Part shown: piece by piece, positions 1 through 64,000 of the stretch
Position numbering within the stretch: position 1 is the first letter of the stretch
Layout of the letters: each line of letters begins with the position of its first letter
Assembly: GCA_023665605.1 (NCBI GenBank)
Contig: JAMPDP010000002.1
Coordinates: 62,001-126,000 of the forward strand
Direction of reading: 5' to 3'
From: Candidatus Amulumruptor caecigallinarius
Lineage (GTDB): Bacteria; Bacteroidota; Bacteroidia; Bacteroidales; Muribaculaceae
DNA length: 64,000 nt
Notes under the pieces: model-generated
What the model saw: only the letters and a program-made list of their open reading frames with translations
Told to the model about the DNA's origin: nothing
The model's database searches: none
Program-made: the position numbers and the translations under genes

Positions 1-1311
1 GATAATCTCGCTCCAGTCGTTGCCATATTGGTTGTGATATTCGCGGGCTGTGAGACCGTTGGCGTGTAGCCCTCTCTCGGGGTGCACCTCCGGTTCGCCG
101 AGGTCTCCCCACCAGCCCCCTACTCCGTCAAGGGTAAGCTCCTTATAACGCTGCGCGAGCCACTTGCGAGTGTCGGGGTTGCTGACATCCCACATACCTC
201 CTTCGCCTACCCAGATTTTCACCTCCTGAGTGCCGCCGAGTGTGTCGCTGCCATTCTTGACGAACAAGCCAAGCGAGTCGCCCATGTTGTAGTTGTCTAT
301 ACCGCGTCCGTTACGGAGCACATAAGGCTGCGAGATGGTAATCAGATTGACGCCCTTTGCCTTGAGGTCTGCAAGCATCTGCTTGTGGTTGGGCCACTGG
401 ATAGAGTCCCAGGCCAGGCGTCCCATGTCTGTCTCCTGCCCGTACCAGTAGAGGTCAAGCACAATGCCGTCAAGCGGATAATGGTTCATCTTGAGTGTAT
501 CAACCACGCCGCGGGTCTCCTCCTCGGTCTTGTAGCCATACTTGGAGGTGATGTAGCCCAGTGACCAGAATGGAGCGAGAGCCTGACGGCCGGTGAGTCG
601 TGACAGCTCCTTGGTGACTCCCTTCAGTGAGCCACCGCCGTTCACGTAGTAGAAGCTCACGGGTGCTTTGCTCTCTGTGACATACTTGATGGGGTTGCCC
701 ATTATCATCTCTGCTGCCGCGTAATCGTCAAACACAACGGCATAACCGTTGGATGACAGGAACAGCGGCATGGTGATGTTCATCTGGCGGATGCGGGGAT
801 CTCCGGCTGTGTACCCATAGTTCTGCCGGTTGTACATCGGTAGAGAGTCACCGGCAAGATTGAGCTTGTGCCCGCGCTCCCCGGCACCGTAGAATGAGCC
901 TGTCCCCTCGGTGCGGAGTTCAAGCACCCGCTTGCCGTCTGCCATGGTGCGCACGCCGCTGTCTGTCACCGTGCGTCCCGGGCCTGAGGTCACGCTCACT
1001 GCACCGGTGATGGTGTCGAGCTTGGCAACGACACCTGTTGGGGTGGCGATAACCTTCAGCGCCCCCTCGGTGTACTCGCGACCCTTAAAGGGTTGCTTGG
1101 GAAGCACGGTAGCGCGTGACTCTCGCAGGGTCTCGCCCGGTGCCATATTAGTCACTTTGATGACATCATCGCTGAGAGCCGTGACGGTGACTGTGGCCCC
1201 GCTGTGCAGCGTTGCCACTGCCTCGCCCTGAGCTGACGCACTTATGCTTAGCCACATGGCTGTGGCCATCAGCGCGCCCCCGGCCATCAGCCGTGTGTGG
1301 TGGTGGTTCAT
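1..1311 (-). CDS. Glycoside hydrolase family 31 (alpha-glucosidase/xylosidase type), 3' end cut by window
   Basis: Secreted retaining alpha-glycosidase that trims terminal alpha-linked glucose or xylose from oligosaccharides. Reading the minus strand from the ATG at 1311 gives a signal-peptide-like start (MNHHHTRLMAGG), then typical GH31 landmarks: YGAGER, PFWSLGY, the LDGIVLDLYW strand, and GWWGDLGEPE, which matches the GH31 nucleophile loop (WxDxxE). The frame stays open to base 1, so the C-terminal part lies outside. It is the last visible gene of a minus-strand run starting with the rhomboid gene at 6623, 59 bp after the M3 peptidase. Family is clear; substrate (xyloside versus glucoside) is not decidable from this fragment. 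Confidence 0.9.
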   Translation of the reverse strand, partial: MNHHHTRLMAGGALMATAMWLSISASAQGEAVATLHSGATVTVTALSDDVIKVTNMAPGETLRESRATVLPKQPFKGREYTEGALKVIATPTGVVAKLDTITGAVSVTSGPGRTVTDSGVRTMADGKRVLELRTEGTGSFYGAGERGHKLNLAGDSLPMYNRQNYGYTAGDPRIRQMNITMPLFLSSNGYAVVFDDYAAAEMIMGNPIKYVTESKAPVSFYYVNGGGSLKGVTKELSRLTGRQALAPFWSLGYITSKYGYKTEEETRGVVDTLKMNHYPLDGIVLDLYWYGQETDMGRLAWDSIQWPNHKQMLADLKAKGVNLITISQPYVLRNGRGIDNYNMGDSLGLFVKNGSDTLGGTQEVKIWVGEGGMWDVSNPDTRKWLAQRYKELTLDGVGGWWGDLGEPEVHPERGLHANGLTAREYHNQYGNDWSEII

Positions 1312-1370
1312 GGTGTGGAATATAATGTTAGGAAATATCTGTATCTGAATCGGTAGTCACCTCTCCGAGG

Positions 1371-3518
1371 TCACTTTGTAAGCCCGCGTGCGCGAAGTAG
1401 AGCCGACGCATCGGGCTTGTGCCCGCGGAACTGCTCATAGAGCTTCATGGGGTCCTCTCTGCCACCCATCTCCAGAAGATGCTGGAACTTGGCGGCACTT
1501 ACAGGGTCAAAAACTCCCTTCTGCTCAAACATCTCGTAGCCGTCGCACTCCAGCACGGCAGCCCAGAGATAAGTATAGTAGCCGGAAGCATAACCCTCAT
1601 CACCGAAGATATGTTTAAAATAAGGTGAGCGGTAACGGAACGTTAGCTCTGCAGGCATCCCTAATTCGGTGGCTACCTGCTGTTCAAAGGCATCCACGTC
1701 AATGGCGGTACTGTCAGGCACAAGCTGACCCCACGACAGGTCAAGAAGAGCGGCACCGACAAGCTCGGTCATCATGAAGCCTTGGTTGTGTGTACGTGAG
1801 GCTACGATCTTCTCTACAAGCTCATCGGGAATCACTCGGCCCGTACGATAGTGGCGGGCATACTCCTTAAGCAACTCCGGCTCAAATGCCCAGTGCTCAT
1901 GTATCTGCGACGGAAACTCGACGAAATCGCGGTCTACCGATGTGCCAACCTGCGACGGCAGACCGGCGCGGGTGAGCATCCCGTGGAGCGCGTGGCCAAA
2001 CTCATGGAACATGGTCTCCACATTGTCTATCGTCATCAGCGCGGGGGCATCAACTGTGGGGCGTGACAGGTTGCCTACATTGTATATGATGGGACGGATG
2101 CTGTCGCCGGCGAGTGTCACCATACCCGGCTCGATGGCATCCATCCATGCGCCCTGACGCTTGGTGTCGCGGGGGAAGTAGTCGCACATCCACACCGCAA
2201 GATGCTTGCCCTCCCGGTCTTTCACCTCGTAGACCTCTACCTCGGGGTGATACTTGGGCGCGTCGGGCAGCGGGGTGAACGTCAACCCGTACAGCTTCTC
2301 TGCCATCTTGAAGATACCCTGTTTCACAGAGTCAACGGCGAAATACGGACGAATCTCGTTCTCTTCGAGATCATATTTCTTCTTACGATCCTTCTCGGCG
2401 TAATAGTAATAATCCCACGGCTCAATCTTCACGCCGTTACCCTCTGAGTCGGCTATGGCCTGCATATCCTTTACCTCCTGCTTTACCTTGGCTACGGCAG
2501 GTCGCCAGATGCGCATCAGCAGGTCGCGGGCTGCCTTCGGGGTCTTGGCCATATAAGGGGCGGTGGCCAGCGAAGCATAGTCGGGGAATCCGAGGAGCTT
2601 GGCCTTTTCTGTACGCAGACGCACGATCTTGTCGATAACCGGGCGGTTGTCAAACTCACCTGATGAGGCCAGCGATGTGTAACCCTCCCACATCTGCTGC
2701 CGAAGTTCGCGCGAGTCTGCATACTGGAGCACCGGCAGGCGTGAAGGTGCATGGAGAGTGAACGTCCATGAACTAAGTGCTTTGCCGCGTTTGCGCGATT
2801 CTTCGGCTGCTATGTCGATTACGCTCTGGGGGAGCCCTTTCAGCTCATCAGGGTCCGTTATGGTAATCTCAAAGGCATTCGTGGCCTTCAACAGGTTGTT
2901 GTTGAACTTCAGGTATGTCTCTGCAAGCTGCGAATTGATGTCGGCAAGTTGCTTCTTCTGTTCGGGGGTAAGCAGAGCCCCGTTGAGGGTGAACTCGCGG
3001 TAGCGCTCCTCCACGGCCCGACGTTTGTCGGTGGGTAAGTTAAGGGAGTCAAGCTGGTTATAGATGGTCTTGACACGCACGAAAAGCGAGTCGTTCATCA
3101 GCAGCTCATCATTATAAGAGGTGTAGAGTGGCACTATCTTTTCGGAGGCCTCCTGCATCTCGGGGGTATTGAGGCACTCGTTGAGTGAGAAAAACACGCG
3201 CGCCACACGGTTGAGCATCTCGCCGGAGTATTCGAGCGGCAGTATGGTGTTCTCGAATGTCGGTGCCTCGGGATTGGAGGTGATGGCTGAAATCTCTTCG
3301 CGATGACGTTTGATTCCCTCCTCAAATGCCGGCAGGTAATGCTCTATCCTGATGGAGTCAAAGGGGGGAATTCCGTAAGGTGTTGTCCAGGTATGGAAGA
3401 ATGGATTGTCAGCATCTGCTGCCGTCTTGGCGTTGCTGTTGCTGCAACTGCTCAGGGCTATGGTGCCGCCAAGTGTCATTGCCGCTGACAGTAGGATGAA
3501 ATGTGCCGGTCGGTTCAT
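1371..3518 (-). CDS. dcp: M3 family metallopeptidase, peptidyl-dipeptidase Dcp-like lipoprotein
   Basis: Zinc metallopeptidase that removes dipeptides or small fragments from the C-terminus of peptides; the lipoprotein signal places it on an envelope face. The 715-aa product begins with a hydrophobic segment ending in a lipobox (ALSSCSNS). The catalytic zinc motif HEFGH is at residues 505-509, preceded by METMF, as in thimet/Dcp enzymes. Length fits the Dcp/OpdA family (about 680-720 aa). The start lies 15 bp after the stop of the upstream EEP-fold gene, so the two are probably cotranscribed. Distinguishing Dcp from OpdA by sequence alone is not certain. Confidence 0.92.
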   Translation of the reverse strand: MNRPAHFILLSAAMTLGGTIALSSCSNSNAKTAADADNPFFHTWTTPYGIPPFDSIRIEHYLPAFEEGIKRHREEISAITSNPEAPTFENTILPLEYSGEMLNRVARVFFSLNECLNTPEMQEASEKIVPLYTSYNDELLMNDSLFVRVKTIYNQLDSLNLPTDKRRAVEERYREFTLNGALLTPEQKKQLADINSQLAETYLKFNNNLLKATNAFEITITDPDELKGLPQSVIDIAAEESRKRGKALSSWTFTLHAPSRLPVLQYADSRELRQQMWEGYTSLASSGEFDNRPVIDKIVRLRTEKAKLLGFPDYASLATAPYMAKTPKAARDLLMRIWRPAVAKVKQEVKDMQAIADSEGNGVKIEPWDYYYYAEKDRKKKYDLEENEIRPYFAVDSVKQGIFKMAEKLYGLTFTPLPDAPKYHPEVEVYEVKDREGKHLAVWMCDYFPRDTKRQGAWMDAIEPGMVTLAGDSIRPIIYNVGNLSRPTVDAPALMTIDNVETMFHEFGHALHGMLTRAGLPSQVGTSVDRDFVEFPSQIHEHWAFEPELLKEYARHYRTGRVIPDELVEKIVASRTHNQGFMMTELVGAALLDLSWGQLVPDSTAIDVDAFEQQVATELGMPAELTFRYRSPYFKHIFGDEGYASGYYTYLWAAVLECDGYEMFEQKGVFDPVSAAKFQHLLEMGGREDPMKLYEQFRGHKPDASALLRARGLTK

Positions 3519-3533
3519 GGGTCGGTGAAATGG

Positions 3534-4643
3534 TTATTGGTGTGATGTAACTATTGCGAGTGTGGCTTCCATGGCATAGTGATCGCTCAGACCGTTGCGG
3601 AATATCCTGACGCTTATAGGCTCTATCGGACCGCGGGTGAGTATGTGGTCTATGCGGAAGTAAAATTTATTGGCATGATAAGTGACTGCCGGGCCTAAGC
3701 CGGTGGCCGGATATACGGGGGTGAACCCTACGTGCTCCAGTGAGCGGATGGCATAGCTGAGCGGCACGTCATTGAAGTCACCGCACACTATCGAGGCCCG
3801 AACCGGGATGGTGTCAACAGTTGCAATGATGGAATCCACCTGCGCGGCTCTCTGACGGAATGCGGCGTTGAGCTTGCCTATCGCCGAATGGTGGATTCGG
3901 CTCAATGCCTCACGGCGTGCGTCGCCGTCTGTCATCTCCTCATATGCCTGCTTATCCTCACCATTGAGTCCGATGCTCTCCAGGTGACAGTTCGCCAAGG
4001 CTACCTCCACACCGTCTATATCAAGGATGGCACCCATGTATGGGTAGCGGGAATATGCTCCGGCCTTGGGTATCGAGAAGAACTTTGCGGGAAACTTTGA
4101 CAGCACCTCCAGAGCACCCTCGCTCCGGTAGATGATGTAGGGATACATCGCGCGCAAGGTGTCAATCTGGGCCTCGCTCATTCCATAGCGGCCGGCACGA
4201 AGCCGCGTGTCAGCTTCCTGAAGGCACACCACATCCGCGTCACGACTTATGATGAAGCTGAGCACGTTGTTTCCCCGGTCGCTGTGTAGCGGCTGTTCGT
4301 CATCATATCCCTTGAACCCCATCACATTGAAGGTGAGCAGCTTTATCTCTCGCGAACCGGGAGGCACCTCGCCGGAAAGCAGATGCACAGGGCATATCGT
4401 GGCCAACGGCACGAAGCAGATGCCTATGGCTGCCACACCCGGTATCCACCCGCGGCTCTTGATAATCGCGGCAAAAGCAGTCAGTATCACTAACAAAAGA
4501 GCCACAACCGGCCATGCCATCACGGCCAATGGTGCCAATTTGCCTGCGAGGCTCTCTGCCGGCCGCACATAACCGCCATATGCGCAGACGATTGCTGCTA
4601 CGGCTACTATGCTCACTATGATGGTTGTGATTCGCTTTAGCAT
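3534..4643 (-). CDS. Membrane-anchored endonuclease/exonuclease/phosphatase-fold protein (copy 2)
   Basis: A 369-aa protein with three hydrophobic segments in the first ~110 residues (IVSIVAVAAIVCAYGGY, then two more), followed by an endonuclease/exonuclease/phosphatase (EEP) domain facing away from the cytoplasm by prediction. Visible EEP motifs are LTFNVMGF near the domain start, CLQEAD (metal-binding Glu), CGDFNDVP (catalytic Asp/Asn) and the terminal GLSDHYAM (SDH histidine). Members of this fold hydrolyse phosphodiesters or phosphomonoesters; whether this one uses nucleic acid, lipid or inositol phosphate cannot be told. It is a diverged paralogue of the adjacent gene ending at 4652, 8 bp upstream, which implies tandem duplication. 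Confidence 0.85.
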   Translation of the reverse strand: MLKRITTIIVSIVAVAAIVCAYGGYVRPAESLAGKLAPLAVMAWPVVALLLVILTAFAAIIKSRGWIPGVAAIGICFVPLATICPVHLLSGEVPPGSREIKLLTFNVMGFKGYDDEQPLHSDRGNNVLSFIISRDADVVCLQEADTRLRAGRYGMSEAQIDTLRAMYPYIIYRSEGALEVLSKFPAKFFSIPKAGAYSRYPYMGAILDIDGVEVALANCHLESIGLNGEDKQAYEEMTDGDARREALSRIHHSAIGKLNAAFRQRAAQVDSIIATVDTIPVRASIVCGDFNDVPLSYAIRSLEHVGFTPVYPATGLGPAVTYHANKFYFRIDHILTRGPIEPISVRIFRNGLSDHYAMEATLAIVTSHQ

Positions 4644-4651
4644 CTCAGGGG

Positions 4652-5824
4652 TCAGTCGGTGTTGCGGTTAAACATGAAGCTGGCTGTCATAGGATAGTGG
4701 TCTGAGCTTGGCTGAGGGTCTATCACAGTGCGGTACGCCGTGAAATTGCCGCGGTAGAACATATGATCTATGCGGAAGTAGAATCTGTTATCGTGAAAGG
4801 TGATTCGGGGGCCTAAGGAGGTGCGCTCAAAGGCATCTGCCATATCATTTCCCTTCACTGTACGGGCTGCGTAGCTCAAGGGCACGTCATTGAAGTCACC
4901 GCAGACTATCAGGTTGCCACCTATCGAGTCGGCCACATGGCGCACCCACTCTGCCTGCACGGCTCTGAGCATAAATGCATTGGTGAGCTTGTCCAGAATA
5001 TGCGTGGAAGCACTGTCTATGCGCTCGAAGCTCAGGTCTCCGTCTGTAATGCTGTGATACACGTTGCGGTCTGACTTGTCAAGCCCGAGACTCTGCAGGT
5101 GGCAGTTGATGATGGTCACCGAGTCCCCTTTCAGATAGACGCGCGCTGCCTTGTAGTGTGGCCACGGCATTGACGGATGGTCGCCGATGTATATCTCCCG
5201 CATCGGGTACTTCGAGAGGATGGCTGCGCCTCCGTCATGCCAATGCAACTGATATGGGTAGCGCAGGTCACGAAGGTTCCGCTGTCCGCGGGTGATGTTG
5301 AGCGTGTTGATGTAAGCGGCTCGCAGCGTCTCCTGAAGCACCAGTATATCCGGATTCTTGTCAAGGAAATACTGCACCGTGCGATTTGGTACGTCGCTCT
5401 TAAACGGCCCCTCGAAGTCAAAGAAGCTCATCACATTGTAGGTCATCACTGAGAATGACTGGTCTCGGTCATCATTGGAGGTGATGTATGGCGACAGGTG
5501 CAGGGGTGATATGCTGTAAGCCGAAGGGAGCACAGCCAATAGTGTCACAAAAAATATCGTGGCACCTCGACGCCATACGAATATGGACACTACCAACCCT
5601 ATCAAGCAGACATAAAGCAACAGCGGAAATGCCATTGCGAGTCCCGGTGAGATGGTGCCGAAGAATGTATGAGCCGGACGCACATACCCGGCATACGCGC
5701 TCCATATCGTCACAACACACAGGAGCACCAGCGTCACGACACCTACCCTCGCCCATCGGCCGTCAGGCCACAGGTCGTGGAGGAAACGACGGCTTACGGG
5801 ATTTACTTTCGGACTTAGTTTCAC
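4652..5824 (-). CDS. Membrane-anchored endonuclease/exonuclease/phosphatase-fold protein (copy 1)
   Basis: A 390-aa protein with the same layout as its downstream neighbour: three N-terminal membrane segments (for example VGVVTLVLLCVVTIWSAY), then an EEP domain. Seen motifs: MTYNVMSF, VLQETL, CGDFNDVP, and SSDHYPM at the C-terminus, so the acidic metal ligand and both catalytic histidine/aspartate sites are kept. The shared phrase GDFNDVPLSYA(A/I)R(T/S) and the shared RIDH block show it arose by duplication with the copy at 3534-4643. The gap to that gene is 8 bp and to the upstream rhomboid gene 52 bp, consistent with one transcript. Substrate unknown. Confidence 0.85.
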   Translation of the reverse strand: MKLSPKVNPVSRRFLHDLWPDGRWARVGVVTLVLLCVVTIWSAYAGYVRPAHTFFGTISPGLAMAFPLLLYVCLIGLVVSIFVWRRGATIFFVTLLAVLPSAYSISPLHLSPYITSNDDRDQSFSVMTYNVMSFFDFEGPFKSDVPNRTVQYFLDKNPDILVLQETLRAAYINTLNITRGQRNLRDLRYPYQLHWHDGGAAILSKYPMREIYIGDHPSMPWPHYKAARVYLKGDSVTIINCHLQSLGLDKSDRNVYHSITDGDLSFERIDSASTHILDKLTNAFMLRAVQAEWVRHVADSIGGNLIVCGDFNDVPLSYAARTVKGNDMADAFERTSLGPRITFHDNRFYFRIDHMFYRGNFTAYRTVIDPQPSSDHYPMTASFMFNRNTD

Positions 5825-5876
5825 CTTTACTGTCAGCTTAATAATCGCTCAAATTCAGCATCATGGAATCCGCGCA

Positions 5877-6623
5877 TCAGAATGGATCGCCATAAACCTC
5901 CCCTTTCTTCTTCCAATAATAGAGAAGGATGAAGCCGAATATCATGCCGCCGAGATGCGCGAAGTGCGCCACGCCGTCGCTGCCCGAGATGCCCAAGAGT
6001 ATCTCGATAACTCCATACCCGAGCACCATCCACTTGGCCTTGATAGGCACAGGAATAAACATAAGGTAGAGCGGACGGTTTGGAAACAGCATACCGAAAG
6101 CAAGCAGGATGCCGTATATAGCACCGGAGGCTCCGATGGTCACATTGAAGTGATTGAGAAAGAAATCCTGCCACTCCGTGAGCTGCCCGGCCTTGAATGC
6201 CTCTTGCACTGCCGCCATCGGTGCTCCCGTCGAGAGTGATACCCATTTCAGGAATGAGCCCTCCCATGTGAAGCTCCACACCAGTTCCTGAAAGAGGCCG
6301 GCACCGATACCTACTGTCATGTAGAAGAACAGAAACCTCGCCGACCCCATCACTCGCTCCAGCGTAATGCCGAACATCCAGAGTGTGAACATATTGAAGA
6401 ACAGATGCGCAAACGTGTCGGTGGAGTGCATGAACATGTACGTCACGAGCTGCACCGGGTTGAAGTCGGGAGCTTTAAAGTAATGCAGGCCTCCGAGCTT
6501 GATTACATCAAGACCGAGACGCTGAGGCAACACCAACATGGCGAGCCACACTATCACATTGATTATGAGCAGATTTTTGGTCACCGGGGGAATGGATGAC
6601 CACATATTGCCGCGTGATTGCAT
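5877..6623 (-). CDS. Rhomboid family intramembrane serine protease
   Basis: Intramembrane protease of 248 aa that cleaves single-pass substrates inside the bilayer. The serine motif GASGAIYGILLAFG and the histidine of VAHFAHLGGMIFGF form the rhomboid Ser-His dyad, and the N-terminal HLFFNMFTLWMFG matches the conserved HxxxNM helix. Five to six hydrophobic helices are visible. It is first in the minus-strand run leading to the two EEP genes, dcp and the GH31 gene, with a promoter -7 element 34 bp upstream. Internal Met7 is a possible alternative start. Substrates are unknown. Confidence 0.92.
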   Translation of the reverse strand: MQSRGNMWSSIPPVTKNLLIINVIVWLAMLVLPQRLGLDVIKLGGLHYFKAPDFNPVQLVTYMFMHSTDTFAHLFFNMFTLWMFGITLERVMGSARFLFFYMTVGIGAGLFQELVWSFTWEGSFLKWVSLSTGAPMAAVQEAFKAGQLTEWQDFFLNHFNVTIGASGAIYGILLAFGMLFPNRPLYLMFIPVPIKAKWMVLGYGVIEILLGISGSDGVAHFAHLGGMIFGFILLYYWKKKGEVYGDPF

Positions 6624-6656
6624 AAGCGGTGAGGGATGTACGTATGTTTATTCACG

Positions 6657-6664
6657 CAAAGTTA
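6657..6664 (-). promoter_or_regulatory. Bacteroidota -7 element for the rhomboid operon
   Basis: On the minus strand the sequence TAACTTTG fits the TAnnTTTG -7 consensus and lies 34 bp before the rhomboid start codon. Confidence 0.6.
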
Positions 6665-6731
6665 AGATTTTCGCCCGACGCTGCAAGCCCCCGTATTCCA
6701 CTTTTTGTGGCTCTCACTCCCGATTTTTTGT

Positions 6732-6739
6732 TAATTTTG
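6732..6739 (+). promoter_or_regulatory. Bacteroidota -7 element for hflX
   Basis: TAATTTTG matches TAnnTTTG and lies about 70 bp before the hflX ATG, divergent from the rhomboid promoter in the same 187-bp gap. Confidence 0.6.
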
Positions 6740-6810
6740 TAACCACCAAACACGCACGTCAAGCGTTAGAGAAGTATAACAGCTTGTTTTAATTACAGAC
6801 ACATTTCCCG

Positions 6811-8034
6811 ATGAAGGATATGATCATAAACCAGGAGGTGACGGAGCGCGCCGTGCTCGTCGGTCTCGTCACCGCCAATCAGGGTGAAGCCAAGGCCCGT
6901 GAATACCTTGATGAGTTGGAGTTCCTTGCTGATACCGCCGGAGCTGTCACTGTCAAGACTTTCACGCAGAAGCTCGACTATCCCAACCCGCGCACTTTCG
7001 TAGGCAAAGGCAAGTTGGAGGAAATCCGTCTGTATGTTGAGGCCAACGACATTGGTATGGTTATATTCGACGATGACCTCACCTCAAAGCAGGTGAGCAA
7101 CATCGAGGCGGAACTGAAGGTGAAGATTCTCGACCGCACGAGCCTCATCCTTGACATTTTCGCAAAGCGCGCGCAGACGGCCAACGCCAAGACTCAGGTT
7201 GAGCTCGCTCAATATCAGTATCTGCTGCCGCGACTCACCCGTATGTGGACGCACCTCGAGCGCCAGCGTGGCGGCATCGGCATGCGTGGCCCCGGCGAGA
7301 CGCAGATTGAGACTGACCGACGCATAATCCTTGACCGCATAGCGCGTCTCAAAGAGGAGCTGCGCAGCATTGACCGTCAGAAGGCCATCCAGCGCAAGAA
7401 CCGCGGCAAGCTCACTCGTGTGGCTCTCGTAGGCTACACCAACGTGGGTAAATCAACCATTATGAACCTGCTGAGCAAGAGCGATGTGTTTGCCGAGAAC
7501 AAGCTCTTTGCCACTCTCGACACCACCGTGCGCAAGGTGACAATAGAGAACCTCCCCTTCCTGCTCACCGACACGGTGGGATTTATCCGCAAGCTCCCCA
7601 CTCATCTGGTGGACTCCTTCAAGTCAACTCTCGACGAGGTGCGCGAGGCTGACATTCTGGTGCATGTGATAGACATCTCTCACCCCAACTTTGAGGAACA
7701 GATTGATGTGGTCAACAAGACTCTTGGAGATCTCCTCGCTGGCGAGCAGAAACCGGTTATCATGGTCTTTAACAAGATTGATGCCTTCTCCTACACCCCC
7801 AAGGATGCCGATGACCTGACACCTGCCACCCGCGAGAATGTGTCCCTCCCCGAGCTGAAAGCCTCATGGATGAACCGCATGGGCGACCGGTGCGTGTTCA
7901 TTTCCGCCAAGGAGGGCACGAACATTGACGAACTCCGTCACCTGCTGTACGAGCGTGCACGAGAGATTCACCTCTCCCGCTTCCCCTACAACGATTTGCT
8001 CTACCAGAAGTACGACCCTGAGGAACTCGAATAG
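6811..8034 (+). CDS. hflX: Ribosome-associated GTPase HflX
   Basis: HflX is a ribosome-splitting GTPase that rescues stalled or heat-damaged 70S ribosomes. The 407-aa product has the N-terminal HflX domain with the glycine-rich GGIGMRGPGETQIE linker and the coiled segment after it, then a TRAFAC GTPase domain: G1 GYTNVGKST, G3 DTVGFI, G4 NKID, and a late ISAK G5. The chosen ATG opens MKDMIINQEV. It stands alone, divergent from the rhomboid operon and convergent with rlmD, leaving only 5 bp between the two stops. Confidence 0.97.
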   Translation: MKDMIINQEVTERAVLVGLVTANQGEAKAREYLDELEFLADTAGAVTVKTFTQKLDYPNPRTFVGKGKLEEIRLYVEANDIGMVIFDDDLTSKQVSNIEAELKVKILDRTSLILDIFAKRAQTANAKTQVELAQYQYLLPRLTRMWTHLERQRGGIGMRGPGETQIETDRRIILDRIARLKEELRSIDRQKAIQRKNRGKLTRVALVGYTNVGKSTIMNLLSKSDVFAENKLFATLDTTVRKVTIENLPFLLTDTVGFIRKLPTHLVDSFKSTLDEVREADILVHVIDISHPNFEEQIDVVNKTLGDLLAGEQKPVIMVFNKIDAFSYTPKDADDLTPATRENVSLPELKASWMNRMGDRCVFISAKEGTNIDELRHLLYERAREIHLSRFPYNDLLYQKYDPEELE

Positions 8035-8039
8035 GCCCC

Positions 8040-9461
8040 TCAGAGTGTGTTCCGACGGAGAGTCAGCTTCACCACGTTCTCTACGTGGTGTGTGTGCGGG
8101 AACATATCCACAGGCTGCACTGCCTCCACCTGATACTTTGCATCAAGCAGAGCCAAGTCACGTGCCTGTGTGGCAGGATTGCAGCTAACATACACTATCG
8201 TGGCCGGCTCGGCGCGAAGTATCACATCCACCACATCCTGATGCATTCCTGCGCGTGGAGGGTCTACTATCATAACGTCCGGTCGACCGTTGGCCTCGAT
8301 GAAATCATCGGTGAGGACATCCTTCATATCTCCGGCAAGGAAATCGGTGTTGTTCAGACCGTTGACGCGGGCATTGAGCTTCGCATCCTCAATGGCTTCT
8401 GGCACGTATTCTATGCCGATGACATGGCGGGCGTTGCGGGCCACAAACTGTGCGATGGTCCCCGTGCCGGTATAGAGGTCATAGACCAGCTCTCGCCCTG
8501 TCAGTGCGGCAAAGTCTCGCGCCACAGAGTAGAGCTTGTGAGCCTGATGCGAATTGGTCTGATAAAAGGACTTCGGACCTATACGGAACCGCAACCCCTC
8601 CATCTCTTCCTCTATATATTCTCTACCCGAGTGGATGTGAACCTCCAGATCATTGAAGGTATCATTAGCCTTGGTGTTTATAACATAGAGTAGCGATGTG
8701 AGCCTCGGAAACTCGGCACGCACAGCATCAAGCAGCCGTGTGATGGCTTCGGTGTCGTCACGGCCAAACGCCATCAGGGCCATGGTCTCCCCGGTTGAGG
8801 CGATGCGTATCATTAGGGTGCGGAGAAGCCCTTCGTTAGCACGCAGATCATAGAAGTCAAGCCCGTGTGCTATGCCGTAATCTCGTATGAAAAGCCGTAG
8901 TTGGTCCCCCAACGGATCCTGCAGATGACACTCTTCGATGTCGAGCACCTTGTCAAACGCTCCCGGAATGTGGAAGCCTGCGGCATCCATCACTGCGGGA
9001 ATGTCGCCACTCTTGATCTGATCATACGTCAGCCACTTCTTGTTGGAGAATGTATACTCCATCTTGTTGCGGTAGCACCATATATCATCCGAACCGATAA
9101 TAGTACTGATCGAAGGGAGCTTTACCTTCGCTATACGGATGAGCGCATCCTCCACCTGCTGCTGCTTGAAGCGCAACTGGGCATCATAGGGCAGATGCTG
9201 CCACTTGCAGCCGCCACAAGTGCCGAAGTGCCGACACCGCGGAGTGATGCGCATGGGTGACGGGGTGACGAGTCTCTCGATATGTCCCTCGGCATATGAA
9301 CGCTTCTTCTTGTCGAGCTTCACGTCGGCGATGTCGCCGGGTGCTCCGTAGGGTATGAACACCACCATGTCCTCTACACGGGCTATGCTCTTGCCTTCGG
9401 CGGCTACACCTGTTATCTCCACCCCGCTGAGGAGTGGCAGCTCTTTACGTTTCCTTGACAT
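8040..9461 (-). CDS. rlmD: 23S rRNA (uracil-C5)-methyltransferase RlmD
   Basis: SAM-dependent methyltransferase making m5U in 23S rRNA. The 473-aa protein starts with a TRAM RNA-binding domain (VEITGVAAEGKSIAR), then the iron-sulfur cysteine cluster CRHFGTCGGCKWQH with a fourth Cys expected further on, then the Rossmann methyltransferase core (DLYTGTGTIAQFVA) and the DPPRAGMHQDV and YVSCNPAT motifs holding the catalytic Cys. It follows lptB by 3 bp and probably belongs to the udk-lptB-rlmD run. RlmD, RlmCD and TrmA relatives share this layout, so the exact target uracil is family-level inference. Confidence 0.93.
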   Translation of the reverse strand: MSRKRKELPLLSGVEITGVAAEGKSIARVEDMVVFIPYGAPGDIADVKLDKKKRSYAEGHIERLVTPSPMRITPRCRHFGTCGGCKWQHLPYDAQLRFKQQQVEDALIRIAKVKLPSISTIIGSDDIWCYRNKMEYTFSNKKWLTYDQIKSGDIPAVMDAAGFHIPGAFDKVLDIEECHLQDPLGDQLRLFIRDYGIAHGLDFYDLRANEGLLRTLMIRIASTGETMALMAFGRDDTEAITRLLDAVRAEFPRLTSLLYVINTKANDTFNDLEVHIHSGREYIEEEMEGLRFRIGPKSFYQTNSHQAHKLYSVARDFAALTGRELVYDLYTGTGTIAQFVARNARHVIGIEYVPEAIEDAKLNARVNGLNNTDFLAGDMKDVLTDDFIEANGRPDVMIVDPPRAGMHQDVVDVILRAEPATIVYVSCNPATQARDLALLDAKYQVEAVQPVDMFPHTHHVENVVKLTLRRNTL

Positions 9462-9464
9462 GAA

Positions 9465-10280
9465 TCAATTGAATTTCTTGCGATGGAAGATAAAGCCGCG
9501 GCCAAGATACTTCTCACGCACTACGGGATTTTCTGCGAGCTCCTCACTGGTGCCCTGAAAGAGTATCTTGCCCTCAAACAGCAGATAAGCCCTGTCTGTG
9601 ATAGAGAGCGTCTCCGGTGCGTTATGGTCAGTAATCAGGATGCCTATGTTCTTCTCCTTCAACTTGTAAACTACATACTGTATATCCTCCACGGCTATCG
9701 GGTCTACACCCGCGAAGGGCTCATCAAGCATGATGAACTTGGGACTTATGGCGAGGCATCGCGCTATCTCGGTGCGTCGGCGCTCGCCGCCGGAGAGCTG
9801 GTCGCCGAGATTGCGACGCACCTTCTCCAACGAAAATTCCGAGATAAGGCTTTCGAGCTTTTCGCGCTGCTCTTCCTTGCTCATCCCTGTCATCTCAAGC
9901 ACGGAGCGGATATTATCTTCCACGGTGAGCTTGCGAAACACTGATGGCTCCTGAGCGAGATACCCGATGCCGTTCTGGGCACGCTTATACACCGGATACT
10001 TCGTTATGTCCAGGTCATTCAGAAATATACGCCCCTCATTAGGAGTGACAAGCCCCACGGTCATGTAGAATGTGGTGGTCTTGCCGGCTCCATTCGGGCC
10101 CAGCAATCCGACTATCTCCCCCTGAGTCACATTGATGGAGACATGGTTGGCAACGATGCGGTTGCCATACTTCTTCACCAGATTGTCAGTGCGGAGCACC
10201 ATCTTCTCCTCCCTTGCTTCGGCTACGGAGGAGAGTGTCTCTGCGAGCGGGGCTGCGGCTGTTTCTTCTGCTATGCTCAT
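9465..10280 (-). CDS. lptB: LPS export ABC transporter ATP-binding protein LptB
   Basis: Cytoplasmic ATPase that powers LptFG extraction of lipopolysaccharide from the inner membrane. The 271-aa protein has Walker [11 protein letters not shown]-loop [13 protein letters not shown], signature LSGGERRR and Walker [14 protein letters not shown], all diagnostic of LptB. A 28-residue N-terminal tail rich in Ala and Glu precedes the usual start near [13 protein letters not shown]; an internal ATG there (Met27) is an alternative start. The ATG overlaps the udk stop by 4 bp, so udk and lptB are translationally coupled. Confidence 0.95.
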
Positions 10281-10894
10281 TGCGGACGGTTGAGGCGTGA
10301 CTCTATGTAATCTGTCAGCAGGTTTATCGCCACGGTATTGTTGCCTCCCTGCGGCACTATAAGGTCGGCTGTGCGCTTCGATGGCTCGATATACATATCG
10401 TGCATTGGCTTGAGCACTTCCTGATAACGGTTGATTACCATCATCGGCGTGCGTCCGCGCTCCACGCAGTCACGGGCTATGACACGGATCAAACGGTCAT
10501 CGGCATCAGCATCCACAAAGACCTTGACATCCATCATGTCACGCAACTCTGGCTGCGTAAGCACCAGAATTCCTTCCACTATGACGACCTCTCGTGGCTC
10601 CACATGGATGGTCTCGGGCTGGCGTGTACACGTCAGATAACTGTACGTGGGCACCTCGATGGCATTACCGGCTTTCAGTTCGCGAAGCTGCTCCTCGAGC
10701 AGTGTCCACTCGATTGCTGCCGGCTCATCAAAGTTGATTTTTGAACGCTCCTCAGGGGGGACATGGCTGGAGTCCTTGTAGTAGCTGTCCTGCGGAAGCA
10801 CTGCCACCTCTCCGGCCGGCAGGCTCTTGATTATCTTGTTGACCACGGTGGTCTTGCCGCTGCCGGTGCCCCCGGCTATTCCTATCACTAACAT
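10277..10894 (-). CDS. udk: Uridine kinase
   Basis: Pyrimidine salvage kinase phosphorylating uridine and cytidine to UMP and CMP. The 205-aa product shows the P-loop GGTGSGKTT at the very N-terminus, PQDSYYKD, the lid-region acidic [13 protein letters not shown] and the [12 protein letters not shown] segment typical of Udk. Length is standard. It lies 37 bp after murF-alr and overlaps lptB by 4 bp (ATGA), linking nucleotide salvage to the lptB transcript without an obvious functional tie. Confidence 0.95.
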
Positions 10895-10931
10895 GGCGTT
10901 GATTTATAGGGATATGTTGAGAGTTTATATA

Positions 10932-13421
10932 TCATTCGCGGAAGCACACTCGCTTGACGCGCGAGGCCACCGACGTGAGTATTTCATATGGGATTGTGCC
11001 GAGGATGGTGGCAAGCTCCGCCGCGGGAATGTCTTCGCCGAACACTTCTACCCTGTCCCCGACCTTGCACTCCGGCACATCTGTCACATCTATCATGCAC
11101 ACATCCATACAGATGTTACCCACCGTAGGACAGCGATGGCCTCCCACGCTCATGCACGAGTGCCCGTTGCCAAGGTGCCGGTCCACGCCGTCGGCATACC
11201 CGATAGGTATTGTGGCGATGCGGGAACGGCGGGTCAACTTCCCGCGGCGATTATAGCCGATGGTAGTACTCTCGGGCCACTCTCGGATGGAGATTATCAC
11301 TGAGTGCAGCGACGACACCGGCCGCAGAGCATCCATGGAGCCGTCGTGCATCGTTGCTATGCCGTAAAGCCCTATCCCGAGGCGCACCATGTCATGTTGC
11401 TGCTCGGGGAAACGGACTATACCCGTGGAGTTGAGTATATGGCGCAGTATCTTTTGCTCCGGATAAGCCTCCTGCAGCCGGTCACAGCACTCGTCGAAGT
11501 AGGCAAACTGCATCCGTGTATAGTCATCGTCAGCAGGATCATCGGCTGCACACAGATGGCTGAAAACTGACCTCGGCACCACGGCTTCTTGCCCAACCAG
11601 CATGGCACACAGGGCCGGAATTTCCTCTTTGAGGAACCCTAAACGATGCATCCCGCTGTCTATCTTGATGTGGATGGGATAACCGGTGACGCCACACTTC
11701 TCTGCCTCCTTGATAATCTCCTCAAGCATCGCGAAGCTGTAGATCTCCGGTTCGAGGCGGTTAAAGAACATCGACGGATAGTTGACTACCTTTGGGTTGA
11801 GAACCATGATAGGCATGGTGATACCGGCACTGCGCAGGTCGGCTCCTTCATCGTGCGAAGCTACGGCCAGATAGGCCGCCCCGGCACTTTGCAGTGTCTT
11901 TGCCAACTCATATGACCCCGCTCCGTAGCCGCTCGCCTTCACCATGGCCACTATGCCGGTGCTCGGCTTCAGGAACGAGCGGAAAAAGTTGTAGTTGGCC
12001 ATCATCGTGTCGAGGTTTACCTCGAGCACGGTCTCATGCTGGCGTGCCTCCAGACGGGTCGCCAAGGGGGTGAGGTCTATGGCGGGACTCCCCTTGATGA
12101 GTATCAGTTCATGGTCAAAATCACTCGTCGACACGGCATCCATCATCTCCTCCACCGTGGTGAAGAAGCGGGCGTTGACCTGCGAGAAGTATTTTGAATT
12201 GGCTGTTATCTCGGGGCCTACACCGATTATACGGTCTATCTTGCGAACTTTCAGCAGCTCGGCTGCTTCGCGGTAAAGCGTGGCCGGGTCGCTGTTCTCA
12301 TGGCAGAAGTCGGCGAGAACGGCTGTCAGGGTGCGGTTATTCGTGCGAGTGCGGCACATGAAGTCAAGTGCAGGTGCCAGGGAGTGCAGGTCGGAGGTGT
12401 AGCCGTCAAGCATCAGCATGCAGTCATTCACGCCGTCGATTATGCGCAGGCGCGTATCTACCGGTTGAAGCTGCGACATACGCGCCGCTATCACCTCCGG
12501 GGGCATACCATACAGCAGCAGAAAAGCCAGTGTGGTGATGGCATTCTCCATGTCACCCTTCGCGGTAAAAGGCACCGTCGTCACATATGTATTTCCGTCA
12601 TACACGTACTCTATCTCGGTCATATCGCCTAAATCAACCTCTGTCTTTATATATAGGCGTGCCTCTGGGTCTTTGCGTGACCATGGCAGCAGGCTCCCGC
12701 GCAGGGGGATGCGCATCAACGCCTCGGCGATGTTGGCATCATCAGCACAGAATATCACGGCATCTGCATCGGCTGCAAGGAGTGCCTTCTCTGAGGCTTT
12801 CTCGGCCATGGAGCTGAACCCCTCGTCATGCTCATGCCCCACATTTGTGATTATACATACCGTTGGGCGCAGGGTCTCAGCCTGGGGCTGCATCTCCCCC
12901 TTACGTGATATGCCGGCCTCAAACAGCCCGAGTGTCACCGACGGGTCGAGCTCCCACAATGACAGCGGCAACCCTATGCGGCTGTTGAAGCTGCGAGGAC
13001 TGCGTAGCACGGTCTCGTCGGTGTGGAGCAGTTGGTTAATCCACTCCTTCACAGTGGTTTTGCCTCGGGAGCCGGTGATGCCCACGATGGGTATGTCGAA
13101 GCGGCCGCGATGGTATCCGGCCAGTTTTCGCAGTGCATCGGTGGTGTCGTTCACCACCAGAAAGTTGGCATCCGCGCACTCTTCCGGAAGCTCCTCGGCA
13201 AACTCGCTAACCACGAAGTTACGCACTCCGGCGCTGTAAAGGGCCGGTATGAAAGCGTGGCCGTCCCGATCGCGGGTGACGAGGGCGAAGAACAAGCTCT
13301 CCTCGGGGTATGACAGCGAGCGGCTGTCTGTGAGCAGATAGCGTACCTTTGCCTCCGGTGAAACTAACATTGCATTCACCGGGTTGATGATGCGGGCTAT
13401 ATCACTTATGGTGTATGTCAT
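10932..13421 (-). CDS. murF-alr: Bifunctional MurF - alanine racemase fusion
   Basis: One polypeptide of 829 aa combining UDP-MurNAc-tripeptide:D-Ala-D-Ala ligase (residues ~1-450) and PLP-dependent alanine racemase (~460-829), so D-Ala supply and addition to the wall precursor are joined. Seen: the Mur ligase ATP loop GSRGKTTVKEW, NVGHEHDEGF in the central domain, then the racemase lysine segment MVKASGYGAG, the IDSGMHRLGF strand and the C-terminal IGYADG tyrosine region. The ligase loop reads GSRGKT rather than GTNGKT. This fusion is known in Bacteroidota. The start was set at MTYTISDIARI, 7 bp after the GSCFA stop; the frame is open another 49 codons upstream but that part overlaps the neighbour and lacks similarity. 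Confidence 0.95.
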   Translation of the reverse strand: MTYTISDIARIINPVNAMLVSPEAKVRYLLTDSRSLSYPEESLFFALVTRDRDGHAFIPALYSAGVRNFVVSEFAEELPEECADANFLVVNDTTDALRKLAGYHRGRFDIPIVGITGSRGKTTVKEWINQLLHTDETVLRSPRSFNSRIGLPLSLWELDPSVTLGLFEAGISRKGEMQPQAETLRPTVCIITNVGHEHDEGFSSMAEKASEKALLAADADAVIFCADDANIAEALMRIPLRGSLLPWSRKDPEARLYIKTEVDLGDMTEIEYVYDGNTYVTTVPFTAKGDMENAITTLAFLLLYGMPPEVIAARMSQLQPVDTRLRIIDGVNDCMLMLDGYTSDLHSLAPALDFMCRTRTNNRTLTAVLADFCHENSDPATLYREAAELLKVRKIDRIIGVGPEITANSKYFSQVNARFFTTVEEMMDAVSTSDFDHELILIKGSPAIDLTPLATRLEARQHETVLEVNLDTMMANYNFFRSFLKPSTGIVAMVKASGYGAGSYELAKTLQSAGAAYLAVASHDEGADLRSAGITMPIMVLNPKVVNYPSMFFNRLEPEIYSFAMLEEIIKEAEKCGVTGYPIHIKIDSGMHRLGFLKEEIPALCAMLVGQEAVVPRSVFSHLCAADDPADDDYTRMQFAYFDECCDRLQEAYPEQKILRHILNSTGIVRFPEQQHDMVRLGIGLYGIATMHDGSMDALRPVSSLHSVIISIREWPESTTIGYNRRGKLTRRSRIATIPIGYADGVDRHLGNGHSCMSVGGHRCPTVGNICMDVCMIDVTDVPECKVGDRVEVFGEDIPAAELATILGTIPYEILTSVASRVKRVCFRE

Positions 13422-13428
13422 AATGATT

Positions 13429-14331
13429 TCATGAGTTCTGTGGTGCCGTAGCTGCTGAGGAGGTGGTGAGCGGCCGGTGTGCTGACCGCAATATCTGTTT
13501 GCGGCGGCGCCTGCCTTCTTCAAGTGTGGACGGGCTGAGGAAGGTTCGGCAGAACTGCTCCCACACATACTCTATCGCCACCTCTGACGGGTGGGTCAGG
13601 TCTGAAGCATAGAAACGGTAGTCGCGCAGGTCGTCAATCAGCATCTCGTAAGCCGGAAAGTAGTCGCTGTTGTAGCTGTCGCCATCGGTGGCCACAAGGT
13701 TGTCAACGGCGAGCAGCAGCGTGGCTTTGCTCAGCTGGTTGCCGTGTAGCCCGTCTGCGGCATGTCGTATCGGGCTGACGGTGAATATGATCTGCGCATC
13801 ACTGTTCACCTCCTTGATGGCGTTGAAGCATTTCCACAGTGCGCCCTCGCACTCATCCACGGTGAGCCGTTCCCGACTGAACTTGTCGGCATGAAGTTTG
13901 TGGCAGTTCGACACCACACGCCCGCTCCCCCACAGTCGCCACACCATAGCGGTGCCGAGCGTCAGTATCACGTGCGAGGCGCGGCTCAAAGCATCACGTC
14001 CCCGCTCCAGAGCCTCGTTCATCGTGGCTAACGCGCACTCCCTGTCAGGGTCGGAAAATGATGTGTGGTGGTCAAAGCTGTGCCAAAGCCCCTCATGTTC
14101 AAAGAGTTCACCGGCGGTATAGTACCTCCCGGAGGCTACTCGCTCAAGCATATACGCCAACGACGCGGGGTTGTAGACATTTCCCGTGGGGTTGACGCAA
14201 ACCTCGAAACCATGCTCGCGGAGCTTGGCACCGATATTGGTGGTGAAGCAGGAGCCGGCCATGAACACGGGGCGGTCGAATGTGACCTTCACCGGCGACT
14301 CTGCGGGCTCTATCTCTGTGCGCAGTTTCAT
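13429..14331 (-). CDS. GSCFA domain protein
   Basis: A 300-aa protein of the GSCFA family, named for the motif seen here as AGSCFTTNIG at residues ~25-34. The family is SGNH/GDSL-hydrolase-like and common in Bacteroidota; its substrate is not established. The DLTHPSEVAIEYVWEQF block near residue 245 supplies the late Asp-x-x-His expected of SGNH enzymes, and GTAMVWRL fits a central block. The start codon overlaps the stop of the PorE-like gene by 1 nt (TGATG), and murF-alr follows 7 bp later, pointing to an envelope-related operon. Confidence 0.9.
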   Translation of the reverse strand: MKLRTEIEPAESPVKVTFDRPVFMAGSCFTTNIGAKLREHGFEVCVNPTGNVYNPASLAYMLERVASGRYYTAGELFEHEGLWHSFDHHTSFSDPDRECALATMNEALERGRDALSRASHVILTLGTAMVWRLWGSGRVVSNCHKLHADKFSRERLTVDECEGALWKCFNAIKEVNSDAQIIFTVSPIRHAADGLHGNQLSKATLLLAVDNLVATDGDSYNSDYFPAYEMLIDDLRDYRFYASDLTHPSEVAIEYVWEQFCRTFLSPSTLEEGRRRRKQILRSAHRPLTTSSAATAPQNS

Positions 14332-16346
14332 CAGAACATATCAAAATCAGTGCTCAGCACCTGAAACTCTGTACGGCGGTTCACCTGGTCGGCGGCTTCC
14401 TGATCGGCCTCAGGCAGTGACAGAATATACTCTTCGTCAAGCACCTGTCCCTCGGGGAACTGCGGGTACGCCTTGTTGATGCGCTTGGTCACTGTCTTGG
14501 GGCGTGACTCGCCATAGCCCTGATATTGCAATCGGCGCTTGTCTATGCCTCCCTCCTCTATCAGGTAGTCTATCACTGACTTGGCGCGACGCATCGACAG
14601 GTCGAGATTGTACTCGTCGGTGCCGTGGCGGTCGGTGTGCGATGCCATCTCAACGGTGATGTTGGGGTTGTCGCGGAGCATCTGCGCCAGTTCGTCAAGC
14701 GCGGCTTTGCTTTCGGGACGCAGAGTGGCTTTGTCGTAGTCATAGAAGATATTCTCCACTATGTTTGGCTTGCTGATGGACGAGAGGATGAAGTCTATCG
14801 AGTAGTCGGCATCCTCCTCGGCGTTATCTGCCGTAAACTCCTGCTTGGCATTGAGGTAGCCTCTTGCGCCGGCGAGCATGGCGTAGCTCACACCGCGCTG
14901 TATCGGGAAGCTGAACGAACCGTCATTCTTGGCTACGGTCTTCTGGTTCGAGCCGTCGTTACCCACTATCCTGATGACTGCATTGGGCACCGGCTCATCG
15001 TCGCGATCCACCACCCATCCGCTGATGGTTATTTTCAAGTCGGGGAGCTCGAAGCTGTAGATATGATCATAGCCTCGGCCATCTCCTCGGCTGCTCGTGA
15101 AGTACCCCTCCTCGCGCTCTGGCGTGGCGAAGGTGATGCCGAAGTCGTCGGCTGCGGAGTTTACAGGTGTACCCATATTGGTCACAGTCCATTTGCCGGC
15201 GGGCGTCAGCACGGCCTTGAACAGGTCGAGTCCTCCGTAACCGGGATGCCCGTCGGAGGCAAAGTACAGTATGCTGTCGGTCAAAGCATACGGATACTTC
15301 TCGTCACCGGCGGTGTTGATGTCGGCGCCAATGTTCTCAAGTGACCCTATCGGTTGTTTCAGGTTGATTCGCCACAAGTCATAACCACCCTGGCCCCCGG
15401 GCATATCGCTGGTGAAGTAGAGATACTCGCCTGAGGGTGACACGGCCGGATGTCCGTAGTTAGACAGGGTGTCAGCGGTGATTTCATATTTCTGAGGTTC
15501 GCTCCACTTGGCATCGGCTCGCTGCGAGGTGTAGATTTCCACCCCGGTGCCTCTGTCCTTCTCTCGACGGGCCACCGTGAGATACATCGTGGAGCCGTCC
15601 GGCGTGAACGATATGATACCCTCATCTATCTCGGGCTTGTTCAAATCCCCCTCCACAGGCTCGGGCTTCATCCAGTTACCCTGCTCATCCTTGCGCATCA
15701 TCCATATATCGGCATTCTTCTGGCCGGTAATCTCTGACCGCTTGGTGGCCTTGACATGCTCATTGGTAGTGGCATAGTACAGCACATCGCGGTCGCCGGG
15801 GCCGAACATCGGCCCGAAGTCGCTGCGGCGTGAGTTGATGAGCTTGGGCTGGCGCACCACGTAGCGTGTCTTCCCGGCTTTGGCTTGTGCCTCGCGGGCC
15901 CCTTGGAGCCCGGCCTGCGCCACTTTGTCGCCCGGCGAGCGCATCAGGTACTCCTCATATGCCTTGATAGCGGCGGCATACTTCCCCTCTCGTTGGAGGT
16001 TCTGCGCAAGATATAGCTGGGCTAAGGTGTCGGGCACGCCGTAACGGATGGCATTCTGGAAGGCTGCGGCGGCACGCGCGCTCTGTCCCAACTTTGCGTA
16101 GCACTGCCCCATCTTGTATGCCACGGCACCGCGCTGCGGTCGCTCCTCGCGCTTGGTCAGCTTGTTGTATATCTTGCGGTAGGTGGTCGCGGCATCAAAG
16201 TATTCGCCGCGTGCCATCTGCTCATCGGCCTGCGACAGCTTGGGGCCGGAGCAAGACCCGAGCATCAGTAGGGATGCCACGGCTATCATGCAGCGGCGTG
16301 CTCTGCCTGCACAACGGTGACGGATATGGTGTGATGTTGTTTTCAT
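14331..16346 (-). CDS. OmpA-family lipoprotein with TPR, beta-propeller and CRD domains (PorE-like)
   Basis: A 671-aa outer-envelope lipoprotein. After a signal ending LMLGSCSG come N-terminal TPR helices (residues ~25-140), PD40/WD40-like propeller blades (GPMFGPGDRDVLYY, YFTSDMPGGQGGYDLW, YFASDGHPGYGGLDLF), a carboxypeptidase-regulatory-like domain (~490-560) and an OmpA C-terminal domain with the peptidoglycan-binding NPNITVEMASHTDRHG. This exact order matches PorE, which anchors the type IX secretion system to peptidoglycan in Porphyromonas; that role here is inference. The start MKTTSHH overlaps the upstream kinase stop (ATGA), which argues against the longer 55-codon extension. Confidence 0.85.
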   Translation of the reverse strand: MKTTSHHIRHRCAGRARRCMIAVASLLMLGSCSGPKLSQADEQMARGEYFDAATTYRKIYNKLTKREERPQRGAVAYKMGQCYAKLGQSARAAAAFQNAIRYGVPDTLAQLYLAQNLQREGKYAAAIKAYEEYLMRSPGDKVAQAGLQGAREAQAKAGKTRYVVRQPKLINSRRSDFGPMFGPGDRDVLYYATTNEHVKATKRSEITGQKNADIWMMRKDEQGNWMKPEPVEGDLNKPEIDEGIISFTPDGSTMYLTVARREKDRGTGVEIYTSQRADAKWSEPQKYEITADTLSNYGHPAVSPSGEYLYFTSDMPGGQGGYDLWRINLKQPIGSLENIGADINTAGDEKYPYALTDSILYFASDGHPGYGGLDLFKAVLTPAGKWTVTNMGTPVNSAADDFGITFATPEREEGYFTSSRGDGRGYDHIYSFELPDLKITISGWVVDRDDEPVPNAVIRIVGNDGSNQKTVAKNDGSFSFPIQRGVSYAMLAGARGYLNAKQEFTADNAEEDADYSIDFILSSISKPNIVENIFYDYDKATLRPESKAALDELAQMLRDNPNITVEMASHTDRHGTDEYNLDLSMRRAKSVIDYLIEEGGIDKRRLQYQGYGESRPKTVTKRINKAYPQFPEGQVLDEEYILSLPEADQEAADQVNRRTEFQVLSTDFDMF

Positions 16347-17221
16347 TGGCAACTGTTGAGGTTGGCGGCTTCGGTCGCCGTGTGATACGCTATCAGCCCG
16401 TCCATCGGTGATACTATGATGCGCCCTATGCGATAGCCGAGCTCTTCGGCCACCTCGCGCAGTATATGCTGATAGTGATAAGCTATTGAACCAACGAAGT
16501 GCACTTCGCAAGGCCCGTAGATGGCATAGTTGGCAACGTTGCGCTCAAAAAAGAGCCGAAACTGGTCGCGCACTATGTCGCGCACCCCCTCCACATCCAT
16601 ATGCTTCTCCAGAAATGGCGCTAACGATGCCAGGAAGCGGTTGGGCGCCGGCGTGCGATACACGCGCTTTATTATGGTGTGCAGGTCAAGGTCATATGTC
16701 ACAAGAAATTCGCGGCACAGCTCCGGCGGCAACTGTCGCTTCAGCACGGCGCCAAGGAGCTGCCTCCCGAGCACGGCCCCCGAGCCCTCATCTCCCAGAA
16801 TGAAGCCCAAGGGTGACACGTTGTCCACTATCTCGCGCCCGTCATAGTAACACGAGTTGCTTCCCGTGCCCAGAATGCACGCTATCCCCGGGCTGTTGCC
16901 GCACACGGCTCTCGCAGCTGATATCAGGTCGTTACTCACATGGATGCGCGGCCGCTCTCCCACCACGGGACGCAGTGCCTGTGCCATGGTGTCTGACACC
17001 TGCCCGGGAAGGCACCCCGCGCCGTAGAAGTACACGTCGCGCAGTCGTTCCGCGTAGCCCGACAGCTCATCGCGCACATCAAGCGTCAGTCGCGCGCTGA
17101 TCTCGTCACGAGTAAGCATACAGGGGTTGAGGCCCTGCGAGGCAAACCGCTTCACCACGGCCCCGGCCTCAAGCAGACACCAGTCTATCTTAGTGCTACC
17201 CCCGTCAGCTATTAGTATCAT
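16343..17221 (-). CDS. BadF/BadG/BcrA/BcrD-type ATPase, N-acetylglucosamine kinase-like
   Basis: A 292-aa ASKHA-fold kinase. The phosphate-1 loop ADGGSTKIDWCL is at the start, GTGSNSCYY (phosphate-2) near residue 115 and LGDEGSGAVLGRQLL just after, which together resemble bacterial and eukaryotic GlcNAc kinases used in cell-wall amino-sugar recycling. The C-terminal VHFVGSIAYHYQHIL is the adenosine motif. It opens a four-gene run with the PorE-like, GSCFA and murF-alr genes, behind a -7 element 27 bp upstream. Sugar specificity is inferred. Confidence 0.85.
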   Translation of the reverse strand: MILIADGGSTKIDWCLLEAGAVVKRFASQGLNPCMLTRDEISARLTLDVRDELSGYAERLRDVYFYGAGCLPGQVSDTMAQALRPVVGERPRIHVSNDLISAARAVCGNSPGIACILGTGSNSCYYDGREIVDNVSPLGFILGDEGSGAVLGRQLLGAVLKRQLPPELCREFLVTYDLDLHTIIKRVYRTPAPNRFLASLAPFLEKHMDVEGVRDIVRDQFRLFFERNVANYAIYGPCEVHFVGSIAYHYQHILREVAEELGYRIGRIIVSPMDGLIAYHTATEAANLNSCQ

Positions 17222-17247
17222 GATTAGAGGTTATGATTAGTCAATGA

Positions 17248-17255
17248 CAAAGTTA
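17248..17255 (-). promoter_or_regulatory. -7 element for the GlcNAc-kinase to murF-alr operon
   Basis: Minus-strand TAACTTTG matches the Bacteroidota -7 consensus 27 bp before the kinase start. Confidence 0.6.
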
Positions 17256-17334
17256 CATTTTTCATCCCAATGCCGCAAACACTCAGTGAACCCGATGAAG
17301 TCACGGCGCGTTAATATTGTCAAATCACATCACT

Positions 17335-18078
17335 ATGCCATCACACGACAAGTTGCGCCGGCGTCTGCTCTTAGCCGTCCACCTCATTGTAATCGGCCTC
17401 TCAGCTTGGCTCGTGGGTATCATCACCTACGACTGCCTCAGCAACATATCGTTCATCAGCAGCGAGGGCTACCTGCGTACGCAGCTCTGGATATGTCTCC
17501 TCTTTGAGTTGTCAATAGTTGCCGAAATCATCCTGCGTCGACACCTTACCGCTTGGGATTGGTTGACGCACATCATCTTCATCATCATCTGCGTGCCTTA
17601 CCTGAGCATCTTCGAGCGCTACGGCGTCCACCTATCGCCGCAGATGTCTTTCGTGTTCCGCTTCATCCCTATGGTGCGAGCCGTATATGCCCTCTCCATC
17701 GTCAGCGGGGCCATGTCTAAGAGCTGGATCAAGGGGCTGTTTTTCAGCTACCTGATGATTTTGGTGCTCTCGCTCTACTTCGGTTCTCTCATGTTCTACA
17801 TCGAGGAGCATTACGTCAACTCTGCCGTCACCGATTTCTGGAGCGCGATCTACTGGGCATGCATGGATGTCACCACCTGCGGATGCGCCATCAACGCCAT
17901 AACCCCCACAGGCAAAGTCCTCGCCGTAGTGCTCGCCGCCGAAGGCCTGATGCTCTATCCCGTCTTCACGGTCTACGTAACCGACGCCGTCACCCACACC
18001 TCCTCCTCATCTTCGTCTTCCTCTTCCTCCGACACCCCTGCCACACCCGCCACCCCAGCTCCTCAAACAGAAGCATAA
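17335..18078 (+). CDS. Voltage-gated-type ion channel family protein with unusual filter
   Basis: A 247-aa membrane protein with about six helices arranged as in single-domain cation channels: S1 near residue 12, an S4-like stretch FRFIPMVRAVYALS, and a pore loop WSAIYWACMDVTTCGCAI followed by a final helix ending FTVYVTDAV. Potassium channels carry TVGYG at the filter; here it reads TTCGCAI, so ion selectivity cannot be assumed. The last ~25 residues are a Ser run (SSSSSSSSSS) then TPATPATPAP, encoded by simple TCC/TCT repeats likely to slip. The ATG at 17335 was preferred over a TTG 18 bp upstream. Confidence 0.8.
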   Translation: MPSHDKLRRRLLLAVHLIVIGLSAWLVGIITYDCLSNISFISSEGYLRTQLWICLLFELSIVAEIILRRHLTAWDWLTHIIFIIICVPYLSIFERYGVHLSPQMSFVFRFIPMVRAVYALSIVSGAMSKSWIKGLFFSYLMILVLSLYFGSLMFYIEEHYVNSAVTDFWSAIYWACMDVTTCGCAINAITPTGKVLAVVLAAEGLMLYPVFTVYVTDAVTHTSSSSSSSSSSDTPATPATPAPQTEA

Positions 18079-18110
18079 CACATTTAAGAACAGAAGTCTA
18101 CCCCCGAAGT

Positions 18111-18219
18111 GCGTCCGCAGGACGCTGATTTACCCGTAGCCCCGGAAGCCGGAGCGTTAGCGCAGGCATCCGGGGTCATAGGCACCACACCAAAGGGCGT
18201 CCGCAGGACGCCGATTTAC
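18111..18219. repeat. Two-hairpin interspersed repeat cluster 1 (A-B-A)
   Basis: Three modules: hairpin A (GCGTCCGCAGGACGC then TGATTTAC), hairpin B (CCCCGGAAGCC ... GGCATCCGGGG with a 14-nt loop GGAGCGTTAGCGCA-like) and a second A. A folds as a 7-bp stem with loop GCA. The same modules recur in five other clusters in the window. Lies just after the channel gene stop. Confidence 0.85.
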
Positions 18220-18560
18220 AACATCACCTCCGCCATCATTGTCGGCCTCATCGGTTTTCTCACCGAAAATCTTGCAGATGTGAAAACTAACGACTATTTT
18301 TGCAGCTGATACGGGCAGCGAATGTCCGACACATATATATTATATATTCCATTTAAGCACAATTTAACCTCAATCCTTCACGCTACTGATACAGACACCA
18401 TCTTAATACTCAGACATTTACACACCGGCTTCAATGCACACTACCAACGCCGGTACGGCCGGGAGGCCGCAATATCCACACACTATCATTTCCACTCACC
18501 GCTACGGTGACACACACAACAGCATCATCGTTTTAACCTGCACCCTCACTAATCTACATT
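18220..18560 (+). other. Gap and long leader before the pseudouridine synthase gene
   Basis: No gene is supported here. A -7 element TATTTTTG at 18295-18302 points to a transcript starting near 18309, which would give the pseudouridine synthase a leader of about 250 nt. The leader holds a short GC hairpin (CGGCCGGGAGGCCG near 18456). A 62-codon open frame at 18322-18510 lacks any recognisable feature and is not called. Confidence 0.4.
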
Positions 18561-20024
18561 ATGGAGAGCAACGAGAAGAAATCTAAGCGCCCCCGCATCA
18601 CAACAGCTCCCGGAGGCGTACCCGGGGAATACGCCGGGGAACACACCGAAAATACTTACGCACCCCGCACCGACCACTCTGCCGAGGGCACCGATGCACA
18701 GAGCGACGCTCAGGGAGGCTACCATCGCAACTATAACAGCCAGTACCGTCAAGGCGGCTATCAGCCCCGCCAGCAAGGTGGCTATCAGCAGCGCCAGGGC
18801 GGCTATCAGCAGCGTCAAGGCGGTTATCAGCCGCGTCAAGGCGGCTACCAGCCCCGTCAGCAAGGTGAGGGTGGCTACCAGCCCCGCCAGCAGGGTGGTT
18901 ATCAGCAGCGTCAGGGTGGCTACCAGCCTCGTCAGCAAGGCGAGGGCGGCTATCAACCTCGCCAGCAGGGTGGCTATCAGCAGCGTCAGAGCGGCTACCA
19001 GCCCCGTCAGCAGGGTGGCTATCAGCAGCGTCAGGGAGGCTACCAGCCCCGTCAGCAAGGCGAAGGCGGCTATCAGCCTCGCCAGCAGGGCGGCTATCAG
19101 CAGCGTCAGGGTGGCTACCAGCCCCGTCAGCAGCAGGGCGGTCAGCGTCCCTACGGCAACCGTCAACAGGGCGGTTATCAGCAGCGCGGGCCCCGCCAAA
19201 ACCAGCAGGGCATGCAGCGCAACCAGTTCGGCATGCCCCACGGCGGCAAGAGCTTCACTCCCCGCCCCAAGCGCATAGAGTATGAGGAGACTGTCGTTGA
19301 CCCCAACGAACCGATCCGCCTGAACAAGTACATGGCCAATGCCGGCATCTGCTCACGTCGCGAGGCTGACGAGTTCATCCAGCAGGGCCTCGTGAAGGTA
19401 AATGGCAACGTCGTTACCGAACTCGGCACCAAGATTACTCGCAACGACACCGTCGAGTATGACGAGAAGCTCGTCACCCTCGAGCGTAAGTGCTACATCC
19501 TCCTCAACAAGCCCAAGGATTGCGTCACCACAAGCGACGACCCCAACGGTCGTCTCACCGTCATGGACCTCGTCAAGGGTGCTTGCGACGAGCGCATTTA
19601 CCCAGTTGGTCGCCTTGACCGCAACACCACAGGCGTGCTCCTCCTCACCAACGACGGCGACCTCGCCTCGAAGCTAACTCACCCCAAGTACGTCAAGAAG
19701 AAGATATACCACGTATGGTGCGACAAGGATATCGCTGAGGATGATATGCAGCGCATCGCCGACGGCATCGAGCTTGACGACGGACCCATACACGCTGACG
19801 CCATCAGCTACGCAACTATGACCGACCGCAATCAGGCCGGCATCGAAATCCACTCAGGCCGCAACCGCGTGGTGCGCCGCATCTTCGAGAGCCTCGGCTA
19901 TCACGTCACCAAGCTTGACCGCGTTTATTTCGCAGGACTCACCAAGAAGAACCTCCCCCGCGGTCGCTGGCGTTACCTCACTCAGGAGGAGGTCAACTTC
20001 CTCAAGATGGGTTCTTTCGAATAA
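18561..20024 (+). CDS. RluB-family 23S rRNA pseudouridine synthase with long Gly/Tyr/Gln/Arg repeat N-terminus
   Basis: Converts specific uridines in rRNA to pseudouridine. Of the 487 aa, residues ~55-220 are a disordered repeat of GGYQPRQQ and GGYQQRQ units, coded by a tandem DNA repeat at about 18750-19190. The folded part follows: an S4 RNA-binding domain (RLNKYMANAGICSRREADEF) and the synthase domain with catalytic GRLDRNTTGVLLLTNDG (the Asp of GRLD). RluB/RsuA/RluF relatives share this; RluB is the best guess because of the S4 domain and length of the core. The repeat, rich in Arg, Tyr and Gln, resembles RNA-binding low-complexity tails. asnS follows after 21 bp. Confidence 0.93.
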   Translation: MESNEKKSKRPRITTAPGGVPGEYAGEHTENTYAPRTDHSAEGTDAQSDAQGGYHRNYNSQYRQGGYQPRQQGGYQQRQGGYQQRQGGYQPRQGGYQPRQQGEGGYQPRQQGGYQQRQGGYQPRQQGEGGYQPRQQGGYQQRQSGYQPRQQGGYQQRQGGYQPRQQGEGGYQPRQQGGYQQRQGGYQPRQQQGGQRPYGNRQQGGYQQRGPRQNQQGMQRNQFGMPHGGKSFTPRPKRIEYEETVVDPNEPIRLNKYMANAGICSRREADEFIQQGLVKVNGNVVTELGTKITRNDTVEYDEKLVTLERKCYILLNKPKDCVTTSDDPNGRLTVMDLVKGACDERIYPVGRLDRNTTGVLLLTNDGDLASKLTHPKYVKKKIYHVWCDKDIAEDDMQRIADGIELDDGPIHADAISYATMTDRNQAGIEIHSGRNRVVRRIFESLGYHVTKLDRVYFAGLTKKNLPRGRWRYLTQEEVNFLKMGSFE

Positions 20025-20045
20025 TTCCTCACACTTCACACACAC

Positions 20046-21437
20046 ATGAAGCGAACGAAAATCAAGGATATCTTCGCGCCCGAGCTCATCGGGCGCGATG
20101 TCAACGTTAAGGGCTGGGTGCGCACGCGCCGTGGCAACAAGCACGTGCAGTTCATCGCCCTCAACGACGGCTCCTCAATCAAGAACATTCAGATTGTAGT
20201 TGATCTGGCCAAGTTCACCGACGAGGAGCAGCTCAAGCTCATCACCACCGGAGCATCGCTCGATGTCACCGGCAAGCTCGTGGAGTCTATGGGCAAAGGG
20301 CAGTCGGCCGAGATTCAGGCTGAGAGCATCACTGTGCTCGGCACAGCCGACCCTGATGAATACCCTCTGCAGAAGAAGGGCCACACACTCGAGTTCCTGC
20401 GCGAGAAGGCACACCTGCGCCCCCGCACCAACACTTTCGGAGCCGTGCTGCGCATCCGCTCCACACTGGCTTTCGCCATCCACAAGTTCTTCAACGAGCG
20501 CGGGTTCTTCTACCTTAACACCCCGCTTATCACCGCAAGCGACTGCGAGGGTGCCGGCGCAATGTTCCAGGTGACAACTCTTGACGTGGCCAACCCGCCC
20601 CGTCGTGAGGATGGCTCTGTCGACTACTCCCAGGACTTCTTCGGCAAGCAGACGGCTCTCACCGTCTCCGGACAGCTCGAGGGTGAGCTCGGCGCAACTG
20701 CTCTGGGAGCTATCTACACCTTCGGCCCCACTTTCCGCGCCGAGAACTCCAACACTCCGCGCCATCTCGCCGAGTTCTGGATGATTGAGCCGGAGATGGC
20801 TTTCTATGACATCACCGACAACATGGACCTGGCCGAGGAGTTCATCAAGTACTGCATCAGCTACGCACTGGAGCACTGCAAGGACGACATCGAGTTCCTC
20901 GCTCAGATGTATGACAATGAGCTGATTGACCGACTCAACCATGTCGTCAGCGAGGAGTTCGTCCGCCTCAGCTACACCGAGGGCGTCAAGATCCTCGAGG
21001 AGAGCGGCAAGAAATTCGAGTTCCCCGTCTACTGGGGCGCCGACCTCCAGAGCGAGCATGAGCGCTACCTCGTAGAGGAGCACTTCAAGCGCCCGGTCAT
21101 CCTCACAGACTATCCCAAGGAGATCAAGGCCTTCTACATGAAGCAGAACGCTGACGGCAAGACTGTCCGCGCCATGGACGTGCTCTTCCCCAAGATCGGC
21201 GAAATCATCGGCGGCTCCGAGCGCGAGGAGCACTTCGAGCTCCTCAACCAACGCATCGAGGAGATGCACATCCCCATGAAGGATATGTGGTGGTACCTTG
21301 ACACACGACGCTTCGGCACCGTGCCACACTCCGGCTTCGGTCTCGGCTTCGAGCGACTGGTGCTCTTCGTCACCGGCATGACCAACATCCGCGACGTCAT
21401 CCCCTTCCCCCGCACCCCGGGCAACGCGGAGTTCTGA
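20046..21437 (+). CDS. asnS: Asparagine--tRNA ligase
   Basis: Charges tRNA-Asn with asparagine. The 463-aa class II synthetase has an N-terminal OB-fold anticodon-binding domain ([18 protein letters not shown]), motif 2 [20 protein letters not shown] and motif 3 [15 protein letters not shown], ending in [12 protein letters not shown], which is typical of AsnRS. Start and length match the family. It probably shares a transcript with the pseudouridine synthase upstream and is followed by a strong hairpin at 21466. Confidence 0.98.
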
Positions 21438-21465
21438 TTGCCCCACGTCACACACACTTACTCAC

Positions 21466-21510
21466 AGCCCCGGAAGCCGCAGCACTCACCATGCCCGCGC
21501 TTCCGGGGCT
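21466..21510 (+). terminator. Hairpin after asnS
   Basis: AGCCCCGGAAGC pairs perfectly with GCTTCCGGGGCT across a 21-nt loop and is followed by TCCTTTC. The stem sequence is that of hairpin B of the interspersed repeat family, so a repeat copy may serve as the terminator. Confidence 0.65.
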
Positions 21511-21571
21511 TCCTTTCTGCACAAACAACCCCCACGCCCATACCGTTATACTTGTACTATATAATAGTACT

Positions 21572-22222
21572 ATGGACACCGATACATCACTGCCACTCGA
21601 ACGCCACCCCTTCCCGCCATTCCTCCCTCCTCACGCCAAGGTTCTGATTATGGGCACCTTCCCGCCCAAGCCTCACCGGTGGAGCATGGAGTTTTATTAC
21701 CCCAACGTCATCAACGACTTCTGGCGCGTGATGGGCCTGATATTCTTCGATGACAAAGACGCTCTGTGGGATGCCGCCAACCGAAAGTTTCGCGAGGCTG
21801 ACCTACGCCGCCTGCTCACCGACAAAGGCATCGCCCTACACGACACCGGTGCCGTCGTACGCCGCCTGCGCGACAACGCCTCTGACAAATTCCTGGAAAT
21901 CATCGAACCGGTAGACCTCGCCGCACTCCTCCGTCAGATGCCGGAGTGCCACACCATAGCCACCACAGGCGAGAAAGCCGCCGGCATCATTGCCAACCTC
22001 ACCGACTCACCCCTACCCAAAATGGGCCAATGGGTAACAGGCCACATCAACCTCACCGCCCACCCCCGCACCCAGGACAACACCTCCCGCACCCAAGACA
22101 ACACCCCCCGCACCCTCGACATCACCCGCATGCCCTCCACCTCCCGAGCCTACCCCCTCCCCCTCGTCCAAAAAGCCGCCTACTACCGCCAACTCCTCCA
22201 ACACGCCCACATCCTCCCCTAA
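21572..22222 (+). CDS. Uracil-DNA glycosylase superfamily (Mug-like) protein
   Basis: A 216-aa protein of the uracil-DNA glycosylase superfamily, which excises uracil or mismatched thymine from DNA. MGTFPPKPHRWSMEFYYPN near residue 30 corresponds to the Mug active-site loop, and MPSTSRAYPL near residue 187 to the late conserved loop that inserts into the helix. Just before it is an in-frame near-duplicate RTQDNTSRTQDNTPRT (18-bp repeats at ~22068-22110), a lineage-specific insertion. Start MDTDTS was chosen because upstream codons lie in the asnS terminator region. Exact lesion specificity is unknown. Confidence 0.75.
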   Translation: MDTDTSLPLERHPFPPFLPPHAKVLIMGTFPPKPHRWSMEFYYPNVINDFWRVMGLIFFDDKDALWDAANRKFREADLRRLLTDKGIALHDTGAVVRRLRDNASDKFLEIIEPVDLAALLRQMPECHTIATTGEKAAGIIANLTDSPLPKMGQWVTGHINLTAHPRTQDNTSRTQDNTPRTLDITRMPSTSRAYPLPLVQKAAYYRQLLQHAHILP

Positions 22223-22298
22223 CCCACTCCTATACTCCCTTATCCTCCCCTATCCCCTCCACATTTGTCCCGCGAGGTAGGTATGTGCCCCCCATAAG

Positions 22299-22408
22299 GG
22301 CGTCCGCAGGACGCTGATTTACCCGTAGCCCCGGAAGCCGAAGCGATAGCGTAGGCATCCGGGGTCAGAGTCAGCCCGGTAAAGGGCGTCCGCAGGACGC
22401 CGATTTAC
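22299..22408. repeat. Two-hairpin interspersed repeat cluster 2 (A-B-A)
   Basis: Same A-B-A order as cluster 1: GGCGTCCGCAGGACGC, TGATTTACC, CCCCGGAAGCC...GGCATCCGGGG, a spacer and a second A ending CGATTTAC. Together with flanking sequence it fills most of the 342-bp gap before the rubrerythrin gene. Confidence 0.85.
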
Positions 22409-22492
22409 ATCCCCAATCAAGCCGCTCTTTTGCTAAAGCGCCGAGCTTCAGCGAGGCCTCCACACAATATACGCCATATCCGCAGAAATTGC

Positions 22493-22500
22493 TATATTTG
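22493..22500 (+). promoter_or_regulatory. -7 element for rubrerythrin
   Basis: TATATTTG matches TAnnTTTG, 64 bp before the ATG; the only other content of this stretch is the upstream repeat cluster. Confidence 0.6.
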
Positions 22501-22564
22501 TGCACCAAAAGAACACTTTTCATCACACGTTTTTTAACTAACCGATTATCACAAACCATTTGCT

Positions 22565-23116
22565 ATGAGCAAGAAATGGATTTGCACCGTGTGCGGCTAC
22601 GTACACGAAGGCCCCGAGGCTCCCGAGAAGTGCCCACAGTGCGGTGTCCCCGCATCCAAGTTTAAGGAAATGACCGAGGAGGCCGACCTTAACTTTGTCA
22701 CCGAGCATGAGATTGGCGTTGCCAAGGGTACCGACGAGGAGATGATCAAGGACCTCAACGCTCACTTCATGGGTGAATGTACCGAGGTGGGCATGTACCT
22801 GGCAATGGCACGTCAGGCTGACCGCGAGGGATACCCCGAGATTGCCGAGGCCTTCAAGCGCTACGCTTGGGAGGAGGCTGAGCACGCTTCGAAGTTCGCC
22901 GAGCTCCTGGGTGACGTCGTCTGGGACACCAAGACCAATCTGGAGAAGCGTATGCACGCCGAGGCCGGTGCCAATGCCGACAAGATGCGCATCGCCGCGC
23001 GCGCTAAGCAGCTCAACCTCGATGCCATCCATGACACCGTACATGAGATGGCCAAGGATGAGGCTCGCCACGGACGCGGCTTCAAGGGGCTCTTTGACCG
23101 CTACTTCGGCAAGTAA
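22565..23116 (+). CDS. rbr: Reverse rubrerythrin (rubredoxin domain first)
   Basis: Non-haem di-iron peroxidase that reduces hydrogen peroxide in anaerobes. In the 183-aa product the rubredoxin-type FeS4 site comes first ([10 protein letters not shown] and [11 protein letters not shown], residues ~7-31), then the ferritin-like four-helix domain with iron-ligand Glu residues in [20 protein letters not shown] and [10 protein letters not shown]. This order is the reverse of classical rubrerythrin. A single-gene unit by spacing. Fits oxidative stress defence along with the sod gene further on. Confidence 0.95.
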
Positions 23117-23223
23117 CCCGCACTCCTGACTCACTTACCACGGCGGCGCGGCGCAGAGTGAATTTGCAACTTTGCACCGCGCCGCATTGTTACCTTTATA
23201 TTCCCCACCTTCACCCCACGCGA

Positions 23224-25335
23224 ATGACTCCCGAGGAAGCAAAAGCGCGCATCGACTCTCTGCGCAATGACATCAACGACCTCAATCATCGTTACTACGT
23301 GCTCAACGACCCCGCAGTCTCTGACTTTGAGTTTGACAAGATGCTCAAAGAGCTGGAGACCCTCGAGGCGAAGTTCCCGCAGTTCCATGACCCGATGTCG
23401 CCGACGCAGCGCGTGGGCAGCGACCTGACGAAGGGGTTCGAGCAGGTCGCCCACCTCTACCCCATGCTATCCCTGAGCAACACCTACTCCGTCGGCGAGG
23501 TGGATGACTTCGTCAACCGCGCCCGCAAGGACCTCATGGGCGAGGAGGTAACTATCGTGGGCGAGATGAAATTTGACGGCACCTCCATATCCCTCATCTA
23601 TAAGCATGGCGAGCTGGTGAGGGCTGTCACTCGCGGCGATGGTGAGAAGGGTGACGTCGTGACGGCCAACGTCCGCACCATCCGCAGCATACCTCTGCGA
23701 CTGCGCGGCAACGGATGGCCTGACCGCTTTGAGCTGCGCGGCGAAATCCTCCTCCCCTGGAAGGCTTTCGACCGACTCAATGCCGAGCGCGAGTTTAATG
23801 AGGAGCCGCTCTTCGCCAACCCGCGCAACGCTGCATCCGGAACGCTCAAGCTCCAGGACCCGACCGAGGTGGCTCGAAGAGGTCTCGACGCCTATTTCTA
23901 TTATCTGCTGGCCGACGAGCTTCCCTCCGACAACCATTATGACAACATGATGGCGGTCAAGTCATGGGGCTTCAAAGTGAGCGACATCATGCGACCGCTG
24001 CACTCTATCAGTGAGGTGGACCAGTTCATCAGCCACTGGGACACTGCTCGCAAGGAGCTCCCCGTGGCCACGGATGGTCTCGTGTTCAAGGTCAACTCTC
24101 TGCGCCAGCAACTCAACCTCGGCCTGCGTGCCAAGAGCCCCCGCTGGGCCATAGCATACAAGTTTCAGGCCGAAAGGGCTCTGACGCAGCTCCGCTTCGT
24201 CAGCTTCGAGGTGGGCCGTATGGGCATCGTCACTCCCGTGGCCAACCTGGAGCCGGTGCTCCTGAGCGGCACCGTGGTCAAGCGTGCCTCGCTCCATAAC
24301 GCTGACATCGTGTCATCCCTCGGCATCCATGAGCATGATATGCTCTATGTGGAGAAGGGTGGCGAGATTATCCCCAAGATCACCGGAGTTGACACATCGG
24401 CACGTCAGCCGGATGCTCGCCCGGTTACGTTCGTCACTCACTGCCCTTCATGCGGCACCCGGCTGGTGCGCGAGGAGGGGGAGGCTGCTTGGGTATGCCC
24501 CAACCGCTGGGGGTGCCCCCCACAGATTGAGGGACGCATCGAGCACTTCGCCGGACGCCGCATGATGGACATTGACGGCATCGGCGAGGAGACCGTGACG
24601 ATGCTCTATGATGCCGGCCTCGTCAAGGTGCCCGCTGACCTATATGACCTCTCCCCTGCCGACCTGCTCCGTCTCGACCGAATGGGTGAGCGCAGTGCCG
24701 AGCGTCTGCTCGACGGCATCAAGGCTTCACTTGCAGTCCCCTTCGAGCGGGTAGTCTACGCCCTCTCTATCCCTTACGTCGGCGAGACCGTGGCACGCAA
24801 GATTGCGCGTGCCGTTGGCTCCATGGACCGTCTCATGGCCATGACTGCCACGGAGCTTGTCGCCATTGATGATGTTGGCCCGCGCATTGCTGCTTCGATA
24901 ATAGACTATTTCGACCAACCTGCCAACCGCGACAATGTGGAGCGGCTGCGGCGCGCCGGGGTGCGCATGGAGGCGGAGCTGCCCGAGGGTGGCTCCACGT
25001 CTGACATCCTTGCCGGTAAGAGCATCGTGATCTCCGGCACGTTCACGCATCACTCCCGCGACGAATACAAGGAGATGATTGAGCGTAACGGCGGCAAGAA
25101 CATCGGCTCGGTGTCTAAAAAGACTTCCTTCATACTCGCCGGCGACAACATAGGCCCGGCAAAGCTCGAAAAAGCCAACAGCCTGGGAATCCCCCTTGTC
25201 AGCGAAGATGAGTTTTTGCGGATGCTCGATGCTCAGGCGAGCGACACCACTCCCCTTTCCACGACCTCCTCTGCCGATGCCACTCCCAAGGATTCCTCTC
25301 CCGGTGAGTCCGTGCAGCTATCCCTGTTTGACTAA
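23224..25335 (+). CDS. ligA: NAD-dependent DNA ligase LigA
   Basis: Seals nicks in DNA using NAD+. The 703-aa protein shows the Ia domain at the start, SPTQRVGS, the adenylation motif [13 protein letters not shown] with the catalytic Lys, the OB-fold, the Cys4 zinc finger (CPSCGTRL ... CPNRWGC), helix-hairpin-helix repeats and a C-terminal BRCT domain ([18 protein letters not shown]). The start [11 protein letters not shown] was chosen over a 22-codon upstream extension with no family similarity. yqgE follows after 12 bp. Confidence 0.98.
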
Positions 25336-25347
25336 TTATATATAGGT

Positions 25348-25959
25348 ATGAAGACGATTGACAGCCGCCGGCTCTTTGACATCCGCGTAGTGCACCGCGA
25401 CATCACCCCGGGCTGCCTCCTTGTGGCCGAACCGTTTCTCCGCGAGGGCTACTTCAACCATGCTGTCATCATGCTTGCCGACTACGACCGCCACGCCGGT
25501 GCCATGGGGGTGGTGATGAACAACCTGCTGACTGACACTTCGCTCCAGGAACTGATTCCCGACGTAAAACGCCGCGACAAGGTGAACGTCTATTGCGGTG
25601 GCCCCGTCAACTCTGACCGGCTGTTCTTCATCCACACTCTCGGCGACATTTTCCCGGGCGCGGAACAACTCGCTGACGGCCTGTACATCGGCGGCGATTT
25701 TGAGGCTGTCACCGACTATGTTAACAAGGGCTACCCCCTCGATTCCACGCTCCGCTTCTTCGTGGGTTATAGCGGCTGGGAAGCCGGCCAGCTCGAGGGT
25801 GAATGTGCCCGCAATGTCTGGGCCGTGACCCCCAATATCCTCAGCCCCAAGGAAGCCCTCACCGGTGCCGACGATGCCTACTGGCACAAAGTAGTCCGCC
25901 GCATGGGCAACCCCTACGCCCACTGGCTCCTCCACCCAAAAAACCCCTCCCTAAACTAA
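25348..25959 (+). CDS. YqgE/AlgH family protein
   Basis: A 203-aa member of the YqgE/AlgH (DUF179) family, widespread but of unsettled function. Family marks are GCLLVAEPFLREGYFNHAVI, GAMGVVMNN, the YCGGPVNSDRLFF strand and FFVGYSGWEAGQLEGE. Length and the central Gly-rich blocks are normal. Probably cotranscribed with ligA; convergent with the aldolase gene across a 560-bp repeat-rich gap. Confidence 0.93.
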   Translation: MKTIDSRRLFDIRVVHRDITPGCLLVAEPFLREGYFNHAVIMLADYDRHAGAMGVVMNNLLTDTSLQELIPDVKRRDKVNVYCGGPVNSDRLFFIHTLGDIFPGAEQLADGLYIGGDFEAVTDYVNKGYPLDSTLRFFVGYSGWEAGQLEGECARNVWAVTPNILSPKEALTGADDAYWHKVVRRMGNPYAHWLLHPKNPSLN

Positions 25960-26026
25960 CCCAACACCCTGCAACACTCACACAGCAAAAGCCATGCTAC
26001 TCAGCAATTGCACCGCAACGGAAAAA

Positions 26027-26334
26027 GTATCAAAACTCACCATTCCCTTAAAATCACATAATAGGCGATTGCTTCCGTCAGCGGAAGAAAGTGTAGCAAA
26101 ACTTGAGTGTTCCAGACTTCTCATTTTATAGGCGATTGCTTCCGTCAGCGGAAGCCGCGTTAGCGGCGGGGTGTAAATAGCCTATGGCAAGGGAGGCACA
26201 GCCGACCGCAGCCATAGGTAACGCAAAGTCTGCCATCTGTATAAACAATGCGCCGCGTAGCGCCGCAACCGCAATCATCCAAGGGCCGCGCATAAGCCCG
26301 GCCCAAAACTTTTGATACACTTTCCTATTTTACC
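26027..26334. repeat. MITE-like repeat C, copy 1
   Basis: A 308-bp element nearly identical to 27695-28000; the last ~205 bp look identical. Ends are similar in inverted orientation: AAAGTATCAAAACT at the left and ACTTTTGATACACTTT at the right. Inside are hairpins CTTCCGTCAGCGGAAG (present twice) and CCGCGTTAGCGG. On the minus strand it holds a 64-codon open frame (26126-26320, starting MYQKFWAGL) with hydrophobic residues; coding is doubtful. Preceded by ~65 bp of unremarkable sequence after yqgE. Confidence 0.8.
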
Positions 26335-26335
26335 A

Positions 26336-26504
26336 TAGCCCCGGAAGCCGCAGCGATAGCGAAGCATCCGGGGTCAAAGGCACCCCCCAAGGGGCGTCCG
26401 CAGGACGCCGATTTACTCGTAGCCCCGGAAGCCGAAGCGACAGCGCAGGCATCCGGGGTTACAAGCATTATATCAATGTGGGCGTCCGCAGGACGCCGAT
26501 TTAC
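26336..26504. repeat. Two-hairpin interspersed repeat cluster 3 (B-A-B-A)
   Basis: Follows repeat C copy 1 directly. Two B hairpins (CCCCGGAAGCC...ATCCGGGG) alternate with two A hairpins (GGCGTCCGCAGGACGCC), ending 16 bp before the aldolase stop, so it may act as its terminator. Confidence 0.85.
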
Positions 26505-26519
26505 ATCCTCACAAGACCA

Positions 26520-27578
26520 TCAGGCGATGGTAATCTCCTCATCCAGATAAACATCCTGAATGCTGTTCAACAACTTCACGCCATCCGCCATGGGACGCTG
26601 GAACGCCTTGCGCCCACAAATCAGACCCATACCCCCTGCGCGCTTGTTGATGACGGCGGTAGTCACGGCATCCGCCAGGTCCGAGTCGCCATGTGACGCG
26701 CCGCCCGAATTAATCAGCCCTACACGACCCATATAGCCGTTGGCCACCTGATAGCGGCACAGGTCGATGGGGTGCTCGGTGGTAAGCTCGGTGTACATCT
26801 TCTCGTCATACTTGCCGAAGCTCAAGGCCTTGAAACCGCCGTTGACGGTCGGCAGCTTCTGCTTCACGATGTCAGCCTTGATGGTGACGCCCAGGCGGTC
26901 GGCCTGCCCTGTGAGGTCGGCAGCGGTGTGATAGTCTGTGCCATCCTTCTTGAAGTCACTGTTGCGCAGGTAGCACCACAGCACCGTGACCATGCCGAGC
27001 TCGTGGGCATACTCGAAGGCGTCGGCTACCTGCACGAGCTGCTCGCGGCTCTGCGCCGAGCCGAAATATATTGTGGCACCCACAGCGCAGGCTCCCATGT
27101 CCCACGCCTCCTTGACAGTGCCGAACATCACCTGATTGAAGCTGTTCGGGTAGGTCAGAAGCTCGTTGTGGTTGAGCTTTACCAGGAACGGTATCTTGTG
27201 GGCATACTTGCGGGCCACAGCCCCGAGATTGCCGAAGGAGGAGGCCACGGCGTTACAGCCACCCTCTATGGCGAGCTTCACGATGTTCTCAGGGTCAAAA
27301 TACACCGGGTTGGGCGCAAACGATGCCCCGGCGGAGTGTTCGATGTCCTGATCAACGGGCAGAATGGATACGTAGCCGGTGCCGGCGAGGCGCCCGTGGT
27401 TCAGCAGCCGCTGCAGGTTGTTGAGCGTCTGAATGTTGCGGTCTGTGTGGTTCCATACGGTGTCCACAATGTCACCCGAAGGCAGGTGCAGCAGCGACTT
27501 GTCAATAGTGGTACACTTGTGGTCCAGAAGATACTCGGCCTGATTGCCGAGGAGAGTTACAATGTCGGAATGGCTCAT
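26520..27578 (-). CDS. fbaB: Class I fructose-bisphosphate aldolase (FbaB/DhnA type)
   Basis: Glycolytic enzyme splitting fructose 1,6-bisphosphate through a Schiff-base lysine, no metal needed. The 352-aa product matches the archaeal/bacterial DhnA-type: [15 protein letters not shown] near the start, [12 protein letters not shown] with a candidate lysine, [14 protein letters not shown], and the late [17 protein letters not shown] and [10 protein letters not shown] phosphate-binding loop. The gene lies alone between two near-identical MITE-like repeats and repeat clusters, which is unusual for a core metabolic gene. The product itself looks intact. Confidence 0.93.
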
Positions 27579-27694
27579 GGTGTGAGAATCTGAGTGTTAT
27601 CATGGCGGGGGCCAATCCCCCCTTGCAACTATAACAACCAACACCCCATAATAGATTAACACCCACCCTCCCGCGTATCCCAAAAAGAAACTAT

Positions 27695-28000
27695 GTATAA
27701 AACTCACTGTTCCCTTAAATCACATAATAGGCGATTGCTTCCGTCAGCGAAAGAAAGTGTACCAAAACTTGAGTGTTCCAGACTTCTCACATAATAGGCG
27801 ATTGCTTCCGTCAGCGGAAGCCGCGTTAGCGGCGGGGTGTAAATAGCCTATGGCAAGGGAGGCACAGCCGACCGCAGCCATAGGTAACGCAAAGTCTGCC
27901 ATCTGTATAAACAATGCGCCGCGTAGCGCCGCAACCGCAATCATCCAAGGGCCGCGCATAAGCCCGGCCCAAAACTTTTGATACACTTTCCTATTTTACC
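27695..28000. repeat. MITE-like repeat C, copy 2
   Basis: 306-bp direct repeat of 26027-26334, in the same orientation. Differences are concentrated in the first ~100 bp (for example TCATTTTATAGG versus TCACATAATAGG). Its minus-strand open frame (27744-27986) is the same peptide with a longer C-terminus. The 116 bp between the aldolase start and this copy contain a GGGGGCCAATCCCCCC hairpin and no recognised promoter. Confidence 0.8.
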
Positions 28001-28430
28001 CGTAGCCCCGGAAGCCGAAGTGACAGCGCAAGCATCCGGGGCAAAAGCCACCCCCCCAAAAGGCGTCCGCAGGACGCCGATTTACCGTAGCCCCGGATGC
28101 CTGCGCTGTCGCCTCGGCATCCGGGGTCAAAGGCACCTCCCCCCAAAAGGCGTCCGCAGGACGCCGATTTACCCATAGCTCCGGAAGCCGGAGCGATAGC
28201 GTAGGCATCCGGGGTCAAAGGCGCCCCACCAAAAGGCGTCCGCAGGACGCCGATTTACCCATAGCCCCGGAAGCCGGAGCGACAGCGCAGGCATCCGGGG
28301 TCAACGGCATCCCACCAAAGGGCGTCCGCAGGACGCCGATTTACCGTAGCCCCGGAAGCCGGAGCGACAGCGCAGGCATCCGGGGTCAAAGGCGCCCCCC
28401 CCAAAAGGCGTCCGCAGGACGCCGATTTAC
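28001..28430. repeat. Two-hairpin interspersed repeat cluster 4 (five B-A units)
   Basis: Five tandem B-A units, period about 85 bp, each with CCCCGGAAGCC...GGCATCCGGGG then a spacer rich in C and A, then GGCGTCCGCAGGACGCC and GATTTAC. In the second unit (28086-28128) hairpin B is inverted relative to the others. The array ends with ACAACATCACCT, the same exit sequence as clusters 1 and 6. Not a CRISPR: spacers are related to one another and hairpins alternate. Confidence 0.9.
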
Positions 28431-28480
28431 AACATCACCTACGCCACCGGTAGGTGCCCCAACACCTTCTCCGCGGAGCT

Positions 28481-28733
28481 CGGGGTCGAACAGCAAGCGA
28501 GTTGAAGCCGCAGAGCGCCGGAGGCGCGTGGTTGTGAAGAAACCCCGGGTAGAGCGGAGGCCTGCAAGGCCGCAGCGGAGCCCGGGGTCGAACTGCAAGC
28601 GAGTTGAAGCCGCAGAGCGCCGGAGGCGCGTGGTTGTGAAGAAACCCCGGGTAGAGCGGAGGCCTGCAAGGCCGCAGCGGAGCCCGGGGTCAGGTGCTCC
28701 AAGGCAAAGATGCTTCGGAGAAGCGTCTTGTGG
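28481..28733. repeat. 102-bp tandem repeat D, two copies plus tail
   Basis: Two nearly identical 102-bp units begin at 28481 and 28583 (CGGGGTCGAACWGCAAGCGA ... GGAGCC), with internal inverted pieces such as GAGGCCTGCAAGGCCGC and GCGCCGGAGGCGC. A tail AAGATGCTTCGGAGAAGCGT follows. A diverged single copy with the same tail is at 31556-31662. Confidence 0.85.
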
Positions 28734-28849
28734 TATCGGCAATCCCACCACCCACCACCCATCACATTTCCCGAGACACCATCATGGCATTTTGGAGCAC
28801 AATTAACAAATTTTTAGCAGCATTATGTTGATGTTTCGCAATTTGGTTG

Positions 28850-28857
28850 TAATTTTG
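28850..28857 (+). promoter_or_regulatory. -7 element for the C10 protease gene
   Basis: TAATTTTG, 60 bp before the ATG, matches the Bacteroidota -7 consensus; TTTG-like sequence lies upstream in GATGTTTCGC. Confidence 0.6.
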
Positions 28858-28917
28858 TCAATCTTTACACTTGCTATCGCATATTCTGATAAACAAACCA
28901 TAGTTACATTCATCCGC

Positions 28918-31296
28918 ATGAAAAGAATTTTACTCTCCGGCGCGGTCGCAGCCCTTGCCCTGGGAGCAACCGCTGAGAGCCTGACCCCCCAGCAGGCACT
29001 GTCGCGTGTCTACGCCGACCCTGCCAAACTCGGCGTCCGCTATACGTCGGCAGCTTCCTCGCGTCTGGTGGACACCGCCAAGCTCAATGGTGTGACCACC
29101 TACTACGTATTCTCCGGCAACGATCAGACACTGATTGTCAGCGCCGACGACGTCGCAGCTCCCCTGCTCGGCTCCTTCGACAGCGCCGTCACCGACATGA
29201 ACTCCATCCCTGACAACATGAAGTGGTGGCTCGGCGAGTACTCTCGCCGCATCGCCTGGGCCGTGGAGCAGGGGGCCAATAGCCAGAACCGTCTGAAGGT
29301 GGCCCTCAAGGAGAGCACCCCCCGCGAGGCCGGCTATCATGATGTGGCCCCTATGATAAAGACCACCTGGGATCAGGGCACGCCTTATAATTTAATGTGT
29401 CCCACCATAAACAACAAGCGCGCCTACACCGGATGCGTGGCTACGGCCATGGCGCAGGTGATGTATTACCACCAGTGGCCGCAGGGCTCTTGCTCCGGCA
29501 CTGGCAGCGCCACCTCTGATGAAAACGGAGGGACTTACTCCATGGATTTCTCCGGGACTACCTTTGACTGGGCCAATATGCTTCTGAGCTACTCAGGCTC
29601 CTCGACCACCACGCAGAAGAACGCCGTGGCCCTGCTGATGAAGGCTTGCGGCTACTCCGTAGAGATGGACTACGGCACCGGCGCATCCGGGGCAATGTCA
29701 TCCAACCTCGTGGGTGGCCTTATCAACAACTTCGGCTATGACAAGGGCATCAGCTACACTCACCGCGACTTTTACAGCTACGACCAGTGGGTAGACATCA
29801 TCTACACCGAAATGGCAGCCGGACGCCCCGTGCTCTACGGCGGTCACGGTGATTCGGGAGGCCACCAGTTTGTGTTTGACGGCTTCCGCGCATCCGACAA
29901 GGCTTTCCACATTAACTGGGGCTGGGGCGGAGCTTCTGACGGCTACTTCCTGGTGGACGCTCTTGATCCTAACAGTCAGGGCATCGGCGGCAACGGCGGC
30001 GAAGGCTTCAACTCCGGTCAGGATGCCGTGATAGGCATACAAAAGCCTGTATCAGGTTCCGTGGCACCCGAACCATACATCATGTATTACAACGACTATA
30101 TCCTTGAAGTCAATGCCTACGACGGGAATTCCATAGAATTGGGGCTCGGCACATACGGGCGTTTCGCCAACTGGTCAGGCCGTGACTTCAGCTCATGCAC
30201 ATTTGGCGTGAGGTTAGTCAATGCCGACACCAAGGAAGTGATTGGCACCTACGCCAGCTCCAACATGAATAATATGGCTCTACCAGACCTCGCCTTCTGG
30301 AGAAATGCCAACAATAAATATACATACACTGTGGAAGGGATGCCAGACCTGCCCGACGGAATATACGATTACTACACAGTGTACCGCAACGGCAACGGCG
30401 AGTGGAAGGATATGCTGGCCCCCTACGGCTACGCCACCTTCGTGCGCATAGGCATCGAGGGCGAGAAAGCATATCTGTACAGCAGCTATGCCGACTACAA
30501 TGCGTTTGACTATGACGGCCCCGAGACAGCTGAGGCCGGCAAGAGCCTGGAGGTGAAATTCACCATTGAGAATCAGGATGCAGTAGCCGGAGCCGTGCCT
30601 CTGACCGCCTATCTGTGCGTTCTCAGCAATGGCCAGTATTCGATCAGTGCCCAGCTTGGCAATGAGCAGATTGTGGATATAGAGGGTGGCAAGAGCAAGG
30701 AAGTGACGTTCTCCGGCATTGTTGACTCGTCAATTTCATCAGGCACCTATTACATCCTCCTCGTAACGCCTGAGATGGCCATCATCAACGATGATAGCTG
30801 CTTCCCGCAGATTACGGTGAGTGGCGGCACTGATGTGGTTATCACCAACATCACCTACGCCAGGAGCTTCCAGGCCGCCCAGAGCTACCGCGTCACCATC
30901 ACGATGCAGAACAAGGGCAAGCAGAGTGCCACGATGCAGCTGCTCGCAGCTCTTGCCAACGAGAGCGGCAGCTCTATCGTGACAATGCTCGGCCAGTCGG
31001 CCAACAAGACGATTGCCGCCGGCAAAACCGCGAATTTCTATATCACGGGCACGCTCGCCGATGACATTGCTTCGGGCAACTACCTGTTTATGGTATTTGA
31101 CGCTGCCACATACAAAACCCTCGGCTACGAAGAGGTTACGGTAACCGGTAGCGGCGCCATCAATGATGTAGCTGCCGACGGCATCAACGCCAAGGCTGAG
31201 TACATAGACCTGAGCGGCCGCAAGGTAGCCGGCGATGCCAAGGGCATAGTAATCCGCCGCACCCCCGGCCAAAAAGCCCTCAAGCTGGCCCGCTAA
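28918..31296 (+). CDS. Secreted C10 family (streptopain-like) cysteine protease
   Basis: A 792-aa secreted papain-fold protease. After a signal peptide (ILLSGAVAALALGATA) comes a Spi-type propeptide (ESLTPQQALSRVYADP), then the mature domain with catalytic Cys173 in YTGCVATAMAQVMYYHQWP and His316 in GGHQFVFDGF, followed by HINWGWGG. The second half is beta-sandwich-like repeats, and the end (EYIDLSGRKVAGDAKGIVI) resembles a type IX secretion C-terminal signal. ATG 28918 was chosen because it starts the signal peptide and sits 60 bp after a promoter. Likely degrades dietary or host protein; inhibitor-prodomain role is inferred. Confidence 0.9.
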   Translation: MKRILLSGAVAALALGATAESLTPQQALSRVYADPAKLGVRYTSAASSRLVDTAKLNGVTTYYVFSGNDQTLIVSADDVAAPLLGSFDSAVTDMNSIPDNMKWWLGEYSRRIAWAVEQGANSQNRLKVALKESTPREAGYHDVAPMIKTTWDQGTPYNLMCPTINNKRAYTGCVATAMAQVMYYHQWPQGSCSGTGSATSDENGGTYSMDFSGTTFDWANMLLSYSGSSTTTQKNAVALLMKACGYSVEMDYGTGASGAMSSNLVGGLINNFGYDKGISYTHRDFYSYDQWVDIIYTEMAAGRPVLYGGHGDSGGHQFVFDGFRASDKAFHINWGWGGASDGYFLVDALDPNSQGIGGNGGEGFNSGQDAVIGIQKPVSGSVAPEPYIMYYNDYILEVNAYDGNSIELGLGTYGRFANWSGRDFSSCTFGVRLVNADTKEVIGTYASSNMNNMALPDLAFWRNANNKYTYTVEGMPDLPDGIYDYYTVYRNGNGEWKDMLAPYGYATFVRIGIEGEKAYLYSSYADYNAFDYDGPETAEAGKSLEVKFTIENQDAVAGAVPLTAYLCVLSNGQYSISAQLGNEQIVDIEGGKSKEVTFSGIVDSSISSGTYYILLVTPEMAIINDDSCFPQITVSGGTDVVITNITYARSFQAAQSYRVTITMQNKGKQSATMQLLAALANESGSSIVTMLGQSANKTIAAGKTANFYITGTLADDIASGNYLFMVFDAATYKTLGYEEVTVTGSGAINDVAADGINAKAEYIDLSGRKVAGDAKGIVIRRTPGQKALKLAR

Positions 31297-31310
31297 CCCC
31301 CGGCCACCAG

Positions 31311-31378
31311 CGTCCGCACGACGCCAATCTACCGGTAGCCCCGGAAGCCCAAGCAACAGCAAAGGCCTCCGGGGCTAC
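31311..31378. repeat. Two-hairpin interspersed repeat cluster 5 (degenerate A-B)
   Basis: A diverged A (CGTCCGCACGACGCC) and B (CCCCGGAAGCCC...GGCCTCCGGGG) 15 bp after the C10 protease stop. Confidence 0.75.
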
Positions 31379-31396
31379 TTGCATCCAAAACAAAAG

Positions 31397-31524
31397 AGGG
31401 TGTTGCAAAACCGGCAATTTCCGTCAATTTGTAGGGATGCACCGTGGTGCATCCGCTGATTTACAGGTTGTTGCGCCGGATGCACCACGGTGCATCCCTA
31501 CAAGCTGATGGTTCTGCAACACCC
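31397..31524. repeat. Large inverted repeat with perfect 27-bp arms
   Basis: Arms 31429-31455 and 31477-31503 are exact reverse complements (TTGTAGGGATGCACCGTGGT... ) separated by 21 nt. Outer arms GGGTGTTGCA (31398-31407) and TGCAACACCC (31515-31524) also pair. Each inner arm contains a smaller GATGCACC/GGTGCATC hairpin. The nested symmetry suggests a small non-autonomous mobile element or a very strong terminator. The outer motif recurs in GAGTGTTGCAGAAC at 32221. Confidence 0.8.
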
Positions 31525-31555
31525 ATCTCCCGGCCCACAAAAGAAGATTCTACTC

Positions 31556-31662
31556 TCGGAGCGCCGCAGGCGCGTGGATGTGCAGAAACCCCGGGTGGAG
31601 CATAGCGGAGCCCGGGGCAATTCGCAAGCAGGCGAAGATGCTTCGCACAAGCGTTTTGTGCA
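31556..31662. repeat. Repeat D, diverged single copy
   Basis: Shares GCGCCG(C/G)AGGCGCGTGG, GAAACCCCGGGT, CGGAGCCCGGGG and the tail AAGATGCTTCG...AAGCGT with the tandem copy at 28481-28733. Confidence 0.7.
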
Positions 31663-32278
31663 AAAAAATCACCCAACGTGCGAAGTTACGGGTTCAGCCG
31701 CCCTCACACGTTGTAACTTTGCACACGAAGGCATAGGGATAGGCTCGGGTGCCAATCCGGAAAAAGTCTTCAGCGAGGCAGCAAGAGTGCAGCCCCGCCA
31801 CTCAATAGCCCGAAATTTTGCCCCCTGTGGGCACATAGAACATTGACATACTTCCATCCCCCTCGACAGACCGCAAAACTCAGAGCGCCTTTTCCTCCTT
31901 TCCGCGCCCTGCGATGGCGAAGCGACCACGTTGCCTGTACACGTCCCGCTCACGCAAAAATTTCACTCACCCCCTCAGCGATCCCCGTCAACCGCCACGC
32001 AGCGCCTTGGGTTGCCACCTCGGGCTGCGCACCGGTGAGCAGCGGCGCGTGCCGCAGCTCCACTCCAACGGACACGTCCCGCAAGTCAGCACCCCAGGCA
32101 CGCCGACTCGCGGGACGTTCCTATTTCTATCCCCTCCGGACCCAAGCAACCCCATCAAAATTAGGCTGGTGAGATTCAAAATCATAATGAGCCGCGCAGC
32201 GTAGCTTCGCACAATGTAGAGAGTGTTGCAGAACTGACTGATATTGTAAATCGGAGTGTGTCGCAAAACCTTCTGAGG
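31663..32278. other. Gap without recognised gene; possible transcript start
   Basis: No coding region is convincing: open frames here are short, overlap on both strands and show no domain. TAACTTTG at 31714-31721 fits a plus-strand -7 element, and the sequence after it contains short stems (for example TGCCCCCTGTGGGCA near 31822), so a small RNA is possible but unproven. Around the element, CGTGCGAAGTTAC and GTAACTTTGCACACG form an imperfect inverted repeat. Near 32221-32270 two copies of a GTGT(T/C)GCARAAC motif resemble the ends of the inverted repeat at 31397. Confidence 0.3.
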
Positions 32279-32387
32279 AGCGTCCGCAGGACGCCGATTT
32301 ACCGTAGCCCCGGAAGCCGAAGCGACAGCGAAGCATCCGGGGCTAAAGGCATCCTCCAAAACAGGCGTCCGCAGGACGCCGATTTAC
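32279..32387. repeat. Two-hairpin interspersed repeat cluster 6 (A-B-A)
   Basis: A-B-A with the standard exit ACAACATCCCCTCC. Lies upstream of the amylase promoter. Confidence 0.85.
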
Positions 32388-32435
32388 AACATCCCCTCCA
32401 CCATCATTAGTTTCTACCCTCTCCGCACTCAATAA

Positions 32436-32467
32436 TTTGGGAGATTGGGAAAAAATGCGTAATTTTG
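32436..32467 (+). promoter_or_regulatory. Promoter for the GH13 amylase gene
   Basis: TTTG at 32436-32439, 20 nt, then TAATTTTG at 32460-32467: a textbook Bacteroidota promoter. The implied leader is about 195 nt and contains a repeated GTAATCTTGT (near 32505 and 32533). Confidence 0.6.
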
Positions 32468-32669
32468 CATACCATGAAAAAGTAGAGCCGTTACCAAGCG
32501 GATGAGTAATCTTGTGATACTGACACTCAGTAAGTAATCTTGTTAACCGGACATTACGATACAGAGGGTCACTTCTCTTTTGCTATGACTGCTATGCTTG
32601 TTCATAAACCCTTTATCTAACATCAATCTTTTTATCCTATTCATTATCTCAATCGCTCAAAGCACTATC

Positions 32670-35600
32670 ATGAACGTCTTTACCAAAACGCTCACATGGT
32701 GTACGTTGGCTCTTACGGCAGCGACGTCGGCAATGGCAAACACCACGTTTGACCAGAACCGCACGGACTTCCGCGACGAGACCATCTACTTTGCCATGAC
32801 AACACGCTTCTATGACGGTGACCCCAAGAACAATGTCACCTCATGGGACAAGCAGGAACAGCAGATCAACACAAAGGATCCCGCGTGGCGCGGCGACTTC
32901 GCCGGTCTGATCGAGAAGCTGGACTACATCAAGGCCCTCGGCTTCACCGCCATCTGGATTACCCCCATCGTGCAGAACGGCTCCGGCATCGACTATCACG
33001 GCTATCACGCCATGGACTTCTCAAGCGTGGACCTGCGCTATGAGAGCCGCAAGGAGTGGGGCTGCGAGAAGGATGTGAAGTTCCAGGACCTCATTGACGC
33101 AGCTCACGCCAAGGGTATGAAGATTGTGCTCGACGTGGTGCTCCAGCACACCGGCAACTTCGGCGAGGCTAAGCTCAACCCCCTCTTCACCCGCGACCAG
33201 AACATCAAGAACCAGGCCAACATCGAGGCTTGCATGATCCCCTGCGACAAGCTCGGCGGCGCTTCTTACTGGAAACAGGACGGCGACGCGCAGTACAATC
33301 AGCGCTGGCAGTATTTCAAGAACCCGCAGGGCGAGCCCAACAACTACTACCACCACTACGGCACCGGATGGAACTGGGACCTCCCCAACCGCTGGTGGGC
33401 TCAGATCGCCGGTGACTGCGTGGACCTCAACACCGAGAACAACGCCGTGGCCGAGTACATCGTGGAGTGCTACGGCAAGTTCATCGAGATGGGCGTTGAC
33501 GCCTTCCGCATCGACACCTCCGGCCACATCGCGCCCCTGACATTCAACAAGCAGTTCATCCCGCAGTTCCACGCCATAGCCAACAAGCCTGAGGTTCGCG
33601 CAAAGCGTCTCAACGGCATTGACTTCTATATGTTCGGCGAGGTGTGCCAGCGTTTCCAGGGTACCGTGGTATATCGCAACCAGGCCAACCTGTCAAGCTA
33701 CTTCTACACCTGGAAGAGCGACGAGAGCCTCCTGAGCCAGTATAACGGCGACCCCGCATGGTGGCGCCAGCAGAGCCTCAACGAGGGTCACGACACCCCC
33801 GTCGGCCCCATGATCCTCTGCGAGCAGGACACCAAGGACAAGCCCCGCTCCGAAAACGTGTGGATGAAGAACGGCCAGTGGCACGAGCCTGACTACAGCC
33901 AGGCATCGGGCCTCAATGTCATCGACTTCCCCGTGCATTACAGTTTCAAGAACGTTGGCGAAATCCAGCAGTATTTCAAGGAGGACAACTACTATAACGA
34001 CGCCTCTTTCAACGTTGTCTACGTTGACTCTCACGACTACTCCCCCGGCCCCAACGACGGCATCCGCTTCAACGGCGGCACCTCGCAGTGGGCTGAGAAC
34101 CTCTCATGGATGTTCACCTTCCGCGGCATCCCCTGCATCTACTACGGCTCCGAGGTGGAGTTCATGGCCGGCAAGACCATCGACGACGGCATGAACACCG
34201 TGCTCGGCCAGACCGGCCGCGCATACTTCGGCCACTATCTCGAGGGCAACGTCACCGCCTCTGACTTCGGCGAATACACCGCCTCCGGCCAGGTGCAGAA
34301 GACCCTCAACGGCGACCTCGCCTTCCACATCCAGCAGCTCAACAAGATCCGTGCTGCCGTGCCCGCACTCCGCAAGGGCCAGTACACCTATGACGGCTGC
34401 AGTGCCAACGGCGGATGGGCCTTCAAGCGCGCATACAAGGACAGCTATGCCCTCGTAGCCGTCAACGGCGGCGCAACCTTCACCGGTGTTCCCGCAGGCA
34501 CCTACACCGACATCGTCACCGGCCAGACCTACAACGGCGGCGGCACCATCACCGTCAACGCTCCCGCCACCCAGGGTCAGCTCCGCGTGCTCGTGAAGAA
34601 CTGGACCGGCGGCAAGGTGGTGAGCGACGGCAAGTTCATCTACACCTCCTCGCCCGTGAGCAAGGGGGGCAACCCGACAGCTACCGACCCCGGTGCCTCA
34701 TTCTTCTACACCAAGGATGATGCCGTAGGCTCTCCCTCGGTAAGTTTCTCACCCGCCGGCGGCTCCTTCCGCACCGAGACACAGACGGTCACCGCCACCC
34801 TCAATGAAGTGGCCAAGAGCGGCTGGTATCAGGTCGGCAACGGCTCCAAGGTGAACCTCACCTCCGGCCAGAGCAGCAGCTTCACCATCGGCTCTGACAT
34901 GAGCTACGGCCAGAGCGTCACCGTAAGCTGGGGCGCAACAGGCGAGGATGGCAAGAGCTACTCCGGCACCGTGACCTACAAGAAGGTTGACCCCAACGCC
35001 TCAATCACCATCTACGTCAAGGCCCCCAAGCAGCCTGACATCTACGTATGGAGCAAAGTGGGCGGCGTCACCAAGGAGTATAACGGCGCATGGGCCAACA
35101 GCCAGGCCAAGGAAAAGACCACTATCAACGGCACCGAGTTCTGGTACGTCAATTGCGACGATGCAGAGTCTGTCAACGTAGTGTTCCACATGGGCGATGT
35201 CAAGACCAATGACATCACCGGCATCACCGAGGACACTTACTTCGAGTACGACGGTGCAACAACCGCCAAGAAGATTGACGTGGATGGCCCCACCCCCGGC
35301 CCCTCGAAGCCCGTGGTAACAGCCAACCCCGCCGGTGGCAAGACCTTCACTGACAACATCACCGTCAGCCTCAGCGTCAGCCCCGCCGTCGATATCCACT
35401 ACACCACCGACGGCTCAACCCCCTCGGCATCTTCAGCCAAGTATACCTCGCCGCTGACCTTCACCGAGACCACCACGCTGAAGACCTTCGTGACCAACGA
35501 GGCCGGTGACAACGTGCAGACCTTCATCTACACCAAGACCGACACCCCCGTGACCAACGGCCACACCGTATACTTCGACAACAGCACGGCCAACTGGAGC

Positions 35601-36374
35601 ACCGTTTACTGCTACGCCTGGAATACCGGCGCGTCAGACGAGAACGCAGCATGGCCCGGCATCCTTATGACCAAGGTCGAAGGTAACGTATACAGCTGGA
35701 CCGCCGATCAGGCAATGGTCAACGTGATCTTCAACAACGGCGGCGACAAGACCGACGACCTGAAATGGGTGGACAGCCACATCTACAAGAAAGATGGCTC
35801 ACACGAGCTCTACAACGGCCAGGCTCCCGACCCGGTTCCCCCGACACCCGGCGGCGACTTCGTGATTTACTACGACAACTCCGTGACCAACTGGAGCACG
35901 CCCCACATCCACCACTGGAGCAACCCGCAGACCAACTGGCCCGGCGTTGCGCTGACCAACCACAGCGGCCACATCTGGAAGTACACCTTCACCAGCGACC
36001 CCTCCAATCTGTCAGGCTTCCTGTTCTGCGCGGGCGAGGCCAACGGTGGCGATGCCAAGCAGACCGCAGACTACACCTCTGCACCCCAGAACGGCCACCT
36101 CTACAAGGGGAACCCTAACAAGGGCACCGTCGAGGATATGGGTATGTATAACGTAGGCGCCATTGAGAGCGTGGACGGCGACAACGCCCCGTCGCTTATG
36201 ATAGCAGTGAACGCCGATGGCAACCTGGTGATCCGCACGTCAGTTGCACGCAGCATGATGCTCTACGGCATTGACGGTACCTCACGCCAGCTGAACGTTC
36301 CCGCCGGCGAGACCGTGGTTGACGGCCTCCAAGGTATCTATATCATCGAAGGCAAGAAGGTGCGCCTGCACTAA
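32670..36374 (+). CDS. Secreted multidomain GH13 alpha-amylase with starch-binding modules
   Basis: Endo-acting alpha-glucanase of 1234 aa for starch-type glucans. A signal peptide (TLALTAATSAMA) precedes the GH13 barrel: DAFRIDTSGH with nucleophile Asp282, FGEVCQ with acid/base Glu324, and VDSHD with His455-Asp456. After the barrel come an Ig-like region (~680-770), a carbohydrate-binding-like module (IYVKAPKQPDIYVWSK), a chitobiase-C-like domain (DIHYTTDGSTPSASSA), and two CBM26-like modules (VYFDNSTANWSTVYCYAW and VIYYDNSVTNWSTPHIHHW). The end, GIYIIEGKKVRLH, resembles a type IX sorting signal. No SusC/SusD neighbours are present. ATG 32670 begins the signal peptide. Confidence 0.92.
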   Translation: MNVFTKTLTWCTLALTAATSAMANTTFDQNRTDFRDETIYFAMTTRFYDGDPKNNVTSWDKQEQQINTKDPAWRGDFAGLIEKLDYIKALGFTAIWITPIVQNGSGIDYHGYHAMDFSSVDLRYESRKEWGCEKDVKFQDLIDAAHAKGMKIVLDVVLQHTGNFGEAKLNPLFTRDQNIKNQANIEACMIPCDKLGGASYWKQDGDAQYNQRWQYFKNPQGEPNNYYHHYGTGWNWDLPNRWWAQIAGDCVDLNTENNAVAEYIVECYGKFIEMGVDAFRIDTSGHIAPLTFNKQFIPQFHAIANKPEVRAKRLNGIDFYMFGEVCQRFQGTVVYRNQANLSSYFYTWKSDESLLSQYNGDPAWWRQQSLNEGHDTPVGPMILCEQDTKDKPRSENVWMKNGQWHEPDYSQASGLNVIDFPVHYSFKNVGEIQQYFKEDNYYNDASFNVVYVDSHDYSPGPNDGIRFNGGTSQWAENLSWMFTFRGIPCIYYGSEVEFMAGKTIDDGMNTVLGQTGRAYFGHYLEGNVTASDFGEYTASGQVQKTLNGDLAFHIQQLNKIRAAVPALRKGQYTYDGCSANGGWAFKRAYKDSYALVAVNGGATFTGVPAGTYTDIVTGQTYNGGGTITVNAPATQGQLRVLVKNWTGGKVVSDGKFIYTSSPVSKGGNPTATDPGASFFYTKDDAVGSPSVSFSPAGGSFRTETQTVTATLNEVAKSGWYQVGNGSKVNLTSGQSSSFTIGSDMSYGQSVTVSWGATGEDGKSYSGTVTYKKVDPNASITIYVKAPKQPDIYVWSKVGGVTKEYNGAWANSQAKEKTTINGTEFWYVNCDDAESVNVVFHMGDVKTNDITGITEDTYFEYDGATTAKKIDVDGPTPGPSKPVVTANPAGGKTFTDNITVSLSVSPAVDIHYTTDGSTPSASSAKYTSPLTFTETTTLKTFVTNEAGDNVQTFIYTKTDTPVTNGHTVYFDNSTANWSTVYCYAWNTGASDENAAWPGILMTKVEGNVYSWTADQAMVNVIFNNGGDKTDDLKWVDSHIYKKDGSHELYNGQAPDPVPPTPGGDFVIYYDNSVTNWSTPHIHHWSNPQTNWPGVALTNHSGHIWKYTFTSDPSNLSGFLFCAGEANGGDAKQTADYTSAPQNGHLYKGNPNKGTVEDMGMYNVGAIESVDGDNAPSLMIAVNADGNLVIRTSVARSMMLYGIDGTSRQLNVPAGETVVDGLQGIYIIEGKKVRLH

Positions 36375-36426
36375 GCAGCCCCTCTGACCTGAAACAACAA
36401 CAGGTTATATAGTAACAACCCTGAAA

Positions 36427-36469
36427 GCTCCCCCCGCCATCCGTTTAATGTACGGAAGGCGGGGGGAGC
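36427..36469 (+). terminator. Terminator after the amylase gene
   Basis: GCTCCCCCCGCC pairs with GGCGGGGGGAGC, extended by TCCGT/ACGGA inside, 7-nt loop; 52 bp after the stop. A short ATTTT tract follows. Confidence 0.75.
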
Positions 36470-36518
36470 CTGCATTTTGGGTCACGGATGGATATAAAAA
36501 ATTTGGCAGATATAGACA

Positions 36519-36553
36519 TAAAAAAGAGAGGGGGTCTCACGACTGCCTCTCTC
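36519..36553 (-). terminator. Probable terminator of the sod gene
   Basis: On the minus strand AGAGAGGCAG pairs with CCCCTCTCT and is followed by a T run (AAAAAA on the plus strand at ~36520). It lies about 120 bp after the sod stop; the sequence between has no other feature. Confidence 0.5.
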
Positions 36554-36675
36554 TCCATTCATCACATTATGCTTAAAAAGTAGTGCTATATAATCTATTA
36601 CGAAATAGTCAGTTAGCTTTAGCTTGTCCGTAACGCTATTACGTTGAGTTGTGGCTTGTAAGGTGCGACCGGGGG

Positions 36676-37251
36676 TCAGTACCTGCTCTCCACAACTTCC
36701 CAGTCGATGATGTCCCAGAGGGCGTTGAGGGCATCAGCCCTGCGGTTCTGGTAATCAAGGTAATAGGCGTGTTCCCAGACATCGAAAGTCAGGATGGGCG
36801 TGAGACGTTCGGTCAGCGGGTTGGCTGCGTTGGAGGCCTGCGTGATGTGGAGCTTACCCTCGTCATCGCGGGAGAGCCATACCCAGCCGCTGCCGAAAAT
36901 CTTGACACCGGCATCCACGAACTTCTTCTTGAACTCGTCGAAGGAGCCGAAGTCACAGTCGATGGCTTCGCGGAGCTTGCCATGAGGCTCTCCGCCCCCG
37001 TTGGGCGAGAATGAGAAGAAATAGAATATATGGTTCCATGCCTGGGAGGCATTGTTGAAGAGAGCGCCGTCGCTGCGCCTGATTATCTCCTCAAGGTCCA
37101 TGTCGGCATAGATGGTGTTCTCGATAAGGCGATTGAGATTTTCAATGTAAGCCTTCTCATGCTTGCCGTAATGGAAATCAACAGTCATCTTGGAGATGGC
37201 GGGCGCCAGAGCGTCGTTAGCGTAAGGTAAATCAGGCTGTGTGTAAATCAT
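36676..37251 (-). CDS. sodB: Superoxide dismutase, Fe/Mn family
   Basis: Dismutates superoxide in the cytoplasm. The 191-aa product has the metal ligands in DFHYGKHEKAY (His), ASQAWNHIFYFFSF (His) and DVWEHAYYLDYQNRR (Asp and His). Fe- or cambialistic use is usual in anaerobic Bacteroidales; the metal cannot be assigned safely here. The frame is open 156 codons further upstream but the start MIYTQPDLPYAND fits the family, and the extension runs antisense across the small ORF and dxs start. Confidence 0.95.
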   Translation of the reverse strand: MIYTQPDLPYANDALAPAISKMTVDFHYGKHEKAYIENLNRLIENTIYADMDLEEIIRRSDGALFNNASQAWNHIFYFFSFSPNGGGEPHGKLREAIDCDFGSFDEFKKKFVDAGVKIFGSGWVWLSRDDEGKLHITQASNAANPLTERLTPILTFDVWEHAYYLDYQNRRADALNALWDIIDWEVVESRY

Positions 37252-37387
37252 GTCAGTGAATCTTTGTGATTTTACTATGAAAACGCCTCTGTGGGGCAAT
37301 GGTTCGGCATTATTGTGGCCCATGTGCATAAAAAACGTTAAGTGGAGTGTTAAAAACGCGGGGGTTGCGGGGACGCGGAATGTTTTG

Positions 37388-37395
37388 TAATTTTG
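37388..37395 (+). promoter_or_regulatory. -7 element for the small ORF-dxs-trk operon
   Basis: TAATTTTG preceded by GTTTTG, 40 bp before the ATG at 37435. Confidence 0.6.
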
Positions 37396-37434
37396 TGGTT
37401 GGTGCGCCACAACCGGCGTACCTGTTACTGACAG

Positions 37435-37614
37435 ATGAATAAAGCACTGATAATACGCATGGTGTGCATCGTCCTGCTGTGGCTCGCCTTGTGTTACCTG
37501 GTGATAAGCTCCGGCCCGGTGACGCTCTACACGGTGTTTGTCATAGCCGCGTCTGCCATTGTCGTGTTCGTGCCGCTGTATAAAAAGCATTTCAGGAAGG
37601 GAAGCAATGATTGA
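37435..37614 (+). CDS. Small two-helix membrane protein upstream of dxs
   Basis: A 59-aa product (starts [16 protein letters not shown], ends [10 protein letters not shown]) with two hydrophobic stretches, residues ~5-24 and ~29-48, and a basic tail, so a helical hairpin in the inner membrane. It follows a promoter and overlaps the dxs start by 8 bp (its last codons contain the dxs ATG), so translation is coupled. Function unknown. It is not a fragment of dxs; its frame differs. Confidence 0.65.
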
Positions 37615-39547
37615 AATCTCGCCTGAGGAATATCCGATGCTGAGCAGGATTGACGCTCCCGCCGACCTGCGTAAGTTCACCATAGCGGAGCTGACACAGC
37701 TCTGCGCCGATATGCGCAAGTTCCTTATCCGGAGCCTTGCCGTGAATCCCGGCCACTTCGCATCGTCGATGGGAGCCGTGGAGCTGACGGTGGCGCTGCA
37801 CTACGTGTTCAACACCCCGTTTGACCGCATCGTGTGGGATGTGGGGCATCAGGCATACGGCCACAAGCTGCTCACAGGGCGCGCCCGCAACTTCGACACC
37901 AACCGCAAGCTCGGGGGCCTGAGCGGGTTTCCCAACCCTGATGAAAGCCCCTATGACACGTTCACGGCCGGTCATGCCTCCAACTCCATCTCCGCTGCTC
38001 TGGGTATGGCCGTGGCCACCTCGCTCAAGGGGGAAGACCCGCAGCGCCACGTGGTGGCCGTGATAGGCGATGCCTCCATCAGCGGCGGCCTCGCCTTCGA
38101 GGGACTCAACAATGCCGCCAATTCGGCGAGCAACCTGCTGATCATCCTCAACGACAATGATATGTCGATAGACCGCAACGTGGGGTCACTCAACTCCTAC
38201 CTGACGCGGCTCAACACATCCAAGACATATAACAACCTGCGCTACAAAGCTTACAAGGTACTGAGGAAGCTGCGTCTGGTGAGTGACCACTCGCGCCACA
38301 GCATACTGCGCTTCAACAACAGCCTGAAGGCCCTGATAGCCCGCGAGCAGAACATATTCGAGGGTCTCAACATCAGGTATTTCGGGCCGTTTGACGGGCA
38401 TGATCTGGAGAGGATGATACGCGTGCTCACCGACATAAAGGATATGGACGGCCCCAAGATACTGCACCTGCGCACCATCAAGGGGAAAGGTTATGCACCG
38501 GCCGAGGCCGACCCGTCGACATGGCACGCCCCGGGCAAGTTTGATCCGGTCACCGGCGAGCGCCCAAAGAGCGTAGACGCAGGGAAGCCCCGGAAGTATC
38601 AGGATGTGTTCGGCGAAACTCTCGTTGAGCTGGCGCGCGACAATGACCGCATCGTTGCCGTGACAGCAGCGATGCCCTCCGGCACCTCCGTGAACATGAT
38701 GCAAGAGGCGTTCCCGGCACGTACATTTGACGTGGGCATCTCCGAGGGACATGCGGTGACATTCTCCGGCGGTATGGCCAAGGAGGGGCTTCTCCCCTAC
38801 TGCGCCATATACAGCTCGTTCCTGCAACGCGGCTACGACCACATCATACATGACGTAGCTATCCAGAGGCTCCCTGTAACATTCTGCATAGACCGCGCAG
38901 GCATCGTCGGCGAGGATGGCGTGACCCATCACGGACTGTTCGACATAGCATACATGCGCACCATTCCGGGAATGACCGTAGCCGTACCGCGTGACGAGCG
39001 GATGCTTCGCAACCTGCTCTATACCGCGCAGTCAGACCCGCAGGGACCTATGGCCATCCGCTATCCGCGCGGAGCCGGGTCACTGGCCGACTGGCGCACA
39101 CCTATGAATACACTCTCCCGCGGGGCCGGAGAACTGCTCACAAGTGTCGGGGCTGCCAAAGCTGACGCCGTCATCCTGGCCGTGGGACCATTAGCTCTGC
39201 GTGCCGTAGAAGTCGCCTCGAAGCTGCGCGAGGAGGGACTCTGCGTGGCCGTATATGACATGGTGTTCGTCAAGCCGCTTGACTGCAATATACTCAGCGA
39301 AGTCGGCGTGTCAGATGTGCCCGTCATCACGCTGGAAGATGGCGTGAAAGCAGGAGGCATGGGTAGCGCCGTGGCCGAATGGATGGCTGCAAACGGCCAT
39401 ACTCCGCACATCACGATGCTCGGCACGCCTGATGAATTCATTGCTCAGGGCACGGTAGCCGAGCTCCACAAGCTCGCCGGGCTTGATGCCGAGAGCATCG
39501 CTCAAGCGGTGCGCGATGCAGTGAAGACCAAAACAGAGACAAGATGA
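37607..39547 (+). CDS. dxs: 1-deoxy-D-xylulose-5-phosphate synthase
   Basis: First enzyme of the MEP isoprenoid pathway, joining pyruvate and glyceraldehyde 3-phosphate with TPP. The 646-aa protein shows [15 protein letters not shown], the TPP/metal motif [28 protein letters not shown], and the pyrimidine-binding [16 protein letters not shown]. Start [11 protein letters not shown] was chosen over a 16-codon extension since it overlaps the small upstream ORF as a coupled start. The stop overlaps the trkA ATG (ATGA), so dxs, trkA and probably trkH are one transcript. Confidence 0.97.
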
Positions 39548-40878
39548 GAATCATAATAGCCGGTGCCGGAGAAGTGGGCACCCATCTGGCCAAGATGCTC
39601 TCCAGCGAGGACGAAGATATTCTGGTGCTTGACAAGAGCAGCGAGAAGCTGGAGGTTCTTGACGCGAACTACAATCTGATGACCCACCGCGGGAGTCCCA
39701 TCTCATTTGACGCCCAAAGGGAGAGCGGCGTGGAGGGGAGCGACCTGTTCATTGCCGTCACGCCGTCAGAGACCGCCAACATCCTTGCCTGCCAGATAGC
39801 TAAGAACCTGGGTGCGCTTCACACCGTGGCGCGCATAGACAACTACGAGTATCTCCGCGAGGGGAACCGCGAGTTTTTCGACGATCTGGGCGTGGACTCG
39901 CTGATATACCCCGAGATGCTTGCCGCGCGCGAGATTATGACAGCTTTGGAAGTGTCGTGGGCCCGCCACTGGTTTGAGCTACATGACGGAGAGCTGATAC
40001 TGATAGGCGTGAAGATACGTGAGAATGCCCCGATCATAGGGCATCAGCTCAAGGAGCTGACCTCAGCGAACCACTACACCCACGTGGCCGCCATCAAGCG
40101 CAACCATGGCACCATCATACCGCGTGGCGACGATGAGGTGGCCGCGGGCGACATCATCTACTTCACCACCACCAAGGAGCATGTGGCCGACATCCGCACC
40201 CTCTGCGGCAAGCAGGACCAGCACATCAAGCGCGTGCTTGTGATGGGTGGCAGCCGCATAGCCGTGAGATTTGCCGAGTTGGCGCGCGACAAGTTTAAGG
40301 TGAAGATGATAGAGATAGACCGCAAACACTGTGACAAGCTGGCCGAGAAATGCCCCGATGCGAGGATAGTGTATGGCGATGCTCGCGACATCGACACCCT
40401 CCGCGACCAAGGTGTGCAGGACTTCGACGCCTTCGTAGCCCTGACAGACAGCTCCGAGGCCAACATTCTGACCTGTCTGTCGGCCAAAGAGTTAGGGGTT
40501 GAGAAGACCATTGCCGAGGTAGAAGATATACAGTTTATCTCGCAGGCCGAAAACCTCAACATCGGCACCATCATCAACAAGAAACTGATAGCATCGAGCA
40601 AGATATTCCAGATACTGCTTGACACGGACACAGACTCGTCAAAGTGCCTTGCGCTGGCCGACGCCGAGGTTGCCGAGCTTGAGGTGCATGAGGGAGCGAA
40701 AGTGACCAAGGGCCCGATACACACCCTCAAGCTGCCCCGCGACATTACCATGGCCGGTATGATACGTGACGGCAAAGGTATGCTTGTGAGCGGCGGCACG
40801 CAGCTGCGTGCCGGGGACTATGTGCTGGTGTTCACTCTGGGCGGAGCCATCCACAAGCTCGACAAACTCTTTAATTGA
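39544..40878 (+). CDS. trkA: Trk potassium transporter peripheral subunit TrkA
   Basis: Cytoplasmic gating subunit of the Trk K+ uptake system. The 444-aa protein has two RCK units: the first NAD-binding fold [13 protein letters not shown] with its TrkA-C part, and the second [15 protein letters not shown] from residue ~235, each followed by acidic beta-strand residues. Overlaps dxs by 4 bp; trkH lies 62 bp downstream. Confidence 0.96.
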
Positions 40879-40940
40879 GAGGAACCACCAGCGAGCATAT
40901 TATATCACGCCATATATCAGCAATATACAATCGTGCACAC

Positions 40941-42446
40941 ATGGCTAACGGCATAAGCCACTTCTTTCATCTGGGACTAAAGACACCGGTGGTAAACCTA
41001 ACGGCCATCGGTCGCATGCTCGGCTGGCTGCTATTGATAGAGTCTGCGTTCATGCTCATCCCGCTGCTCACCACGGTGGTGTATGGCGAGGAGGACTGGT
41101 ATGCATTCTCGCTCTCTATTGGAGCCACGGCACTTGCCGGCCTGATAGCCGTGAACATCTTCAGGCCGCGCGTCCGCAGCATGGGTAAACGCGAGGGCTT
41201 CCTGTTGACGGCGGTGGTATGGGTAGTGTTCTCGCTGTTCGGGATGCTGCCGCTGCTTATCAGCAGCACGCCGCTGACGGTGAGCGAGGCCTTCTTCGAG
41301 GCTATGTCAGGCTTCACGACGACCGGCGCCACCGTGATAGAGGATGTTGAGTCACTGAGCCACGGCATAGTGATGTGGCGGTGTGTGATGCAATGGCTGG
41401 GGGGCATGGGTATCATCATGTTCACCCTGGCAGTGCTACCGCAGTTCAATCACTCCGGGGGCCTGATGATGTTTAACGCCGAGGTGACAGGTATTACCCA
41501 TGACAAGTTGCGACCTCGCATCTCGCAGACTGCCAAGGGGCTGTGGTTGATATACATATCACTGAGCGTGCTGCTGATAGCGTTTCTGTGGGTAGGGCCG
41601 ATGAACTTCTTTCAGGCCGTGTGCCACGGGTTCTCCACAATCTCCACCGGCGGCTACTCCACAGAGAACAGCGGTCTGTCGCATTGGGATGACTCTCTGT
41701 ATGTGAAGATTGTGGTGACACTGTTCATGTTTGTCGGCGGCGTGAACTTCTCGCTGATTTACGCGTCGGTGCTCGGGGGCGTGCGCAATCTGTGGCGCAA
41801 CGATGTGTTTCGCACCTATGTGTATGTGGTGCTTGTGGCATTGGTGCTGTTTGACATCGCGATTATAGCACGCGGTCAGTGTTTCGGGCCAAAGGATGTG
41901 TTGATAGAGCCGTTGTTTCAGATCACCTCCACCATCACCTCAACAGGTTTCATGGTGACCAACTTCGAGAAGTGGGGCACGTCGGTGCTTGTGCTGGTGT
42001 TCATGCTGATGTTTGTCGGAGCCAGCGCGGGGAGCACCTCCGGCGGTGCGAAGCTCGACCGACTGCGGTGCGTGGTTATACACACGTTCAACCAGTTGCG
42101 TCAGGTGCTGAATCCCCGCTCAGTGTACACCATCCGCGTCAACGGCCGCGTGGTGTCGCAGGAGACCATCAACAAAATCATGGCCTTCATGGCCATCTAC
42201 ATGATTACCATATTCATCAGCTCGATAATATTGACTGCGTTGCATGTGCCGCTGGTGGATGCGTTCTTCTCCACATTCTCATGTATGGGCAACAATGGAC
42301 TTGGTGCCGGTGTTACCGGCTACGGCAGCAGCTATGAGATCATCCCCGATGCCGGCAAGTGGGTGCTGTCACTTGTGATGCTCATCGGGCGTCTGGAAAT
42401 ATTCACCATCTTTGTGCTGTTCGTGCCAGAATTTTGGGAGAAATGA
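40941..42446 (+). CDS. trkH: Trk potassium transporter membrane subunit TrkH
   Basis: Ion-conducting subunit of Trk, 501 aa with about ten membrane helices in four MPM repeats. Filter-like segments seen are MSGFTTTGATV, GFSTISTGGYST, TSTITSTGFM and CMGNNGLGAG, and the C-terminus ends IGRLEIFTIFVLFVPEFW, standard for TrkH. ATG 40941 (MANGISHFFHLG) was chosen over an upstream in-frame start because it has the family N-terminus. Confidence 0.96.
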   Translation: MANGISHFFHLGLKTPVVNLTAIGRMLGWLLLIESAFMLIPLLTTVVYGEEDWYAFSLSIGATALAGLIAVNIFRPRVRSMGKREGFLLTAVVWVVFSLFGMLPLLISSTPLTVSEAFFEAMSGFTTTGATVIEDVESLSHGIVMWRCVMQWLGGMGIIMFTLAVLPQFNHSGGLMMFNAEVTGITHDKLRPRISQTAKGLWLIYISLSVLLIAFLWVGPMNFFQAVCHGFSTISTGGYSTENSGLSHWDDSLYVKIVVTLFMFVGGVNFSLIYASVLGGVRNLWRNDVFRTYVYVVLVALVLFDIAIIARGQCFGPKDVLIEPLFQITSTITSTGFMVTNFEKWGTSVLVLVFMLMFVGASAGSTSGGAKLDRLRCVVIHTFNQLRQVLNPRSVYTIRVNGRVVSQETINKIMAFMAIYMITIFISSIILTALHVPLVDAFFSTFSCMGNNGLGAGVTGYGSSYEIIPDAGKWVLSLVMLIGRLEIFTIFVLFVPEFWEK

Positions 42447-42506
42447 TTAAATTAGCATCGTAATCACTCCTCGCTCTGTCGACACATCCTATCAATCCAC
42501 TGACCT

Positions 42507-43547
42507 GTGAGACTCCACACCACATCACTGCCACGGCTTGCCGTAATCATTCTATCAGCTGTCGCTCTGACTCTTGGCGGCTGCTCGTCAAGCAAAAAGG
42601 CCACCTCAAAGACGAAAACCACGAGTTACGTCAAGCCCAAACCGTCGTCGCAAAACCGCGATGTGTCGCTTGAGGGGTTGAGCGGCTCGGAGCGGACGCT
42701 CATCAGCGAAGCGCGCCAGTGGCTCGGCACACCATATAAATATGGTGGCAACACCCGTAGCGGAGTGGATTGCTCAGGGTTTGTATATCACGTGTACCGC
42801 AACTCGCTTGACATATCGCTGCCACGCAACTCAGCTCGTCAGCATGACTACTGCTCCAAGGTAAAGCGCGAAGACCTGGCAACGGGCGACCTGGTGTTTT
42901 TCGCTACAAACAAGGGTAGCCGCAGCGTGAGTCATGTGGGTCTCTATGTTGGTGACAACAAGATGATTCACGCATCCACCCGCCGAGGTGTCATAGTGCA
43001 GGACCTCAGCGACGACTATTACAAAAAGGCATACGTAGGTGCCGGCAGGGTAAGCGAATTTGCCTCCTTGACAAAGGCAGACAAGAAGAAAAAGTCCGCC
43101 AAGGCGAAGAGCAAGAGCGAGAATGCCACACCTGAGCGTGCCCCGGAACGCGCCAAGGAGCCGACACCGGTAAAAAGTGACAAACCGGCACAGCAGGAAA
43201 CGGAGGCAGCGTCGCCTGTTCAACCCGGGACATCTGCTACCCCGGGGCAAGGAGCGGCAACAGTCGCACCCGCCGACTCCCCCTTTTACGAATTTGAGAC
43301 CCCCGAGAGTGATGAAACGCCTGCCAATGACGAGCCTACTGCCACCAGCGGAAGCAGCCCTGCCGTCATTGCACCGGAATCGCGGAATGCTCAGTCAACG
43401 GGCAATACTCCGGAAACGGCAAGCTCGGCTACCATTCAGCCCGCTCCGGCCAAGGCGGTGAAAATCAGCCCCTCCCCTACTCAAACCGCAACTACAACCG
43501 GAGAAGCCCGCACACAGGTGCTCTCGAAGCTCCCCGACCTGCAATAA
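42507..43547 (+). CDS. NlpC/P60 cell-wall peptidase lipoprotein with Pro/Ala/Thr-rich tail
   Basis: Gamma-D-glutamyl-diaminopimelate-type peptidase acting on peptidoglycan stem peptides. The 346-aa protein starts from a GTG codon; a signal ends in the lipobox LTLGGCSSS. The NlpC/P60 domain (residues ~55-180) holds catalytic Cys in GVDCSGFVYHVYRN and His in SHVGLYVGDNKMIHAS. The last ~150 residues are low-complexity Pro, Ala, Thr, Ser and Lys, probably a flexible spacer in the periplasm. About 60 bp after trkH, no promoter recognised between. Confidence 0.92.
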   Translation: MRLHTTSLPRLAVIILSAVALTLGGCSSSKKATSKTKTTSYVKPKPSSQNRDVSLEGLSGSERTLISEARQWLGTPYKYGGNTRSGVDCSGFVYHVYRNSLDISLPRNSARQHDYCSKVKREDLATGDLVFFATNKGSRSVSHVGLYVGDNKMIHASTRRGVIVQDLSDDYYKKAYVGAGRVSEFASLTKADKKKKSAKAKSKSENATPERAPERAKEPTPVKSDKPAQQETEAASPVQPGTSATPGQGAATVAPADSPFYEFETPESDETPANDEPTATSGSSPAVIAPESRNAQSTGNTPETASSATIQPAPAKAVKISPSPTQTATTTGEARTQVLSKLPDLQ

Positions 43548-43741
43548 CCTCTCCACAGCCTGCCAACTAAAGTTAGAATAGGTGTCAAAATCGAAACAAT
43601 AACCGGTGGCAACCATAAACAGCTGCGGTCAATAGAAGTCAATGCCTCTGCTCGGTGCTGATTGGCAAGCGATATGAAAAAAGTTTGAAGTAGTTGACCC
43701 GGAAACATAAAGCGTGTGCAGAAATATTCGCAAATTATTAC

Positions 43742-43749
43742 TAACTTTG
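43742..43749 (+). promoter_or_regulatory. -7 element for tRNA-Pro
   Basis: TAACTTTG, 16 bp before the tRNA 5' end. The 195 bp between the NlpC/P60 stop and here show nothing else. Confidence 0.6.
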
Positions 43750-43764
43750 CAGCACAAAACCCCT

Positions 43765-43838
43765 CGGAGCGTAGCGCAGCCCGGTAGCGCACCTGCTTTG
43801 GGAGCAGGGGGTCGCGAGTTCGAGTCTCGCCACTCCGA
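43765..43838 (+). tRNA. tRNA-Pro (UGG), likely ICE attachment site
   Basis: Full cloverleaf: acceptor CGGAGCG with CACTCCG, D arm GCGC/GCGC, anticodon arm CCTGC-TTTGGGA-GCAGG giving anticodon UGG, T arm GCGAG-TTCGAGT-CTCGC, discriminator A; no encoded CCA. The acceptor stem has one mismatch, C43770 against A43832. An integrase gene begins 309 bp downstream on the same strand, the usual arrangement of an element inserted at a tRNA 3' end, so the 3' part may be element-derived. Confidence 0.95.
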
Positions 43839-43856
43839 CTGTCTTAACAGCCCCAG

Positions 43857-43891
43857 AAAGCGATGGCCCGACACACCAGCCATCGCTTTTT
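43857..43891 (+). terminator. Terminator after tRNA-Pro
   Basis: AAAGCGATGG pairs perfectly with CCATCGCTTT (10 bp, 13-nt loop), followed by TT; 18 bp after the tRNA. Confidence 0.85.
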
Positions 43892-44066
43892 ACTCTCTCA
43901 TAAATATCTATTAATAAGATTGTTGCCGTTTCAAGCGGGTCTATGAGGTAGAATTCCAGTCTCAATATGTGTCGCCCTTGAAGCCCACGTGAGGATGATT
44001 AAAAAAACGGTCTGCGGTTGTTCCATTCTGTAAAGTTGTGACCCCTTTTGTACCTTTCGGTGCATT

Positions 44067-44086
44067 TATGTGCAAATTTGCACATA
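44067..44086. promoter_or_regulatory. Perfect 20-bp palindrome upstream of int, possible operator
   Basis: TATGTGCAAATTTGCACATA equals its own reverse complement. It lies 61 bp before the integrase ATG and a few bp after TACCTTTC, a weak -7-like match, so it is well placed to bind a repressor or the integrase. Confidence 0.45.
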
Positions 44087-44146
44087 CAGGTGTGTGGTCA
44101 AAATGGAACATTATGGAACAATTCGGGACACAACTTTTTAACCATC

Positions 44147-45454
44147 ATGGCTTCCGTAACTCTCTATCTCGACAAGCGTAGCTCCGGCTGCGGGCCCTTG
44201 TCACTCAAGTGGCTTTTTTCACAGTCATGCCGTACTGCACTCCTCCCTACCGGCATCAAGCTTACTCCCTATCAGTGGGACGCGGTGAAGCGTCAGGTAA
44301 CGCGGCGCCACCCTGACCGAGACCTTATCAATCAGACGCTGACCGCCCGCATGGCTCAGATCAACCTTGTGCTGATGGAATGGGAGTCACGGGGCTACAT
44401 CCGCTCGATGACGGCAACGGACATCCGCCGCAACCTTGAGCCGCTGCTCCCTCCCATCATTCTGCCGGACGAGGAGGCGGTGGCCACGCTGAACTTCTCG
44501 CCTCTGACGATAGCCAATCCTCTCATGCCCGCCCCGGTGAGTGGCGGAATGGTACGCAAGACCCCTTTCTTGCGATGGTATGACCGTTTCGCGGCCACCA
44601 AGAGCGACAGGACAGCGGAGGTGTATGAACACACCCGGCGCAGGTTGCTGGCCTATCTCGGTGAGAAGAAGCTCCGGGCACTCGCCTTTGAGGACATCAC
44701 GCCCATGTGGCTCCGCGACTTTGACGCTTTCATGGCTCAGACGGCCCCATCGGCCAATGCACGGGCTATCCACATGAGGAACATCCGCACGGTATTCAAC
44801 GCGGCCATTGCCGAGGATGACATCACGTGCTATCCATTCCGCAAGTATCAGATAAAGACGGAACGGACGCGCAAACGGTCGCTGTCAATCAATGCGCTCC
44901 GGCAACTGTTCGAGTATCCCTGCGACGAGTACACGGCATATTACCGTGACATATTCAAGCTCATGTTCTTCTTCATCGGCATCAACCTCGTTGACCTCTG
45001 CAACCTCAAATCGGTCAGCCGGGATGGGCGCATCGAATACAAGCGGGCCAAGACCGGGCGCGAGTACTCTATCAAGGTAGAGCCTGAGGCGGCTGAGCTG
45101 CTTGAACGTCTGAAAGGAAAGGACTATCTCATAGACCCGCTTGACCGTTACAACAATCACCGGGACTTCAACCAGCACATCAATGATGCCCTGAAGAAGA
45201 TAGGCCCGGTGACCCGAAGCGGACGCGGCGGCAGGAAGGAGGTAAAGCCCCTGTTCCCGGAGCTTAGTACTTACTGGTCGCGCCACACATGGGCTACTAT
45301 AGCGGCAAGCCTTGACATCCCCAAGGAAACCATAGCTGCCGCTTTAGGGCACGGACGTACAAGCGTGACCGACATCTACATCGACTTTGACCAGACGAAG
45401 GTTGATGTCGCCAACCGTCGCGTCATTGACTGGGTACTCTACGGCAAGCGTTGA
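44147..45454 (+). CDS. int: Tyrosine recombinase (ICE integrase)
   Basis: Catalyses integration and excision of the element. The 435-aa protein has an N-terminal arm-binding region (MASVTLYLDKRSSG), a SAM-like core-binding domain (~145-240) and a catalytic domain with Lys in YKRAKTGREYS, Arg379-His380 in YWSRHTWAT, His402 in LGHG and nucleophile Tyr411 in VTDIYIDFD. The usual first catalytic Arg is replaced: FFIGINLVDL has Asn280 where GLR is expected, as seen in several Bacteroidota ICE integrases. ATG 44147 begins the family-typical N-terminus. The 3' end (DWVLYGKR) is echoed by a remnant near 47 kb. Confidence 0.95.
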   Translation: MASVTLYLDKRSSGCGPLSLKWLFSQSCRTALLPTGIKLTPYQWDAVKRQVTRRHPDRDLINQTLTARMAQINLVLMEWESRGYIRSMTATDIRRNLEPLLPPIILPDEEAVATLNFSPLTIANPLMPAPVSGGMVRKTPFLRWYDRFAATKSDRTAEVYEHTRRRLLAYLGEKKLRALAFEDITPMWLRDFDAFMAQTAPSANARAIHMRNIRTVFNAAIAEDDITCYPFRKYQIKTERTRKRSLSINALRQLFEYPCDEYTAYYRDIFKLMFFFIGINLVDLCNLKSVSRDGRIEYKRAKTGREYSIKVEPEAAELLERLKGKDYLIDPLDRYNNHRDFNQHINDALKKIGPVTRSGRGGRKEVKPLFPELSTYWSRHTWATIAASLDIPKETIAAALGHGRTSVTDIYIDFDQTKVDVANRRVIDWVLYGKR

Positions 45455-45514
45455 CTTCCCTCTTGCATATTTACCTCTGGCCGACTCTGATTCTTTCGGA
45501 GCCGGCCTTTTCGT
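45440..45514 (+). repeat. Direct repeat 1: int 3' end plus terminator
   Basis: Matches 47064-47138: a 26-bp identity (TACGGCAAGCGTTGACTTCC + CTCTTG), ~13 variable bases, then a 27-bp identity holding the terminator hairpin (GGCCGACTCTGA with TCGGAGCCGGCC) followed by TTTT. Confidence 0.85.
45479..45514 (+). terminator. int terminator
   Basis: 12-bp stem with one mismatch, TTCT loop, then TTTT; 24 bp after the int stop. Just beyond it is an inverted repeat ATATCACATTT (45518-45528) / AAATGTGATAT (45567-45577). Confidence 0.8.
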
Positions 45515-45646
45515 TACATATCACATTTATCACGAGTATACGGACGAAAGCACAATCACTGAGGGAAAATGTGATATTAGCCTTTTGTAGTGACCTTTTG
45601 CATTGCTGTAAGATATATATAATATCCATGAGACGGTTGCTACTTT

Positions 45647-45677
45647 TTGCTGTGCTTAATAATTGTCACTATCTTTG
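45647..45677 (+). promoter_or_regulatory. Promoter for the AAA/DUF4143 ATPase
   Basis: TTTTTG, about 20 nt, TATCTTTG (45670-45677), 44 bp before the chosen start. Confidence 0.6.
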
Positions 45678-45720
45678 CGTTGTCTAATTGTGGAACAAAT
45701 ACCACTTAATGACAATAAGC

Positions 45721-46974
45721 ATGATTATAAACAGAGATACATACTTGCGAAAACTTATTTCGCGCAGACATAATGGAATGATAAAAATTGTCACTGGTGT
45801 CCGACGATGTGGCAAATCATTTCTACTTTCTACCATCTACGCAAGCTGGCTCAGAGAGCAGGGTGTAGATGAAAGCCACATTATAACAATTGATTTGGAG
45901 GACAGGCGCAATAAGCAGTTGCGTGACCCGGATGTGCTGTTGGGGTATATAGACTCCAAGATAAAAGATAATTCTGTGCACTACATAATGATAGATGAAA
46001 TTCAGCATGTCCCGGAATTTGAGGATGTACTTAACAGCTATCTGAAAATGCCTAATGCTGATGTTTACGTAACTGGCAGCAATGCTAAATTCCTCTCTAA
46101 AGATATTATTACCACATTCCGTGGTCGTGGTGATGAGATAAAGTTGTTCCCACTGAGCTTCCGTGAGATATACCCTCACATGGATATGCTCAAGGACCGT
46201 GCCCTAACAACATATATGCTTTATGGAGGATTACCTCAGATACTCTTTGAGAACACAGATGAAGAAAAAAACGAATATCTTAAGGCCCTCTTCACCCACA
46301 CTTACCTAAAAGATATAGTGGAACGCTATCATATTCGCAATACAGAAATCCTCGATGAGTTGTTAAACATTCTTGCATCCGGGATTGGCTCCTTGACCAA
46401 TCCAACTAAACTTGTGAACACGTTTGAAAGCGTAAAGCATGAACGAGTTAACAGAATGACTCTTTCGTCATATCTTGATTATATCTGCGACTCATTCCTC
46501 ATAGAGAAAGCTACAAGGTATGATATTAAGGGAAAACGGTATATCGATAGCCCCTACAAATATTATTTTGTGGACTGTGGACTTAGAAATGCACGTCTAA
46601 ATTTTCGTCAAACAGAGCCGTCTCACCTAATGGAAAACGTCATCTATAATGAGATGCGAGTGCGAGGATACAATGTTGATGTTGGCGTCGTTCCAGTCAG
46701 AAAAAGGACTGTAGACGGGATTAACGCAAGAAGTCAATTGGAGGTTGATTTTGTATGCAATCTTGGCAGCAAGCGCTATTATATCCAGTCCGCGTATCGA
46801 ATGCCTGACGAAGAAAAGTTAAAACAGGAAGAAGCATCATTGGTGAATATTGATGATTCTTTTAAGAAAATCATAATAGTAGGGGAAGACATTCCTATCT
46901 TGCGCAATGAGGCCGGAATAATGACGATAGGTATTTACGATTTCTTATTGAATGACAACTCGTTGGATTTGTAA
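45721..46974 (+). CDS. AAA ATPase with DUF4143 domain, ICE cargo
   Basis: A 417-aa P-loop ATPase of the AAA_14 plus DUF4143 type. Walker A GVRRCGKS is at residues 26-33 and Walker B YIMIDEIQ at ~88-95; VTGSNAKFLS is a sensor-like strand; the C-terminal half (ARLNFRQTEPSHLMENVIYN and SQLEVDFVCNLG) is DUF4143 with a restriction-endonuclease-like acidic E-x-D pattern. Role of this family is not established. It is AT-rich against its neighbours and sits alone between intact int and a second, decayed int 3' end, so it entered separately. Start at 45721 (MIINRDTYL) is preferred; ATG 45709 is possible. Confidence 0.85.
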   Translation: MIINRDTYLRKLISRRHNGMIKIVTGVRRCGKSFLLSTIYASWLREQGVDESHIITIDLEDRRNKQLRDPDVLLGYIDSKIKDNSVHYIMIDEIQHVPEFEDVLNSYLKMPNADVYVTGSNAKFLSKDIITTFRGRGDEIKLFPLSFREIYPHMDMLKDRALTTYMLYGGLPQILFENTDEEKNEYLKALFTHTYLKDIVERYHIRNTEILDELLNILASGIGSLTNPTKLVNTFESVKHERVNRMTLSSYLDYICDSFLIEKATRYDIKGKRYIDSPYKYYFVDCGLRNARLNFRQTEPSHLMENVIYNEMRVRGYNVDVGVVPVRKRTVDGINARSQLEVDFVCNLGSKRYYIQSAYRMPDEEKLKQEEASLVNIDDSFKKIIIVGEDIPILRNEAGIMTIGIYDFLLNDNSLDL

Positions 46975-46999
46975 ACAACCAGTTCATTGGCTATTGAGG

Positions 47000-47077
47000 T
47001 GACAGAGCCCACCAAGGGTTGATATTACAAACCATCACAAGAAAGATTATTGACCGGGGGCTTTACGGCAAGCGTTG
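47000..47077 (+). pseudogene. Remnant of a second integrase gene 3' end
   Basis: Aligns with the last ~25 codons of int: GGTTGAT, AACCATCAC, ATTGACCGGGGGCTTTACGG correspond to GGTTGAT, AACCGTCGC, ATTGACTGGGTACTCTACGG at 45400-45440, with a ~6-nt insertion that shifts frame, and the same final codons (LYGKR stop). Differences at scattered bases show it is not a recent copy but a related integrase end left behind. Confidence 0.6.
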
Positions 47078-47138
47078 ACTTCCCTCTTGTGCACTCCCTC
47101 ACAGGCCGACTCTGATTCTTTCGGAGCCGGTCTTTTTC
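47064..47138 (+). repeat. Direct repeat 2: int end plus terminator
   Basis: Second copy of 45440-45514. The hairpin GGCCGACTCTGA/TCGGAGCCGGTC followed by TTTTT at 47104-47138 would stop transcription of the ATPase gene. Confidence 0.85.
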
Positions 47139-47140
47139 GC

Positions 47141-47660
47141 ACTTATCTCATATATCACTTATCTCACATATCTCACATATCTCTCATATCTCTCATATCT
47201 CTCATATCTCACTTAACACATATAACTCACATATCTCACATAACACACAAATCTCACTTATCTCACATATCTCACTTAATTCACTTATCTCACTTATCTC
47301 ACTTATCTCACTTATCTCATATATCTCATATATCTCACATATCTCATATATCTCACATATTTCACATATCTTACTTATCTCACTTATTTCACATATCTCA
47401 CATATCACACACATCTCACACATCTCATATATCTCATATATCTCACATATCTCACTTATCTCACTTATCTCACTTATCTCACTTATCTCATATATCTCAT
47501 ATATCTCACATATCTCATATATCTCACATATTTCACATATCTTACTTATCTCACTTATTTCACATATCTTACTTATCTCACTTATTTCACATATCTCACA
47601 TATCTCACACATCTCATATATCTCATATATCTCACATATCTCACTTATCTCACTTATCTA
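47141..47660. repeat. Array of about 58 nine-bp repeats (TCTCACWTA)
   Basis: Unit TCTCAYWTA, with variants TCTCACATA, TCTCATATA and TCTCACTTA, repeated for ~520 bp. A higher-order repeat of 171 bp (19 units) is visible: TTCACATATCTTACTTATCT starts at 47361 and again at 47532. One strand is almost pure pyrimidine at two of three positions. Being a multiple of 3, it leaves long open frames on both strands, so these are not evidence of coding. It lies between the int remnant and the putative oriT. Confidence 0.95.
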
Positions 47661-47714
47661 TTGAAGTTTTGATAATCAGCACCTTATTGGTAATTGATGT
47701 TTTTAATGTGTCAT

Positions 47715-47748
47715 TTTGAGGGTCAAGGAGTGTTTTACGGTACCTTTG
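47715..47748 (+). promoter_or_regulatory. mob promoter (shared ICE promoter type, P1)
   Basis: TAATGTGTCATTTTGA contains TTTG at 47715-47718, then 22 nt, then TACCTTTG at 47741-47748. Same extended upstream sequence and same 22-nt spacing as P2 and P3. Confidence 0.65.
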
Positions 47749-47755
47749 TGGAAAA

Positions 47756-47873
47756 AACAGCCGCAGGCGAAATAGCAAGTAGTACTTTTGTCCGCACACG
47801 CGGCCAAAAGTCACTTGCCGCCCCTGTCAGGGCGGGAAACAGCCCCTGCGGGTCTGTTTGAATATAGTAAGGT
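47756..47873. other. Putative oriT region upstream of the mob genes
   Basis: A 118-bp non-coding stretch before the relaxosome gene with dense symmetry: GCAAGTAGTACTTTTG (47775-47790) against CAAAAGTCACTTGC (47805-47818), equal but for a 2-nt bulge; CCCTGTCAGGG; and CCGCAGG (47761) against CCTGCGG. Position directly before mobC-like and relaxase genes is where Bacteroidales elements carry oriT. The nick site is not identified. Confidence 0.55.
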
Positions 47874-48260
47874 ATGGAAAAGAGAACCAAGCGACTTTGG
47901 ATCCGTGTCAGCGAGGCTGACATGACCCTCTATAAGCGCAAAGCCGAGTCATTCGGAAGCGTCAGCGACATGGTGCGCACTGCCGTGACGCGGCTTAACG
48001 AGCCATCGGTGGCCGAGCGTATGCGCCGCGTCGACGAGCTGATGAAGCTATGCCGGGAAATTGACAACCGTCTTTCATGGGAGGGGAGCAATATCAACCA
48101 GCTTGCACGGCGAGCCAATGAAGCTCACCGGGCAGGTGTCATACCCGGAACTTTCTTCACCGAGGTGCTGATGCCGGAGCTGAGAAATGTGAGAAATGAC
48201 ATATATCTCACAAAAGTCACACTTGAGAGTATTCTCACAAAAGTAATCCGTGACAGATAA
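47874..48260 (+). CDS. MobC-like relaxosome accessory protein
   Basis: A 128-aa DNA-binding helper that brings the relaxase to oriT (called MobA in some Bacteroides elements). The N-terminus (KRTKRLWIRVSEADMTLY) looks like a ribbon-helix-helix, and GSNINQLARRANEAHRAG is the hallmark of the MobC family. The stop is 2 bp before the relaxase start. Confidence 0.85.
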   Translation: MEKRTKRLWIRVSEADMTLYKRKAESFGSVSDMVRTAVTRLNEPSVAERMRRVDELMKLCREIDNRLSWEGSNINQLARRANEAHRAGVIPGTFFTEVLMPELRNVRNDIYLTKVTLESILTKVIRDR

Positions 48261-48262
48261 CT

Positions 48263-49606
48263 ATGATAGTAACGATGCTTCCCAAGAGCGCAAACTTCCA
48301 TGCTGTGCTTTATAATGAGCGCAAGGTGGCCGAGGGTGTGGCGACGTTGCTTGTGAAAGATAACATCTCCGGAGCGGCAGCTTTCAATGACTACACCCCT
48401 GAGGAAATGCGTCAGTTTTTCATGGACTACTCCTCGCGCAACTCGCGGATTAAATTCCCGCAGTTTCATGTAGCGATTTCGTGCAAGGGGCATGAATACT
48501 CCGAGGAACAGCTTGTGGGACTTGCTCACCGCTGGCTTGCCAAGATGGGTTATGCTGACCAAGGCCAACCACTTCTTATCTATGGTCACCATGACACAGA
48601 CAATACTCACATCCACATCATAACGTCAAGGGTGAACCCGCAAGGGAAAAAGATTGACCATAACCATGAATGGCGGCGAAGTCAGTCCATACTTGACTCC
48701 CTTATGGGCATTGATGACAAAAAGGCTGTTGAAGATGACATAGAAACGGCCCGTGGGTATACTTTTAACGACATCGGGGGCTTCCAGTCCATCATGCAGA
48801 GCCTCGGATATGAGTGTTACTTCAAGGCCGCTACCGGCAAGATCTACATCAAGAAGGGCGGGGCCATTAAGAAAGCCCTCGACCAAAGCGAGGTAGAGAG
48901 TTGGTTCAGGAAACACACACATCCGTTTAACGATGATAACCGTACAAAGGAACTTATACGTCGCCGAAGTCAGCTATACGGCATCATTAAGAGATACATG
49001 CGTTCATGCAGCTCCCTCAAGGAGTTTGCGGAAAGCATGAAGAAAGGATTTGGCATTGACCTTGTGTTTTACGGCAGCAAAGATAGCCCCACCGATTACC
49101 GTATAGTCGACCATAGCCAAAAAGCCGTTCACTATGCCGTGGTGGATATATACAAGTTCACATTTCAAACAGTGGAAGAGAGACTGAACGGGGCCAAAGA
49201 AACAATCTCACGTCTCCTGGCCGAAAACCCGGAGGCGACTACCCGCGAGGTCAACAAGACCCTGATGCGCGAATGGCATGCCTATATTAAGGAGGGAAAC
49301 ATTGTCATAGGCCATAATAAATATGCTCTCGATGACGCAGTCACTGCCGTCCTCAAGAACAACAACCGGGAAGCATATCGGCGGGAGAACCCGACATCCC
49401 GGAGCGAACATCCATCTTTCTCTTCACACAATATATCGAGAACGTCTTTCAATAAATCAACACCCTCCACAACTCACGAGCCTTCATCTCACATCAGAAG
49501 CTCCAATGCTCAAGGCGCACCCACCGTCAGCCGCGAACATGAAGTAGGCACCGGTGTCAACTCCGATGACCTCGATGAGCAGATGAAGCAGCGGCTGAAA
49601 TTATGA
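48263..49606 (+). CDS. mobB: MOBP-type relaxase
   Basis: Nicks oriT and leads the strand into the recipient. The 447-aa protein carries the relaxase domain in its first ~160 residues: Tyr17 in HAVLYNERKVAEG as the likely nucleophile, and the metal-binding HHDTDNTHIHI at 109-119. Residues ~190-310 follow with KGFGIDLVFYGSKDSP, a segment common in Bacteroidales relaxases; the C-terminus is Ser/Thr-rich and disordered. Promoter P2 overlaps its stop. Confidence 0.92.
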   Translation: MIVTMLPKSANFHAVLYNERKVAEGVATLLVKDNISGAAAFNDYTPEEMRQFFMDYSSRNSRIKFPQFHVAISCKGHEYSEEQLVGLAHRWLAKMGYADQGQPLLIYGHHDTDNTHIHIITSRVNPQGKKIDHNHEWRRSQSILDSLMGIDDKKAVEDDIETARGYTFNDIGGFQSIMQSLGYECYFKAATGKIYIKKGGAIKKALDQSEVESWFRKHTHPFNDDNRTKELIRRRSQLYGIIKRYMRSCSSLKEFAESMKKGFGIDLVFYGSKDSPTDYRIVDHSQKAVHYAVVDIYKFTFQTVEERLNGAKETISRLLAENPEATTREVNKTLMREWHAYIKEGNIVIGHNKYALDDAVTAVLKNNNREAYRRENPTSRSEHPSFSSHNISRTSFNKSTPSTTHEPSSHIRSSNAQGAPTVSREHEVGTGVNSDDLDEQMKQRLKL

Positions 49607-49614
49607 TGTGTCAT

Positions 49615-49648
49615 TTTGACCCTCATTGTTCCAATCAGATTATCTTTG
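49615..49648 (+). promoter_or_regulatory. Shared ICE promoter type, P2
   Basis: TGATGTGTCATTTTGA with TTTG at 49615-49618, 22 nt, TATCTTTG at 49641-49648; drives the lipoprotein gene. Confidence 0.65.
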
Positions 49649-49683
49649 CAATATCAACCATCAATAATCAATCATCTTTCATT

Positions 49684-50274
49684 ATGCTTACATTTAAACA
49701 AATCTCCCTGACCTTATCATTCCTTCTCGTTTCAGTCTTTCTCACCTCCTGTGGCGGCGACGATGACCGTGACGAGCCGACATATGTCACACCCACGGTG
49801 CAGCCCGGCGGCGGGACTGACACAGACGGGGATGATGAAGTCATCACCACCGTTACCCCCGAACAGATGTGCGGCCAGTGGGCGCTAACCAAGGTCGTTT
49901 TCCCAGACGGTACCGAGAAGGAGCTTGACATCATGTTCGCTCTTAACTCGGTTGACCTCTATCAATCTTTCGAGACCATCGGAGACATATACCAATATAG
50001 CGGCTCATCTGATGACCCGTCCGGAATAATCACGGCGATGGCATTCACCCATCGCATCGGGATGTATTCCTACATCTATGATTTCAGTCTGGCAATAGTT
50101 CAGAGCATTGAGGATGTGACCTTGTCTCTCAATGCCCTCGCCGACATCAATACGTTCAGCGCAGAGACATTCGTCATGAACGGGTCTTACTTGGAGTCAA
50201 TCCCCGCTGCAGTATCAGCTGATGATTACCTGTACATACCCGACGCCACGATGTATGTGGAGCGAGTACGGTAG
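49684..50274 (+). CDS. Unrecognised ICE lipoprotein
   Basis: A 196-aa product with a signal ending VFLTSCGGDDD, so a lipoprotein with acidic residues after the Cys, which in Bacteroidota often directs surface exposure. A Pro/Gly/Asp-rich linker (residues ~28-55) leads to a ~130-residue domain beginning TPEQMCGQWALTKVVFPDG, resembling lipocalin-like 'WxLxxV' starts of small Bacteroidales lipoproteins. Own promoter (P2), between relaxase and traA. Function unknown; surface exclusion is one possibility. Confidence 0.65.
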   Translation: MLTFKQISLTLSFLLVSVFLTSCGGDDDRDEPTYVTPTVQPGGGTDTDGDDEVITTVTPEQMCGQWALTKVVFPDGTEKELDIMFALNSVDLYQSFETIGDIYQYSGSSDDPSGIITAMAFTHRIGMYSYIYDFSLAIVQSIEDVTLSLNALADINTFSAETFVMNGSYLESIPAAVSADDYLYIPDATMYVERVR

Positions 50275-50419
50275 GACATACAATTGACCCCGGCACTTGT
50301 ACTGATTGAGGCGGCATCACACGTGCTGCCTCATTTTTTATACTCCTAAATATACTCTGTCACCCTCTGAGAGTGTTGTGAGGTCTATTTGGTTGAGTAG
50401 ACAAATTATAATGTTTCAC

Positions 50420-50453
50420 TTTGAAAATGGCATTGGTCTGCGCTTTACCTTTG
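50420..50453 (+). promoter_or_regulatory. tra promoter (shared ICE promoter type, P3)
   Basis: TAATGTTTCACTTTGA with TTTG at 50420-50423, 22 nt, TACCTTTG at 50446-50453; 41 bp before traA. Confidence 0.65.
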
Positions 50454-50493
50454 CGTCGATACGAACATTTACCCATCTATCATCACCTCTGTT

Positions 50494-51246
50494 ATGAAAG
50501 ATAACAACCTTATTATCACATTCGCTAATCAGAAGGGAGGGGTCGGCAAGTCCACCCTCTGCGCCATGTTTGCCACCTATGTCTCCTCGCTGGGTTATCC
50601 TGTGAGGGTGGTGGACTGTGACGGTCAGACCACAATCGCTCTTATCCGCAAGAAGGAGTTGTCAACCTCCGACGGAGAAGAAGCTCCCGCAGCGGAACCT
50701 TATGCCATCGATGTGCATCAGCTGAAAGACCCTCAGAGCACACAGGCCATGATTGCCTCGCTGGTGAACTTCGAGGGGGTGGTCATGATTGACGCTCCCG
50801 GCAACCTCAAGGAAGCGGGCCTTGTGCCTATCTTCGCCAACAGTGACTTCATCATCTGTCCGTTCACGCTTGACAAGATTTCCATAGTGTCTACGGCCAC
50901 ATTCGTGGTGCTCATCAACCGTCTCAGGGCAACCATAGGCGAGGTATTCAAGACCCGCACCATCTTCGTGCCCAACCGAGTTGACGGACGTGTCGGCACC
51001 GCCGCCGAGAAGAAGAATATCTCTGCCACCAAGCTCCACCTGAGCCACTACGGTGACATATCGCCGGAGATAGGTCTGCGGGCTTGCATGCAGCGTGTGT
51101 CAACCCTCACCCTCTCCGAGGAACAGACAGAGGTGAGCGGGGAAGCCTTCCGATTTCTCGCCTCTGCCCTGGGCTTGTCCGCGTTGAAAGCAGCTCAGGA
51201 GGCATTTACCACAACCAATGAAGCAGAGGAGGAGAGCCATGAGTAA
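50494..51246 (+). CDS. traA: ParA-like ATPase TraA
   Basis: A 250-aa MinD/ParA-type ATPase, first gene of the tra operon in CTnDOT-like elements. Deviant Walker A NQKGGVGKST at residues 12-21, DCDGQTT switch I and VVMIDAPGN Walker B are all present. Likely positions or maintains the element DNA; no ParB is adjacent. Overlaps the next gene by 8 bp. Confidence 0.9.
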   Translation: MKDNNLIITFANQKGGVGKSTLCAMFATYVSSLGYPVRVVDCDGQTTIALIRKKELSTSDGEEAPAAEPYAIDVHQLKDPQSTQAMIASLVNFEGVVMIDAPGNLKEAGLVPIFANSDFIICPFTLDKISIVSTATFVVLINRLRATIGEVFKTRTIFVPNRVDGRVGTAAEKKNISATKLHLSHYGDISPEIGLRACMQRVSTLTLSEEQTEVSGEAFRFLASALGLSALKAAQEAFTTTNEAEEESHE

Positions 51247-51745
51247 GGAAATCATCACCGCACCCGCGCTTGACAGCCTCATGGCCGACATCCTGCCCAT
51301 GACCCCAGCCGAAGTGACAACACCTATCATGCCCACAACGCCGGAGCCATTGGCCGAGCCTGAGTCCCCGACCACGGAGCGTACTCCCTCGCCTTTGCCT
51401 GACAGAGGCGACGCACTCGCCCACCTATATAATATAACAGAGGCCGAGCGTACACTATTCGCTGACCGCCGCCGCTTCAACATAGAGCTGAGTGACGACG
51501 TGGCCTTTATCCTCCGCACTGTGTCGTCACACCAACTGCCGCAAGGACTGGTGGTGTCGGCGATACTGCGCCATTACATCACGCATCATCTCGAAGCAAT
51601 AAAGACATTACTCTCAAAGGGCCCCTCCACCGCATCAACTATCTTTCATACAGAGACAATAAGCGCCCCCGGACAAACCGGTGGAGAGACCTCACAACGT
51701 ATCACTCCGTCCGGGGACGCTTATTCTTCCAACACAACAGATTGA
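51239..51745 (+). CDS. traB: DUF3408 protein, TraB-like
   Basis: A 168-aa protein with a Pro/Thr-rich N-terminal half and a C-terminal DUF3408-like helical region (ADRRRFNIELSDDVAFILRT, then SAILRHYITHHLEAI). Family follows the ParA-like gene in Bacteroidales ICEs. Probably DNA-binding by its ribbon-helix-like pattern; role unknown. Start chosen as the coupled ATG overlapping the traA stop. Confidence 0.75.
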   Translation: MSKEIITAPALDSLMADILPMTPAEVTTPIMPTTPEPLAEPESPTTERTPSPLPDRGDALAHLYNITEAERTLFADRRRFNIELSDDVAFILRTVSSHQLPQGLVVSAILRHYITHHLEAIKTLLSKGPSTASTIFHTETISAPGQTGGETSQRITPSGDAYSSNTTD

Positions 51746-51746
51746 T

Positions 51747-52094
51747 ATGTTCAGCACTTTTCTCACATTCATCATCATCGGCTATGTCCTCTACTACGCC
51801 TATCTGATAGTCAACGACCTTTACCTCAAGAAAGAGCCCACAGTGGCCACCCGCGCTGAGGAGGAGGACGTGGACATATCACAGGAGGTGAGCCAGTTTG
51901 AGTCGGAGCACATCACACGTGACAAGACCCCCTCGCACGACACATCCACCGCTGATAACCCGGCAGTGGTGTGCAACACCGCCGGGCTTGAGATCTCCGA
52001 CCTGATGAAGCACATCGACGCTTTCGCCGAGGGAGAAGACTACGATGAACTTCACGCCATGATGGAGGACTGGGATTGTGCCCCGGCAGCTTGA
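51747..52094 (+). CDS. Small single-helix membrane protein (TraC/TraD position)
   Basis: A 115-aa protein with one membrane helix (FLTFIIIGYVLYYAYLIV) at the N-terminus and an acidic cytoplasmic domain ending DDYDELHAMMEDWDCAPAA-like. It begins 1 bp after the previous stop. Its place corresponds to TraC/TraD of related elements but I do not recognise a domain. Confidence 0.65.
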   Translation: MFSTFLTFIIIGYVLYYAYLIVNDLYLKKEPTVATRAEEEDVDISQEVSQFESEHITRDKTPSHDTSTADNPAVVCNTAGLEISDLMKHIDAFAEGEDYDELHAMMEDWDCAPAA

Positions 52095-52123
52095 CACTGC
52101 AACATTATGTGAAAGAACTTACT

Positions 52124-52224
52124 GCTACTACCAACACCTGCCTATACTAACATTTCGCTTATACCAACACACTGCTTATACCAACCCAGTGCTTATACCA
52201 ACATATTGCTACTACCAACACCCT
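52124..52224. repeat. Six tandem 17-bp repeats before traE
   Basis: Units of GCTTATACCAACAnnnT type (variants GCTACTACCAACACCCT, GCTTATACCAACCCAGT, GCCTATACTAACATTTC) fill 101 bp of the 163-bp gap between the small membrane gene and traE. Five are 17 bp and the first 16 bp. Likely protein-binding or RNA-level control of the transfer operon. Confidence 0.85.
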
Positions 52225-52257
52225 TATCCATCAATCATATAATGTTTCGTATAAGCA

Positions 52258-52608
52258 ATGAATATTCGGAAAAAGATACTGCGCACCGCAGTGCGCGCCA
52301 AGAACAGCAATCTTGGCCATAAGGCTCTCCTTTTTGGAGTGGCTCTTGTACTTGCCCAGTCATCCATGGCTCAAAGTGCCGGAGCCGCAGGGTTCACTCA
52401 GGCCACCACCGAATTTCAGAAGTACAAGGACCCTGTGCAGAAGCTCCTTTACGCCATCGCGGCTGTAATCAGCCTTGTAGGCGCATTCAACATCTACTTC
52501 AAGATGCAGAACGGCGACCAGGATGTGAAGAAGACCATCATGATGACCGTGGGCGGTTGCGTGGCCTTCGTAGCTGCTGCTTCGGCTCTCCCCGCTTTCT
52601 TCAATTGA
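52258..52608 (+). CDS. traE: TraE, DUF4134 (VirB2-like pilin)
   Basis: A 116-aa small membrane protein: basic N-terminus, hydrophobic leader LFGVALVLAQSSMAQSA, and two helices (LLYAIAAVISLVGAFNIYF and TVGGCVAFVAAASALPAFF). Matches DUF4134, taken as the pilin-like subunit of the mating channel. First of the traE-F-G block. Confidence 0.88.
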   Translation: MNIRKKILRTAVRAKNSNLGHKALLFGVALVLAQSSMAQSAGAAGFTQATTEFQKYKDPVQKLLYAIAAVISLVGAFNIYFKMQNGDQDVKKTIMMTVGGCVAFVAAASALPAFFN

Positions 52609-52612
52609 TAAG

Positions 52613-52897
52613 ATGGAGGGCCAGTATGGCTACCCGGTTTTCAAGGGGTTGCAGAAACCCCTTGAATTCATGGGTATTCGCGGACGCTTTCTGGGAATAG
52701 CCGCCGCCACCATCGGTGTCACATTTATAGTCTATTTTGCCTTGGCTACAACCGTAGGGCAAGCAACAGGCATATCTGTGGCTCTCGCTTGCCTCGCCGC
52801 GGGGTTGCTTACCATCTACGTCAAGCAAAAGACAGGCCTTCATTCCAAGAAGAAGTACCGTGGCATAAAGGTGTATCACCATCTATTCAATCATTAG
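52613..52897 (+). CDS. traF: TraF, DUF4133 (VirB3-like)
   Basis: A 94-aa inner-membrane protein with two central helices and the family start YGYPVFKGLQKPLEF and end KKKYRGIKVYHHLF. Partner of the TraG ATPase. Spaced 4 bp from traE and 7 bp from traG. Confidence 0.88.
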   Translation: MEGQYGYPVFKGLQKPLEFMGIRGRFLGIAAATIGVTFIVYFALATTVGQATGISVALACLAAGLLTIYVKQKTGLHSKKKYRGIKVYHHLFNH

Positions 52898-52904
52898 TCA
52901 ACCG

Positions 52905-55772
52905 ATGGCCAAGACAAAGCGTAGCGTGTTCGACGGTTTGTTTGTCGGACTTGAGGATGTTCCCGACCCCAAGACAGGCACGGTCAACACCATCATTTTC
53001 GGTGAGAAGGGTGAGGGGTCATGCATCATGGAGATTGAAAACCCGGTGCTGACACTCTCAACTGATGTCAATGATTACCTGACATTTCACAGTGTGCTGC
53101 TCAACATTGTGCAGATTGTGGGGGAGGGATATGCCGTGCAGAAACAGGATATATTCTGCCGTCAGGCCTACAAGTTCACGCCTCCTGCCGAGGCTGAGTT
53201 CCTGACACGCAAATACTTTGCCTACTTCAACGGCAGAGAGTACACGCAAATCAAGACATACCTTATCATTACGCAGCGCCCACTGCAGGGGCGCATGGTG
53301 AAGTACGACCCCAAGACATGGGAGGACTTCTACACCAAAATATCAAAGGTGATGGACTGTCTCAATGAGCGAGGCATAGCATGCCGTAAACTCGACAAGC
53401 GGGAGGTCAACGAGTATCTGCACCGCTTCATGTGCTTCAATTTCCGTGATGGTGCATTCTCGATGACTAACTTCAAGTGCTCCGATGAATACCTACGCAC
53501 CGGCGACCGCATTATACGCTCGTTCCCTCTCGTTGACATCGACGAGATAAACACCCCGACATGGGTTGTGCCCTACAGCCTGTCGCCGGTCAACGGCTAC
53601 ACCATCGGCACAGACTTGTTCTCATTCCTCTCCGGGATACCTGACACAGACCTTGTTGTCTACAATCAGGTGGTGCAGATACCGGCCCAACGCGCACTGC
53701 TCCGCAAGCTCCAGCAGAAGTCCAAGCGTCACGCATCCATGCCAGACCCAAGCAACAAGATTGCCAAGGCCGACATCGACACCGTGCTTGAAAAAATAGC
53801 CGTGGACTCTTCACTGCTGGTACTGTCCAACTTCAACTTAATTGTGAGCTGCCCCGTGGATAAAGCAACCCAGGTGGCATCTTACATAGAGACCAAACTC
53901 TATGACTGCGGTTTCACCCCATCAAAGACTGCATACAATCAGCTGGAGCTGTTCTGCAACAGCTTCCCCGGAAGGGCTTACTCGCTTAACTCGGACTATG
54001 ACCTCTTTATCACACTCGCTGAAGCAGCACTATGCTTCTTCTACAAGGAGCATCTGAAGCACTCCGAGGACACTCCGCTGAAGACATTCTACACCGACCG
54101 TCAGGGTCTCCCGGTGTGTATCGATATCACCGGCAAGGAGGGGCGCGTGAAGATGACTGACAATGCCAACTTCTTCTGCATCGGTCCGTCAGGGAGCGGC
54201 AAGTCGTTTCACATGAACTCAGTGGTGCGTCAGCTGCTCGAACAGGGCACTGACGTGGTGATGGTTGACACCGGCGACTCCTATGAGGGTATCAACGCTT
54301 ACTTCGAGGGCACCTACATCAGCTACACCAAGGAAAAACCCATATCGATGAACCCATTTAAAATCACCGATGTGGAGTATAACGAGAACTTCGGTGAGAA
54401 GAAAAACTTCCTCAAGTCGCTGATATTCCTGATATACAAGGGAAATGATGTGCCCACGAAGATTGAGGACAAAATCATCAATCAAACCATCGTGGAGTAT
54501 TATGAGGCATACTTCCGTCCGTTTGACAAGTTCACGCCCCATGAGCGCGAGACATTGCGCCGCCGACTGATTTTGGAGGACAAGCGCGACGGCAAATATG
54601 ACCGATATGCCGAGGAGTTCAAGCGACAGTATCACCGCGACGCACCCAACCCTGACATCAACGCAGATGAAGCATTTGACACCTCCGAGGAACGCGCCGA
54701 GCGACGGCGCAACCTTAAGGCAAAGTCAGACAAACTCGTTGCCATGATCAACGATGAGAAAGCCACCGAGGGTGAGCGCAAGAACGCCAACTCGGCCCTG
54801 ATGAAAATCATGGATGAGTTGGAGACGCTCATGGAAGACCACTATCTGCTGAAAATCGACGCCCGCATCGATGACATGGAGCGCAAGAAGCGGGCCATGC
54901 CGGTCAGGGAACTGTCATTCAACTCCTATTATGAGTACGCCATAGAGCGCATACCGCAGATATGCCTCTCAGAGAAGATACACTTTGACATCAATGAGTT
55001 CGCCTCAATCCTCGCACAGTTCTACAAAGGGGGCGAGCTGCAAGACACGCTCAACTCCGACCTTGACACCAACCTCTTTGACGAGCGGTTCATAGTCTTT
55101 GAAATAGACAAAATCAAGGATGACCCTGTGCTCTTTCCCATCGTGGTGCTTATCATCATGGATGTGTTCCTGCAAAAGATGCGCATCAAGAAAGGACGCA
55201 AGGCCCTTATCATTGAGGAGGCGTGGAAAGCGATAGCGTCACCTACCATGGCCGAGTATATCAAGTATCTCTACAAGACGGTGCGCAAGTTTCACGGCAT
55301 TGCCGGGGTGGTGACTCAGGAGCTTAATGATGTGATAGACTCTCCCATCGTCAAAGAGGCCATCATCAACAACTCGGATGTGAAGATACTCCTTGACCAA
55401 AGCAAGTTTAAGGATCGCTATGAAGATATTTCCCGCATACTGGGCCTGACGGACGTGCAGCGGCAACAGATATTCACCATCAACGCGCTTAACAACAAGG
55501 AGGGACGCAACTACTTCAAGGAGGTGTGGATATGCCGGGGTCAGGTGTCGGACGTGTACGGCGTGGAGGAACCCCCGGAGTGTTACTGGGCATATACCAC
55601 CGAGCGGGCCGAGAAGGAGGCCCTGAAGATATACCGCGCATATTATCACAACTTTCAGGATGCGATAGAAGCGATAGAGCGCGACCGCAAGAAAGCCGGT
55701 GCACGTGGCTACCTCGAATTCGCCCGAATGGTCAACGCTAAACAAAAAGTGATGTCACTATGGAACGATTGA
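52905..55772 (+). CDS. traG: TraG, VirB4-type conjugation ATPase
   Basis: Motor of the mating apparatus, 955 aa. N-terminal VirB4 domain (~1-400), Walker A GPSGSGKS at ~427-434, Walker B region ALIIEEAWKA at ~767, then GVVTQELNDV. A charged helical insertion at ~540-640 (RRNLKAKSDKL) is typical of Bacteroidales TraG. The last 13 bp overlap the next gene. Confidence 0.95.
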   Translation: MAKTKRSVFDGLFVGLEDVPDPKTGTVNTIIFGEKGEGSCIMEIENPVLTLSTDVNDYLTFHSVLLNIVQIVGEGYAVQKQDIFCRQAYKFTPPAEAEFLTRKYFAYFNGREYTQIKTYLIITQRPLQGRMVKYDPKTWEDFYTKISKVMDCLNERGIACRKLDKREVNEYLHRFMCFNFRDGAFSMTNFKCSDEYLRTGDRIIRSFPLVDIDEINTPTWVVPYSLSPVNGYTIGTDLFSFLSGIPDTDLVVYNQVVQIPAQRALLRKLQQKSKRHASMPDPSNKIAKADIDTVLEKIAVDSSLLVLSNFNLIVSCPVDKATQVASYIETKLYDCGFTPSKTAYNQLELFCNSFPGRAYSLNSDYDLFITLAEAALCFFYKEHLKHSEDTPLKTFYTDRQGLPVCIDITGKEGRVKMTDNANFFCIGPSGSGKSFHMNSVVRQLLEQGTDVVMVDTGDSYEGINAYFEGTYISYTKEKPISMNPFKITDVEYNENFGEKKNFLKSLIFLIYKGNDVPTKIEDKIINQTIVEYYEAYFRPFDKFTPHERETLRRRLILEDKRDGKYDRYAEEFKRQYHRDAPNPDINADEAFDTSEERAERRRNLKAKSDKLVAMINDEKATEGERKNANSALMKIMDELETLMEDHYLLKIDARIDDMERKKRAMPVRELSFNSYYEYAIERIPQICLSEKIHFDINEFASILAQFYKGGELQDTLNSDLDTNLFDERFIVFEIDKIKDDPVLFPIVVLIIMDVFLQKMRIKKGRKALIIEEAWKAIASPTMAEYIKYLYKTVRKFHGIAGVVTQELNDVIDSPIVKEAIINNSDVKILLDQSKFKDRYEDISRILGLTDVQRQQIFTINALNNKEGRNYFKEVWICRGQVSDVYGVEEPPECYWAYTTERAEKEALKIYRAYYHNFQDAIEAIERDRKKAGARGYLEFARMVNAKQKVMSLWND

Positions 55773-56488
55773 AGATTTTAGGCGTATGCCTTATGGTCGC
55801 CTCTCTGTGGAACCACATGAGAGCCAATGAGGTCAATGTCGACGCGCAAGCCGTGCTGGCCTGGACGGTAGGTAGCACGTACATAACGCAGCTGGAGACC
55901 GGCAACAACAACTTAATCACCAACACCAAGGATGCCACGGACTCCATCCAAAGGAAAACGGCTCAGATGGCTCTGTGGAGCGAGGGGATTAAGGCCGTGA
56001 TGGCTGACTGTGATGAGTTCGGCAAGGAGTCCGTCTACTATCAAATGATGGTGGACGAAATGGCGGCTATTGTCAAGGCCAATACAGAACTTATCGCTGC
56101 CGCAAAGGCTCGTCCCGGCTTCAGCACCGCCGCTATCCTTGCCAAAGGCTGGTCACTCACTGTCAACGGTGCCCATATCGTCAATGACTTCTGCAACATA
56201 GTCAACAACGGCAAGATTGACCACCCCTTCAAACTTGCCGGTGTTGAGAAGCACAAGGATGGAGGCAACTATATGCAGCGCGAGAAGAGACTGAGGCTCA
56301 CCGTCACTCTCCTCGGTAACATTCAGGATTTGCGCCGTCAGCTTCAGATACTGGTAATAGGATGTCGTTATTGGGGGCTTACAGACTTGCTATGCAATCT
56401 TGACTACCGAAGTTGGGCCACCTTGATAGGTATGGATGCCAACGCACGCTACTCCATCAACCTGTGGAACCGAACTTTTAACCAATAA
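55760..56488 (+). CDS. Unrecognised ICE transfer-region protein 1
   Basis: A 242-aa helical protein starting MERLKILGVCLMVASLW, a signal-like start of modest strength, then long polar helices (TNTKDATDSIQRKTAQMA). Overlaps traG by 13 bp, so it is translationally coupled. The VirB5-like place after VirB4 suggests a periplasmic channel component, but I recognise no family. Confidence 0.7.
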   Translation: MERLKILGVCLMVASLWNHMRANEVNVDAQAVLAWTVGSTYITQLETGNNNLITNTKDATDSIQRKTAQMALWSEGIKAVMADCDEFGKESVYYQMMVDEMAAIVKANTELIAAAKARPGFSTAAILAKGWSLTVNGAHIVNDFCNIVNNGKIDHPFKLAGVEKHKDGGNYMQREKRLRLTVTLLGNIQDLRRQLQILVIGCRYWGLTDLLCNLDYRSWATLIGMDANARYSINLWNRTFNQ

Positions 56489-56490
56489 CC

Positions 56491-57216
56491 ATGGGCACAT
56501 TCATTAAATACGCCGCAGTCATCATAGCTTGCATTTGTTTATGCCCGATGGCCCATGCTGCAACCGAGAACATGAAAGCCTTTCCCGGATGCCCGGAGAT
56601 AGAGGCCTTGATAAGCATGCACAAAAGCCTCTATCAAGATGCCGTCACGTCCTCGAAATTTGTCGCTGCAACTGTTCCACAAAATATAGAGAAAAAATCG
56701 CTGCAACAGAAGTGGAAGGAGACCCGTGAGGTCGTCAATCAACGACTTGATGCAGCAAGCGCTTGGGCCTCGCTCGCTACGCTGTTGATTACCACAAGCC
56801 TTGACGTAATCGACCTGTCAACGGAGCTAAATGACTTTATCGCAGAAGGACAAACGCTTATACGCCAAAATCCGGCGACCGCATTTTACTACTATAAGAC
56901 TTACACCTATGTCTCCGACGAAATCAAACGTCTTTCAAAGCAGGTAGCCATAAGCTCGTTGGCGCAATCCGGTGTGCTCAAATCAACAATGGAACAGAAA
57001 TTTGCTGTAATGTACTCCATAGGCTCTTCCATAACGATAATTAGAGGGGCACTGCGCTCAACACTCTTCAAGTGTCGCTGGATGCTTGGTGACAAGATTC
57101 GTTTGGAACATATACGCGAGATAGTCAAGGATGATGAAATGCAGAGATATGCCAAGTCGGCCATTGACTGGTGGATGTCACGGCATCATAATGAGGAAAC
57201 AGAGAAGACTAATTAA
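56491..57216 (+). CDS. Unrecognised ICE transfer-region protein 2
   Basis: A 241-aa protein with a clear signal peptide (AAVIIACICLCPMAHAA) and an all-helical mature part (VVNQRLDAASAWASLATLL; EIKRLSKQVAISSLAQSG). Only 2 bp after gene 1 and 8 bp before traI. Helical content and export signal resemble gene 1, so the two may act together at the periplasmic side. No family recognised. Confidence 0.7.
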   Translation: MGTFIKYAAVIIACICLCPMAHAATENMKAFPGCPEIEALISMHKSLYQDAVTSSKFVAATVPQNIEKKSLQQKWKETREVVNQRLDAASAWASLATLLITTSLDVIDLSTELNDFIAEGQTLIRQNPATAFYYYKTYTYVSDEIKRLSKQVAISSLAQSGVLKSTMEQKFAVMYSIGSSITIIRGALRSTLFKCRWMLGDKIRLEHIREIVKDDEMQRYAKSAIDWWMSRHHNEETEKTN

Positions 57217-57224
57217 TAACGACC

Positions 57225-57968
57225 ATGAACAGATTAACGTCAAGATTATTGATAATGATGCTTGCCATAGGCGTTGCAATGCCGTATGCCGCAGCTCAGC
57301 ACAATGACCCCAACCTGCGCAAGCAGATTAACGCAGTGTTTGGAGTCGACAAGTGGGAGTTCGCGCCCGGTTTCAACTATTGGCTGCTCCATCAGCATTA
57401 CTCAGGAGCCTCGATGCATTACAGCTTTCCGTTCTCAATCAATTATAAGTTTGACGAGGAGAAGGCGAGCACAAAGCGAATATGGCGTCCGATAATCAAC
57501 GAGGTTGTACTCCAGGAGCAGCGCAAGCAGCTGATGGAGGAACAGAACCAGGAGCTTGACAAGTCATACACCGATATGCTAATGTCAGTGCTTGACCGTC
57601 AGAACCCGATAGTGTCACAGTCGTACCGCGAGTACTTCGAGAAGTATCAGGACGGCATGGAGGAGGCTCTGAACCTTGCTTGCAAGTACAGCGGCGGCAA
57701 GGAGATGGAGAGCATCAAGAAGCTGATGCTCAAAAACGAGCTGCTGGTGTCGGAAGTGGAGTATGTGACGACACAAGTGCCTAATGCCGGAGCACTCGCC
57801 GCCGGAGCCATGGAGAGCGGGGCGCGGCAGAAGGAGCTTGAAAGGATATACACCGAGATGGGCGAGCTATACGGCCATGCCGTCAACTTCGCCAAGTATT
57901 GCTACTTAAAGTATCGGAAGTCCGCAAACATCACGGCACAGCCGGTGGACTTCAACCCCAAGAACTGA
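57225..57968 (+). CDS. traI: TraI-like exported conjugation protein
   Basis: A 247-aa exported protein: signal MMLAIGVAMPYAAAQ, then an aromatic-rich part (GFNYWLLHQHYSGASMHYSF) and a coiled region (LQEQRKQLMEEQNQELDKS). In Bacteroidales elements the gene before traJ is TraI; I assign it by position and character. Five bases separate it from traJ. Confidence 0.7.
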   Translation: MNRLTSRLLIMMLAIGVAMPYAAAQHNDPNLRKQINAVFGVDKWEFAPGFNYWLLHQHYSGASMHYSFPFSINYKFDEEKASTKRIWRPIINEVVLQEQRKQLMEEQNQELDKSYTDMLMSVLDRQNPIVSQSYREYFEKYQDGMEEALNLACKYSGGKEMESIKKLMLKNELLVSEVEYVTTQVPNAGALAAGAMESGARQKELERIYTEMGELYGHAVNFAKYCYLKYRKSANITAQPVDFNPKN

Positions 57969-57973
57969 TTGCT

Positions 57974-59230
57974 ATGCTGCTCGATTTAATAACCACTACG
58001 GTTGGTCTGTCGTTTATTGACGACCATATGTGTGACATAATAGATGCCCTCGGCAAGACCGGGCCGCAACTCGGCATTCTCTCCATCGCCAAGAATATCG
58101 GCGTGTGCCTCGCTCTTGGCGTAGGTGCTTACGAATCATACATGATGATGCTGGGACGGCGCGGCATGGATGTGATGAAGATACTCCGCATTGTCATAAT
58201 CGCCCTCTGCATATCCCAATCCACATGGATTGCCGGAAGACTGAAGTCTCCGGGGCTGAGTATGGCTGCTCAGATGAGTGTGCAGATGAATACACAAAAC
58301 AAGCTCCTGACAGAACAGGAGGAGAAGCTGAGAGAGGCGCAGGATGAGTTCATCACAAAGATGTTCAATGACCTTGACACTCTTTATCAACAGCAGAAAG
58401 CAGAGAATATAAAAGCTCATGAGGACGAGTGGTTGGGTGAAGTCACCGGAAAAATAGATTCATTAGGAGACCTCGTTGAGACTTGGGGTAAGAAAGCCGC
58501 TATATGGTTGCAGGTGAATATTGCCAACGCTCTCAACTACGTCATCCGCTGGCTGTCGGAGGTAATCTTTCAGATGATGTTTTACGGGATTCTGATTACT
58601 CAGAAGATTGCTCTCAACCTTATGACGCAGTTCTTGCCGTTGGCTTTCGCATTATCGCTGGCCCCGCCGTTCAAGTCGGCATGGTCGCAATTCATATCCA
58701 AGTTTTTAAGCGTCACCCTCTGGTCTCCTATCGCCTACATGATGGTGGTATATGTAGATATGATAATAGGATATTCACTTAAAAACGACACTGCAGCAAT
58801 GCTCCAAATCACGGATATGTCGTGGGGACAGATCGGCGGTCTCGGCCTGAATATGCTGGGGACTACCGTCACTTACGCCACGGCGATGTTCATCGGAGCC
58901 AAGATGATCAGCATGACCACTGAGATTGCCGGATGGCTCATACCGGGGGGTATGTCGTCAGGCATGGGAGCTGCCACCACCGGGGCCGTGATGGGGGCCG
59001 TTGTCGGAAGGGCTTCTTCAGCAGGAAGCTCAGTAGGTAGCACTATTGTTTCATCCGTAAAATCAACAGCTCACGCAGGAGGAAGTGTGGCTAACATGGC
59101 AGGTGGTGCTGTCATAGGGGCTATGGGTGGTACGGTTGCGGGAGCTGTGAGAGGGGCAGCCTCAGGTACTCGCGGCGCCATGCAAAATTTCAGGGGCATG
59201 AACAGTGACCTACAGTCTAAAAATAAGTAG
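57974..59230 (+). CDS. traJ: TraJ, VirB6-like channel protein
   Basis: A 418-aa polytopic protein. Membrane stretches appear at SIAKNIGVCLALGVGAYES, VIIALCISQSTW, FQMMFYGILITQKIALNLM and YATAMFIGAKMI, with a coiled segment (EEKLREAQDEFITKMF) between. The C-terminus is Gly/Ala/Ser-rich, typical of TraJ. Start MLLDLITTTVG chosen over a 25-codon extension that overlaps traI. Confidence 0.88.
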   Translation: MLLDLITTTVGLSFIDDHMCDIIDALGKTGPQLGILSIAKNIGVCLALGVGAYESYMMMLGRRGMDVMKILRIVIIALCISQSTWIAGRLKSPGLSMAAQMSVQMNTQNKLLTEQEEKLREAQDEFITKMFNDLDTLYQQQKAENIKAHEDEWLGEVTGKIDSLGDLVETWGKKAAIWLQVNIANALNYVIRWLSEVIFQMMFYGILITQKIALNLMTQFLPLAFALSLAPPFKSAWSQFISKFLSVTLWSPIAYMMVVYVDMIIGYSLKNDTAAMLQITDMSWGQIGGLGLNMLGTTVTYATAMFIGAKMISMTTEIAGWLIPGGMSSGMGAATTGAVMGAVVGRASSAGSSVGSTIVSSVKSTAHAGGSVANMAGGAVIGAMGGTVAGAVRGAASGTRGAMQNFRGMNSDLQSKNK

Positions 59231-59240
59231 TATCACCACT

Positions 59241-59837
59241 ATGCTGATACAGAACCTTGAACAGAAAACGCGGTTGGCGTTTTTCACGGTAGTGGCTGCT
59301 TGCGCCATGTGTGTGGCATTGTGTTGCCTGTGTTTCGGCTATGCCTCGCGGATTATCTCTGAGGAGCGCAAGAAGATTTACGTGCTCGACGGTGACATCC
59401 CGTTTCTCGCCGAAAGGGCTGAGCTTGAGGCCAATTTCATTATGGAGGCTCAGGCTCATGTGTCTCTGTTTCACCAATACTTCTTCACGCTCCCTCCCGA
59501 TGACGACTACATAGAGTGGAGCGTCAATCAGGCACTCTATATGGCCGACGGCTCGGCACTTCGACAGAAACACGCACTGCAGGAGGCGGGATTTTACAAC
59601 GATATAGTTTCTTCATCCGCCAACTGCACCATAAAGTGTGACTCCATCAAGATTGACGAAAGTGAGCGCAAGTTCGTGTACTACGGCACTCAGAAGATAC
59701 GCCGTCGCACCCGGCTGCAACGACGCACACTGGTGACAAGCGGCTCCATAGAGAATGTGCGGCGCACCAAGAACAACCCTCACGGGCTCCTTATCACCGG
59801 GTGGCGCACATTAGAGAACAAGGACTTGGAATATTAA
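59241..59837 (+). CDS. traK: TraK, VirB8-like assembly protein
   Basis: A 198-aa bitopic protein: one helix (FFTVVAACAMCVALCCLCFGY), then a periplasmic domain; IYVLDGDIPFLAERAELEAN and the GLLITGWRTLENKDLEY end match TraK. Start at MLIQNLEQK just after the traJ stop. Confidence 0.9.
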   Translation: MLIQNLEQKTRLAFFTVVAACAMCVALCCLCFGYASRIISEERKKIYVLDGDIPFLAERAELEANFIMEAQAHVSLFHQYFFTLPPDDDYIEWSVNQALYMADGSALRQKHALQEAGFYNDIVSSSANCTIKCDSIKIDESERKFVYYGTQKIRRRTRLQRRTLVTSGSIENVRRTKNNPHGLLITGWRTLENKDLEY

Positions 59838-59859
59838 CCCCTCTTTAGTTGATTGATAT

Positions 59860-60366
59860 ATGTTCGGTATTAAAAAACGGATGCGGGCATGCTCGCAGTC
59901 CGTCCACTCCAAGCTGAGTGAGTGTGCCTCGTCATGTTGGGTGCGACTCAAAACCCGCGTGGGTTTCGACCGTCGCGTGGAGCAAGCCAATATGTGGGCA
60001 GAGGCGCACCCCCGCCGCTTCTTTGGATATGTCATGGGAGTATCGGCGGTGATTTTGGCGACATCGCTTGCAATGGGCCTCTGCGGTAACCCTGACGAGC
60101 CGGAGGTCTCGGCGCCATCTGTCACCCACTCGCAAAACGTAGGCATTGACCGTGTGATTGGCGGCATGAGGGCCATTCATGCCAATAACGACATCATCAG
60201 CACCACTGTGCTCAAGGCTCGCATGACGGGTGACCAACTCCGCTATGAGATTGACTCCCTGCGCGCATTGCCGGTGAAAACCGCCGAGGACTCGGCGGCA
60301 ATAATGCGAAAGGGAAAGCAACTTGAAGGTATCATAAGTTTCTTTGAACAGCATGAAAAAGATTAA
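59860..60366 (+). CDS. traL: TraL, DUF3989-type membrane protein
   Basis: A 168-aa single-helix protein (FFGYVMGVSAVILATSLAMGL at ~47-67) with a basic cytoplasmic tail and periplasmic helices (KLEGIISFFEQHEKD-like end). Position between traK and traM and its size fit TraL. Overlaps traM by 14 bp. Confidence 0.8.
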   Translation: MFGIKKRMRACSQSVHSKLSECASSCWVRLKTRVGFDRRVEQANMWAEAHPRRFFGYVMGVSAVILATSLAMGLCGNPDEPEVSAPSVTHSQNVGIDRVIGGMRAIHANNDIISTTVLKARMTGDQLRYEIDSLRALPVKTAEDSAAIMRKGKQLEGIISFFEQHEKD

Positions 60367-61492
60367 CCTGCGGGACCCAAAATACATATTCCCGCTTATC
60401 ATCGCCGCGCCGCTTATCTTTCTGGCCTACATCATCGCCGGTTTCTTCCCGGACTCTGACAACACTCAGGTTGCCTCAGAGGGTCTGAACCTTGAGGTGC
60501 CGGATGCAAACACTGATGACATCCTCTCAAAGTATGACGCGATGTCACGACGGTTTGCTCGCGATGACGACGCCTACACCGCCATGGGTGATATTGGCAG
60601 GGACATTGAGCAGAAGGAGTCGCTTGATGATGCCTACACAGATGCCGAGAAGGAGCGCATCGACCGTGAGAATGCCGAGAGAGCTGCCCAAGAGGAGGCG
60701 TTGAAGCAGATGCAGGAGAGCTTCGCCCGTTCTCGCGAGCGTGTACGCACTGCCGGAAGTGTCAACACTGCACAGGCTCAGGAAGATGACTACGCCGAGT
60801 CATACAGGCAGATGCAGCAGCTTGCCGAGCAACGGCAGCGACTGATGCAGTCATTTATCAACGGTGGCTCCGCTGTCGAGGAGAAGAAGCCGGACCCGGT
60901 TGCCGTCACGCCTCCCGAACCACCAAAGCTGGTGCTCAAAAGCGCAGCGGCTAACGCTGAAAAGTTCCACACCATTTCTGACACGGACATCACGGGCGAT
61001 GACGCCCTTATCAAGGCCATGATTGACAAGACAACCAAGGCGCATGAGGGGACGCGGCTCCGCTTCAAGCTCCTTGATGATGTCACCATCGAGGATGTGG
61101 AGCTTAAGAAAGGCACATATCTCTACGGCACAGTGGTGGGCTTCGGCCAGCAGCGTGTGATGGCCGAGGTGTCGAACATACTTGTGGGCAACAAGTTCCT
61201 GAAAGTGTCGCTGGCTGTGTTTGACAATGACGGCATGGAGGGCTTCTACGTGCCTGAGTCGGCGTTTCGGGACTTCATGAAGAATGCCGGGGCTTCTGCC
61301 GTGTCAAACAACATAAACTTCACTTCCGGCAACTATGGCAGCGAAATCTCCGGGGAGAACATTGCACTTCAGGCCCTTCAGAACGTATACTCGGCGGGCA
61401 CCAATGCCATATCAGCCAATATGCGCAAGAACCGGGCCAAGATTAAATATAACACCCTCGTATATCTCATTAACTCTAAAGAGGCTATCTGA
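60353..61492 (+). CDS. traM: TraM, VirB10-like scaffold
   Basis: A 379-aa inner-to-outer membrane bridge: N-terminal helix (IFPLIIAAPLIFLAYIIAGFF), a charged coiled region (~90-160) and a C-terminal VirB10/TraM domain with RLRFKLLDDVTIEDVELKKG and VVGFGQQRVMAEVSNI. ATG 60353 preferred to a TTG three codons upstream. Confidence 0.92.
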   Translation: MKKINLRDPKYIFPLIIAAPLIFLAYIIAGFFPDSDNTQVASEGLNLEVPDANTDDILSKYDAMSRRFARDDDAYTAMGDIGRDIEQKESLDDAYTDAEKERIDRENAERAAQEEALKQMQESFARSRERVRTAGSVNTAQAQEDDYAESYRQMQQLAEQRQRLMQSFINGGSAVEEKKPDPVAVTPPEPPKLVLKSAAANAEKFHTISDTDITGDDALIKAMIDKTTKAHEGTRLRFKLLDDVTIEDVELKKGTYLYGTVVGFGQQRVMAEVSNILVGNKFLKVSLAVFDNDGMEGFYVPESAFRDFMKNAGASAVSNNINFTSGNYGSEISGENIALQALQNVYSAGTNAISANMRKNRAKIKYNTLVYLINSKEAI

Positions 61493-61497
61493 ACAAT

Positions 61498-62388
61498 ATG
61501 AACCGCATTATCACTTCCGTTTGCGCCGTGGCCCTTTCGGCTCTGCCCTCTGTGGCGCAGCTTGCATCCAAGGCCACCATCTTCATCAACAAAGATGTGA
61601 CCACACACATCGTCATGCCGGAGAACATCAAGCTTGTGGACATTTCCACGAACAACATCATAGGCAACCAGTGTGAGGCAAACATCGTGCGCATCAAGCC
61701 CTCGCTGGAACAGGACTCCCTGGGCCGTCCGCAGCTCCGCTTCCACAACTGCCAGATGCTGGGCACCATCACCATTATCGGGGAGAGGCACATCGCACAG
61801 TATGACGTGGCATATGCCGACCGCCCTGTCAACGCGGCCTCGATTTACAAGGTGAAGCAGCGTGACCTCGATGACTACATCAACCCCGGTGTGGCTATGC
61901 CGGAGTCGGACATGGCCTCTTATTGCTGGGCCATTTACCGCAGCGGACGCAAGTTCAACAACATCACCTCTGACCGAAACGGCATCAAGGGGGCCGTCAA
62001 CAATATCTACTCCGTTGGTAACTATTTCTTCATCGACTTCACCCTGCGCAACAAGACTAACGTGCATTATGACATCGCCGAGATGCGCGTGTTCCTCTCT
62101 GACAAGAAGGAGGTGAAGGCCACCAATGTGCAGACCATCGAGCTTACGCCGGTCTACACCCTAAACCTCGCCAAGGGTTTTGACAAGGATTACCGTAACG
62201 TGATGGTGCTTGACAAACTGACCTTCCCGGAGGAGAAGGTGCTTCGCATCGAGGTGTCGGAAAATCAGATTTCAGGCCGTGTCATCGCCCTGGAGATTGA
62301 GTATCAGGACATCCTCAATGCTGACGGTTTCTCGCCGGAGCTTTTCAAGAAACTCCCTCAGAACATCCCTTCACACATCTATCGCTGA
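61498..62388 (+). CDS. traN: TraN, DUF4138 (VirB9-like)
   Basis: A 296-aa exported beta-rich protein: signal IITSVCAVALSALPSVAQ, then the VirB9-like N-domain (TTHIVMPENIKLVDISTNN) and a C-domain (NKTNVHYDIAEMRVFLSDKK). Outer part of the channel with TraM. Five bases after traM. Confidence 0.92.
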   Translation: MNRIITSVCAVALSALPSVAQLASKATIFINKDVTTHIVMPENIKLVDISTNNIIGNQCEANIVRIKPSLEQDSLGRPQLRFHNCQMLGTITIIGERHIAQYDVAYADRPVNAASIYKVKQRDLDDYINPGVAMPESDMASYCWAIYRSGRKFNNITSDRNGIKGAVNNIYSVGNYFFIDFTLRNKTNVHYDIAEMRVFLSDKKEVKATNVQTIELTPVYTLNLAKGFDKDYRNVMVLDKLTFPEEKVLRIEVSENQISGRVIALEIEYQDILNADGFSPELFKKLPQNIPSHIYR

Positions 62389-62426
62389 TTTACTCAATCA
62401 TTCATTTATCACAACACTTCGCGACA

Positions 62427-62909
62427 ATGAAAAAACTGATACTTGCCACTATATTCCTGCTTACGGTTTCCGTGGCCACATATGCCGGTGACGGCGACGG
62501 ACGCATCACTGTCAATGCCGGTTTCCTTTTCCCCTCTACGCTTGACGCTCAGATAGGCTATGAGCATGACCTGAGCTATGGAAGTGCCATCGAGGTCTAC
62601 GGCGAGGCGGGCAACCATTGGCAGCAGCCCACGTGCCACAACTTTTGGAAAGGCTACTATTGGGACGGCGGCGTCAACTACAAGTACCGGCTGAAACGCT
62701 TCAAAAACGGCATGCTCCGTGTGCGGGGTGGGGTAACCGCCGGGGCTGACCGCCGAAAGTTCTTCTTCGGCCCGGAGTTGGGTTTCGAGTATGATTACAT
62801 CTTCCCCTGCGGCATCCGCTTCTGCATCATTCAGAAGAACAATATCAACTTCCTTCACGGCGACACCTTCCGCAACGGCTTGCTCATCGGCTTCAAGTTC
62901 CCGCTCTGA
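62427..62909 (+). CDS. traO: TraO, small outer-membrane barrel-like protein
   Basis: A 160-aa exported protein (signal ATIFLLTVSVATYAG) with alternating strands, ending GDTFRNGLLIGFKFPL, a barrel-like terminus with hydrophobic final residues. Family and place fit TraO. Confidence 0.88.
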   Translation: MKKLILATIFLLTVSVATYAGDGDGRITVNAGFLFPSTLDAQIGYEHDLSYGSAIEVYGEAGNHWQQPTCHNFWKGYYWDGGVNYKYRLKRFKNGMLRVRGGVTAGADRRKFFFGPELGFEYDYIFPCGIRFCIIQKNNINFLHGDTFRNGLLIGFKFPL

Positions 62910-62926
62910 GGATAATTTGTGCACTA

Positions 62927-63178
62927 TCACAGCCCCATTGATTTCAACATTGCCTCTATGCTTGTGGTTTCAATAGGGCCTACGAGCTTTCCCTCTTTTG
63001 CGTCTTGTATTGCCCTGATTGTTGTTTCATTAGGCTCGTTGTAGACGGCATCTAACAAAAGGGTTGCGGCAAGTTCGTCAGTACTGCATTGTTGTTCCCT
63101 GGCCATGCACTCCAGTCTGCTGACCAAATATTTTGGAACATGAATGGTGAAAGCTATCCGCTTATTGTCTTTGCACAT
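62927..63178 (-). CDS. Orphan antitoxin-like ribbon-helix-helix protein
   Basis: An 83-aa minus-strand gene inside the plus-strand transfer region. N-terminal RIAFTIHVPKYLVSRLECMA resembles a ribbon-helix-helix; the end TTIRAIQDAKEGKLVGP and SIEAMLKSMGL resembles the toxin-binding tail of RelB/Phd-like antitoxins. A -7 element TAACTTTG lies at 63203-63196, which decides for the start at 63178 over one at 63223. No toxin gene adjoins, so it may be a solitary regulator of transfer. Confidence 0.65.
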   Translation of the reverse strand: MCKDNKRIAFTIHVPKYLVSRLECMAREQQCSTDELAATLLLDAVYNEPNETTIRAIQDAKEGKLVGPIETTSIEAMLKSMGL

Positions 63179-63246
63179 GAGCCTATTATTTGTTCGCAAA
63201 GTTAATTCTTCGTCCTGAAACATAAAAATTTTGTTCGTAGCTGATT

Positions 63247-64000
63247 ATGGCATTTGAGGAAACGAAAGAGATGCAGCAGATGTACACGATGTTTCGCAGC
63301 TTCGTGTACATCGTGCTTATCTTTGAGCTGGTGATGAACCTCCCCATCCCGGCATCGCTATGCCCGGAGATGATACTCAGGCTGATACGGTCATTCAAGG
63401 TGTTCAACACTGTGGGGTCATGCAAAATCATCGAGATTGTCTGCGTGTGCATCACCTGCATAGGCACCAAGGCCACCAAGTCGCTCAACTTCTCGTTCCG
63501 CAGAATGGTAGTCACCCCGCTTGTAACCGGGGCTGTGCTCACCGCCCTCTGCTTCGTGTTTCATCATGGACTGTGGGGGGGCATGACCGACTTTGGCGTT
63601 AGCGCAAACCGTCTGATTTATGCCCTGTGCAGCGTGGCCGGTCTTGTGCTGGTCAACCAGGGGCTTGACGGATTCGCCAAATATTACAACAACAAGGTGG
63701 CGGAGGACCGCTTCAACTTCGAAAACGAGTCGTTTGAGCAGAGCCGGACTAAAGAGGATACCGATTACTCGGTGAACATCCCGATGATATTCTACCACCG
63801 CAAGAAGATGCACAAGGGCTGGATTAACATCATCAATCCTTTCCGTGGCACTATCGTGCTCGGCACTCCGGGTTCCGGCAAATCGTTTGGCATCATTGAC
63901 CCGTTTATCCGGCAGCACGCCTCTAAGGGCTTTGCCATGATGGTCTATGACTACAAGTTCCCCACACTCGCCAAGAGCCTGTTCTATCAATATTGCAAGA
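63247..64000 (+). CDS. mobC: VirD4-type coupling protein (MobC/TraG-like), cut by window end
   Basis: Couples relaxase-bound DNA to the channel. 251 residues visible: membrane helices at ~16-32, ~55-75 and ~95-145, then VNIPMIFYHRKKMHKGWINI and Walker A GTPGSGKS at 206-213 followed by VYDYKFPTLAK, as in Bacteroidales coupling proteins. The catalytic part continues beyond base 64000. Confidence 0.9.
   Translation, partial: MAFEETKEMQQMYTMFRSFVYIVLIFELVMNLPIPASLCPEMILRLIRSFKVFNTVGSCKIIEIVCVCITCIGTKATKSLNFSFRRMVVTPLVTGAVLTALCFVFHHGLWGGMTDFGVSANRLIYALCSVAGLVLVNQGLDGFAKYYNNKVAEDRFNFENESFEQSRTKEDTDYSVNIPMIFYHRKKMHKGWINIINPFRGTIVLGTPGSGKSFGIIDPFIRQHASKGFAMMVYDYKFPTLAKSLFYQYCK

Follow-up and report, generated by a model that had tools for sequence, protein, structure and literature searches.

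A G-free array of 9-bp repeats, kept between the integrase and the putative oriT of two Muribaculaceae ICEs, probably serves a DNA-binding protein as a landing strip

What is the role of a 520-bp array of 9-bp repeats that stands directly in front of the transfer genes of a mobile element? We addressed this question in a stretch of 64,000 nucleotides (hereafter the window) from a Muribaculaceae genome that resembles Amulumruptor; the stretch holds an ICE inserted in tRNA-Pro(TGG). An integrase, a relaxase and a conjugation ATPase occur together in this one element at the tRNA gene, and the last of these is a TraG family conjugative transposon ATPase that scored above the cut-off. The order is int, an ATPase gene, the array, a promoter-like site, an oriT-like inverted repeat, mobC, the relaxase gene, ParA and the conjugation genes (Table 1). 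The initial annotation had placed the array between int and the oriT/mob region, and our analysis supports this location and the annotated neighbours, which are a tyrosine integrase, an AAA_14/DUF4143 ATPase, a MobC-like protein and a MobA/VirD2 relaxase, together with an oriT-like inverted repeat. The right end of the ICE (attR) was not located, and the contig ends; a search against Rfam gave no match except the tRNA. The site between the array and oriT is read as promoter-like against the Bacteroidetes-type promoter consensus. Further promoter-like sites at 49603-49660 and 50400-50460 share the TGTNTCA(T/C)TTTG context that is found before mobC (47706), which is possibly a common regulator motif of the ICE operons. 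The AGCAAGT/ACTTGC repeat of the putative oriT recurs before mobC in related ICEs.

Table 1. Features around the 9-bp array (positions of the window; the G007 ICE is the close relative described in the text)
Feature	Position	Strand	Remarks
tRNA-Pro(TGG), insertion target	43765..43839	+	G007 ICE also adjoins tRNA-Pro(TGG)
Tyrosine integrase	44147..45454	+	Arm-binding, SAM-like and catalytic domains
Duplicated int 3' end with terminator-like hairpin and about two array units	45425..45533	+	Remnant ACATATCACATTTATCAC
AAA_14/DUF4143 ATPase gene	45709..46974	+	Between int and array; not in G007 ICE
Duplicated segment, second copy	47049..47158	+	Main array begins with its final units
Terminator-like hairpin with T tract	47110..47137	+	Immediately before array
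9-bp array	47141..47660	+	57 units, consensus TCTCA(C/T)(A/T)TA, without G, 171-bp higher-order repeat
117-bp block, first copy	47288..47404	+	Recurs at +171 (47459-47575), 115/117 identical
Bacteroidetes-type promoter-like sequence (TTTG-N-TAccTTTG)	47715..47748	+	Between array and oriT; counterpart at L048:5105 in G007 ICE
Putative oriT inverted repeat AGCAAGTAGTACTTTTGTCCGCACACGCGGCCAAAAGTCACTTGC	47774..47818	+	42/45 identical in G007 ICE
mobC, ribbon-helix-helix NikA-like auxiliary relaxosome protein	47874..48260	+	Candidate array binder
MobA/VirD2-type relaxase	48263..49606	+	

Tandem Repeats Finder called the array at 47149-47659 with a period of 9, 56.8 copies and 86% matches. The two-unit pattern (TCTCAYWTA)2, allowing up to three mismatches, has 63 matches in the window where 0.34 are expected by chance, and 61 of them fall inside the array. 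The most frequent units are TCTCACTTA (15 of 57), TCTCACATA (12) and TCTCATATA (10), and the rest are minor variants. Identity at an offset of 171 is 0.865, with an exact run of 118 bp, and the higher-order period is a genuine block duplication; the annotated 520 bp, about 58 units and 171-bp period were therefore confirmed, with a recount of 57 units and a block identity of 115/117. The + strand holds no G in 520 nt and 30% C, and the array coincides with a G-free run of 523 nt (47140-47662) that far exceeds any other in the window, the next longest being 61 nt. Folding predicts an unfolded + strand RNA, with a minimum free energy (MFE) of -2.5 kcal/mol over 520 nt versus -67 for the - strand. 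Protein-coding repeats were considered and rejected, as the open frames on both strands are explained by unit composition alone. The initial annotation did not mention that one strand lacks G altogether, nor did it include two further sets of repeats that are treated below, a 17-bp repeat array elsewhere in this ICE and the 12-bp arrays that lie 3' of related integrases. Outside the ICE, the window also carries long GC-rich tandem repeats at 27995-28691 (an 86-bp unit in 5.1 copies and a 102-bp unit in 2.1) and 21/75/120-bp tandem repeats at 18747-19141, which are probably coding and rich in G/Y/Q/R.

Among 397 family genomes, the exact three-unit pattern was found in two, the source genome and G007 (Candidatus Amulumruptor caecigallinarius, CALUMU010000019.1), which is the sole other genome of the genus in this set. 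The exact repeat is thus confined to one genus-level lineage of these 397 genomes and is known from two elements only, both in draft assemblies; matches to the 9-bp pattern in viral contigs were coding or low-complexity repeats and were set aside. The G007 ICE has the order int, 28 bp, a 33-unit 9-bp array, promoter-like site, oriT, mobC and relaxase; it lacks the ATPase gene, and no hairpin is evident between the int stop and the array. Absence of the array from all related ICEs, which the initial annotation had named as the finding that would speak against it, is therefore not what we observed, since this one close relative carries it. The G007 units are TCTCACATA (16), TTACACATA (13) and TCCCACATA (4), and the distance from the end of the array to oriT is 129 bp there and 114 bp in the window ICE. 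The integrases of the two ICEs are 63% identical and the relaxases 55%, and at fourfold-degenerate sites of the genes common to both, 62 of 243 positions (25.5%) are identical, which is the random level and indicates saturation. Nevertheless, the two ICEs agree at 9/9 positions of the unit TCTCACATA, and the chance that a random 9-mer would match in any rotation or on either strand is ~1e-4. The G007 array also has no G in its 302 nt, and none of the ~11 distinct substitutions among units yields G, where one third would be expected (p ~0.01, an estimate). Because the unit is identical at saturated divergence and neither array contains G, these comparisons argue that the unit is under selection.

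This result bears directly on the reading that the array is a neutral minisatellite, grown by slippage or unequal crossing over and functionless. Such a history would account for the 171-bp block duplication as a recent expansion and for the difference in copy number between the ICEs (57 versus 33), but a neutral array would drift to another unit at saturating divergence, and both arrays have kept their position and their lack of G. We consider it improbable, and no other reading agrees less well with the saturation result. The array alone may also have been exchanged recently between the two ICEs, although the variant sets of the two arrays differ.

The comparison with G007 also helps to order the events at this locus. 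A trace of the array pattern at ~45516, already noticed in the initial annotation, is real and is explained by a 110-bp duplication with 81% identity (45425-45533 versus 47049-47158), the two copies of which bracket the ATPase gene. The duplication marks the gene as a later insertion, and the array of the G007 ICE stands straight after int without any ATPase. This arrangement indicates that the array predates the ATPase insertion, as had been proposed.

If the unit is maintained by selection, what does it do? The array probably serves a DNA-binding protein as a landing strip, and this protein most likely controls transfer; the earlier suggestion of protein-binding (iteron-like) sites stands as a leading reading in which the binding itself is predicted from sequence. 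Our tentative preference is for contiguous sites of an element-encoded protein, most likely MobC, that would form a filament gating the mob promoter and oriT. In the MobC family, 20 of 20 alignment members matched the NikA-like Pfam family (best 1.7e-11) and 10 of 20 the MobC Pfam family, while the window MobC itself falls below both curated cut-offs. Profile matches to the PDB entries 2kke and NikA 2ba3, RHH structures that are among the top-ranking matches, are weak and lie on the ribbon-helix-helix (RHH) part, and a Foldseek search with the monomer model was uninformative. The motif LSWEGSNINQ fits LxxxGxNxNQ and matches the motif of RA3 MobC, so that the protein combines the RHH N-terminus and the motif that characterize MobC/NikA-type auxiliary proteins. 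On this evidence we place MobC with the ribbon-helix-helix proteins of the NikA/MobC type.

Proteins of this fold are known to line up on short repeats. One dimer of the RHH protein omega of pSM19035 binds each 7-bp repeat, at least four contiguous repeats are needed, and the sites overlap promoters (PMC9499535), while the RHH protein MobC of RA3 stimulates transfer and keeps its own promoter repressed (PMC4175270). The two arrays, with 57 and 33 units, have the form of RHH tandem operator or parS repeats, which are contiguous, 7-9 bp long and present in at least four copies. Because RHH proteins line up on contiguous short repeats and RA3 MobC is autoregulatory, we propose a filament of MobC, or of another protein of the element, over the array. 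A subunit pair of the element-encoded protein, most likely MobC (encoded 214 bp downstream), would occupy each 9-bp unit, and neighbouring bound pairs would cooperate, so that a nucleoprotein filament over some 30-60 sites could reach the mob promoter and oriT. The filament would keep the mobC-relaxase promoter repressed or gated and would concentrate the relaxosome protein at oriT, with nicking taking place only after excision or a signal. We infer each of these steps, namely that a protein binds the array, that this protein is MobC, and that transcription and transfer are affected. The conservation of the unit, the kept spacing to oriT, the period-8 arrays that related ICEs have at this position (see below), the non-coding nature of the array and its unfolded + strand RNA count for this reading. 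Against it, nine of the 15 pre-mobC regions of related ICEs have no significant period; MobC should also bind oriT, yet oriT does not contain the unit; a double-stranded binding site does not require the absence of G from one strand; and period-12 arrays follow related integrases in prophages, where they lie against a tail gene.

To place the array in a wider context, we can compare the region before mobC in ICEs whose relaxases are 41-46% identical and whose integrases are mostly different. The 9-bp repeat is absent from these ICEs, in which the 400-560 bp before mobC adjoins the conserved oriT repeat AGCAAGTTGTRCTTTT...AAAAGYNACTTGCC. Very degenerate periodic arrays (z at least 3) precede oriT-mobC in 6 of 15 distinct regions, all with a period of 8, and the other 9 of the 15 have no significant period. 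Among chromosomal intergenic controls, period 8 occurred in 1/60 and any period in 6/60, which gives p ~2e-4 for the enrichment of period 8 (6/15 vs 1/60), with the class statistics resting on related sequences that were partly de-replicated by shared 11-mers.

A second class of arrays lies on the other side, 3' of integrases. Integrases of the same clade are mostly found in Muribaculaceae prophages in which int converges on tail genes, and here 47 of 73 distinct loci have periodic DNA 3' of int, 36 of them with period 12, versus 6/60 and 0/60 of the chromosomal intergenic controls. These degenerate 12-bp-period arrays (L123-L221, ~70 distinct loci) belong to tRNA-inserted prophages and some ICEs. 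None of them is coding; the units vary by element, with GTGTACCCATAA, GGTGCCTTTTGT and GCGCTTCCTTTT among them, and as RNA their structure is weak (mean z -0.8 sense, -0.5 antisense). Selection on the 12-bp cores among close homologues is borderline (p 0.04, from comparisons that are not independent). The Bacteroides phages BS-TP2 and F4, which have related integrases, carry no array, and the integrase alignment retrieved no relative when IMG/VR was scanned. Upstream of int, L095 and L123-L161 have two to four 12-bp-spaced direct repeats whose similarity tracks the arm-binding domain of Int (uncorrected p ~0.02-0.04, de-replicated data); these are probable arm-type sites. In two pairs of prophages (L147/L148 and L137/L150), the post-int arrays are identical or nearly so, while the integrases are 67-71% identical and the tRNA targets differ; int modules seem to have been swapped between prophages with a breakpoint near the array.

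As the window array stands right after int, it may belong to this period-12 integrase class. It would then be a 9-bp version of the 12-bp arrays, binding Int, a directionality factor or another element protein and controlling int expression or excision. The frequency of period-12 DNA after int speaks for this, as do the arrays of prophages that have no oriT, the ICE L224, in which a 12-bp array follows int and the mobC-upstream region has none, and the start of the G007 array only 28 bp after the int stop. However, the period and the unit differ (9 versus 12), and the window and G007 integrases pair with array-less ones in the int tree, with weak support. Co-variation of array units with any Int domain is not robust: an initial peak for the 12-bp units at residues 176-251 went from a corrected p of 0.05 to 0.6 once near-duplicates were removed, and the downstream-array signal at Int residues 196-225 is likewise not significant without near-duplicates, so we do not claim co-evolution. 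The upstream repeats do track the arm domain. The idea that the array consists of the same sites as the int-upstream repeats was rejected, as the own-versus-other ranking came out close to chance, with a mean rank p of 0.43 when one unit was used and of 0.37 with two units. We regard an integrase-module function as unlikely, though not negligible. Lying between int and the mob promoter/oriT, the array fits both classes by position; its period of 9 departs from the post-integrase class and is close to 8, and we lean towards assigning it to the oriT class.

The composition of the array raises the possibility that it acts as RNA. It would then be a G-free, C-rich and unstructured 520-nt 3' UTR of int, on which Rho loads and which shields mob from transcription that starts at int. 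Rho sites have more C than G, are unstructured, span 70-80 nt or more and have regularly spaced C (PMC6407284). The array has the published composition of such sites and is a candidate for one, and the lack of any substitution to G, the unfolded + strand transcript and the position of the G007 array directly after int are in line with this reading. On the other hand, a terminator-like hairpin already precedes the window array, Rho would do with a far shorter stretch, and it has no need of an exact 9-mer. The 12-bp arrays show no C>G bias (19 versus 17), G being conserved in them along with C, and a Rho site was rejected as their general function. Overall, we think it rather improbable that the array serves Rho.

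Finally, the array could be an iteron or centromere, that is, an origin or parS-like site of the excised ICE working with the ParA-type ATPase that the ICE encodes, and in pSM19035 an RHH ParB on contiguous repeats indeed forms parS (PMC9499535). However, no Rep-type family was recognised among the neighbouring genes scanned, ParA relatives also occur in array-free ICEs, and a 17-bp array upstream of a tra gene is an equally good iteron candidate; we therefore hold out little expectation for this reading. The latter array consists of about five 17-bp direct repeats (GCTTATACCAACACANT, 52116-52224) a short way upstream of a gene at 52258 for a small conjugation protein, and the matching site of the G007 ICE (L048:9306-9407) has 17-bp direct repeats GCTTTAATAACACAGTA. 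Several related ICEs (L050, L052, L053, L063, L064 and L066) have 18-19 bp repeats at this position. The 17-bp array is a candidate operator or iteron.

A 9-bp unit that stays frozen over 300-520 bp amid neutral turnover points strongly to a cis-element that has not been described, with a suggested role in the control of ICE transfer or excision. If MobC or another element protein coats the array, relaxosome assembly would be linked to mob transcription. It is intriguing to consider, though we find it doubtful, that Muribaculaceae mobile elements share a general undescribed device in which long arrays of very short sites are coated by filaments of co-diversifying element proteins and gate excision and transfer; the sites would be specific to each element and evenly spaced, every 8-9 bp before oriT in ICEs and every 12 bp on the 3' side of int in prophages and ICEs. 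Period 8 before oriT and period 12 after int offer a simple computational handle for finding, in gut Bacteroidales, elements of this kind and the proteins that belong to them.

The open literature that we searched holds no description of such arrays, which is no proof of novelty, and none of a long array for MobC/NikA-type proteins. Plasmid iterons are also tandem direct repeats, but they are usually 17-22 bp long and lie beside a Rep gene, none of which was recognised here. Rho utilization sites share the C-rich, G-poor and unstructured transcript, while an exact 9-bp repeat over 520 nt exceeds their need. The MetJ met boxes, in which one RHH dimer binds each contiguous ~8-bp repeat, come near the 8- and 9-bp periods, but occur in 2-5 copies at chromosomal biosynthesis genes. 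As for RA3 MobC, R64 NikA and pLS20 Aux1/Aux2, mobC adjoins oriT and the relaxase gene and its product has an RHH/NikA-like profile, whereas those proteins bind one or few sites at oriT or their own promoter, a single imperfect palindrome in the case of RA3 MobC. The parS heptads of pSM19035 bound by omega resemble the array in that short direct repeats follow one another without gaps next to promoters, and in that genes for an RHH protein and a ParA ATPase lie close by; they comprise 7-10 copies of 7-bp units in partly mixed orientation, while the arrays described here, presumed to be protein-bound, comprise 33-57 copies of 9-bp units in one orientation beside the oriT of an ICE.
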